From an uncultured Acidiferrobacteraceae bacterium (GTDB lineage: Bacteria > Pseudomonadota > Gammaproteobacteria > Arenicellales > UBA868), in contig CAJXWH010000004.1 in NCBI GenBank assembly GCA_913062915.1, positions 1 to 41,777 on the forward strand: a stretch of DNA of 41,777 nucleotides. Direction: 5' to 3'. Below the pieces are notes generated by a model. That model had not been told where the DNA came from, did not search any database, and was given only the letters and a program-made list of their open reading frames with translations. Below are positions 1-41,777 of this stretch, piece by piece; position 1 is the stretch's first letter, and each line of letters starts with the position of its first letter. Both the position numbers and the translations under genes were made by a program.

Positions 1-4
1 CCCG

Positions 5-2443
5 CTATGCAGCAGGCTGATGTGTTTCGGTACAGGCCCTGATGATGGAGTCAGAATCCAAATGATATGCCTCATACAATTCCGACAGCGACCCCGATTC
101 GCCATACCGTTCAACGCCAAGGGCCCGGACTGGATGACCATAGACCGCTCCAAGCCAGCTCAAAATGGACGGGTGGCCATCAACGACAGTTACGATTCGG
201 CTCGAAGCCTCAAGCGGCGCGAGAAGACGCTCAATTGCCGCTTCGGGACCGTTGACGGTCGCTTGACGTTGGCGTTGTGCCGCGAGCCAGGCTCGATGAA
301 GGCGGTCAGGCGACGTGACGGCAAGCAAACCAACCCCCGGAATTTCATCGATGATCTTCGTGTGTGCACTCAATGCATCAGGACCTACTGCACCGACATA
401 GGCAATCACGAGTTGTGCGCCTGGGGCCGGCGCCCGCAGCCAGTAGCCACCGTCAATGATCGCTGTCTCGAGGTCAGAATCGATTTGACGTTGTAATTGT
501 AAAACACGGCGGGTGGTAAGGCGGAGATAAACCGACCCGCCCCGCTTATCATTAAGGAGGTCTTGATGGGATTCATCAGCGCCCTCGCACTGAAGGTGTA
601 CGAAACTCCAGCGCAGAATTGCAGCCAACTCATCGGCATAGGCAGGCTCGAAAGAGCTTAATCCGGGTTTTGACATACCAATGAGTGGAGTACCGATCGA
701 TTGATGGGCCCCCCCTTCGGGCGATAGAGAGATCCCGGACGGTGTGGCAACCAGAATAAATCGGGCATCCTGGTAACAGGCGTAGTTCAGCGCATCGAGG
801 CCTCTTTCGATGAAAGGATCGTAGATCGTGCCAATCGGTAAGAGGCGTTGCCCGAAGAGGGAGTGGGAGAGTCCGGCTGCAGCAAGCAGTAAAAATAGGT
901 TGTTCTCCGCTATGCCAAGCTCAATATGTTGGCCAGTCGGGGATGGTGGCCAGCGGTGCAGAGAGCCCACGTCTTCCTGCAGAAAAAGATCATTTTGAAT
1001 TTGTGGGTGAAACAGCCCGCGCCGATTGACCCAGCCACTCAGATTGGTCGACACGGTGACATCGGGTGACACGGTGACAATTCGATCAGCAAGACTGTCG
1101 TTGGTGCGAGCGATACTGTTCAGAATTCGCCCAAAGGCCTCTTGGGTCGAAAGCTGGTCAGCTGTTGGGGTGTCAATCCGCTCAGGAACCGGAATCGCAG
1201 GCGACTGGTGCCGTCGAGGTCCATTAGCCAGCTTGAAGGGGACATTCCGGATGAAATTTTGCATGCTCTCTGTCGGCAATTCGATTCCAGCAAAGGGCGA
1301 CCATTCTTGGCCATCCGGTACGCGATGCTCCTCCTTAAGTTTCTGAATTTGTTTTACATTAAGCAGCCCCGCGTGGTTGTCTTTGTGGCCTGCAAGAGGC
1401 AGCCCGTATCCCTTGATGGTATAGGCAAAAAAACAGGTGGGTTGCTCGTCCTCAACTCCTTCAAACGCATCCAGCACAGTCTCCATGCAATGCCCGCCCA
1501 GATTGGTCATCAAGGCAAAAAGTTCTGAGTCGTCGTATTCGCCAATCAGTGATGCTGCGCCAGCCCTCGCGCCAATGTCATCGAGTAGAGGCTGACGCCA
1601 TGCCGCAGGACCTTTGTAAACAAGTGCGGAGTATTTTGAATTCGGGCAGGCATCGATCCATTGTCGTAGGGCGTCGCCGCCTTTTCGGTTGAAGGCGTCT
1701 TGGAGTCGTTTCCCATATTTTATGGTGGTGACCCTCCATCCCATACTGTTAAAGAGGCGGGTAAAACGACTCAACAGACGGTCGGAAATTACAGAATCTA
1801 GACTCTGGCGGTTGTAGTCGATCACCCACCAGACGTTTTCGAGGTTGTGTTTCCAGCCTTCCAACAGTGCCTCGTAGATATTGCCTTCGTCGAGCTCGGC
1901 GTCTCCTACCACAGCTACCATTCGTCCCTTCTCAATTTTCCAGCTGTGAGTTTCGATATATTTTTGAATTAATGAAGCAAAGCTGGTCATCGCGACGCCA
2001 AGCCCTACGGATCCAGTTGAAAAATCCACATCGTCTGCATCCTTAGTTCGTGACGGATAAGATTGCGCGCCACCAAGCGCCCGAAATCGTTCCAAGTGAC
2101 CTTGAGTTTGTTGTCCAAGAATATACTGAATGGCATGGAAAACGGGGCTTCCATGGGGCTTCACCGCAACTCGGTCGTCAGGACGGAGCACAGAAAAATA
2201 GAGCGCAGTCATGAGTGTGACCATTGAGGCGCAAGAAGCCTGGTGGCCACCGACTTTCAGTTGGCCATCATTTGGGCGCAGATGATTGGCGTGGTGGATG
2301 ATCCAGGTCGACAACCAAAGAATCTTGCGTTCTAACGCCTGTAGGTAGACAAGGCGGTCATGGCCCATCAGTGGAAGTGGGTCTTCATCATCGGGATCGA
2401 AGGGGATGTTGTACATGGAATGATGTCGTTGACTATATTGCAC
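5..2443 (-). CDS. Homodimeric-type pyruvate dehydrogenase E1 (AceE) family / MdeB-like 2-oxoacid dehydrogenase E1
   Basis: 812-aa ORF with stop inside the window; TPP-binding style motif VVGDAELDEGNIYEAL...NVWWVIDYNRQSLD and transketolase-like C-terminal half; divergent from an Lrp/AsnC gene. Confidence 0.85.
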   Translation of the reverse strand: MQYSQRHHSMYNIPFDPDDEDPLPLMGHDRLVYLQALERKILWLSTWIIHHANHLRPNDGQLKVGGHQASCASMVTLMTALYFSVLRPDDRVAVKPHGSPVFHAIQYILGQQTQGHLERFRALGGAQSYPSRTKDADDVDFSTGSVGLGVAMTSFASLIQKYIETHSWKIEKGRMVAVVGDAELDEGNIYEALLEGWKHNLENVWWVIDYNRQSLDSVISDRLLSRFTRLFNSMGWRVTTIKYGKRLQDAFNRKGGDALRQWIDACPNSKYSALVYKGPAAWRQPLLDDIGARAGAASLIGEYDDSELFALMTNLGGHCMETVLDAFEGVEDEQPTCFFAYTIKGYGLPLAGHKDNHAGLLNVKQIQKLKEEHRVPDGQEWSPFAGIELPTESMQNFIRNVPFKLANGPRRHQSPAIPVPERIDTPTADQLSTQEAFGRILNSIARTNDSLADRIVTVSPDVTVSTNLSGWVNRRGLFHPQIQNDLFLQEDVGSLHRWPPSPTGQHIELGIAENNLFLLLAAAGLSHSLFGQRLLPIGTIYDPFIERGLDALNYACYQDARFILVATPSGISLSPEGGAHQSIGTPLIGMSKPGLSSFEPAYADELAAILRWSFVHLQCEGADESHQDLLNDKRGGSVYLRLTTRRVLQLQRQIDSDLETAIIDGGYWLRAPAPGAQLVIAYVGAVGPDALSAHTKIIDEIPGVGLLAVTSPDRLHRAWLAAQRQRQATVNGPEAAIERLLAPLEASSRIVTVVDGHPSILSWLGAVYGHPVRALGVERYGESGSLSELYEAYHLDSDSIIRACTETHQPAA

Positions 2444-2484
2444 TCACTCGGGTATAGGCTTCTAATTGATGTAAAAATATCGGA

Positions 2485-2490
2485 TATAAT
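2485..2490 (+). promoter_or_regulatory. Candidate -10 hexamer (TATAAT) in the divergent intergenic region between the E1 gene and the Lrp/AsnC regulator
   Basis: Exact TATAAT in AT-rich 86-bp intergenic region, about 40 nt upstream of the ATG at 2530; no good -35 at 17 bp spacing. Confidence 0.3.
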
Positions 2491-2529
2491 GCAATAAATA
2501 AGCAAATAATATAGAGAAAATGGATAGAT

Positions 2530-3003
2530 ATGCTAGAACTCGAGTGGGATAAGAAAGATCTTAGAATCTTGGAAATTCTTCAAGAACAGGCCCGCATATC
2601 AAATTCAGACCTTGCACAACATGTCGGTCTCTCCCCATCGCCTTGTTGGCGCAGGGTCAGAGCCTTAGAAGATGCAGGTGTGATTCAACAGTACGTGGCT
2701 TTGGTCAGTGCGAAGTCTGTGGGGTTGCCGATTAACGTGTTCGCTACTGTGACGTTGGAAAAGCAAATCGAGTCGGCGCTCGAGGCATTCGAAAAATCGG
2801 TCGCTGAACGACCGGAGGTGATGGAATGTTATCTGATGACCGGGGAATTCGACTATCTACTGCGGGTAGTAGTGCCGGACCTTGAAGCCTACGAACATTT
2901 CTTGTTAGAGCATCTAACGCGAATTAAAGGAATCGCAAGCATTAAATCAAGCTTTTCGTTGAAACAGGTTTGCTACAAGACGACGCTGCCACTGCCACAG
3001 TAA
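2530..3003 (+). CDS. Lrp/AsnC family transcriptional regulator
   Basis: 157 aa; N-terminal HTH ([43 protein letters not shown]) and AsnC/RAM domain ([27 protein letters not shown]). Confidence 0.93.
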
Positions 3004-3012
3004 GGTATTAGA

Positions 3013-4152
3013 TCAGCTTGTAGGTTCCGTATCGCGTTCGCCGAAGACATCGTCACGTTGAGACGGCCGGCACCGCTGGTAGCGTATGGGATATTCGGCT
3101 CGAGCTCCAAGCTCATCCGCAGCGTGCCAGACCCAGCGCGGGTTGTATAACATGCCACGCGCCAAAGCGACCATGTCGGCTTTCCCTTGGGACAATATGA
3201 TTTCGGCTTGGCGAGGTTCAGTGATCATTCCAACGGCAATCGTTGCAAGACCGGTTTCTTGTCGAATCCGCTCAGACAGGGGAACCTGGTATCCGGGCCC
3301 AATCGGAACCACTTGGTCTGGAGCCAGTCCTCCACTTGAAACATCGATCCAGTCGCAGCCGGACTCCCGTAGCAGGTTGCAGAGCACAATGGATTGGTCA
3401 ATATCCCACCCGCCATGAATCCAGTCAGTAGCCGATAAGCGGATACCAAGCGGTTTGTTCGATGGCCAGGCAGAGCGAGTGGCCTCGAATACTTCGAGTA
3501 TGAAACGCATACGATTATCCAAAGACCCCCCATAGCCGTCGGTTCTTAGATTGCTGATGGGGGAAAGGAATTGGTGAAGCAGGTAGCCATGCGCCGCGTG
3601 TAGCTCGATTGCGTCAATTCCAATGCGTTCTGCACGATGAGCAGCATCAGAAAAGTTTTTCACGATGGCCGCAATTTCAGCTGAACTCAATTCTCTAGGT
3701 GCGGGAGCTGTGTCATGAAAGGCAATGGCTGATGGAGCCACGGTTTGCCAGCCGCCGTTGGCGGGCAGAATTGGTTTCCTTCCTTCCCAGGGGCGGGTAG
3801 AAGATGCTTTGCGTCCCGCGTGTGCCAGTTGCAGGGCAATCGGCGTGTCTGAGATTTCTTTGCAGAAATGAACCACCTGCCTTAAGGCAGACTCGTTGTC
3901 GTCGCTATAAAGTCCCATACAGTGGGGTGTAATGCGCCCTATGGGCTCAACATTGGTCATCTCAATACATAGCAACCCGACTCCAGATGCCGCGAATTGA
4001 CCAAGGTGCATGTGATGCCAAGGCCCGGCAGAACCTTCTGTTGACGAGTATTGGCACATTGGTGAGACCATGACCCGATTCTGAATCTCAAGTTCACGCA
4101 TTTGAATCGGAGTAAACAGAACCGGGGTCGTAGAGTCATTCACAATTTGCAC
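3013..4152 (-). CDS. NADH:flavin oxidoreductase / old yellow enzyme family (YqjM/NamA-like)
   Basis: 379 aa; LFTPIQMRELEIQNRVMVSPMCQYSS, QLAHAGRKAS, DAIELHAAHGYLLHQFLSPISNLRTDGYGGSLDNRMRF. Confidence 0.93.
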   Translation of the reverse strand: MQIVNDSTTPVLFTPIQMRELEIQNRVMVSPMCQYSSTEGSAGPWHHMHLGQFAASGVGLLCIEMTNVEPIGRITPHCMGLYSDDNESALRQVVHFCKEISDTPIALQLAHAGRKASSTRPWEGRKPILPANGGWQTVAPSAIAFHDTAPAPRELSSAEIAAIVKNFSDAAHRAERIGIDAIELHAAHGYLLHQFLSPISNLRTDGYGGSLDNRMRFILEVFEATRSAWPSNKPLGIRLSATDWIHGGWDIDQSIVLCNLLRESGCDWIDVSSGGLAPDQVVPIGPGYQVPLSERIRQETGLATIAVGMITEPRQAEIILSQGKADMVALARGMLYNPRWVWHAADELGARAEYPIRYQRCRPSQRDDVFGERDTEPTS

Positions 4153-4232
4153 CCACTATTTGAACAACGTCAGTGCAGTGCAAACAAGCCAGAGCCCGGT
4201 CGAAGTGACTAACGCAAGTATTGTGTGGCGTA

Positions 4233-4919
4233 TTAACGCTGAGCGAGCTCGTGTTCTTTTTGTCGCACATGTCGCGCAATTGAAGCGAGGCGCCGATCAG
4301 GCATACCAAGATTTTCCAGTTGCAAGACCGTTTCGTACAAGTAGTCGGAACAAGATCCCAAGGTACCCTTTGCGTCCGCAATGGTCTGGATCACGGTCTC
4401 GTCGTCGAGCATACCAGCATAACGATTGTGGTCGCGGTTAATGACGAAGGCAATCGCTTTAAAGGGTGATTTTCCCAAAACTCGGGCACTTACCCAAGTG
4501 GGGCGATAGGCAGCCGTTATGAGCTCCCGCCGAAAGACAATATCAAGCTCAGTGCGAATCTCGCGGCGATCAATTTTATAGAAAATACCCTTGCAAGAGC
4601 CGCCCCGTTCAAGTCCCAGCATGAGACCGGGCCTGGATGGTGAACCGCGCCCGATGGTGGACCAAAGACAAAATCGTCGGTGATAGCCGTGTACCGTGCC
4701 GCGTTTCTTTTCCGTGAAATAAAGTGCTGGGTTCCAGATTAACGACCCATAGCCAAAGACCCACATCGAATTTAGAGATGGAGCCGTTTCAATCATATTT
4801 TCGACAATCTGTTTGCGTTCTTGGTCCGTCATCAGTCGACCATCATCGCCAGACTGTTCTACAAGACGGCGGATGGTGCCATTAAGAATTGACTCTCGAG
4901 TGATTACGGGCTGGATCAT
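4233..4919 (-). CDS. chaC: ChaC-type gamma-glutamylcyclotransferase
   Basis: MWVFGYGSLIWNPALYFTEKKRGTVHGYHRRFCLWSTIGRGSPSRPGLMLGLERGG matches ChaC; internal ATG at 4919 (MIQPVITRESILNG...) preferred over the ORF start at 4982 because it removes the overlap with the next gene and fits the ChaC N-terminus. Confidence 0.88.
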   Translation of the reverse strand: MIQPVITRESILNGTIRRLVEQSGDDGRLMTDQERKQIVENMIETAPSLNSMWVFGYGSLIWNPALYFTEKKRGTVHGYHRRFCLWSTIGRGSPSRPGLMLGLERGGSCKGIFYKIDRREIRTELDIVFRRELITAAYRPTWVSARVLGKSPFKAIAFVINRDHNRYAGMLDDETVIQTIADAKGTLGSCSDYLYETVLQLENLGMPDRRLASIARHVRQKEHELAQR

Positions 4920-4950
4920 TAAAAATAATTCTACGGGGTCTGAGAGTGGC

Positions 4951-6153
4951 TCACGATCGATCCGTAACGATGGAAGTGGCATCTGGTCGGCTCTCTAGCT
5001 CGGGCAAGAGTTCCGTTCCTAGGCCCGGGCCCGATGGCGGCAGGATCCAACCATCTTTAATGGTCGGTATGACGGTAACCAGTTCCTGGTACCAGCCATC
5101 GTAAAACGCCCGGACGGATTCTTGAACTAAGGCGTTAGTGATATTCATGGAAAGATGAACGGCTGCCATAAAAGCCACGGGTCCCGTACAGTCATGCGGT
5201 GCAACCGGAAGATGATAGGTTTCACCGAGGGTTGATATCTTTTTGGCTTCAGTCAGTCCCCCGCACCAGACGATGTCCGGCATCAAGATTGCAGGTGCGC
5301 GACTTTCGATCAAATCACGGTAGCCCCAGCGCCCGGCAATTGTTTCGCTGGCACAAACGGGGACCCGGGTGGCTTCCGCGAAACGAGCGAGGGCCGGAAG
5401 ACTGTCCATGCGGACGGGATCTTCGTACCAGTAAGGCTCGTATGGCTCGAGAGCTTTGGCAATCTGTAGCGCAGCGGGAAGTCGCCAAAGAGAGTGAAGT
5501 TCGACCATGATGTCCATCTTGTTACCGACTGCCTTACGAATCTTTCTAATTGGATCGAGGCAGCGGTCCAGGGATTCGCTTGAAATGTAGTAGCCGTCAC
5601 TGTTTTTGGCTGCGTGGTCGAATGGCCAAATTTTCATCCCGGTAATGCCCTGTTCAAGCAAATCAAGGGCCAACTCATCGGGTCGATTAAGGAAAGCATC
5701 GAGATCCTCGTAAGGCCCTTCCGAGGGTGAGTCAAGACCCCAGTCAGAAGTATCCCAATCCGGACGATTTCGTACATAGCGATAACCGGCACAGGTGTTG
5801 TAGGTGCGGATCTTGTTCCGTGCCAGTCCTCCAAGTAGCTGAAATACCGGTTGTCCAGTGGCCTTTCCGAAAAGATCCCAAAGGGCAACGTCGATCGCGG
5901 AGCGGCCGCGCGTTTCCACTCCAGAGCCCGAAAAGCCGACGTAGGGAACGAGATCAAAAGAGATCCGCTCGATCTGAAGTGGGTCCCGTCCGATTAACTT
6001 CGGGGCCGCGGTCTCGTGGATGAATGCTTCGACCGCCTTGGCCCCGAAAAAAGTCTCACCAAGCCCGCTGATTCCTTCATCCGTGTGGATTTTTACCCAA
6101 AGAATGTTGGAAAACTCATCGAGTCGAAGGGTCTGAATGGCTGTGATCTTCAT
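4951..6153 (-). CDS. Mandelate racemase/muconate lactonizing enzyme family (enolase superfamily), sugar-acid dehydratase-like
   Basis: MKITAIQTLRLDEFSNILWVKIHTDEGISGLGE N-terminus; MKIWPFD, VELHS, YWYEDP, ASETIAG, APHDCTGP active-site strands; ORF extends to 6279 but the family-consistent ATG is at 6153. Confidence 0.9.
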   Translation of the reverse strand: MKITAIQTLRLDEFSNILWVKIHTDEGISGLGETFFGAKAVEAFIHETAAPKLIGRDPLQIERISFDLVPYVGFSGSGVETRGRSAIDVALWDLFGKATGQPVFQLLGGLARNKIRTYNTCAGYRYVRNRPDWDTSDWGLDSPSEGPYEDLDAFLNRPDELALDLLEQGITGMKIWPFDHAAKNSDGYYISSESLDRCLDPIRKIRKAVGNKMDIMVELHSLWRLPAALQIAKALEPYEPYWYEDPVRMDSLPALARFAEATRVPVCASETIAGRWGYRDLIESRAPAILMPDIVWCGGLTEAKKISTLGETYHLPVAPHDCTGPVAFMAAVHLSMNITNALVQESVRAFYDGWYQELVTVIPTIKDGWILPPSGPGLGTELLPELESRPDATSIVTDRS

Positions 6154-6196
6154 ATCGAGTGTGAATGAGTTTTGCGCTGCTTTGCTATCCCAGGAA

Positions 6197-6838
6197 TCAC
6201 TCGGGAGACCCCGGCATTGGAATTTCATTGACCTTTCGAGGCACCTGGTAGCCACGTTGTACAGCGGGTCGCGCAGCAATTGACAAGTACCATCGGGTTA
6301 CATTCGGATATTGCGCAATGTCGATCGTTTGCCAATTAAATCGTGATATCCAGGGCCAAATAGCAACATCGGCGATTGAATACTCGCCAACAACAAATTC
6401 GCGATCTTGCAGTCTTTTGTCCAGCACCCCGTAAAGTCGTTTACCCTCAGCCGTGTAACGCTCTTCCGCGTATGCACTTTTGCCCGGATTAAATTTAACG
6501 AAGTGATGAATCTGGCCCAATATCGGTCCAGGCCCGCCCATTTGCCACATCAGCCACTCGATGGTCTCCCAGTAGCGCGATTTTTCTTTAGATATTAATC
6601 GTCCGCATTTTTCAGCCAAATAGAGCAGGATGGCCCCTGACTCCATTAGTGGTCGTGTGTTTTCAGTGTCAACAATGACTGGAATTTTGCTGTTGGGGGA
6701 AATTTCTATAAATTTGGGGTCCCTTTGTTCCCCCTTCGTAATATCAATAGGGTGAACTGTGTATTCCAATCCCAGCTCTTCCAGGGCGATGGAGACTTTC
6801 CGCCCATTTGGGGTGGGCCAGGTGTAGAGCTCGATCAC
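6197..6838 (-). CDS. Glutathione S-transferase family (YfcG-like)
   Basis: 213 aa; MIELYTWPTPNGRKVSIALEELGLEYTVHPIDI...NSKIPVIVD...ESGAILLYLAEK. Confidence 0.92.
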   Translation of the reverse strand: MIELYTWPTPNGRKVSIALEELGLEYTVHPIDITKGEQRDPKFIEISPNSKIPVIVDTENTRPLMESGAILLYLAEKCGRLISKEKSRYWETIEWLMWQMGGPGPILGQIHHFVKFNPGKSAYAEERYTAEGKRLYGVLDKRLQDREFVVGEYSIADVAIWPWISRFNWQTIDIAQYPNVTRWYLSIAARPAVQRGYQVPRKVNEIPMPGSPE

Positions 6839-6870
6839 GTCAGTATTGTTATACGAAGAGAGTCGTTGAC

Positions 6871-7656
6871 TCAGGGCAGCATTTCACGAACGGCAGAGGC
6901 CTGACGGCGCGCACTTTCCATTAAAAAAGAAATATCGTTGCCTGCAAGGATAAGCTGGGTGCCCATCTCGATGTATTTCGCCATTAGCTCTGGTTTATAA
7001 ACGCCACCCATGCCCGCGTACTTCCCGTGAGTTTTACAAGCTGCAATTACACTGGCATAGGCAGCGACGACATCGGGGTGCCCAAGTTCCCCTGGAATTC
7101 CCATCTCCAGGGATAGATCATTGGTGCCGATGAGCAACGCATCGATGCCTGGTATCGCCGCAATCGCTTGTACATTGTCGATTGCTTCCGGAGACTCGAG
7201 CATCACCACAACAAGGGTTTCTCGATTGATTGCTTCAGTAGCGTCTTTCAAAGGGTGAGTTTCAAATCCGAGTTGGGGTAGGGCGCCTGTAATAGAACGG
7301 TGCCCAATGGGCGGGTAACGGCAATTTGATGCGATCTGTTCAGCAGTGGCCGGGTCATCCACATGCGGGACCACCACCCCTTGCGCCCCCCCGTCGAGTG
7401 CCCGTGTAGCGTGGTAGTGTTCATAGCCGGGAACCCGGACGATTGGAGAGATGCCTGCGTCTTGTGCCGCGACGCTAATTTGAACTGCGGTGTCTATATC
7501 CATGGAGTTGTGTTCCATGTCTATGAATAACCAATCGAATCCGGCGGTTCGCATCGCCTTCGCGGTATCTACGGTCCGTGCTTGGCGAAGACCCACACCG
7601 ATCGCGAGTTGTCCAGAGCGAAGCTGTTCAAGGGCCCGATTGCGAAGTTCGATCAT
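6871..7656 (-). CDS. HpcH/HpaI aldolase family protein
   Basis: 261 aa; FDWLFIDMEHNSMD, GGAQGVVVPHVDDPATAEQIASNCRYPPIGHRS, LLIGTNDLSLEMGIPG. Confidence 0.92.
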   Translation of the reverse strand: MIELRNRALEQLRSGQLAIGVGLRQARTVDTAKAMRTAGFDWLFIDMEHNSMDIDTAVQISVAAQDAGISPIVRVPGYEHYHATRALDGGAQGVVVPHVDDPATAEQIASNCRYPPIGHRSITGALPQLGFETHPLKDATEAINRETLVVVMLESPEAIDNVQAIAAIPGIDALLIGTNDLSLEMGIPGELGHPDVVAAYASVIAACKTHGKYAGMGGVYKPELMAKYIEMGTQLILAGNDISFLMESARRQASAVREMLP

Positions 7657-7943
7657 GGTGGAATGATTCCCTGTTGTTGGTAATTTACACTCAAAGGTAG
7701 TCTAGTGCGGCCAGGCCCAGGAGAAAAGCGTGGATACCGCTTGCCAACAGTTGTTCCGATGTAGAGTTGCTTCCCGGTGGGTTCACATAGGAACTAGTGG
7801 CAGCGATCTCTATCCTTCGGTGGTAATCTTTTGCTCGGCGCCCCTTATGTACAATCGTTGACTCAGTCGGCGTTTAGGCGAGTTTGGCAGCGTGGTTGGT
7901 ACGGGGCAATTAAATGTTATGAATTAATTCGGGATAACGAACT

Positions 7944-8786
7944 ATGGCAGATACGGAAAGTTACGAGGTATATGCGATTCGATATGCTTTTCGCAGCGAT
8001 CGCAAGCGACACGAAAATTTCATTGTGAATGCCTGGACCGATCCAGTGCATGATGATACCGAGCCCATCGCTTATTACGTATGGGCGCTGCGTAACCAGA
8101 ATCGAACCATTGTGGTCGACACGGGTTTCAGTAAAGCGGAGTCTGACAATAGAACCTCAGAGTCGGGTGGAATTTGGCGTTGCGACCACGAGTGCGCGCC
8201 AGCTGAAGGTCTCGCATCAATCGGCATTGATTCTCGTAAAGTTAACGACGTTATCATCACACATTTGCACTATGATCATGCTGGCACGCTGGTTGATTTT
8301 CCAGCTGCACGATTTCACCTACAGGAGTTTGAAATCCAATATGCGACAGGACCCCATATGGCGAATGGCTATTTTTCTGGGGCCTACACGGTAGATCACA
8401 TCGTGCAAGTGGTTCGATATATCTTTCAGGACCGTATTGTTTTCCACAAAGGGGACAGCGAAGTTGCGCCCGGAGTCACAGTGCACCACATTGGTGGGCA
8501 CACGATGGGTATGCAGTGTGTTCGGGTGATGACGAAAAGAGGTTGGGTGGTTCTTGCAAGTGATGCGAGTCACTTTTATGCAAATTTTGAGTCCGACGCG
8601 CCTTTTCCAATCGTGTATAACGTTTCTGACATGGTCAAAGGGTTTGATCGACTACGGAAACTAGCCCATTCTCCAAAACATGTGATTCCTGGCCATGATC
8701 CACTGGTCATGTCTCTCTATGAGGGTGTTTCAACTTCGGCGCAGGGCTCGGCTGTACGCTTGGATGTTGAACCGGTTGAGTTATAA
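7944..8786 (+). CDS. Metallo-beta-lactamase fold hydrolase, N-acyl homoserine lactonase (AiiA/AttM)-like
   Basis: 280 aa; VVDTGF, HLHYDHAGTL metal motif, HHIGGHTMGMQ, LASDASHFY, VIPGHDP. Confidence 0.85.
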   Translation: MADTESYEVYAIRYAFRSDRKRHENFIVNAWTDPVHDDTEPIAYYVWALRNQNRTIVVDTGFSKAESDNRTSESGGIWRCDHECAPAEGLASIGIDSRKVNDVIITHLHYDHAGTLVDFPAARFHLQEFEIQYATGPHMANGYFSGAYTVDHIVQVVRYIFQDRIVFHKGDSEVAPGVTVHHIGGHTMGMQCVRVMTKRGWVVLASDASHFYANFESDAPFPIVYNVSDMVKGFDRLRKLAHSPKHVIPGHDPLVMSLYEGVSTSAQGSAVRLDVEPVEL

Positions 8787-8825
8787 AGGTACAGGGGTTA
8801 TTAATTATTATGTATAGAGGGGGGA

Positions 8826-10214
8826 ATGATGTCTGAGCTGGCTTTTAGATCGATTTCGGATCTTTCCAATAACTATCGAAACGGTGAAATTAGTCCAGTT
8901 ACGGTTATTGACTCTTGCCTGAAGCGAATCGAACAATTTGAGCCGAAGTTAGGCGCATTTCAGGCCCTGTATGCTGAAGACGCCCGGCAAGCGGCAGAAG
9001 CGGCAGAGAAGGCCTATCAAAGCGGCCACCGGATTGGTCCGTTTCACGGCATCCCATTTGTGCTTAAAGACATCATCGATGTTGAAGGCAGGATCACGAC
9101 TGGCGGCTCTAAAGTGATGAGTGAGCGGATCTCGCCGGGGACCGCAACTATCGCCCGGCGGCTACTGGCCGCTGGCGGAATACTCCTGGGTAAGACAAAG
9201 ACTGTCGAAGTGGCGATGGGGGGTTGGGGCACCAATGAACATATGGGTACGCCGTGGAATCCTTGGGACCTGAAAATACCGCGCACGCCGGGCGGGTCTT
9301 CCAGCGGTTCCGGTGTCTCTGTTGCGGCTGGGCTGGCTGGGTGCGCTGTGGGTACGGACACGGGCGGTTCGGTTCGCCTGCCGTCGGCATGGTGCGGAAT
9401 CGTGGGTCTTAAGACTTCGGAGGGCTTGTTACCGACTGACGGCATTATCCCCTTATCACATACCTTGGACACCCCGGGGCCCATGGCCCGCTGTGTAGAT
9501 GATGTCTCGTTGATGTTTGAAGTCATGGCTGGTCGGCATCCAATAGACACGGACCGGGATCTGGAACTTCGTCAGGGGCTTTTCGGATCGAGGGAAGCCG
9601 GGATCAGGGGTCTTCGACTCGGCGTATTGTCGGAGGATGAGCGGGAAGGAACCGATGTTGAAATTTTAGCGCTTTATGACAGTGCGATTGACCTCCTGCG
9701 CTCTTTAGGAGCCGAGATTTCTGTATTTCAAATGCCGATGCGATTTGCTGACATGCAGGGCGCCACCGGTTCTATTATTTATTCGGAAGGTTACTATCAT
9801 CATGGTGAGATGTTTGAAAATGAGAATTCGCAGATCGATCCTTATGTTCGCCCGCGAATTCTCGGCGGGCGCGACATTTCAGCGCGTGACTATGTTGCTG
9901 CATTAATGAAGCGGCGTAATGACCAAGCAGAGTTTCTTCATGGAATGCGAGAGTACACGGCGTTCCTCACGCCGACGGTGGCCTATCCCGCGATACCATT
10001 AGACCAGGTCGATCAAGATTCGACCCCCGCCCATTTTACGCGGGCCGGCAATTACTTAGGTTTGTGTGGGCTGTCAGTTCCTATGGGACTGACGTCAGAC
10101 GGTTTACCTGGAGGATTGCAGATCCTGGCCCGTCATGGTGACGAAGCAAACGCAATTCGTGTGGGTGCGTCGTTTGAAGCTGCGCGGGGTGGCATCGGGC
10201 ATCCGGAACTGTGA
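8826..10214 (+). CDS. Amidase (amidase signature family)
   Basis: 462 aa; PFVLKDIIDVEG catalytic Lys, PGGSSSGSGVSVAAGLAGCAVGTDTGGSVRLPSAWCGIVGLK Ser-cisSer motif. Confidence 0.93.
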   Translation: MMSELAFRSISDLSNNYRNGEISPVTVIDSCLKRIEQFEPKLGAFQALYAEDARQAAEAAEKAYQSGHRIGPFHGIPFVLKDIIDVEGRITTGGSKVMSERISPGTATIARRLLAAGGILLGKTKTVEVAMGGWGTNEHMGTPWNPWDLKIPRTPGGSSSGSGVSVAAGLAGCAVGTDTGGSVRLPSAWCGIVGLKTSEGLLPTDGIIPLSHTLDTPGPMARCVDDVSLMFEVMAGRHPIDTDRDLELRQGLFGSREAGIRGLRLGVLSEDEREGTDVEILALYDSAIDLLRSLGAEISVFQMPMRFADMQGATGSIIYSEGYYHHGEMFENENSQIDPYVRPRILGGRDISARDYVAALMKRRNDQAEFLHGMREYTAFLTPTVAYPAIPLDQVDQDSTPAHFTRAGNYLGLCGLSVPMGLTSDGLPGGLQILARHGDEANAIRVGASFEAARGGIGHPEL

Positions 10215-10320
10215 CTGAACCAAGAATTGAATTGTTCAGCAGATCTGGAATTCAGCGATCGAAAATAACTAACAGGGGTCACTGAACATTGTTCATAGTT
10301 TCAGTATTAGGAGGAAAATG

Positions 10321-11400
10321 TTAAGTAACATTTTGCGCGAGGTCTGAAATTTGGCTACTGGCTAGACCGACCGATTCCGCTGTATTGACTACGAGTGCCC
10401 AACTGTTCTCATCGATGGGGATACCCGCTACTTTGCGTTTAGAAGCGTTTGCCCGCTCGGGGTCGCCCGGTATTAACACGGGTTCCGCAGGATTCATCGG
10501 GGGGGATGACGTTACATGCGCCACCGTTAAATCGAGTTCGGACTGAAAATATACAGAATCCACAAATCGATTCGGATCGAGGATGACAGAGAACATATTA
10601 TTTAAAATCGTATCGTTCTCATGATGGGTCTCGGGCCGACAGGTACCGCCTCCACTTAGAATTCCAGCGAGCAATTCGTTGACCAGGGCAAGTCCATATC
10701 CTTTGTAGGTTCCGACTGGACGTAGAGCGCCAGGCGGCTCTGAAAACAGGGCTTCAGGATCAGTTGTAGGTTGTCCTTGCCCGTCCAACAGCACGCCTTC
10801 GGGCAACTTTTCTCCTTTGTTTCTGGCAACGCGAACCTTTCCATGCGCCATAACCGTGGTGGCCATATCGAGCACCAGGGGCGCTGCTTCGCGGGCTCCT
10901 GGAATGGTGCAACAGTAGGGATTAGTGGTATAGCGGGCGTCGGAGCCCCGATAGGGCGCCGCATTTCCCACATGGCCCACCGCGTTGACGTGATGGATGG
11001 ATACCAAACCGGCTTCTGCGCAACGTTCTCCCCAAGCCCCAATACGCCCCAGGTGAAAAGAATGCCGAATGGTGAGCACACAGACACCCAGCGTGTGCGC
11101 ACGTTCGATCCCAACATCCATCGCTTCTTGTCCGATCACCTGCCCATATCCTGCCCCGCCTTCGATGGAAATAATGGGCCCCTCATCGATGACAACCTCA
11201 GCGTGTTGATTTGGAATCAACTCACCCGTCTTTACGCACGCAATATAACGCGGAAGCATGCCGATACCGTGACTATCATGTCCTGCGAGGTTAGCCCGGA
11301 CCAGGTTCTCAGCGACGATTCGAGGCTCATCGCCAGAACTGCCAGCAGCTAACAGGATCTCAACGGCAACCGCCTGAAGGTTTTGGGATTGAATAAGCAT
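10321..11400 (-). CDS. Ldh family oxidoreductase (malate/L-lactate/ureidoglycolate dehydrogenase-like)
   Basis: 359 aa; LVRANLAGHDSHGIGMLPRYI, HLGRIGAWGERCAEAGL, GALRPVGTYKGYGLALVNELLAGILSGG. Confidence 0.92.
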   Translation of the reverse strand: MLIQSQNLQAVAVEILLAAGSSGDEPRIVAENLVRANLAGHDSHGIGMLPRYIACVKTGELIPNQHAEVVIDEGPIISIEGGAGYGQVIGQEAMDVGIERAHTLGVCVLTIRHSFHLGRIGAWGERCAEAGLVSIHHVNAVGHVGNAAPYRGSDARYTTNPYCCTIPGAREAAPLVLDMATTVMAHGKVRVARNKGEKLPEGVLLDGQGQPTTDPEALFSEPPGALRPVGTYKGYGLALVNELLAGILSGGGTCRPETHHENDTILNNMFSVILDPNRFVDSVYFQSELDLTVAHVTSSPPMNPAEPVLIPGDPERANASKRKVAGIPIDENSWALVVNTAESVGLASSQISDLAQNVT

Positions 11401-11448
11401 CGAGGTAAAGCAAGCTCAACGCAAAAGAAATCCAGATGGCATTCGAGT

Positions 11449-12219
11449 CTATTTGGATACAAATCCACCATCGACGGGCAGGGCAACACCTGTGATGTAG
11501 GACGCTTCATCTGAAAGCAGAAAGAGAGCGCTGTTCACGACTTCTTCTGGTTGGCCAATACGTTTCAAGGGAATCAAGGATTTCATCATGGCAAGATTGG
11601 CTTCCCCATCGGTCTCTTGATCGGGCCGAGCCATAAATATCTTCGCCATCGGCGTATCGATAACCCCTGGACAGACGCTATTTACCCGAATATTGTCTGA
11701 GGCGAGTCGTCCGGCGAGAGATGCCATGAAACCATTTACGCCCCACTTTGCCGCCGAGTAAAGCGGACTAAACGGGGACCCAATGAGGCCCGCAATGGAA
11801 GAGGTGAAGAGTATGCTGCCGCCCCCACGGGTCTTCATCTCCGGTATTGCGGCTCCTGTGGTCACAAAGACTGATCGAAGATTCAGGTCCATTGTGATCG
11901 CGTAATCTTCGAGAGCGATACCTTCTACCCGTGAAAATCCTGGATGGCCAACATGGTTCCAGAGTAAATCGATACCACCAAATTGACCAACAGTCTCACC
12001 GACAATGCTGGCGCACGCCTCATCGTCGGACAAATCGGCGCATATGCCGATCGCCTCGTGACCCGCATCTGTGATCTCCTGAACGACCGAGTCAAGACCA
12101 TTTTTATCGATGTCCACTGCAGCAACCTTCGCGCCCTCCGCAGCAAATCGAATCACGCCGGCCCGACCCATGCCTGAGGCGGCTGCGGTGACGAGGGCAA
12201 TTTTGTTTTCAAGACGCAT
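11449..12219 (-). CDS. SDR family oxidoreductase
   Basis: 256 aa; ALVTAAASGMGRA, YSAAKWGVNGF, RVNSVCPGVIDTPM, ITGVALPVDGGF. Confidence 0.94.
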   Translation of the reverse strand: MRLENKIALVTAAASGMGRAGVIRFAAEGAKVAAVDIDKNGLDSVVQEITDAGHEAIGICADLSDDEACASIVGETVGQFGGIDLLWNHVGHPGFSRVEGIALEDYAITMDLNLRSVFVTTGAAIPEMKTRGGGSILFTSSIAGLIGSPFSPLYSAAKWGVNGFMASLAGRLASDNIRVNSVCPGVIDTPMAKIFMARPDQETDGEANLAMMKSLIPLKRIGQPEEVVNSALFLLSDEASYITGVALPVDGGFVSK

Positions 12220-12380
12220 GATTTGTTTCTCCTTCCAAAGGCAGTTCCAACGTTATGTAGCCGATTTGACCCCGAAATTACAATCTACGCAACCTGATGA
12301 CACGTTGTTACCAGAGCTTTTGCCAAGCCGTCGAGAATGACACCAGGACAAGAAAGCCGCTTATTCCACTGCGTACAACG

Positions 12381-12701
12381 TCACGGGAGTTCTATCTCGA
12401 GGCTGAGGATTAGTGAACTCCAAGACTTGCCATGACTGTCGAGATTAAGCGATTCATTGACACCACCCTCCAGGGCCTCATCAAGCACAAAGTTGAGTCC
12501 ACTAAGTTGCGGCAGGAGATAACGTTGAATCGGTCCGGTAAACAATGCCCCAAAAGTTTGCTTTAGGCGTTCGGGTGTAATCTGGTCAACTAAAATAGAG
12601 TAGTGTTTAGCATCGAAAGCAAAAACCGATACATTAGATCGGTTGCCCTTGTCGCCTGCCCGGGCATGAGCAATTTCTCGAAGTGGAATCCGCTGAGTCA
12701 T
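12381..12701 (-). CDS. AtuA C-terminal (ferredoxin-fold-like) domain protein, encoded separately
   Basis: REIAHARAGDKGNRSNVSVFAFD...LSGLNFVLDEALEGGVNESLNLDSHGKSWSSLILSLEI; ATG at 12701 overlaps the 3' end of the upstream AtuA gene by 4 nt. Confidence 0.85.
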   Translation of the reverse strand: MTQRIPLREIAHARAGDKGNRSNVSVFAFDAKHYSILVDQITPERLKQTFGALFTGPIQRYLLPQLSGLNFVLDEALEGGVNESLNLDSHGKSWSSLILSLEIELP

Positions 12702-14038
12702 ACGTCGAGAATGTCTAAACGAGGTGAAATTTGAGCGCGATCGACAAAAGTAGAGTAGGTCAAGACGCTTGACTGGATGTTGCCACGGTATCCTCCTCCA
12801 CCCGCTGGGCCACAGCAGAGCAGGGACTCGACTTCCCACAGCAGATTTTCAGCCTCGTTACGGTCGGGTGTCCGGATGGCGCAGCGGATGCGAACGTCTT
12901 TTGAGCCCATCTCGTATTGACCTAAAGTGTGGTGCAAAGATGACACACCAATGAGATCGCAGCGCAGCGTTGTCCGAATACCGTGCACGTGCCGCAAACG
13001 TTCGTCTACGATCTCATTTGCCATACGAGCGCGTTCTTCTGCACCGGGCCCGGCATATGAGAGCTCCGCTTCGCCCAAGAAGCCGCCATCAAACGCAACG
13101 GTTACCTTTAGCTCCTGCGGCCGTTCCGTCCCATGGGCGCCTGAAATGGAAACTCGATTTACACCCTCAGAGTTAAGTCTCGCCGACGAAAAATCAGCCG
13201 TGACGTCCGGTGTGAGATATCGCGCAGGGTCGTGTACTTCATAAAGTAACTGTTCCTTCACGGTGCGCAGGTCGACACAACCCCCCGTTCCAGTAAGCTT
13301 GGTGATGATAGCGGTGCCGTCGGGTTGGACTTCGGCAATTGGAAACCCGACAGACACAAGATCGTCAACATTCTTGTACCCCGGATCGGCGAAATAACCC
13401 CCAGTGACCTGGGCTGCGCATTCCATTAAATGTCCAATCATCGTGCCTGCACCTGCCCGCATCCAGTCGTTGTATTGCCATTCGAAGAAATGCTGGAGGG
13501 GAGCAAGGAAAAGGGATGGGTCGGCAACCCGCCCAGTGATCACGACATCGGCTTTTTGTTGCAGGGCCTGAACGATGCCCTCAGCACCCAGGTAGGCGTT
13601 GGCACCAACCACCGGTTGTTCGAAGTCCTTAAGCGTGCAACCTGGTTCGAAAAGGCGGGTGTTGTCGTTCAGCAAATCGGTGACGTCATCCCCCGTAACA
13701 ACCGCAATTCGCATTCCCTGCAGCCCGAGCTTTCCCGCAACGTTGGCGACCAAATTTCCTGCTGCCAGAGGATTTGCGGCACCCATATTTGTGATAAGGC
13801 AGGTATTATTCGCGCGACAGAACGGCAGAATGGTTCGCATACGTGTTTCCAGGAGCGGGTTATAACCCAGAGATGGGTCAACGAGTTTCTCTCGAAGCCC
13901 TGCGGCCAACGTTCGCTCGCCGAGACATTCAAATACGATCGCATTTAGGTTGCCTCTCCGAGCAAGGTCGACAGCGGGGTCTAAGCGGTCAGCAGAGAAT
14001 CCCGCCCCTGTGCCCATTCGAAAAACCTCAGAATTCAT
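12698..14038 (-). CDS. atuA: Acyclic terpene utilization AtuA family protein (DUF1446 N-terminal region)
   Basis: 446 aa; GAGFSADRLDPAVDLARRGNLNAIVFECLGERTLA, NMGAANPLAAGNLVANVAGKLGLQGMRIAVVTGDDV, VITGRVADPSLFLAPL. Confidence 0.88.
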   Translation of the reverse strand: MNSEVFRMGTGAGFSADRLDPAVDLARRGNLNAIVFECLGERTLAAGLREKLVDPSLGYNPLLETRMRTILPFCRANNTCLITNMGAANPLAAGNLVANVAGKLGLQGMRIAVVTGDDVTDLLNDNTRLFEPGCTLKDFEQPVVGANAYLGAEGIVQALQQKADVVITGRVADPSLFLAPLQHFFEWQYNDWMRAGAGTMIGHLMECAAQVTGGYFADPGYKNVDDLVSVGFPIAEVQPDGTAIITKLTGTGGCVDLRTVKEQLLYEVHDPARYLTPDVTADFSSARLNSEGVNRVSISGAHGTERPQELKVTVAFDGGFLGEAELSYAGPGAEERARMANEIVDERLRHVHGIRTTLRCDLIGVSSLHHTLGQYEMGSKDVRIRCAIRTPDRNEAENLLWEVESLLCCGPAGGGGYRGNIQSSVLTYSTFVDRAQISPRLDILDV

Positions 14039-14114
14039 GACATCAGCGCATCACCAGAGAGTGTCGATCATAGAATTTGACAGGTGGCGCGAGGTTACCG
14101 TTCGCAATCGTTGC

Positions 14115-14582
14115 CTACCGTAGATAAAGACGCACCAGCCATTCTGCAAATAGCGCTGGCCGGTCATTATCACGTATCTCTAGTGTTGCATCGTAGCGTA
14201 CGGTCAATTCATTAGGCATCCGCTCGTCTACCGCAGCCAGTTTAAATCGGCCTCGAATGGCGCTGCCAGACAGCACTGGCGATAAAAATCGGACCTTGTC
14301 AAAGCCGTAGTTGATGCTGGTTGAAGTACCTTCAATGTGTGGCACTGCTGACACCAGCATTTGAGTCAGCATTGAAAGGGTAAGGAAGCCATGGGCAATG
14401 GTGCCCCCATAAGGGGTTTCCGTCACTGCCCGGGACTGATTGACATGAATGTACTGGTGGTCGTTTGTCAGGTTCGCAAACGTGTTGATCATCTCCTGGC
14501 TTATCGTCAGCCACGAGGCACAACCGATTTCCTGCCCAACTTTGGCTTTAAGTTCCGCGACCGTTAGGACGGTTGAATTCAC
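14115..14582 (-). CDS. MaoC family dehydratase
   Basis: 155 aa; MINTFANLTNDHQYIHVNQSRAVTETPYGGTIAHGFLTLSML hot-dog hydratase motif. Confidence 0.9.
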   Translation of the reverse strand: MNSTVLTVAELKAKVGQEIGCASWLTISQEMINTFANLTNDHQYIHVNQSRAVTETPYGGTIAHGFLTLSMLTQMLVSAVPHIEGTSTSINYGFDKVRFLSPVLSGSAIRGRFKLAAVDERMPNELTVRYDATLEIRDNDRPALFAEWLVRLYLR

Positions 14583-14618
14583 AATAACGTTTTTAATTGT
14601 TTCCCTATATTAGAGAAA

Positions 14619-15506
14619 TCAAATGAGCCCTAACCCGTCAAGTGCAGACCGAATGATCGATTGCTGGGATGCTTCGGGCATCGTCATTGGTTTTCGAGGA
14701 AGACCGGCGGGAATTTTCTGAAGCGTTTGGGCGTATTTTGTGCAGGCAGGAAGGTTGTGCCCATTAATCGCATTCCACAATCGAAGAATTCGTTCATGCA
14801 GATCAACCGCTTTATCTAACTGACCTGCAGCTGCGGCTTCCCAAAGCGCCACGCTGGGTCCTGGCGCAGCCGCAAGAATCGCTGCAATTGCGCCATGCGC
14901 ACCGAGCGCGTAACAGGAGTAGAGCAGCGCATCAACAGCGCTGAAGACAAGGTGATCGGCGTCGGCCATGATCATCAGGTCAGCGAAGAGTTTCATGTCA
15001 CCTGCGCTTTGTTTTACCCCAATTACGCCTGGAATTTCTCGCATTAACCGACAAAGCAGTTCGGGTTCGATATAGCTCCAAGGTACAACGTTATAAATGA
15101 TCACCGGCATGCCCGTTTCTTCTGTGACAGCACGGAAATGTTCAATTGTGGCGGAATCGGTCGGTTTGAATAGATAATGAACCGGCGTGACCTGCAGCGC
15201 TGCGACGCCGGATTGTTGAACCATTTGACCGCGTTTGATGGCATCACGGGTCGAGTCGGTAATGATTCCCGCAATTAGCGGTACGCGGCCGTTTACGGCG
15301 TCCACAGCGGTGTCTACCAGTTTTACGTATTCGTCAAGCGCCAACGTGTGGCCCTCGCCCGTGCTGCCACCTACAGCAATTCCATGCACACCGTTGCTGA
15401 TAAGCCAGTCAATTTGTAGTGACACTGCGCTGAAATCTATCTCGCCCGCTGTATCGAATGGGGTTGTGGCGGGAACGATTATTCCCTTCAATTTCTGTTT
15501 TGACAT
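14619..15506 (-). CDS. Dihydrodipicolinate synthase (DapA) family lyase
   Basis: 295 aa; KGIIVPATTPFDTAGEIDF, AVGGSTGEGHTLALDEYVKLV, VIIYNVVP, VIGVKQSAGD (Schiff-base Lys). Confidence 0.92.
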   Translation of the reverse strand: MSKQKLKGIIVPATTPFDTAGEIDFSAVSLQIDWLISNGVHGIAVGGSTGEGHTLALDEYVKLVDTAVDAVNGRVPLIAGIITDSTRDAIKRGQMVQQSGVAALQVTPVHYLFKPTDSATIEHFRAVTEETGMPVIIYNVVPWSYIEPELLCRLMREIPGVIGVKQSAGDMKLFADLMIMADADHLVFSAVDALLYSCYALGAHGAIAAILAAAPGPSVALWEAAAAGQLDKAVDLHERILRLWNAINGHNLPACTKYAQTLQKIPAGLPRKPMTMPEASQQSIIRSALDGLGLI

Positions 15507-15561
15507 AACTTTAACTGGCCGTTTAGGTTGTCGCTATTTGGTAGTCGTACAGTAACAACGT

Positions 15562-16323
15562 TTATCGTCTAACGCGAAAGTCATTCTCCCCGGAAAGATC
15601 AGTACCACGCATTAGGAACAATGTTCTTTCTGTGTGATCAAGTAGCCCCTTTTCCGAGGCTTGGCGTGAGGCCAGATCACGGTCGAAAACAGATGTTGTT
15701 GGCATGTACCGCAGTGTCATCCCGCGTCGCGAATGCGGCGACCGATTTTCCTTTGATCCATGCATCATGTAGATGTCGTGTAAGGAGATCTGTCCTGCCT
15801 CAAGAGTTAAATCGATAGCTTCGTCTTCCGAGTATTCGTTCGGAAGCAATTCCTGATTTAAGGTCAAGTTGGGATCGGAATTGATTCTATGCTGACGCAA
15901 GGTTTGCTTCTTATGAGAGCCCGGAATAAATCTTAGGCATCCATTGTCCACGGTCGCATTGTCGATTGCCATCCATACACTGCAAGTGGCAAGTGGGCGG
16001 ATGGGCCAATATTCGCCGTCTTGATGCCAGGGTGTTGCCTGGCCATCAAGGGCCGGTTTGGCAAAGAAACTGGAATTCCAAAGTGCAAAATCTGATCCTA
16101 TGACCTGTTCAACCATATCCAGAATTTTGGGTAACCGAGCGTAGTTTAGAAAACTTAAGTCATAGGCGAGAATATTCGGGCAATAATTACGAAACTCAGG
16201 GTGGGTTTGTATCAATCGGCCATGGTCCCTGCGGATATTAGCCAGGACATCATCTGGAAGGCGATAGTTCGGTATGGTGTAACCATTTTCTTGATATTGA
16301 AAAACTTGATCATCAGTTAACAT
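15562..16323 (-). CDS. Phytanoyl-CoA dioxygenase (PhyH) family protein
   Basis: TPWHQDGEYWPI HxD motif, DNGCLRFIPGSHKK, MMHGSKENRSPHSRRGMTLRYMPT; ATG at 16323 preceded by GGTGGAG. Confidence 0.9.
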   Translation of the reverse strand: MLTDDQVFQYQENGYTIPNYRLPDDVLANIRRDHGRLIQTHPEFRNYCPNILAYDLSFLNYARLPKILDMVEQVIGSDFALWNSSFFAKPALDGQATPWHQDGEYWPIRPLATCSVWMAIDNATVDNGCLRFIPGSHKKQTLRQHRINSDPNLTLNQELLPNEYSEDEAIDLTLEAGQISLHDIYMMHGSKENRSPHSRRGMTLRYMPTTSVFDRDLASRQASEKGLLDHTERTLFLMRGTDLSGENDFRVRR

Positions 16324-16384
16324 GGGTATCTCCACCTACACGGGTCAAACAAATGGTCAGAGTTGGTTTATTAACCGCGGGCCA

Positions 16385-19072
16385 TTACAGCGAAACGCCG
16401 ACGGTTCCTCTGGTCACCTGAAAATTACTGTATCCGCGGTGGTGCAATTTAGGGATATGTCGCCGCGTAATAGTATGCTCTATTTTTGTCATCAAGAAGT
16501 CGCTGGGCTTATCCATAAGTTGAGGTAAAACAAAATCCAGATCATCAAAAAATTTGTCACTGTATTCATTTTGATCGCTGAACTGTAATACTGGAACTAA
16601 AGGATGGGATGCAACGGGCATACCGTTGGTATACATTAAAATAATCTCTACTCCAGTACCTCCGAGTCCGGTCAAAATTTCGGTGGTGCTGGTTGTCGGA
16701 GTCGCCATCACAAAACATCCGTTACTGGATGGATGTGCGCCATAGTCAAGATTGACCGACCAGCTTTGCTCGTCGGTTAAAAGTCGTTCCATGAAGACGG
16801 TCGAGTCAACAATGCTGGCATTTTCGGGGACGACAATTGTTGACCCGGATACCACCAAGTCGCGTATCAGCCCCGCCAACGCCCGAGCCGTGATTTCGCT
16901 GATGGATCCTTGGGTCATGAGACCGATTTTGAGGTCTGCAATAGAGCCCGTTTTACGTTGTACGGGGGAATCGAGAGCGACCCGAAACTGTGTTTCAACT
17001 TTTTTAGCCACTCGATCGAGACCGCCATCAAGTTGAACACTGGCCCAGTCAAAGCGCGTCGGATTTAATCCCTTACTTAACAGATCATGTCGAATGGCGT
17101 CATTGTGAGTTCGCTCGCACCCATGTTCGAGCAGTACTGCGTGTGTGATGAACGGGTGTTGTAGGTGCCCGCTGACGATATTCAAGAATAATTCTTCTGC
17201 ATTCGCGCTGCCACAGCCCTCTGTATGAACAAGCGCAATATAACGATTAACCCTAGCTAATACCGGCTCGTTTTCACGTGCCACATTTAATTTGTTGGCA
17301 ATGAGTTGGGCGACCTGTCCTGAGCAAAGGCTGGTCGGCATAATCAAGCCGACATTGTCACTCGTGACCCCATTTTCTAATTCGTAGCCTGAAAATGACA
17401 AATTTCTCTTGTTACCGGCACCGACATCAATCGGGCCAACAGGTGTTGAGATTGAATTAGTGTGGCGTGTTTCCAGAGAAGATGATTGTTGCCAATTGCG
17501 CCACAGTTGTACCTGCGAATGGCCAGCAAGTTCTCCCTTGCTTTTTTCGCCCGAAGCGACTCGGGTAGTAAGAGCAAATGTCTCGTGAGTGAGACTTTCC
17601 ATGCTCTCGCCATCGTTATAACGGCCTGCATTTACATCCATTTCATTGGATAGCATCTCGAAGCGCCCAGTAGTCGTGACAAATTTCAAAGTGGGCACGA
17701 ATGGAAAATTGGTGATGGAGCCGTTTCCGGTAATAAATAGAATCATATTGCACCCGGAAGCCACTTGCCCTGCAATGCTCTCGAGATCGTTGCCAGGGCT
17801 GTCCATAAAGTAGTACCCGCTGTCAGCCATTAGAGCCCCGTAGTCAATGACAGCATCCAGACGAACTTCGGGGTCCTTTTTCCTTGCGGCCCCGATAGAT
17901 TTCAACGCAATGTTGTACAGACCTCGGAAATTATTACCACCGCTTGGATTTCCCTCAGCGCTCGCGCCATGGTTTGCGGCGTATTGCTTAAAATTCTTAA
18001 TTTTCTGGAGAAACAGTTGTGCAGTGGGAAGATCTTTCACGTTACTGAGCACATAAGACTCCGCGCCGATTAACTCATCGGTTTCGGCAAGATTGGCCTT
18101 GCCACCGCGGCGGATGACTTCTTTTGCTACAGATCCCGCAAGTGGGTTACCGGAAATACCCGAAAACGCATCAGACCCTCCGCATTGGAGCGCCAGACTA
18201 ATATTTTCTATAGATTCCTCTGTCCGAACTTGTTTACCGACAATGGGGATCCATTGGTCGATTGTCTTAATTGCATCGATGAGCCCCCGATCGCTGGATC
18301 CCTCAATTCGGAAGAATTCATGCAACGTATGTTCCAGTGGGTAATCGTTATCCAATACGAATTGTTTGAGATCGCCCGCCGTAAACGTACCATCTCCATA
18401 ATCTACAACCTGGACTGCACCCACATTTGGATGGACCATGAAGCCGGCTAGGGTTCGCATCACTAGAGAAAAATTATTTGGCGGCAAAGTGCCATCACCT
18501 TCTGTATGAGTGACCGCAATCACACCATCAATGTTCTCCCCGAGGTTTTGTGATGAATATTTCGACTCAATTTGGCGGGCAAAGGCAGCGGATTTAACTG
18601 TTACTGCGAGTATCACAATAAAGTTTCGAGTGCCTACACCCCGCCGCCCTGAACGCCGATATCCAAAAAAGGTCTCTATCTCACTATTTCGTGGGACTTG
18701 CTGTCCTGGAGAAAAGCTCGTTGCATCAATCTGATGCTCCACCATGACATCGAGAAAGTTGGGCTTGTGTGGCAGATCGAAGTCGATGTTTCGTTGCCCC
18801 AATGCAATAAGAATCTTTTCGTTGCACACATATTCACCGGGAAAAAGATCTCGTATGGCAGTTCCGAAGGGTAATGCCCAAGAGAGAAGCGGTTCACCAG
18901 ATCCGATCGGAATCAAAACAAAACGATGTCCTTCGAGTATAGTGTGCTGAATCTTGAACTGTCCCTTGGGGCCTTCGATAAACGTGTCGGGCTCAATGCG
19001 GTGGGTAGCAATGGCTACGTTATCGGCACTGCTAGCCAAACGGGCAATGTCATTAAGTTGAACCTTGGCCAT
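16385..19072 (-). CDS. UxaA/altronate-galactarate dehydratase-like protein with an apparent second, SAF-less copy fused C-terminally
   Basis: 895 aa; N-terminal SAF-like region (NVAIATHRIEPDTFI...), FFGYRRSGRRGVGTRNFIVIL, LQCGGSDAFSGISGNPLAG, then a second FSGYELENGVTSDNVGLIMPTSLCSGQVA...VHTEGCG...LEHGCERTHND. Confidence 0.85.
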   Translation of the reverse strand: MAKVQLNDIARLASSADNVAIATHRIEPDTFIEGPKGQFKIQHTILEGHRFVLIPIGSGEPLLSWALPFGTAIRDLFPGEYVCNEKILIALGQRNIDFDLPHKPNFLDVMVEHQIDATSFSPGQQVPRNSEIETFFGYRRSGRRGVGTRNFIVILAVTVKSAAFARQIESKYSSQNLGENIDGVIAVTHTEGDGTLPPNNFSLVMRTLAGFMVHPNVGAVQVVDYGDGTFTAGDLKQFVLDNDYPLEHTLHEFFRIEGSSDRGLIDAIKTIDQWIPIVGKQVRTEESIENISLALQCGGSDAFSGISGNPLAGSVAKEVIRRGGKANLAETDELIGAESYVLSNVKDLPTAQLFLQKIKNFKQYAANHGASAEGNPSGGNNFRGLYNIALKSIGAARKKDPEVRLDAVIDYGALMADSGYYFMDSPGNDLESIAGQVASGCNMILFITGNGSITNFPFVPTLKFVTTTGRFEMLSNEMDVNAGRYNDGESMESLTHETFALTTRVASGEKSKGELAGHSQVQLWRNWQQSSSLETRHTNSISTPVGPIDVGAGNKRNLSFSGYELENGVTSDNVGLIMPTSLCSGQVAQLIANKLNVARENEPVLARVNRYIALVHTEGCGSANAEELFLNIVSGHLQHPFITHAVLLEHGCERTHNDAIRHDLLSKGLNPTRFDWASVQLDGGLDRVAKKVETQFRVALDSPVQRKTGSIADLKIGLMTQGSISEITARALAGLIRDLVVSGSTIVVPENASIVDSTVFMERLLTDEQSWSVNLDYGAHPSSNGCFVMATPTTSTTEILTGLGGTGVEIILMYTNGMPVASHPLVPVLQFSDQNEYSDKFFDDLDFVLPQLMDKPSDFLMTKIEHTITRRHIPKLHHRGYSNFQVTRGTVGVSL

Positions 19073-19248
19073 CGTCTTAAAATAACATCAAGTCATGTTC
19101 TCGCAAAGGGGTTCTTGAGGCGGTTTGGGTATACATAAAGAGTATAGGGCGTTTGAATTGTCAGGTTCATGGCGTCTAGAGATACAGGGTTTTTCATTAT
19201 CTATTTCAAGTCGGCAACAGTCGGTCGAAGTACCAATCAGTAAACACG

Positions 19249-20280
19249 CTAGCGAGTAATGCCTAGATTCTCTGCTGTAGAGACGATTTGTTGCCACGTG
19301 TTATCGTCGAGCGTTATTCCGTTTTTGCGCCGTTCATGTTCTGTTTTTCGTTCCGGTTCGCCTGGCAACTGGACGGGACGTTCGAGGTCAGCTGGTGTCG
19401 ATTGACTGACCCAATCCGCGAATCGACTTGTTTCAGAATCCACATAATCCCGATCAGCAAAGACGCCCGGATCAAGAAGAATCGACAACATACCATTTGA
19501 CAGGGCGGTAACACCCGGAGCATGGCAGCCACCACCGCCAATCGCGCCAGCAAGGAGATCAGTCATGATGGCGAGACCAGAACCTTTATAACCCCCCATG
19601 GGCATCAGCGCGCCGGGTGGCTCGGTATAAAGAGCGGCCGGATCACGTGTCGGTGTTCCGTTCGCGTCAAGAAGTGTATCCGGCGGGAGTTCCGCGTTTT
19701 TATTAAGCGCGACTTTGACCTTTCCTTCCGCAAGTTTAGATGTTGCGGCATCAAAAATTATCGGGTCTCCATTTTTTTTCGGCATCCCAATGGATATAGG
19801 ATTGGTCGCATAGCGGCCATTTGTGCCGCCAAATGGAGCAACTAACGTTGATGCGCCCGAAGTGTTTACAAAATGGAGGGAAGCTTGACCTGCCTTAGCG
19901 GCTTTTTCTGTCCAATCGCCAATCCGACCGAGATGACCGACGTTCCCTACACTGACCATTGCAATCCCCGATTTGCTTGCTTTCCGAATTCCCTCGTCGA
20001 TGACTTGATTTCCAATGGTTTGGCCGAATCCTTTGTTTCCGTGAAACAGCGTAATTGTCTCATTCTCGAAAATGACAGAAGCCGTTTGATTGGGGATCAC
20101 ATCTCCTTTTCGCCAGAACTCGATATACTGTGAAATCCGAATAACGCCGTGAGAATCGTGACCGGTCAGATTGGCGCGAACGAGAAGTCGGCTGATATTC
20201 CTTGCTTCGGTGTTATCGCAGCCAATCGCGGCGAAGATTTTTCTGGAAAACTCTTCCAGTTCCGTAAATACAATGTTCAT
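19249..20280 (-). CDS. Ldh family oxidoreductase (malate/L-lactate dehydrogenase-like), second paralog
   Basis: 343 aa; LLVRANLTGHDSHGVIRISQYIEFWRKGDVIPNQ, HLGRIGDWTEKAAKAG, MPMGGYKGSGLAIMTDLLAGAIGGGG. Confidence 0.92.
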   Translation of the reverse strand: MNIVFTELEEFSRKIFAAIGCDNTEARNISRLLVRANLTGHDSHGVIRISQYIEFWRKGDVIPNQTASVIFENETITLFHGNKGFGQTIGNQVIDEGIRKASKSGIAMVSVGNVGHLGRIGDWTEKAAKAGQASLHFVNTSGASTLVAPFGGTNGRYATNPISIGMPKKNGDPIIFDAATSKLAEGKVKVALNKNAELPPDTLLDANGTPTRDPAALYTEPPGALMPMGGYKGSGLAIMTDLLAGAIGGGGCHAPGVTALSNGMLSILLDPGVFADRDYVDSETSRFADWVSQSTPADLERPVQLPGEPERKTEHERRKNGITLDDNTWQQIVSTAENLGITR

Positions 20281-20420
20281 AGCTCGTTAAGAATTCGTTT
20301 TGGACTGAAATGATGATTAAAAAAATATTGGGTAGGGAGACAAACTGTAATGCATGTACATAAACTATTTCTGTGTGAAGAGCAACAAATTTTACTAAAA
20401 CTGTTTCGGGAGAGTTGCTA

Positions 20421-21107
20421 ATGATTGGAGAACCAGTGGAGCTGATTGTGCGGAAGCACTTCGAAAGGCCGTCAAGCGAGCAAGTCAAAATGTTCCAAGG
20501 CGTCCCAACGGGATTTGTCGTCGATGCCCAAAATGGGACCGGGGCCTTGGACTGGAGAATCAAGCCTCTTGATGCGAACATGCGATTTGCAGGCCCTGCC
20601 ATGACGGCAGATGCTGAGCCTCGTGATTGTCTTCCTGTTCAGCCAGCAATAGCACTGTCTCGCCCTGGAGACGTTCTGGTGATATCAAATGGGGGCTATG
20701 ACGGTGCCGCCGTCATCGGTGACAATGTGACTGCAATGGCGAGGAATCAGGGTCTTGCGGCAATCGTTACGGATGGATTGGTGCGGGATATTGAAGGAAT
20801 TCTAGCAGCAGGTATTCCGGTATTTTGTTGTGGGGTTTCCCCTAATTCTCCTTATGCGCGCGGTCCGGGGCGAGTCGGCCTACCGATCGCGATTTCACGA
20901 TCGGTAATACAGCCTGGAGATATGGTGGTTGGTGATGGCGACGGCGTAGTGGTGATCTCTAGAGGTGATATTGATAGAGTAATTTCAAGCCTTAAGACGT
21001 TGAAAGAAATAGAAGTCGAACTCGAATCGAAAATCAAAGAAGGTCTTTGTTACGCGCCCTGGGTGGATGATTACTTAAAGTCCGATAGGACACGATATCT
21101 AGATTGA
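20421..21107 (+). CDS. RraA family protein, probable 4-hydroxy-4-methyl-2-oxoglutarate aldolase-like
   Basis: GYDGAAVIGDNVTAMARNQGLAAIVTDGLVRDIEGI (class II aldolase-like GD...DG..RD residues); ATG at 20421 preferred over TTG at 20415. Confidence 0.88.
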   Translation: MIGEPVELIVRKHFERPSSEQVKMFQGVPTGFVVDAQNGTGALDWRIKPLDANMRFAGPAMTADAEPRDCLPVQPAIALSRPGDVLVISNGGYDGAAVIGDNVTAMARNQGLAAIVTDGLVRDIEGILAAGIPVFCCGVSPNSPYARGPGRVGLPIAISRSVIQPGDMVVGDGDGVVVISRGDIDRVISSLKTLKEIEVELESKIKEGLCYAPWVDDYLKSDRTRYLD

Positions 21108-21230
21108 ATTCTTCTAGTTACTCAAGGGAAAAACGAGGCATTGTTAGTGGGCAGGTGAATTCTATAATCACCACAACTAAATTTATTGACCAGTAGATTT
21201 ACATTCGATTCTCCGTATGTTCATTTACAG

Positions 21231-22286
21231 TTATATAAAATTGTTTTTGTAACGTTCGAGTTTAATTTTGAATTCTGGGTTGTCGACAACGTTGGGATCG
21301 ACCAGAACAGACGGGGGCGTCCCGCGCTTGATAGAGAGGACGTGTTCGAGGTCCTGGGCACCGATCCCCGCGAAACACTGATCGGTCCAGCACAGCGCAT
21401 GCGGGGTCAGGATCACATTATCCAGTGTCAGTAGAGGGTCGTCAGCATTGGGTGGCTCCGGATCGAAGACATCCAATCCTGCACCGGCGATGATGCCTGT
21501 TTTCAGCGCCTCGACGAGAGCATCCTGATCGACTACCGCACCTCGTGATGTATTGATCAGATAGGCGCTCGGTTTCATCAATTTGAGTCTCGCCTCGTTT
21601 ACAAGATGCAGGGTTTCGGCGGACAGCGGGACATTGACCGAAAGGAAATCACTTTCACGAAACACCGTGTCAAGATCGGTGAGTTCGACGTTGAGCGCTG
21701 GCGCACTGGGCGTGTCTACGTAGGGATCATGAGCGATAAATCGCATATTAAGCGGGGCACAGAGCCGAAATACTTCGGCTCCGATGTTGCCGAGGCCGAT
21801 CGATCCCAGTGTTCTGCCAACAAGGCCGATACCCATGTGATCCGAACGCTGGGCAAAGGTTTCCGGGCCGCTACGGACGAGTGCATCCTTAACCATAAGT
21901 TTCCCGGATAAGGCAAGGATGAAGGTCAGGATCGATGCGGCAACGGGTCGTCTAACACCATCGGGTGTGATGCTGACCCCAATGCCTGCTGCAGTGCAGG
22001 CTTCTACGTCAACCGTGTCATAACCGACGCCAAATCGCGTAACGAGCGTTAGCCGGCCATTTAGGGGGATGCTATCGGCGTCGAATTTCTCGAGCAAAAG
22101 TATCAACGCATCGAAGTCTTTCAGGGATTCGGCCGTCATCCGACCGCCGACGCCGTTCACATAGGCAGACTCAATATCTGGGGCGTTGGCGAGCGGTGAC
22201 AGGTCGAACATCGGAAATACCGGTTCACCGTTATCGGTTTGGAATGTGCCTGAAAGAGCCACACGAAACCGATTGGCCTTGTTCAT
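21231..22286 (-). CDS. D-isomer-specific 2-hydroxyacid dehydrogenase
   Basis: GRTLGSIGLGNIGAEVFRLC, LINTSRGAVVDQDALVEAL, GLDVFDPEPP, VILTPHALCW; ATG at 22286, or GTG at 22289. Confidence 0.93.
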   Translation of the reverse strand: MNKANRFRVALSGTFQTDNGEPVFPMFDLSPLANAPDIESAYVNGVGGRMTAESLKDFDALILLLEKFDADSIPLNGRLTLVTRFGVGYDTVDVEACTAAGIGVSITPDGVRRPVAASILTFILALSGKLMVKDALVRSGPETFAQRSDHMGIGLVGRTLGSIGLGNIGAEVFRLCAPLNMRFIAHDPYVDTPSAPALNVELTDLDTVFRESDFLSVNVPLSAETLHLVNEARLKLMKPSAYLINTSRGAVVDQDALVEALKTGIIAGAGLDVFDPEPPNADDPLLTLDNVILTPHALCWTDQCFAGIGAQDLEHVLSIKRGTPPSVLVDPNVVDNPEFKIKLERYKNNFI

Positions 22287-23083
22287 CACTTTTTCCTGCC
22301 TTTGTTTCGAGCACAGCCTTTACGTAACTGGTCGATGCCACGGCCGAGTGTCTGCTGATAGGCCAGTATATCCGTCTGGTAACAGATGACGTCATAGCCT
22401 TTACGAAAACACTCTATACCCTGTTTGGCAGAGACCACCAAGAATCCGAGTGCTTTGTCGTGCTTGTTGGCAGCACGCCTGATTCGACGCTCTGCTCTTA
22501 TGTAGTCGGGATGATCGAATTGTCCAGGGATGCCCATTGAAGCGCTGAGATCGAAGTGACCGATCCAGATGCAGTCCACACCTGATACAGCAGCAATTTC
22601 ATCCACGTTCTTGAGACCTTCCACCGTTTCGATTAAAGCGGCCATCGCGATTCGACGATTGGCTGCAGCGAGGGCAGCGGCTGGTATCTTAGGTGCATAG
22701 CCGTCATGGGCAACACCCAATGCGATGCCACGGTGCCCGCGAGGTGGATAGCTCATATGTTGGATGATGTCCTGTGCTTCTTCGGCTGAAGCCACCATGG
22801 GCAGTATCAGGCCGTCGGCTCCCACGTCAAGAACCCGTGCCATATGATGGTAATTTTTCGATGGTGGCCGAATCAACGAGGGCAGTTCGGCAGCTCTAAG
22901 ACTGGTGATAATGCGCTTGATCTCAGAGATTCCGAAACCGGAATGTTCCATGTCGACAAACACAAAATCGATATTGACGGCCTTCAAAATCTGTCCTATG
23001 CCAGGTGTCGAAAACTCGAACAATAGGTGGCCGACTTTGAGTTTGCTGGAGGCAAACAATCGTTTCATATTGGGTCTGGCCAA
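22286..23083 (-). CDS. HpcH/HpaI aldolase family protein, second paralog
   Basis: 265 aa; VNIDFVFVDMEHSGFGISEI, ADGLILPMVASAEEAQDIIQHMSYPPRGHRGI, CIWIGHFDLSASMGIPGQFDHP. Confidence 0.92.
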   Translation of the reverse strand: MARPNMKRLFASSKLKVGHLLFEFSTPGIGQILKAVNIDFVFVDMEHSGFGISEIKRIITSLRAAELPSLIRPPSKNYHHMARVLDVGADGLILPMVASAEEAQDIIQHMSYPPRGHRGIALGVAHDGYAPKIPAAALAAANRRIAMAALIETVEGLKNVDEIAAVSGVDCIWIGHFDLSASMGIPGQFDHPDYIRAERRIRRAANKHDKALGFLVVSAKQGIECFRKGYDVICYQTDILAYQQTLGRGIDQLRKGCARNKGRKK

Positions 23084-23394
23084 TTGGTTCTCCTTCTTTT
23101 AGCGGGACGGATGTGTGGCGGTGGTAAATATCTAAGGGGCCATCGCATCAAAGTATCGGGCCAGATGAAGGATAGCAGCACCTGGCAATTCAATTCACGC
23201 GCTGACAGCAGCGGGCCAGAACGGGCAATTTTGTAACTCGCTCCCGCACGGGATACATGGTTTTTAATGCTTGCCGTTATAGCGACTCCAAGGTCACAAT
23301 CGTCATGAAACTGGCACCGGGCAAGTGCGGACGCGTAATTTTATGCGACCTGGTGCGATGCATCATTGGAAGAGATCAGAGAAGCGAGGGAAAG

Positions 23395-24753
23395 ATGAAA
23401 ACACATACCGCGATGGACGAGGTCAAACGCTGCCTTGGTAATATTGAGCGTTTCGATGATCAAGTAAATGCGTTTATTACAGTGCTTTCGGACACTGCGC
23501 TGGAAGAGGCTCAGCGCGCGGATGAAGACTACGAACGTGGCGGCGGGCAAGGACTGCTGGCCGGTGTCCCTATCTCAGTCAAGGATTGTATAGACGTAGC
23601 CGGCTTCAGGTGCACAAACGGTTCCCTTTTCTTTCAGGACCATGTGCCGGAAAAAGACGCTTTGATCGTTCAGCGCTTGCGGAGAGCCGGCGCTGTAATT
23701 GTCGGTAAGACCAATCTTCATGAATTTGCTTATGGTTCGACGACCCAGAATCCGCACTATGGCCCGACCCGTAATCCGTGGGACCTAACACGAATTCCTA
23801 GCGGATCGAGTGGTGGAGCAGGCGCTTCGTTGGCGGCCGATATGTGCGTGGGTGCCGTGGGTTCGGATACCGGCGGTTCGGTGCGTACCCCAGCTGCGAT
23901 CAACGGGGTCAGCGGGTTGCGACCGTCCATGGGGTCGATTCCGATGACAGGAAGCTTTACCCGAATCTGTCCTGCAATCGACACAGTCGGCCCTCTAGGA
24001 AAATCAGTGGACATCGTGGCTCGGATGTTCGGGGTCATGGCCGGTTATGACGACGACGACCTCTACTCGGTTCGCCATTCCTGGGACGATGCTCTTAGCC
24101 AGATGACTGATGGTATCGCGGGGTTGCGAATCGGTGTCCCACGACGTTTTTTCTTTGAGGACCTCGCATCGGGGATAGCAGAAGCAGTTGAAGAGGCTGC
24201 GACGCAGATGATTGAACTTGGGGCGGTGATCACCGAAATCGAACTAGAGGGTGCGGACAGTGCTCAACAGGCCGTGATGCCAATGGTGTGGGCTGACGCC
24301 TACGAGTACCACCGCGAACGGGCTGAGGGCAACCCGGAGCTATTCGGCCAGGACGTGTTGGATCGAATCCTACTGGGTCAGGATGTCTCTGGCAGGGACT
24401 ACGCAGCCGCACTACGGGCCCGCGAACGGTGGAACCGGGTCATCGACCGGGCGTTGCAGGAAGTAGACGTCATTCTCACGCCAACAACTCCCAGGGCCGC
24501 GCCATTGATCGAGTCGAGTACCGATATGTTGGCCACCACCCATCACTTGACGCGATTCACTTACCTGTTTTCTTGGGCTGGCCTGCCTGGGCTGTCGATC
24601 CCTTGCGGGTTTACAGCCGACGGACTGCCCATCGGCATGTTGTTAAACGGTCGCCCCTATGAAGAGGGTGCACTGTTCCGGATTGGGTCGATTTATCAGG
24701 CTGGCACGGACTGGCACCAACGAAGGCCGCCGTTGTTGTCGGAAGGCGCCTGA
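23395..24753 (+). CDS. Amidase (amidase signature family), second paralog
   Basis: VPISVKDCIDVAGFRCTNGS, IPSGSSGGAGASLAADMCVGAVGSDTGGSVRTPAAINGVSGLRPS; ATG at 23395 with upstream GAGGGAAAG preferred over ORF start 23257. Confidence 0.9.
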   Translation: MKTHTAMDEVKRCLGNIERFDDQVNAFITVLSDTALEEAQRADEDYERGGGQGLLAGVPISVKDCIDVAGFRCTNGSLFFQDHVPEKDALIVQRLRRAGAVIVGKTNLHEFAYGSTTQNPHYGPTRNPWDLTRIPSGSSGGAGASLAADMCVGAVGSDTGGSVRTPAAINGVSGLRPSMGSIPMTGSFTRICPAIDTVGPLGKSVDIVARMFGVMAGYDDDDLYSVRHSWDDALSQMTDGIAGLRIGVPRRFFFEDLASGIAEAVEEAATQMIELGAVITEIELEGADSAQQAVMPMVWADAYEYHRERAEGNPELFGQDVLDRILLGQDVSGRDYAAALRARERWNRVIDRALQEVDVILTPTTPRAAPLIESSTDMLATTHHLTRFTYLFSWAGLPGLSIPCGFTADGLPIGMLLNGRPYEEGALFRIGSIYQAGTDWHQRRPPLLSEGA

Positions 24754-24791
24754 CAAAATCTCACTGAATTTCCAATCCAAAAGGACCGAAC

Positions 24792-25784
24792 ATGAAAGTC
24801 TTGATAACGGGGGGTACTGGATTTATAGGCGCTAGGCTGGCGCGCGCATTGCTGGAGAGAGGTGTATTGATCGGGGTTACGGGTAATGAAGAGCCCATCG
24901 ATGAGCTGCTTCTCTTTGACTCGGTTGATGTACCCGGACTTTTTGGGAAGAAAGAGGGGGACATTGTGATTCGTCGCGCTGTCGGAGACATTTCGGACCG
25001 GGAGACAGTGAGAGGTCTGATCGACCGTGACGACATCTCGGTATTTCACCTCGCATCAGTCGTCAGTGGCGGCGGGGAGAAAGATTTCGATCTCGCAATG
25101 CGGGTCAACCTCGATGGCGGGCGGTATCTACTCGAAGCACTGCGGGCACGAGATGGTCTACAGCGAATCGTATTTGCCAGTTCGATCGCTGTGTTTGGGG
25201 GTGCCGGAATGCCCAGCCGTGTCGGCGATACGGTTAAGCAGGCGCCTCAAACGACATACGGCATCACGAAGGCGGTTCTAGAACTACTGATTAACGACTA
25301 CACCCGCAAAGGCTTTCTAGACGGACGTAGCGCTCGGTTACCCACTGTGATCATCCGACCCGGCAAGCCGAACCTGGCAGCATCAAGTTTTGTCAGTGGC
25401 GTTTTTCGCGAGCCATTGAATGGCGTTGATTTTAACTTGCCGGTACCGCTTGATACGGTGATGCCTGTGCTGGGCTATCGTGCAATAGTTCAAAATCTGA
25501 TTGAACTGCACGAAGTCGACGGTGGGCGGTTGAGCGATGATCGAGCGGTTGGGCTACCAAGCCATACTGTTACAGTCCAGCAGATGATCGATGCCTTGCA
25601 AGCCGCCAGTGGTGCTCGTCTGTTGGGGAAAATCTTTGTAAAGCCAGATCCGTTTATTGTAGGGATCTGCCGTACTTGGCCCCAGGACTGTGAGAGTGAC
25701 CGAGCAATGCAACTCGGATTACAGAAAGAAGAAAGTCTGGAGGAGATTGTTCGATACTACATTGACGATTATCTCCGAGGTTAA
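24792..25784 (+). CDS. NAD-dependent epimerase/dehydratase, D-erythronate dehydrogenase (DenD)-like
   Basis: 330 aa; MKVLITGGTGFIGARLARALLERG, VFHLASVVSGGGEKDFDLAMRVNLDGGRYLLEALRA, TTYGITKAVLELLINDYTRKGFLDGRSARLPTVIIRPGKPN. Confidence 0.8.
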   Translation: MKVLITGGTGFIGARLARALLERGVLIGVTGNEEPIDELLLFDSVDVPGLFGKKEGDIVIRRAVGDISDRETVRGLIDRDDISVFHLASVVSGGGEKDFDLAMRVNLDGGRYLLEALRARDGLQRIVFASSIAVFGGAGMPSRVGDTVKQAPQTTYGITKAVLELLINDYTRKGFLDGRSARLPTVIIRPGKPNLAASSFVSGVFREPLNGVDFNLPVPLDTVMPVLGYRAIVQNLIELHEVDGGRLSDDRAVGLPSHTVTVQQMIDALQAASGARLLGKIFVKPDPFIVGICRTWPQDCESDRAMQLGLQKEESLEEIVRYYIDDYLRG

Positions 25785-25806
25785 CTAATAGGGAGTCAAT
25801 TGACGC

Positions 25807-27534
25807 ATGAACGACAGTAAACGCAGACGCAGTTCAGAGTGGTTTGGCAAGGCCGACAAGGACGGATTTACCCACCGCAGCTGGATGAAAAACCAAGGGG
25901 TCCCAGATGATCAATTCGACGGTCGGCCCGTCATCGGGATCTGCAACACCTGGTCCGAGTTGACCCCCTGTAACGGTCATTTTCGAGAATTGGCCGAGAA
26001 GGTGAAGCGGGGGGTTTTGGAGGCGGGGGGATTTCCCCTCGAGTTCCCAGTTACCTCTACCGGTGAAACATTGATGCGGCCCACAGCCATGCTGTTTCGT
26101 AATTTAGTCAGCATGGATGTCGAGGAATCAATTCGTGCCAACCCGATCGATGGGGTGGTACTTCTGGTTGGCTGTGACAAGACGACGCCGGCTCTTCTCA
26201 TGGGCGCGGCCAGTTGTGGTGTCCCGACACTGGCTTTATCTGGCGGGCCGATGCTGAATGGCGTGTACCGCGGCGAGCGCATCGGATCGGGGACCCATGT
26301 CTGGAAATTCGATGCCATGGTCAAAGCGGGGGAGATCACGCTAGAGGACTTTCTCGGGGCCGAGGCGTGCAACGCGCGATCTTCAGGACATTGTATGACG
26401 ATGGGTACGGCATCGACGATGGCCAGCATGGTGGAAGCGCTAGGTATAGGCCTGCCCACGAACGCGGCAATTCCTGCTGCCGACTCAAGGCGCAAGACTT
26501 TGGCACAAATTGTAGGTCGGCGAATTGTGGGGATGGTCCACGAAGATATTACGATCACAAAAATCCTAAACCGGGAAGCGTTTGAAAATGCGATTCGAGT
26601 CAATGCGGCCATTGGAGGTTCGACTAACGCAGTCATTCATTTGATGGCCATAGCGGGCCGGCTTGGGATCAAACTGTCGCTCGAGGATTGGGATACCTTG
26701 GGGCGCGAGATCCCTTGCCTCGTGAATCTGATGCCGTCGGGCGAATACCTGATGGAGGATTTTTATTACGCCGGCGGTCTACCGGTGGTTCTCCGAGAGC
26801 TCGGTACTCATGACTGTTTGCACAAAGACGCCCTTACCGCGAATGGCCAGACCATCTGGGAAAATGTAAAAGACGCCGAGTGTTACGACCGCAAGGTCAT
26901 TTTCCCATTTGAAGATCCGTTCAAACCTGTTGGCGGTATCGCAGTGTTACGTGGAAACCTGGCACCTGGCGGGGCAGTAATTAAGCCATCTGCTGCATCC
27001 CCGGAGTTAATGAAGCATCGAGGAAGAGCGGTGGTGTTCGAATCCATAGAAGATTACAAGGCCCGAATTGATGCCCCCGACCTTGATATCGATGAAACCT
27101 GCATCATGGTTCTAAAAAATTGCGGACCGAAAGGTTACCCAGGGATGGCAGAAGTTGGCAATATGGCCTTACCGGCAAAGATATTGAAAAAAGGGATTAC
27201 CGATATGGTGCGTATCTCCGACGCTCGCATGAGCGGAACGGCGTACGGCACGGTCGTGCTTCACGTGGTGCCAGAGGCGGCGGCTGGTGGCCCGCTGGCC
27301 TTGATTCGAAGTGGCGACATGATTGAAGTTGATGTCCCAGGGCGTTCTATACATGTCGAACTTCCGGACGAAGAGCTGGAGACACGAAAAAAGGAGTGGG
27401 AGCCGGCGGAACTCGAATCAAACCGGGGCTACGTTCGCCTCTACATCGAGCACGTGAACCAGGCGGATAAAGGTTGCGATTTAGATTTTTTGATTGGTCA
27501 GAGCGGTGCGGCAGTCCCTCGGGAGAGTCACTAG
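25807..27534 (+). CDS. IlvD/Edd family dehydratase (aldonate, e.g. L-arabinonate, dehydratase-like)
   Basis: 575 aa; GICNTWSELTPCNGHFRELAE, GCDKTTPALLMGAAS, SSGHCMTMGTASTMASM (all three conserved Cys motifs). Confidence 0.92.
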   Translation: MNDSKRRRSSEWFGKADKDGFTHRSWMKNQGVPDDQFDGRPVIGICNTWSELTPCNGHFRELAEKVKRGVLEAGGFPLEFPVTSTGETLMRPTAMLFRNLVSMDVEESIRANPIDGVVLLVGCDKTTPALLMGAASCGVPTLALSGGPMLNGVYRGERIGSGTHVWKFDAMVKAGEITLEDFLGAEACNARSSGHCMTMGTASTMASMVEALGIGLPTNAAIPAADSRRKTLAQIVGRRIVGMVHEDITITKILNREAFENAIRVNAAIGGSTNAVIHLMAIAGRLGIKLSLEDWDTLGREIPCLVNLMPSGEYLMEDFYYAGGLPVVLRELGTHDCLHKDALTANGQTIWENVKDAECYDRKVIFPFEDPFKPVGGIAVLRGNLAPGGAVIKPSAASPELMKHRGRAVVFESIEDYKARIDAPDLDIDETCIMVLKNCGPKGYPGMAEVGNMALPAKILKKGITDMVRISDARMSGTAYGTVVLHVVPEAAAGGPLALIRSGDMIEVDVPGRSIHVELPDEELETRKKEWEPAELESNRGYVRLYIEHVNQADKGCDLDFLIGQSGAAVPRESH

Positions 27535-27566
27535 CTGCTCGGTGTCCGCAACAGGAGTACATGTAA

Positions 27567-28508
27567 GTGGAATACTCCAAGGTCCGGGTAGTTGATACTC
27601 ATACTGGAGGTGAGCCGACTCGCATCGTGGTGTCGGGGGGGCCGGAACTCGGGTCAGGAACGTTAGCCGAACGCCGGGTGATTTTTCGCGATCAGTTCGA
27701 TGATTTTCGGTCGGCAGTAATCAGCGAGCCCCGAGGAAGCGACGTCTGGGTTGGTGGCATCCTTTGTTCTCCTATCAATCCAAAAGCGGTTGCCGGAATT
27801 GTGTTTTTCAACAATGTCGGCGTTCTGAACATGTGTGGACACGGCATGATCGGCCTAACGGTGACGTTGTCCTACCTGGAACGCATTGGACCTGGGACCC
27901 ATTTGATAGAGACCCCCGTCGGGGATGTCAGTGTCCGACTGGGGGCAGATGGCCAAGTCACGGTAACCAACGTTGCAAGTTATCGATATCTTGCTGATGT
28001 CGTTGTGGATGTGCCTGGCGAGAGGTCAGTAAAGGGCGATATCGCTTGGGGCGGAAACTGGTTTTTCTTGGTAGAGGAACATCGAGAAGAGATCAAACTC
28101 GACAACACAAGTCGGTTGACCGATTTTGCCACCAGAATACGCAATAGCCTTGAAGAAAACCAGATTACGGGGGCAGGGGGCGCGGTCATTGACCACATTG
28201 AATTATTCGGCGCTGGTGATCCGGGTACGAACAGCCGGAATTTTGTTCTGTGTCCAGGCGGCGCGTACGATCGGTCACCTTGCGGAACGGGAAGCAGCGC
28301 AAAAATCGCCTGCTTAATGGCAGACGGAAAGCTTCAATCGAGTGAAATTTGGCGTCAGCAGAGTATCGTTGGCAGTGTCTTTGAGATTAAGGGTACCTGG
28401 GTGGGAGACCACGTAATAACAGAGATTGTTGGCAGCGCGTTTGTCAACGCAGAGGCCACCTTAATCTTCGATCCAAGAGATCCATTTCGGATGGGTATTC
28501 GATGTTAA
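27567..28508 (+). CDS. Proline racemase / 4-hydroxyproline epimerase family protein
   Basis: 313 aa, GTG start preceded by ACAGGAG; VVDTHTGGEPTRIV, NVGVLNMCGHGMIG and SPCGTGSSAKIACL (both catalytic Cys present). Confidence 0.9.
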   Translation: MEYSKVRVVDTHTGGEPTRIVVSGGPELGSGTLAERRVIFRDQFDDFRSAVISEPRGSDVWVGGILCSPINPKAVAGIVFFNNVGVLNMCGHGMIGLTVTLSYLERIGPGTHLIETPVGDVSVRLGADGQVTVTNVASYRYLADVVVDVPGERSVKGDIAWGGNWFFLVEEHREEIKLDNTSRLTDFATRIRNSLEENQITGAGGAVIDHIELFGAGDPGTNSRNFVLCPGGAYDRSPCGTGSSAKIACLMADGKLQSSEIWRQQSIVGSVFEIKGTWVGDHVITEIVGSAFVNAEATLIFDPRDPFRMGIRC

Positions 28509-28591
28509 ATGCCTCGCAGGTGGTCTGCACAAATTGATGGTCAAATAGTTGGCGACGTTTATACACAATAAAAAAGGACGGTCTCTAGGGG

Positions 28592-29698
28592 ATGAATATT
28601 AAGAGAATATCGGTGTACCAAGTTGATTTGCCCCTCGTCGAAGGGCGTTACACCTGGGCTGACGGGAAATTTGTGGAAACGTTTGATTCTACGATTGTCG
28701 AAATCGAAACACACGACGGTCTATGTGGCCTTGGCGAAGTTTGCCCTCTGGGGCCTTTTTATCTCCCCGCTTTTGGCGCTGGTGCGCGAACCGGTATCGG
28801 CGAGCTTGCCCAGCATCTGATCAATCAACCGGCGACACATATTGGTCACATTCAAAGCATTATGGATCAGGCCCTTTTGGGTCATCCGTACGTCAAGTCG
28901 GCAATCGATATGGCGTGTTGGGATCTGCTCGGCAAAGAAACGGGCAAACCGCTCTGGGCTCTGCTTGGGGGAAAGTTCGGCGATTCGGTCTCACTTTATC
29001 GAGCAATAAGCCAACGCTCAGAGGAAGAAATGGTTTCCAATGTCGCTCTCTACCGTGAGCAGGGTTATAGAAAGTTTCAACTGAAAGTGGGTGGTGATCC
29101 ATCCGATGATGTGGGACGCATTCGATCGACAGCAGCATTGCTAAATGTGGGAGAGATTCTCGTTGCTGACGCGAACACTGGCTGGACTGCTGCCGATGCG
29201 ATTCGGGTTGCGAACGCAGTTTCGGATCTAGATGTGTTTATCGAACAGCCATGTTCAAGTTACGAACAGTGCCGTTCTGTACGGGAACGAATTTCGCTGC
29301 CGCTCATACTGGATGAAAATATAGATGGACTTGATATGTTGCTTCGCGCTTACAGCGACCGTGCGATGGACGTGGTCAATCTAAAGATCTCGAAAGTTGG
29401 GGGCATCTCCAAGGCGCGGCAGATGCGGGATCTTTGCGTTTCCCTTGGTATTCCGATGACGATCGAAGACAGCTGGGGTGGCGATATCGTTACTGCGGCG
29501 ATAGCACACCTTGCACACTCGACACCAGAGGCTTTTCGGTTTTCATCGACCGATTTCAATAGTTATCTCACGATTTCCAACGCACATGGGGGGCCAAGAA
29601 GAGATCATGGGACGATGCAAGCATCCGATGCCCCAGGCCTGGGGGTGGAATTGAATAGAGAAGCGGTGTCAAACCCCGTTGCCGTGTACGAATCGTAG
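28592..29698 (+). CDS. MR/MLE family enolase-superfamily enzyme, possibly cis-3-hydroxy-L-proline dehydratase-like
   Basis: 368 aa; YRAISQ, GYRKFQLKVGG, VADANTGW, FIEQPC, LDENIDG, NLKISKVGGISKAR (two-Lys MLE-subgroup arrangement). Confidence 0.85.
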   Translation: MNIKRISVYQVDLPLVEGRYTWADGKFVETFDSTIVEIETHDGLCGLGEVCPLGPFYLPAFGAGARTGIGELAQHLINQPATHIGHIQSIMDQALLGHPYVKSAIDMACWDLLGKETGKPLWALLGGKFGDSVSLYRAISQRSEEEMVSNVALYREQGYRKFQLKVGGDPSDDVGRIRSTAALLNVGEILVADANTGWTAADAIRVANAVSDLDVFIEQPCSSYEQCRSVRERISLPLILDENIDGLDMLLRAYSDRAMDVVNLKISKVGGISKARQMRDLCVSLGIPMTIEDSWGGDIVTAAIAHLAHSTPEAFRFSSTDFNSYLTISNAHGGPRRDHGTMQASDAPGLGVELNREAVSNPVAVYES

Positions 29699-29717
29699 CT
29701 CAGATTCTGGACTTGCC

Positions 29718-29737
29718 AATCACGGTCAACGGTGATT
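29718..29737. terminator. Weak inverted repeat (AATCAC-8nt-GTGATT) between convergent genes, candidate terminator
   Basis: AATCACGGTCAACGGTGATT followed by CGAAGTTTTGTT on + strand; lies in the 49-bp gap between two convergent CDSs. Confidence 0.3.
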
Positions 29738-29747
29738 CGAAGTTTTG

Positions 29748-30923
29748 TTAATGGCTAACGGCCAAGCGCTGAAGTACGTTCTCGTCGATGTCGACCCCGA
29801 GCCCTGGCCCCGACGGTACTGGCAGGTGTCCATTTTCTAACCGAAATTCGGTCTGGAGCAAGTCATCTCGAATGGGGTTTGGCGTACGGTCGAACTCGAC
29901 CATAGGCTCGTTTTGCAAGACAATTGGATTGGCAGTATGGGGAGAGGGGGGGATCGTAGCGATGGCTTGCAGCGCTGCTGTGACCGCGATACCCGAGCCC
30001 CAGACATGCGGCAGAATCGATTTGTTGAAAGTTGCCGCCATAGCAGAAATTTTCTGCCATTCAGTGAACCCGCCCGCACAACAAAGATCAGGCTGCACGA
30101 TATCTACACAATCTTCGATCAAGTCTCGAAACCCGTACCGTGTAAATTCACATTCACCTCCCGCAATTGGGATATCTAGGGCAGTTCGTACCTGCCGATA
30201 ACCGACACGGTCTTCGGGCGTGACGGGTTCTTCGAACCACAGGATTTGACTGTTTCTCAGCCGCCGACCCATACGAATCGCAGTCGTCGCGGTATAGGCA
30301 TGGTTGGCATCGATCATTAACGGAAAATCCGGGCCAAAAATCTCTCGAACGAGATCCACTCGTTGTCCGTCTGTCTCAATCGGTAGGAGTCCCACCTTTA
30401 TTTTGATCGCTTGAAGGCCCGATTCTTTGAGTTTTTGCGCTTCGCTTTCGAGCGCCCGCATCATTTTCGGTGTATCGGCGAAGAAATCCGGGTAGTAGCA
30501 TCCAGTACCGTAGGCCTTAATCTGATCTCGAAAGGCTCCACCGAGTAGGGCGTGCACGGGACGACCAAGAGACTTGCCCATAATATCCCAGAGGGCGATG
30601 TCAATTGCGCTAAGCGCCTCAACGTAAGTGCCTTTTTGACCGAAATCTCGACTGAACGCATAAAGCTCTTCAAATGTACGGATGGGAGTATCGGCAGGAG
30701 AATTGATAAGTCTGGGAGCCAGTACATCATTAATGCAGGACGCGACCGGTTCAGGCGGACCATACTGACCACCTTCACCCCATCCTACGATTCCGTCATA
30801 GGTCGAGATACGAACCAATAGGCTATTGCGGTCAGTGAATCGAGCTTGGGAAGAATAGAACGGTTCACGTAAAGGACTTCGCAGAATATAAGTTTGAATT
30901 TTCTCGATTTTCATCGAAAGCAC
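29748..30923 (-). CDS. MR/MLE family enolase-superfamily enzyme, D-galactarolactone cycloisomerase (Gci)-like
   Basis: 391 aa; LQAIKIKVG (KxK), LMIDANHAY, LWFEEPV, GGECEFTRYGFRDLI, ILPHVWGSGIAVTAALQ. Confidence 0.88.
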   Translation of the reverse strand: MLSMKIEKIQTYILRSPLREPFYSSQARFTDRNSLLVRISTYDGIVGWGEGGQYGPPEPVASCINDVLAPRLINSPADTPIRTFEELYAFSRDFGQKGTYVEALSAIDIALWDIMGKSLGRPVHALLGGAFRDQIKAYGTGCYYPDFFADTPKMMRALESEAQKLKESGLQAIKIKVGLLPIETDGQRVDLVREIFGPDFPLMIDANHAYTATTAIRMGRRLRNSQILWFEEPVTPEDRVGYRQVRTALDIPIAGGECEFTRYGFRDLIEDCVDIVQPDLCCAGGFTEWQKISAMAATFNKSILPHVWGSGIAVTAALQAIATIPPSPHTANPIVLQNEPMVEFDRTPNPIRDDLLQTEFRLENGHLPVPSGPGLGVDIDENVLQRLAVSH

Positions 30924-30955
30924 TTTACTAACGTTTTATCTCGACTATCTGAGGT

Positions 30956-31921
30956 TTAGCTGTGATTCGGGAGAAGTCCTTCGGCGATCGCAGTTTTGAA
31001 ATGAGCCATGGTCTTTGCAACCCCCTCTTCTAGTGGTGTGTACGGAATCTCACCGAGTAGAGTATGTAATTCGGCGTCTGTTGCGCCCTTTGGAAATGGC
31101 AATGCAGTGTCTTCATGCGTGATGCTCGCCTCGGGCGTAACAGACTTAATGGCAGCAACCACTTCACTCATGTGCGCGACAGAGCCCCCTATGTTGAAGA
31201 CGCGGGCATCGTGTTGTTGGATTTTGGCTGCTTGGATGAGTATTTTTGCAACATCATCGACGTATTGAAATCCACAGTAACCGCCAAAACTGATGTGGTA
31301 ATCCTCATTTCGTACTGCAGCGAGCATTGCGGCGGTGGGGGTCGATGTCATACCTTGGTCGCGCCCTGGTCCGTAGACGGTATATGGGCGAAGGCCGATG
31401 CTGGCGATGTGATCGTCCTGCCAGTAGACAGCTGCAGTGCCTTCGTTCGCTTGCTTGTATACGCCATAAAGGGTTTGTGGATGTAGCGAAGAATCATGTT
31501 GCAAAAGTTCAGTCGAATAAAAATCCCTGTCGCCATAGACCGCTATGCTGCTGGCATAGACGAGTTGGTTGATGCCCGCTTCCTTGGCCGCTTCAAACAT
31601 GTTTGCGGTACCGACCACATTGACTGCAGCACCGAGCGGCGGGTCTGCCTTACAAAAAGGAACTTGAAGGGCGCCCAGGTGAATGATATGAGTCGCGCCT
31701 GATTCTGATACCGATCGCTTGACAGTATCGGTATCGGTGACATCCCCTGCAATGAATCGGATGTTAACCAGTTCTTTGTCAGTCATGACGAGTTTAGGTC
31801 GGTGCTGATTCGAGCTGAGGTCAAAAACGGTAACGCCAGCGTTTGACTGCACCAGATTGCGGACAACCCAGGCGCCAATGCAACCCATTGCGCCGGTGAC
31901 AAAGAAATGTTCATTACTCAT
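30956..31921 (-). CDS. NAD(P)-dependent epimerase/dehydratase (extended SDR)
   Basis: 321 aa; FFVTGAMGCIGAWVVRNLVQS, LVYASSIAVYGD, LYGVYKQANEGTA, GLRPYTVYGPGRDQGMTS. Confidence 0.9.
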   Translation of the reverse strand: MSNEHFFVTGAMGCIGAWVVRNLVQSNAGVTVFDLSSNQHRPKLVMTDKELVNIRFIAGDVTDTDTVKRSVSESGATHIIHLGALQVPFCKADPPLGAAVNVVGTANMFEAAKEAGINQLVYASSIAVYGDRDFYSTELLQHDSSLHPQTLYGVYKQANEGTAAVYWQDDHIASIGLRPYTVYGPGRDQGMTSTPTAAMLAAVRNEDYHISFGGYCGFQYVDDVAKILIQAAKIQQHDARVFNIGGSVAHMSEVVAAIKSVTPEASITHEDTALPFPKGATDAELHTLLGEIPYTPLEEGVAKTMAHFKTAIAEGLLPNHS

Positions 31922-32282
31922 CGGGGGTCCTCGCTGGTTTCGCCTTAGGACATGGTTTGCGATTGCTGAAGGAGAGATACTCCTCGATTAGGGTGCTGGC
32001 TGCAACCGATGCAGGCGTAGAAATCACGGAAGAATGTAATCTAGGTCGATCTTCTGACAATCTTGTAGGGCGAGGGTATAGTGCGCCCCGGCCATTATCT
32101 CCATTTTTTTATGACGCAGCCATAGCGGGTATTTCCTGAGCGGGAAAAAACTTTTTGGACCGAGGTTTCCGGCGGCAAGATTTTGGTTTAGCCCTTTCAT
32201 TTGGATCACCAATTACGGTCGCAGATACCATCGTTCCTGGCTGAGCAGCGCGAAACGGGCAAGGGATGGACGGGGCAACATT

Positions 32283-33575
32283 GTGAACGAAAGTGTGAAA
32301 CATCGGTCGAATTGGTTCTACGGTTGGACAATTGTTGCTATCTGTACGGTGACCATGACGCTTGCCTATGGAGTGCGTCATTCGTTTGGCGTTTTCTTTC
32401 CGCCGATATTAGATGAGTTTGGATGGAGTCGAGGCAGCACTGCTGTGATGCTGTCTATTCATCTATTTGTGTACGGCAGTGTCGCGCCGTTTGCGGGGGC
32501 CCTCAGCGATCGTTGGCGGGCCAAACGAATGATTTTGTTCGGCGCACTCGTTATGGCCCTAGCAACAGCAAGTTGTGGTTTTGCCTCCGAGTTGTGGCAT
32601 TTCTACGTTATTTTTGGAATCTTCACGCCGATTGGCCTGGCTTTTGTCGGCTCTCCTTTAATTAACCCGACCATTACCAATTGGTTCTATAAGTTCCGGG
32701 GTATAGCGTTTAGTTTGGCGCAAATGGGAGGCGGACTCAGTTTTATTTATGCCATCTATGCGGAATCTATGATCTCAGCTTTTGGGTGGAGGAAAGCTTA
32801 TTTCGTACTCGGTGTTACGCTATTTGTGATCTTGGTTCCGATGCTTTTTCGCTTCTATGTATACCATCCAAGAGAGAGACGCTTGGAGGCGTTTGGTATA
32901 GAAGGCGGAAAACCCGATCTAGGTCAGCGCCCGGGGAAAATAGAGAAAAAATTCAGTTGGACCTTAAAACAGGCGAGCCGTACTTATCAGTTATGGTTGC
33001 TTGTAATCTCGCAAACTTTGTTCTGGGGGGTCGGTTGCTACATGCTACTTGCACATCAGGTTAAGTTTGCTCAAGACATGGGCTATAGCGCTATGTTTGC
33101 AGCATCGACTTTCGGATTTTTTGGTATTTCCATGGTGATAGGTCAGGTCAGTGCATCGATTTCGGACAAGATTGGAAGAGAATCGACTTTGGTTTTGGGT
33201 TGTGTCCTCGCAATTGGATCGGTATTTATTTTGACTCTGATTAGAGACTCTTCGAATCCTTGGATGTTGTACGCATACGCGATCGGATTTGGATTGGGCG
33301 CCGGCCTTCAGGCCCCCACGCTTTTTGTGGGCGCATCAGATCTTTTTTCCGGACGTCACTTTGGCGCAATAAATGGACTGATCTTGGGCGGCATGGGTGT
33401 CGGAGGCGCGGCCGGTCCATGGGTGGGTGGATACATCCATGATCTTTTTGGTAGCTATCGATACGCCTTTGGACTTTCTATGTTGTGCTTTGGGATATCA
33501 GCCATCGCTTTCGTGATCGCAGCACCAAGGCGCCAATTGCGGCATCCATCCATCCATCCCGTTTCATCCGGATAA
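32283..33575 (+). CDS. MFS transporter (monocarboxylate/oxalate-formate-antiporter-like)
   Basis: 430 aa, GTG start; multiple TM segments; GVRHSFGVFFPPILDEFGWSRGSTA, GALSDRWRAKRMI, GPWVGGYIHDLFGSYRYAF. Confidence 0.9.
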   Translation: MNESVKHRSNWFYGWTIVAICTVTMTLAYGVRHSFGVFFPPILDEFGWSRGSTAVMLSIHLFVYGSVAPFAGALSDRWRAKRMILFGALVMALATASCGFASELWHFYVIFGIFTPIGLAFVGSPLINPTITNWFYKFRGIAFSLAQMGGGLSFIYAIYAESMISAFGWRKAYFVLGVTLFVILVPMLFRFYVYHPRERRLEAFGIEGGKPDLGQRPGKIEKKFSWTLKQASRTYQLWLLVISQTLFWGVGCYMLLAHQVKFAQDMGYSAMFAASTFGFFGISMVIGQVSASISDKIGRESTLVLGCVLAIGSVFILTLIRDSSNPWMLYAYAIGFGLGAGLQAPTLFVGASDLFSGRHFGAINGLILGGMGVGGAAGPWVGGYIHDLFGSYRYAFGLSMLCFGISAIAFVIAAPRRQLRHPSIHPVSSG

Positions 33576-33706
33576 CTGCGGCAGTCACTTCTTAGTGCGC
33601 GCGATGAAACTCCCAGTGCGCTGAAATAAACACAGTGCAATCCGAGCCGAAGTTGAACCTCCAGTTTATCGTTTCGAGAATAAAGAGTGGCTTTTATCGT
33701 TAGAAT

Positions 33707-34552
33707 CTATGTGCTTTCGACTACGGTTTGTTGCTGGATGCCGAGGCCTTCGACACTGAGGCGAACCCTATCTCCGGCCTGCAAATAGATGGGTGGTTTC
33801 ATGCCTTGACCAACCCCAGGTGGTGTGCCGGTCGCAATGACATCTCCTGCTTGCAAACTCATACACTGGCTGAGGTAGGAAACAATTTTACTTACCGGAA
33901 AAATCATCGTACGGGTGTTGCCATCCTGATGGCGTTTATTATTGACTTCTAACCACAGATCTAGATTTTGCGGGTCAGGGACGTCGTCCCGGGTTACCAA
34001 CCAGGGGCCGATGGGCCCATAGGTATCGCCTGATTTCCCCTTAATCCATTGGCCACCTTGCTCCAGTTGCCATTGCCGTTCAGAGACGTCATTGACGATG
34101 CAATAGCCGGCAACATGATCGAGCGCGTCCTCTTCCGAAACATATTTGGTGTGCGCCCCCATAACGACGCCAAGCTCTACTTCCCAGTCGGTCTTGACCG
34201 ATCCGCGAATCAATTCGATGTCGTCATCGGGTCCCGAGATGGAACTGGTGGTTTTCATGAACACAATCGGTTCGGTCGGAATGGGCATACCGGTTTCTTT
34301 CGCATGATCGGAGTAATTAAGACCGATACAGACAAATTTACCAATCCGGCCGACACAAGGCCCAAGACGGGGATTGCCCTCAACGCGGGGGAGGTCGGTT
34401 GGATCTACCGATGCAATCTGCTCTAACTTACCTGCTTCGATGATCGCCGGGGAAATATCGTCTACTATGGATGACAAATCTCGAATGCCGCCTTGGTCAT
34501 CGAGCATGCCGGGCTTTTCAGCACCCACTTCTCCGTATCGCAGTAATTTCAT
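33707..34552 (-). CDS. Fumarylacetoacetate hydrolase family protein
   Basis: 281 aa; FVCIGLNYSDHAKETGMPIPTEPIVFMK, DWEVELGVVMG, ISDVIATGTPPGVG-type segment (GDVIATGTPPGVGQGMKPP). Confidence 0.94.
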   Translation of the reverse strand: MKLLRYGEVGAEKPGMLDDQGGIRDLSSIVDDISPAIIEAGKLEQIASVDPTDLPRVEGNPRLGPCVGRIGKFVCIGLNYSDHAKETGMPIPTEPIVFMKTTSSISGPDDDIELIRGSVKTDWEVELGVVMGAHTKYVSEEDALDHVAGYCIVNDVSERQWQLEQGGQWIKGKSGDTYGPIGPWLVTRDDVPDPQNLDLWLEVNNKRHQDGNTRTMIFPVSKIVSYLSQCMSLQAGDVIATGTPPGVGQGMKPPIYLQAGDRVRLSVEGLGIQQQTVVEST

Positions 34553-34657
34553 AACACTTCTCTCGCCCTGTGGTTATGTGGTTATAAGAAGACGGCGTGG
34601 TGGTTCGTTAGGCAAACTGCATCGATAATGACAGCCACGCGTCATTGCTATTGTATT

Positions 34658-34682
34658 CAATTACGCCGAAAACGGCGAATTG
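34658..34682. repeat. Inverted repeat / hairpin (10-bp arms, one bulged A, AAAA loop) in divergent intergenic region
   Basis: CAATT-A-CGCCG-AAAA-CGGCG-AATTG read directly at 34658-34682; no poly-T tail on the + strand. Confidence 0.75.
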
Positions 34683-34904
34683 GATCGCTAAATAATTAGG
34701 CAATTCCTGAGTCCAATTTCAACTGAGTCGTAGTCTCCAGACCCGAACAGCGTTGACGCCTGGGGCCTGTAGTGCTCTTCTGGAGAACTGTTGGTTGAAT
34801 AGTGAACGTGACATAAGAGCTCCCTTGTGCCGAGTTCACCGACAATCAGGCGCAGTAAACTACAATCTTCGGTTGACAAACCATAGACGATAGAGAATCA
34901 GAAG

Positions 34905-35657
34905 ATGAACCAGGAATTTTCAAATCAGGTGGCGTTGGTGACAGGGGGTTCGCGTGGGATTGGACGGGCCATTAGCGTCGCGCTCGGGCAGGCCGGGGCA
35001 AAAGTTGCCGTGAATTATGTACACGATGACGCAGCGGCGCGTTCAACGTTATCCGAGATCGAAGGCGCAGGCGGCAGCGGTGCAACCTACCAGGCAGATG
35101 TTGCAAATGAGGCAGCTGTCAAAAAAATGGTCATAGATATCGAGCGGACCCTTGGGCCGATAGAGACGCTAGTGACCAGCGCGGGTGTTGTGACTGCGCA
35201 GAATCACCGGGAGCTGACTTTTGAAAAGTATCGAGAAATGATGACAACGAATGTTGATGGGACATTCTTACCAATTGTGGCGGTTAAAGACGGGATGATA
35301 GAGCGAGGCGCCGGAAGTATCGTTTGCATTACATCGATTGCGGGATTACTCGCGCGGCCCAACATGATCTCATACAGTATCTCGAAAGCGGCGGTGATCG
35401 GATTGATTCGGAGTTTTGCTGCCGCCTTGGGACCCGAGGTCCGAGTAAACGGTGTGGCACCAGGACTCATTCAAACTGATATGACCCAGGGGATGGATCC
35501 GTCGTTAAAAACGGAGATGAAGGAAGAGGCGTTTCTAAAAAGGCTCGGAGTTCCCGAAGATATCTCGGAGGCGGTTCTGTTTTTGGTGTCTGACCGTGCG
35601 AGCTTTATTTCGGGCCAGACGTTTGTGGTCGACGGCGGGCGGGCGACTTTACCCTGA
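34905..35657 (+). CDS. SDR family oxidoreductase (FabG-like)
   Basis: 250 aa; ALVTGGSRGIGRAISVALGQAGA, CITSIAGLLARPNMISYSISKAAVIGL, RVNGVAPGLIQTDM, ISGQTFVVDGGR. Confidence 0.94.
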   Translation: MNQEFSNQVALVTGGSRGIGRAISVALGQAGAKVAVNYVHDDAAARSTLSEIEGAGGSGATYQADVANEAAVKKMVIDIERTLGPIETLVTSAGVVTAQNHRELTFEKYREMMTTNVDGTFLPIVAVKDGMIERGAGSIVCITSIAGLLARPNMISYSISKAAVIGLIRSFAAALGPEVRVNGVAPGLIQTDMTQGMDPSLKTEMKEEAFLKRLGVPEDISEAVLFLVSDRASFISGQTFVVDGGRATLP

Positions 35658-35679
35658 ATAACCCCGTGTTTTTAATGAT

Positions 35680-36594
35680 TTGAGTCTTCCTCGACGCCAG
35701 ACCGGAACTGCATTGCCACTGCAGGCGGTTCTAGTCAGCATTGTTATGCACTCATTTTGGGGCGGCAATCCCGTGGCTGTTAAGTTTGGCCTGCTTGTTT
35801 TTCCTCCCATGTGGAGCGCCTTCATTCGCTTTGTTATCGGAATAATTTGTATTGCCGCCTGGGCTGCGTTTCGTGGAATTCCGATGTGGCCGAAGAAGGG
35901 GGAGTGGCGTCTGTTGATTCTGCTCGGAGTCCTGTTTGTAATACAGATGGGCACCTTGAATATCGGATTCGACCTTACCAAGGGTTCCATCGCTGCGATT
36001 CTAATTTCTACCAATCCGTTGTTTGCAGCCTTCGCCGCTCACTTCGTGATCGTTGGCGATCGCTTGAGTGTTCGTAAGATCGCGGGACTCATTATTGCGT
36101 TTGGTGGCGTCGCTATAGTACTGCTGGGCGGTGTCAGCCTTGAAAGCCTGAACCCCATCGGGTTGGGTGGTGTGGTGGTGCTCCTGAGTTCAGCTCTACT
36201 GGGGATGCGACTGGTGTTCATGGCTCGGGTGCAGCAGGAGATTTCCGGTGTACGTGTGGTGCTCTGGCAGATGATCGTGTCGTTGCCGCTCTTCGCTTTC
36301 GCCGGTGCAGCATTCGAGACCATTCGATGGGAAAACTTGGCTTTTGCGCCGATCGCCGGGTTACTTTACCAGGGGGTCGTGATCGCTGGGTTAGGTTTCA
36401 TGGTGATCTCCTATTTATTAAGCCGTTATACGCCGAGCGTGATTACAAGTTTCAACTTTGTGTCTCCCATCTCGGGCGTGTTGCTGAGTGCCCTCTTGTT
36501 GGGTGACGAAATCACCCCCGCTATTCTTTGGGGTGTTGTATTTGTCGGTGCCGGGCTTTACTTTGTCTCTCGACCCAAAGCGATTCGAACTTGA
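35680..36594 (+). CDS. DMT superfamily (EamA) transporter
   Basis: 304 aa, apparently TTG start; about 10 hydrophobic segments; HSFWGGNPVAVKFGLLVFPPMWSAFIRF, SILISTNPLFAAF-type (AAILISTNPLFAAFAAHF). Confidence 0.88.
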   Translation: MSLPRRQTGTALPLQAVLVSIVMHSFWGGNPVAVKFGLLVFPPMWSAFIRFVIGIICIAAWAAFRGIPMWPKKGEWRLLILLGVLFVIQMGTLNIGFDLTKGSIAAILISTNPLFAAFAAHFVIVGDRLSVRKIAGLIIAFGGVAIVLLGGVSLESLNPIGLGGVVVLLSSALLGMRLVFMARVQQEISGVRVVLWQMIVSLPLFAFAGAAFETIRWENLAFAPIAGLLYQGVVIAGLGFMVISYLLSRYTPSVITSFNFVSPISGVLLSALLLGDEITPAILWGVVFVGAGLYFVSRPKAIRT

Positions 36595-36763
36595 GATCCG
36601 CGTTCAAAGGTTTGTTGGGCTCGAGGCGGGTGGAACGCTTAGCACCTTTCCCGGCTGACGGGTGCGGCACAGCACACATATACCGGCAGTCGTATGATCA
36701 TGATCTCGCAATAAATCCACTTGTGCCAATCAGTCAAACAACATTCTAGACAAGGAGGCTCCG

Positions 36764-37126
36764 ATGGCTATTAAGACTCACTATTTGTTCATCGCAAGCA
36801 TGGATGTGGATCCGGATAAGGAGGATCTATTCAATGAGGTGTACGATACAGAGCATATTCCGAATCTGTATGAAGTTCCGGGTCTGGTATCTGTCACTCG
36901 ACTGGTGAACCAACCCTTTACCATGGCGATTGGTGGTGAGTTGCGCTCGGTCGAGCCGGGTAGCGAACCCCGATATAGTGCCGTCTACGAGATTGAAAGC
37001 CCGGAAGTCATTGCCAGTCCAGAATGGGCGAAGGCAGTGGAGAAAGGCCGTTGGCCCACCGAGGTTCGCCCCTATACACGAAACCGCCAACATCGGTTAC
37101 AGAAGGTGCTCAAAGCGGCAAAGTAG
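36764..37126 (+). CDS. Small dimeric alpha/beta-barrel (EthD/DUF4286-like) protein
   Basis: 120 aa with strong RBS (AAGGAGG); FIASMDVDPDKEDLFNEVYDTEHIPNLYEVPGLVSVTRL. Confidence 0.7.
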   Translation: MAIKTHYLFIASMDVDPDKEDLFNEVYDTEHIPNLYEVPGLVSVTRLVNQPFTMAIGGELRSVEPGSEPRYSAVYEIESPEVIASPEWAKAVEKGRWPTEVRPYTRNRQHRLQKVLKAAK

Positions 37127-37175
37127 GGCAGGGTGCTGCGCTGAGTCAGTCAGGGTGACGCAGAAGTTAATCCAT

Positions 37176-37928
37176 TTATACGACGCCGGCGCCTCCATCC
37201 ATCGGTAGAATCGCGCCCGTCACCTGGCGTGACTCGTCAGATGCGAGGTATACGGCGAGAGGTGCGACCTCTTCCGGTTGGCTCGGGCCGAGTGGGGTCT
37301 TCGCTCGTATGGGGTCATCATCGGAGAGCAGCTGACGCACCCGGTCGGTCAGGATGACCCCGGGTGAAATTGCGTTGACTCGAATATTGGCATGCGCCCA
37401 TTGCAGGGCAAGCGCACGGGTCAGCGCGGTTATACCTCCTTTTGCAGACGTGTAGGCATCGGCGCCCGCGGTACCTATGAGGGCTCGGATGGAGGCCGTG
37501 TTAATGACGGATCCACCACCCGATGCAACCAAATGTGGGATTCCATACCGGCAGCCGAGCACTGTTCCGAAGAGGTTCAGCCGGATCGCGTGCCAGAATT
37601 CCTCGAGTTCAATTTCGGTGATCCGCCCGTCATTCGAAGTGGCGCCACCGGCATTGTTGTAGATCACATCCAAGCCGTCGAAAGCTTTGATTGAGCGCTC
37701 GAAAGCGGTTTGCATGGCCTCGGGATCGCCTACGTCAGTATGGATCGGCAGGGCTTCGCCTCCGGTACTGCGGATTTCCTCGGCCAGTCCGTTGTTTTCC
37801 TCCAACTTAATGTCACACAGTGTCAGCCGGGCACCTTCCTTGGCAAATAACTTGGCCGCGGCGCGACCAATGCCGCTCGCGGATCCCGTGATCAGCGCTC
37901 GTTTGCCCTCCAATCTGCCCATCGTCAC
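37176..37928 (-). CDS. SDR family oxidoreductase
   Basis: 250 aa; ALITGSASGIGRAAAKLFAKEGA, YTSAKGGITALTRALALQWAHANIRVNAISPGVILTDRV, VTGAILPMDGGA. Confidence 0.94.
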   Translation of the reverse strand: MTMGRLEGKRALITGSASGIGRAAAKLFAKEGARLTLCDIKLEENNGLAEEIRSTGGEALPIHTDVGDPEAMQTAFERSIKAFDGLDVIYNNAGGATSNDGRITEIELEEFWHAIRLNLFGTVLGCRYGIPHLVASGGGSVINTASIRALIGTAGADAYTSAKGGITALTRALALQWAHANIRVNAISPGVILTDRVRQLLSDDDPIRAKTPLGPSQPEEVAPLAVYLASDESRQVTGAILPMDGGAGVV

Positions 37929-38123
37929 TCCGTTATCTGCTTTGACGCGTGGTCAGTATACAAAACGTTCAGCGGGAGAGAACGTAAACAGGATCGGCGA
38001 CAATTTTTCAATCGCTGTCTAGATCGGTATTTGTGATCCATTTTTCTTGTTATCAAACGTTAGTTTGGACGGGTGGTCGGGATTAGAATTGTCCAGACTC
38101 TAGTAACGATAAGGAGGCGTCTC

Positions 38124-38582
38124 ATGCCGGATTTCAATGTTCTTGCAACCAACCATACCAGCTTTACGGTCTCTAATTTGGATCGAACTGTTGCTTTCTT
38201 TAAAGATGCCTTAGGTTTTGAGGTCACTTCAAAGGCGCCCCGGGATCCCGCGCTTATCGAGCGCATCACCGGCGTTGAGGGTGCCAGTGTAATGATTGCC
38301 TATGTGCGAGGTCCGGGGCACAGCTTGGAATTGATTGAGTATGTGGGACCGAACGACCGCTCGGCGGTTTATCCTAGACCGTGTGACGTCGGATTCGCCC
38401 ATGTTGCGTATGATGTAGATGATATCGATGCAGCCATTGGGGCATCATCTGAGCATAATGTTAAACCGATCGGACCGGTTACCGTTATCGATCAAGGCCC
38501 CAACCAGGGGAGCAAGGTGGCGTACCTTCGCGACCTTGATGGCATCACGATCGAATTTATCCAAAAGGCTGATGGCTCCTGA
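38124..38582 (+). CDS. VOC (glyoxalase/bleomycin resistance/dioxygenase) family protein
   Basis: ATG at 38124 with AAGGAGG; NHTSFTVSNLDRTVAFFKDALGF, HSLELIEY, VGFAHVAYDVDDIDAA, YLRDLDGITIEFIQ (H-E-H-E ligand set present). Confidence 0.9.
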   Translation: MPDFNVLATNHTSFTVSNLDRTVAFFKDALGFEVTSKAPRDPALIERITGVEGASVMIAYVRGPGHSLELIEYVGPNDRSAVYPRPCDVGFAHVAYDVDDIDAAIGASSEHNVKPIGPVTVIDQGPNQGSKVAYLRDLDGITIEFIQKADGS

Positions 38583-38690
38583 TTCGAATGACGCTAGGGC
38601 TGCAGACAATTGTTGCGCCTTTTGCGCAATGCGTTGGAAGGCGGTAGGCTGGGCTCGCCCTTCAGCTGTCCAAAATGAACAGGAGAGAAC

Positions 38691-39557
38691 ATGACGAAAA
38701 GAACGATCGTAGTCACGGGTGCCTGCGGGTACATCGCGCAACGCATGTGGCCGGAACTCAGTGAACTTTACGACCTGGTCGCTGTGGATGTCGGGGAGGT
38801 GACGGGGGATGGAACGAAGTTACGGGACGTGCGAGTTTGTGACCTGACAGATCCGGATCGCAGCCACTACCTGGAACATTTCACTGGCGCGGATGCTGTG
38901 CTTCACTGTGCTTTTGTGAGTGCCGCTGGCCTGGATGCCACAACCTGGCAGAACAATAGCGATCAAAAATTCCAGGCGGAATATGCCAATGTGGGGATGG
39001 CCTATAACGTTTACCGTGCCGCGCAGGAGGCTGGAGTGCGGCGTGTGGTCGTCGCCAGTTCCAATCACGCAGCGGATTATTTCGAGCGCTTGATCTGGTC
39101 GGAACGGCTGGAGTTCGTGACCCCAGAAATGGCCCCGTACACGGATAACTTTTACGGTTGGTCCAAGGTCGCCTATGAACAATTGGGCTTTGTCTTCGCA
39201 ACGGGTCAAGTAGAGGGTCGATCGCTCGAGGTTGTGCAACTGCGGATCGGTGGCCCCCGTGACGACGCAGACCTGGACAATGTGGCGCCCGGAGACCTGA
39301 AAAAAATGCACCGGGGGCTCGGCGCTTACTTGAGTCGTCGGGACCAAGTCCAATTGTTTGTTAAAAGTATTGAAGCGGAAGACATTGCTGATGCGAATGG
39401 GGTCCCATTCCAGATTTTCTACGGTGTCAGTGGAAATACCCACAACTTTTGGAGCATTGTGAATGCCCGTCGTGTGATTGGGTATCAGCCGCAGGACAAC
39501 AGCCAGATCAATTTTGCCGACCGGATTGCAGAAATTGCCCGTGAGGGGAAAAGGTGA
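38691..39557 (+). CDS. NAD-dependent epimerase/dehydratase, uronate dehydrogenase (Udh)-like
   Basis: 288 aa; IVVTGACGYIAQRMWPEL, VVVASSNHAADYF, NFYGWSKVAYEQLG, FYGVSGNTHNFWSI, VIGYQPQDNSQ. Confidence 0.8.
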   Translation: MTKRTIVVTGACGYIAQRMWPELSELYDLVAVDVGEVTGDGTKLRDVRVCDLTDPDRSHYLEHFTGADAVLHCAFVSAAGLDATTWQNNSDQKFQAEYANVGMAYNVYRAAQEAGVRRVVVASSNHAADYFERLIWSERLEFVTPEMAPYTDNFYGWSKVAYEQLGFVFATGQVEGRSLEVVQLRIGGPRDDADLDNVAPGDLKKMHRGLGAYLSRRDQVQLFVKSIEAEDIADANGVPFQIFYGVSGNTHNFWSIVNARRVIGYQPQDNSQINFADRIAEIAREGKR

Positions 39558-40651
39558 AGATTGCCGAGATCGAGACGATTCCGCTTGCCATACCGTTCAC
39601 TCATGGCGGGAAGCCCGCGGGATGGGGTGGGAAGGCATGGACATCACTCAGTATCCTTCTGGTCAAGGTCACCACCGAGACGGGCTTGACCGGCTATGGG
39701 GAAGCGTTCAGTTATAACTGTCTTGGCCCAGTTCGGGCCGCTTTAGACGACATGGTGGTGCCCATCATCATCGGCCAGGAAGTTGACGACATCGGTGCTT
39801 TTCTTGGTGAGGTACAGCAAAAATTGCATCTGTTTGGGCGCTACGGCATTGTGATGTTTGCGTTGTCTGGCCTCGATATCGCGTTGTGGGACATCGCGGC
39901 GAAGAGCAAAAATATACCCCTTTGGCAACTGTTGGGCGAAAGGCAGCGGGATCGATTGCCCGCATACGCGAGCCTCTATCGGTACGGAGAGCCTGAGATT
40001 GTTGCAGAGCGTTGCAGTCAGGCGATCGGGGAAGGTTATGGCTGGATCAAATTGCACGAAACCGAGAACCGGGAAGTGGCCGCGGCTCGACAAACAGTCG
40101 GAGAAGGCTTCCCCATCATGCTCGATACCAATTGCCCTTGGGCAGAGGCCGAAGCACACGAGCGGGCCGCGTCTTTACGTCAGTACGGACTCTACTGGCT
40201 GGAAGAGCCCATATTTCCACCGGAGAACTTTAAAGCACTCGCAACCCTTCAGGAGAAATTCGATATTCCGATTGCTGCCGGGGAGAATGCCTGTACTTCG
40301 TTTGAATTCGAGAAGATGTTTGAAGTGAAGGCGGTTCGCTACGCCCAGCCCAGTGTCACCAAGGTGGGGGGCGTCACAGAACTCAGGAAGGTGGCATCGC
40401 AGTGTTCAGTTGCCGGCGTTCACTTGATGCCGCACTCGCCTTATTTTGGACCGGGATTTCTGGCGACTTTGCATCTTGCGGCGCTTGAGCCGGCGAACTG
40501 CATGATCGAGCGTTTTTACCTTACCCCAGAAGCGAGTCTTTACGGGAAGTGGATCGATCCAACTGCGGGTGCATTTGATCTCCCCGAGGGCCCAGGCCTT
40601 GGGCTGCTTCCCGATCCCGATGTCATTCGGGAATACCGAGTGGGGGTATAG
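39554..40651 (+). CDS. MR/MLE family enolase-superfamily enzyme (sugar-acid dehydratase/cycloisomerase-like) with a KxH signature
   Basis: 365 aa, GTG start overlapping the previous stop (GTGA); GYGWIKLHE, MLDTNCPW, YWLEEPIFP, AAGENACTSFEF, LMPHSPYFGPG. Confidence 0.9.
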   Translation: MKIAEIETIPLAIPFTHGGKPAGWGGKAWTSLSILLVKVTTETGLTGYGEAFSYNCLGPVRAALDDMVVPIIIGQEVDDIGAFLGEVQQKLHLFGRYGIVMFALSGLDIALWDIAAKSKNIPLWQLLGERQRDRLPAYASLYRYGEPEIVAERCSQAIGEGYGWIKLHETENREVAAARQTVGEGFPIMLDTNCPWAEAEAHERAASLRQYGLYWLEEPIFPPENFKALATLQEKFDIPIAAGENACTSFEFEKMFEVKAVRYAQPSVTKVGGVTELRKVASQCSVAGVHLMPHSPYFGPGFLATLHLAALEPANCMIERFYLTPEASLYGKWIDPTAGAFDLPEGPGLGLLPDPDVIREYRVGV

Positions 40652-40662
40652 AGGCGCCCTCC

Positions 40663-41559
40663 TTAGATACTCATTCGATAGTAGTCAACGGCGTTTGATC
40701 GAAAGAGTTTGTCACGGTCATCGCGGGAATAATCAGAAACGATCTCTTTGAATCCGCGATAGATGTCATTGAACGTTGCACACAGTCGATCCACCGGAAA
40801 GTTGCTCGCAAACATACATCGATTCACACCGAATATAGAAATCGTATCTCTCACCACGTTGCGATTAGATGCCACTGTCCAAGGTTGACCCGGTAGGCCT
40901 AACCCGGAGATCTTGACCGCGGTGTTGGGCTCCACTGCCAATAATTCCAGTGCGTCTCGCCATGGGGTGGGACCATCTCGATTCCGGTCACCAGGCAGGC
41001 CGGTGTGGTTCAAAATGATTGTGGTCTGCGGGAAATCTCGGGCCAGCTCGGCGGCCTGGTCTAGATGCCAGAACGGCACCTGGAGATCGAAAGAGAATTC
41101 GTAATTGGGCAGGCGGGCAAAACCGTCCCGCCATCTGGGGTCGTCCATCGAGCCGGCCCCGCCTCTTTTTGCGCCGTGGGCGGCGGGGGATGCAGCGGGT
41201 TTATGCCGTACGCCACGCACGTTGGGGCTGGCTGCATGGGCACGCAATACGTCTTCGATGTCCTCCCGCTCAAGCCGCGCCTGCGCCACGACGACGAGCG
41301 GGTGGCGGCACTCAGGGGCGATGGTGTCGAGCCAGCGGGTTTCAGCGACCGGATCACTCGGATCCCATTCGGCCTCGATGTGAACAGAACCGACGACGTC
41401 GTAACCGGCGCTGTCGCGATCATAATCTTCGGGCAGGTAGTTGTTACAGATCTCTCGGTAGTCGCCGTAGCGAAAAGCGATACGCGGGTCGTCACACAGC
41501 CACGGGTGATAATTTCGGGAAAGATCCCACAGATGCCGATGGGCGTCGACGATCTGCAC
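40663..41559 (-). CDS. Amidohydrolase family (COG3618-like, metal-dependent TIM-barrel lactonase/hydrolase)
   Basis: 298 aa; IVDAHRHLWDLSRNYHPWL, VGSVHIEAEWDPSDPVAETRWL, IILNHTGLPGDRNRDGPTPWRDAL, NRCMFASNFPVDRL. Confidence 0.9.
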   Translation of the reverse strand: MQIVDAHRHLWDLSRNYHPWLCDDPRIAFRYGDYREICNNYLPEDYDRDSAGYDVVGSVHIEAEWDPSDPVAETRWLDTIAPECRHPLVVVAQARLEREDIEDVLRAHAASPNVRGVRHKPAASPAAHGAKRGGAGSMDDPRWRDGFARLPNYEFSFDLQVPFWHLDQAAELARDFPQTTIILNHTGLPGDRNRDGPTPWRDALELLAVEPNTAVKISGLGLPGQPWTVASNRNVVRDTISIFGVNRCMFASNFPVDRLCATFNDIYRGFKEIVSDYSRDDRDKLFRSNAVDYYRMSI

Positions 41560-41562
41560 ACG

Positions 41563-41777
41563 CTATCGATCGCGCTCGGTGTGCGGGGTGACGCTGGGGT
41601 CTTTCTCGCTGATCCGTTTCTCGATACTGCCGATGTGATCAAAATCGTAACTGCTGGTTTGAAGGTCCAGGACCCGGTCGGTCGCCCATTCCTCGTCTGC
41701 ATCGAGTGCACTGGCGACGAAATAATGTCCGGCCAACAAAATGCCCCATGGCACCATAATCCAGAAATTCCACCAGT
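41563..41777 (-). CDS. C-terminal part of a protein running off the window, possibly a 2TM-domain protein
   Basis: Open frame continues past the internal ATG at 41757 to the edge: WWNFWIMVPWGILLAGHYFVASALDADEEWATDRVLDLQTSSYDFDHIGSIEKRI resembles 2TM-domain C-termini. Confidence 0.45.
   Translation of the reverse strand, partial: WWNFWIMVPWGILLAGHYFVASALDADEEWATDRVLDLQTSSYDFDHIGSIEKRISEKDPSVTPHTERDR

Follow-up and report, generated by a model that had tools for sequence, protein, structure and literature searches.

Complementary motif sets in a two-copy UxaA/GarD-family protein suggest a composite active site derived from a fused dimer

The window, i.e. the whole 41,777-nucleotide stretch of DNA analysed here (contig CAJXWH010000004.1 of an uncultured marine Acidiferrobacteraceae bacterium), carries on its minus strand an open reading frame (16385-19072) that starts with ATG, contains no internal stops and codes for a protein of 895 aa; the plus strand over the same interval is packed with stops. 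A preliminary description of this DNA had given the reading frame and its length, which were borne out, without naming the strand. The neighbouring genes on the same strand code for an Ldh_2-family dehydrogenase, a PhyH-family oxygenase, a DHDPS-type lyase, an AtuA plus AtuA-ferredoxin-like ORF, an SDR and a second Ldh_2 protein, and genes for two HpaI aldolases, enolase-family dehydratases and an IlvD/EDD protein are located nearby (Table 1). AtuA and the AtuA-ferredoxin-like domain are encoded in overlapping separate ORFs (12381-14038), as is also the case in the relative L021.

Table 1. Features of the two-copy gene and its immediate neighbours (residues refer to the 895-aa protein).
Feature	Residues	Position	Strand	Basis or remark
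Ldh_2 (malate/L-lactate/ureidoglycolate dehydrogenase-family) gene, upstream		19249..20280	-	domain matches, synteny
Two-copy UxaA/GarD-family gene	895 aa + stop	16385..19072	-	ORF, Pfam, homologues
SAF-like (beta-clip) N-terminal domain	1-110	18743..19072	-	phmmer to 3k3s, fold match, alignment
Copy 1 GD_AH_second domain	135-270	18263..18670	-	strand-leading motifs kept, three Cys gone
Copy 1 R140 ... T148-R149-N150	140-150	18623..18655	-	just before beta-1; strand 151-156 in model
Copy 1 D182-G183	182-183	18524..18529	-	start of beta-2 (strand 183-188); lost in copy 2
Copy 1 HTEGDG	189-194	18491..18508	-	no second Cys; D or G there in every two-copy homologue
Copy 1 P215-N216	215-216	18425..18430	-	just before beta-3 (strand 217-224); N lost in copy 2
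Copy 1 DYGDGT	224-229	18386..18403	-	GxGCE motif lost
Copy 1 GD_AH_C domain, intact	289-527	17492..18208	-	Pfam; 34/47 near-invariant family columns kept
Copy 1 QCGGSD (within LQCGGSD 295-301)	296-301	18170..18187	-	fourth family Cys, C297
Inter-copy linker, variable	528-558	17399..17491	-	highest dN of all regions; low identity
Copy 2 GD_AH_second domain, three Cys kept	559-690	17003..17398	-	profile matches; dN/dS 0-0.07
Copy 2 SLCSGQ (C583)	581-586	17315..17332	-	after beta-1; strand 574-579 in model
Copy 2 HTEGCG (C620)	616-621	17210..17227	-	after beta-2; strand 610-613 in model
Copy 2 EHGCER (C652, E653)	649-654	17111..17128	-	after beta-3; strand 642-649 in model
Copy 2 GD_AH_C domain, degenerate and shortened	713-895	16388..16936	-	3.4e-6; 6/47 near-invariant columns
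Copy 2 MTQGSISE, in place of QCGGSD	719-726	16895..16918	-	motif search, alignment, profile comparison
PhyH-family oxygenase gene, downstream, 49 nt away		15562..16335	-	Pfam, synteny
DHDPS/KDG-aldolase-type lyase gene		14619..15506	-	domain matches, synteny

The 895-aa protein contains two copies of the enzyme core of the UxaA/GarD superfamily (COG2721, D-altronate/galactarate dehydratase), with which it shares the SAF, second and C domains, the QCGGSD motif and the three Cys motifs of domain 2. Pfam matched GD_AH_C (7e-82) and GD_AH_second (1e-35) over two stretches each, and copy 2 alone passed the curated cut-off of GD_AH_second (3e-12, 47.2 bits, cut-off 27.3 bits) and barely passed that of GD_AH_C (3.4e-6, 27.0 bits, cut-off 26.8 bits). 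Profile comparison of copy 2 (350 residues) with E. coli GarD and UxaA and a Ruegeria homologue gave a probability of 97.5 (E=9e-12) over 290 columns, and direct BLASTP of copy 1 against copy 2 a weak match (1e-6). The two copies read in the preliminary description, which had set alignment of the C-terminal ~340 aa to both UxaA/GarD domains as the point to be checked beforehand, are thus confirmed, as these residues do align. Residues 17-511 align with E. coli GarD at 25% identity (E=2e-31), and the predicted model matches the GarD structure 6u7l (E=1e-22, TM 0.60 by target); GarD differs in that the window's protein has two copies per chain, with the four Cys divided 1:3. With 173.3 bits against a cut-off of 730.85, the protein failed the galactarate dehydratase equivalog TIGR03248.

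The N-terminus aligns with the altronate hydrolase fragment 3k3s (phmmer, E=1e-4), and its predicted fold matches the same structure with a TM of 0.87-0.82 by target; the Pfam SAF model stayed below threshold. The sequence match and the predicted fold together indicate the SAF/beta-clip domain that the preliminary description had read here. Residues 81-84 of this domain (18821-18832) are an invariant Y81-x-C83-N84 across the two-copy proteins, at a site where most single-copy UxaA/GarD proteins have HxHxHN, so that the two-copy form has an extra conserved Cys and has lost the His motif. A first AlphaFold2 model from a four-row alignment reached a pLDDT of 31.9, and a second one from seven rows a pLDDT of 51 and a pTM of 0.46, with moderate confidence for both domain-2 regions and the SAF domain and low confidence for the copy-2 C-domain (702-895) and the relative placement of the copies. 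The tail of the fold search (NifEN, UDP-GlcNAc epimerases and DPOR-like proteins, E ~1e-3 and worse) was dismissed as Rossmann-like background of a weak model.

Motif search found all seven motifs listed in the preliminary description at their residues, and the division of the conserved Cys between the copies is complete: C297 is present only in copy 1, and C583, C620 and C652 only in copy 2. By alignment, these four family Cys correspond to C144, C179, C215 and C288 of E. coli GarD and to C132, C166, C199 and C264 of UxaA. The 1:3 division holds without exception across five divergent two-copy lineages (seven full-length members aligned), none of which has all four Cys inside one copy, the full set being present only across the pair. 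Cys conservation among homologues of this architecture, raised in the preliminary description as possibly random, is therefore invariant. With SuyB-like rows excluded, single-copy relatives have the three domain-2 Cys in 31/31 cases, and every protein aligned has the QCGGSD Cys. The C-domain is divided as well, as copy 1 keeps 34/47 and copy 2 only 6/47 near-invariant columns; in copy 2, QCGGSD is replaced and the ETxE and PSPGN...KSLG segments are absent.

The complementary loss proposed in the preliminary description is real for the Cys and QCGGSD motifs and was incomplete as described, since a second, non-Cys set of motifs in domain 2 had been missed. R140, TRN 148-150, D182-G183 and P215-N216 are all kept by copy 1 in every lineage, and no lineage retains the copy-2 equivalents of R140, T148, R149, D182, G183 and N216, that of N150 surviving only in the window's protein and that of P215 in some lineages. 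Conversely, copy 2 keeps C583, C620, G651-C652-E653 and Q680, all of which are lost in copy 1, except that the G651 equivalent is still found in 3/5 copy-1 sequences. The beta-2 histidine (H189/H616) is kept in both copies. Among the near-invariant columns of domain 2 (conserved in 95% or more of single-copy relatives), eight are kept by copy 1 only, six by copy 2 only, one by both and three by neither (Fisher one-sided p=0.025), and thresholds of 90% and 80% gave p=0.10 and 0.08, respectively, in the same direction. With the modelled strands (copy 1, 151-156, 183-188 and 217-224; copy 2, 574-579, 610-613, 642-649 and 674-678), 8/8 motif columns kept by copy 1 alone precede strands beta1-beta3 and 6/6 kept by copy 2 alone follow strands, a grouping of all 14 discriminating columns (p=0.0003) that was chosen after the data had been seen and uses strands from a moderate-confidence model. 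R140 lies some ten residues ahead of beta-1, and the other copy-1 motifs directly ahead of a strand or on its first residue.

Homologues with the same two-copy architecture, which the preliminary description had proposed to look for, were found in four MAG relatives (77-78% identity, one truncated at a contig end), in G043 (L006, 56% identity), which belongs to the same order but another family, and on plasmids of Rubrobacter indicoceani (NZ_CP031116, 48% identity) and Pantoea soli (NZ_CP032704, 39% identity). Both plasmid proteins are named 'UxaA family hydrolase' in RefSeq, an annotation that hides the unusual two-copy architecture and is corrected here. In total, seven full-length members have the layout SAF, second, C, second and degenerate C with complementary Cys, and the invariance of this group across lineages shows that it is not an accident of one genome. 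The two-copy form is rare: it was found in 6/109 genomes of the order, the window's own included; the samples of the class (369 genomes) and of the phylum (399 genomes) contained none except the window's own, and 289 sampled genomes of another class contained none. Of 72,556 plasmids, two had a copy-2 match over most of the length of copy 2. Split-gene forms, with copy 1 and copy 2 in separate genes, were absent from the 369 class and 399 phylum genomes sampled as well as from the 109 genomes of the order and the 289 of another class, in a search with copy 2 alone as the query that returned only two-copy or ordinary single-copy proteins. Scans of viral contigs to deepen the alignment added three single-copy relatives (L069, L070 and L072) and nothing else, and no further GD_AH_C protein is encoded in the window's assembly (86.6% complete).

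Maximum-likelihood trees placed each of the two copies in one clade of its own with 100% support. Since each copy is a single, fully supported clade, the fusion arose most simply once, before the lineages parted, and the presence of the gene on plasmids in two phyla suggests that it has spread horizontally. The single-copy proteins nearest to both copies by trees and signatures are L026 (G092) and L037 (G577), which share PFG, TEGCG, D-G-CEQT, GPG(N/G)D and FQxWxAGKL with the two-copy proteins and differ from them in having one copy with a complete Cys set. Both adjoin nucleotide-sugar or radical-SAM genes, not genes for sugar-acid catabolism. The shared signatures appear to favour tandem duplication over fusion of two paralogues, and a joint clade of the two copies was not rejected (p-AU 0.335); the tandem duplication of the preliminary description therefore holds as a real and old duplication and fusion, its tandem character being favoured only. 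The comparisons used 31 single-copy references, mostly from Gammaproteobacteria, and five divergent two-copy lineages, a small number of independent cases.

Both copies are under purifying selection, which is strongest in the copy-1 C-domain (dN/dS 0.014-0.06) and in domain 2 of copy 2 (0-0.07), weaker in the copy-2 C-domain (0.07-0.15) and accompanied by the highest dN of all regions in the linker between the copies. The low values of the copy-1 C-domain and copy-2 domain 2 agree with these two forming the surviving site.

The location and ligands of the iron site in the UxaA/GarD family are only proposed, and 6u7l is the one full-length structure solved. In the D-arabinonate dehydratase C785_RS13685, Cys 134, 173, 208 and 276 are the proposed iron ligands, the protein is brown with an EPR iron signal, and the reaction is described as abstraction of the alpha-proton followed by beta-elimination (Watanabe et al. 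2019, PMC6336799). According to the same report, the four Cys are conserved through the superfamily except in SuyAB and were fitted to common iron-binding sites. All four lie in one copy in this enzyme, unlike in the window's protein, and the sections of PMC6336799 drawn on here describe no fused or two-copy form. By analogy with the D-arabinonate dehydratase (PMC6336799), we infer that the fused protein would depend on iron.

Our preferred reading, which we consider likely, is that the protein is a fused dimer of an iron-dependent acid-sugar dehydratase of the UxaA/GarD superfamily in which one composite, trans-derived iron site has been kept. Its single-copy ancestor would have been a homodimer whose two active sites were identical and built in trans, the three-Cys edge of one subunit's domain 2 facing the QCGGSD C-domain of its partner; after duplication and fusion, one of the two inter-subunit sites would have been retained. 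Copy 1 would provide the SAF domain, the strand-leading domain 2 motifs and the catalytic C-domain with C297, and copy 2 the three-Cys iron edge of domain 2 (C583, C620, C652, E653 and Q680), its own C-domain having presumably decayed into a scaffold. If the site were built in cis, from domain 2 and the C-domain of one copy, giving up one site should damage a single copy and spare its partner, whereas giving up a trans site should cost one copy its Cys edge and the other its C-domain. The loss pattern seen is the crossed one, which argues for a site built across the dimer. In the abstract on the E. coli GarD crystal structure the second domain is reportedly described as the dimer interface. 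We infer the trans geometry (from the conservation pattern), the 3+1 Cys iron binding, and the dehydratase activity and substrate of the fused protein. The idea of the preliminary description that one composite active site is assembled from two halves is the best-supported candidate mechanism for what would be a variant within a known superfamily.

The strongest competing explanation, unlikely in our judgement, is that copy 1 catalyses the reaction by itself and needs no three-Cys iron site, copy 2 being a separate iron-binding scaffold, a redox sensor or a regulatory domain. The sulfolactate sulfo-lyase SuyAB, of the same superfamily, likewise has its function split, but over two polypeptides. 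In SuyAB and other heteromeric members, the split runs between a small SAF subunit and the rest; in the window's protein, domain-2 and C-domain motifs are instead divided between two homologous copies, and all four Cys are kept. Two single-copy proteins, L019 and L020, which are SuyB-like by motif and absence of SAF and of putative function, have lost all three domain-2 Cys and kept CGESD, so these Cys can disappear together. The existence of a SuyB branch without these Cys, together with the placing of SuyAB outside the four-Cys rule (PMC6336799) and the almost complete C-domain of copy 1, means that copy 1 could in principle act alone. Copy 1 groups apart from the SuyB-like proteins, however, and has CGGSD, not CGESD, and the window's protein as a whole lacks the SuyB-like combination (three Cys absent, CGESD, grouping with SuyB-like proteins). 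Catalysis by copy 1 alone would also leave unexplained why the motifs missing from copy 2 are precisely the strand-leading ones retained by copy 1, and why E653 and Q680 were kept in copy 2 alongside the Cys.

Somewhat less likely again is a composite site formed between two chains, copy 1 of one pairing with copy 2 of another in a domain-swapped oligomer with one site per chain. The conservation pattern would be the same for intra-chain and inter-chain pairing, and the linker is variable and ~30 residues long; the fusion in itself, on the other hand, suggests pairing within the chain. We regard as improbable a bifunctional enzyme in which each copy has an altered active site of its own with a new activity: that both copies are under purifying selection and share the beta-2 histidine would fit, but each copy lacks what the other has, and the copy-2 C-domain, with its 6/47 near-invariant columns, misses whole segments. 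A pseudogene, chimeric assembly or frameshift artefact of the MAG, conceivable for a fragmented and incomplete genome (236 contigs), has a negligible probability, because the architecture and the split recur at 77, 56, 48 and 39% identity with synteny in four MAG contigs, length and architecture being equal in MAG contigs such as L021, L022 and L023 (synteny kept), in G043 and in two plasmid records described as complete sequences, and purifying selection acting throughout.

If the site is composite, the complementary residue sets of the fused enzyme indicate which residues share a site, and that this site is built from two protomers. In its broader form, to which we give slightly better than even weight, the iron site would be inter-subunit in the whole UxaA/GarD superfamily, and a single-site fused form would have arisen and been carried between phyla by mobile DNA. 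The protein would also be a clear-cut example of subunits fused and one of their two symmetric active sites given up. For the RNase Z long form (ELAC2), a two-domain fused chain derived from a homodimeric short enzyme, presumably by duplication and fusion, has also been described (PMC11996679); this is an analogy only, as fold and chemistry are unrelated to those of the window's protein.

The fused chain, with its one putative composite iron site, would probably dehydrate an alpha,beta-dihydroxy (sugar) acid to a 2-keto-3-deoxy acid, which would pass to the adjacent aldolases and dehydrogenases. The gene block around the two-copy gene is syntenic in four relatives. In G043 the gene adjoins those for an MFS transporter, a class II aldolase, an OYE, an SDR and an Ldh_2 protein, in Pantoea those for a GntR regulator, a FAH-family hydrolase and a 2-keto-3-deoxygluconate permease, and in Rubrobacter it is found near GntR, Nramp, Lut, four-carbon acid sugar kinase and PdxA genes. 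All that these four contexts have in common is general acid-sugar or hydroxy-acid catabolism. The neighbourhood is compatible with dehydration of an aldonic, an aldaric or a related hydroxy acid, which is the likely reaction, and the substrate is probably a sugar acid. The wider region 3013-36594 is a dense acid-sugar and hydroxy-acid catabolic island with three enolase-family dehydratases, an IlvD/EDD protein, two HpaI aldolases, the DHDPS-type lyase and two Ldh_2 proteins, and further contains RraA-like, FAH and proline-racemase-like genes, amidases, and MFS and EamA transporters. Moreover, an 812-aa transketolase-like protein encoded at 5-2443 combines E1-alpha and E1-beta type domains in a single chain.
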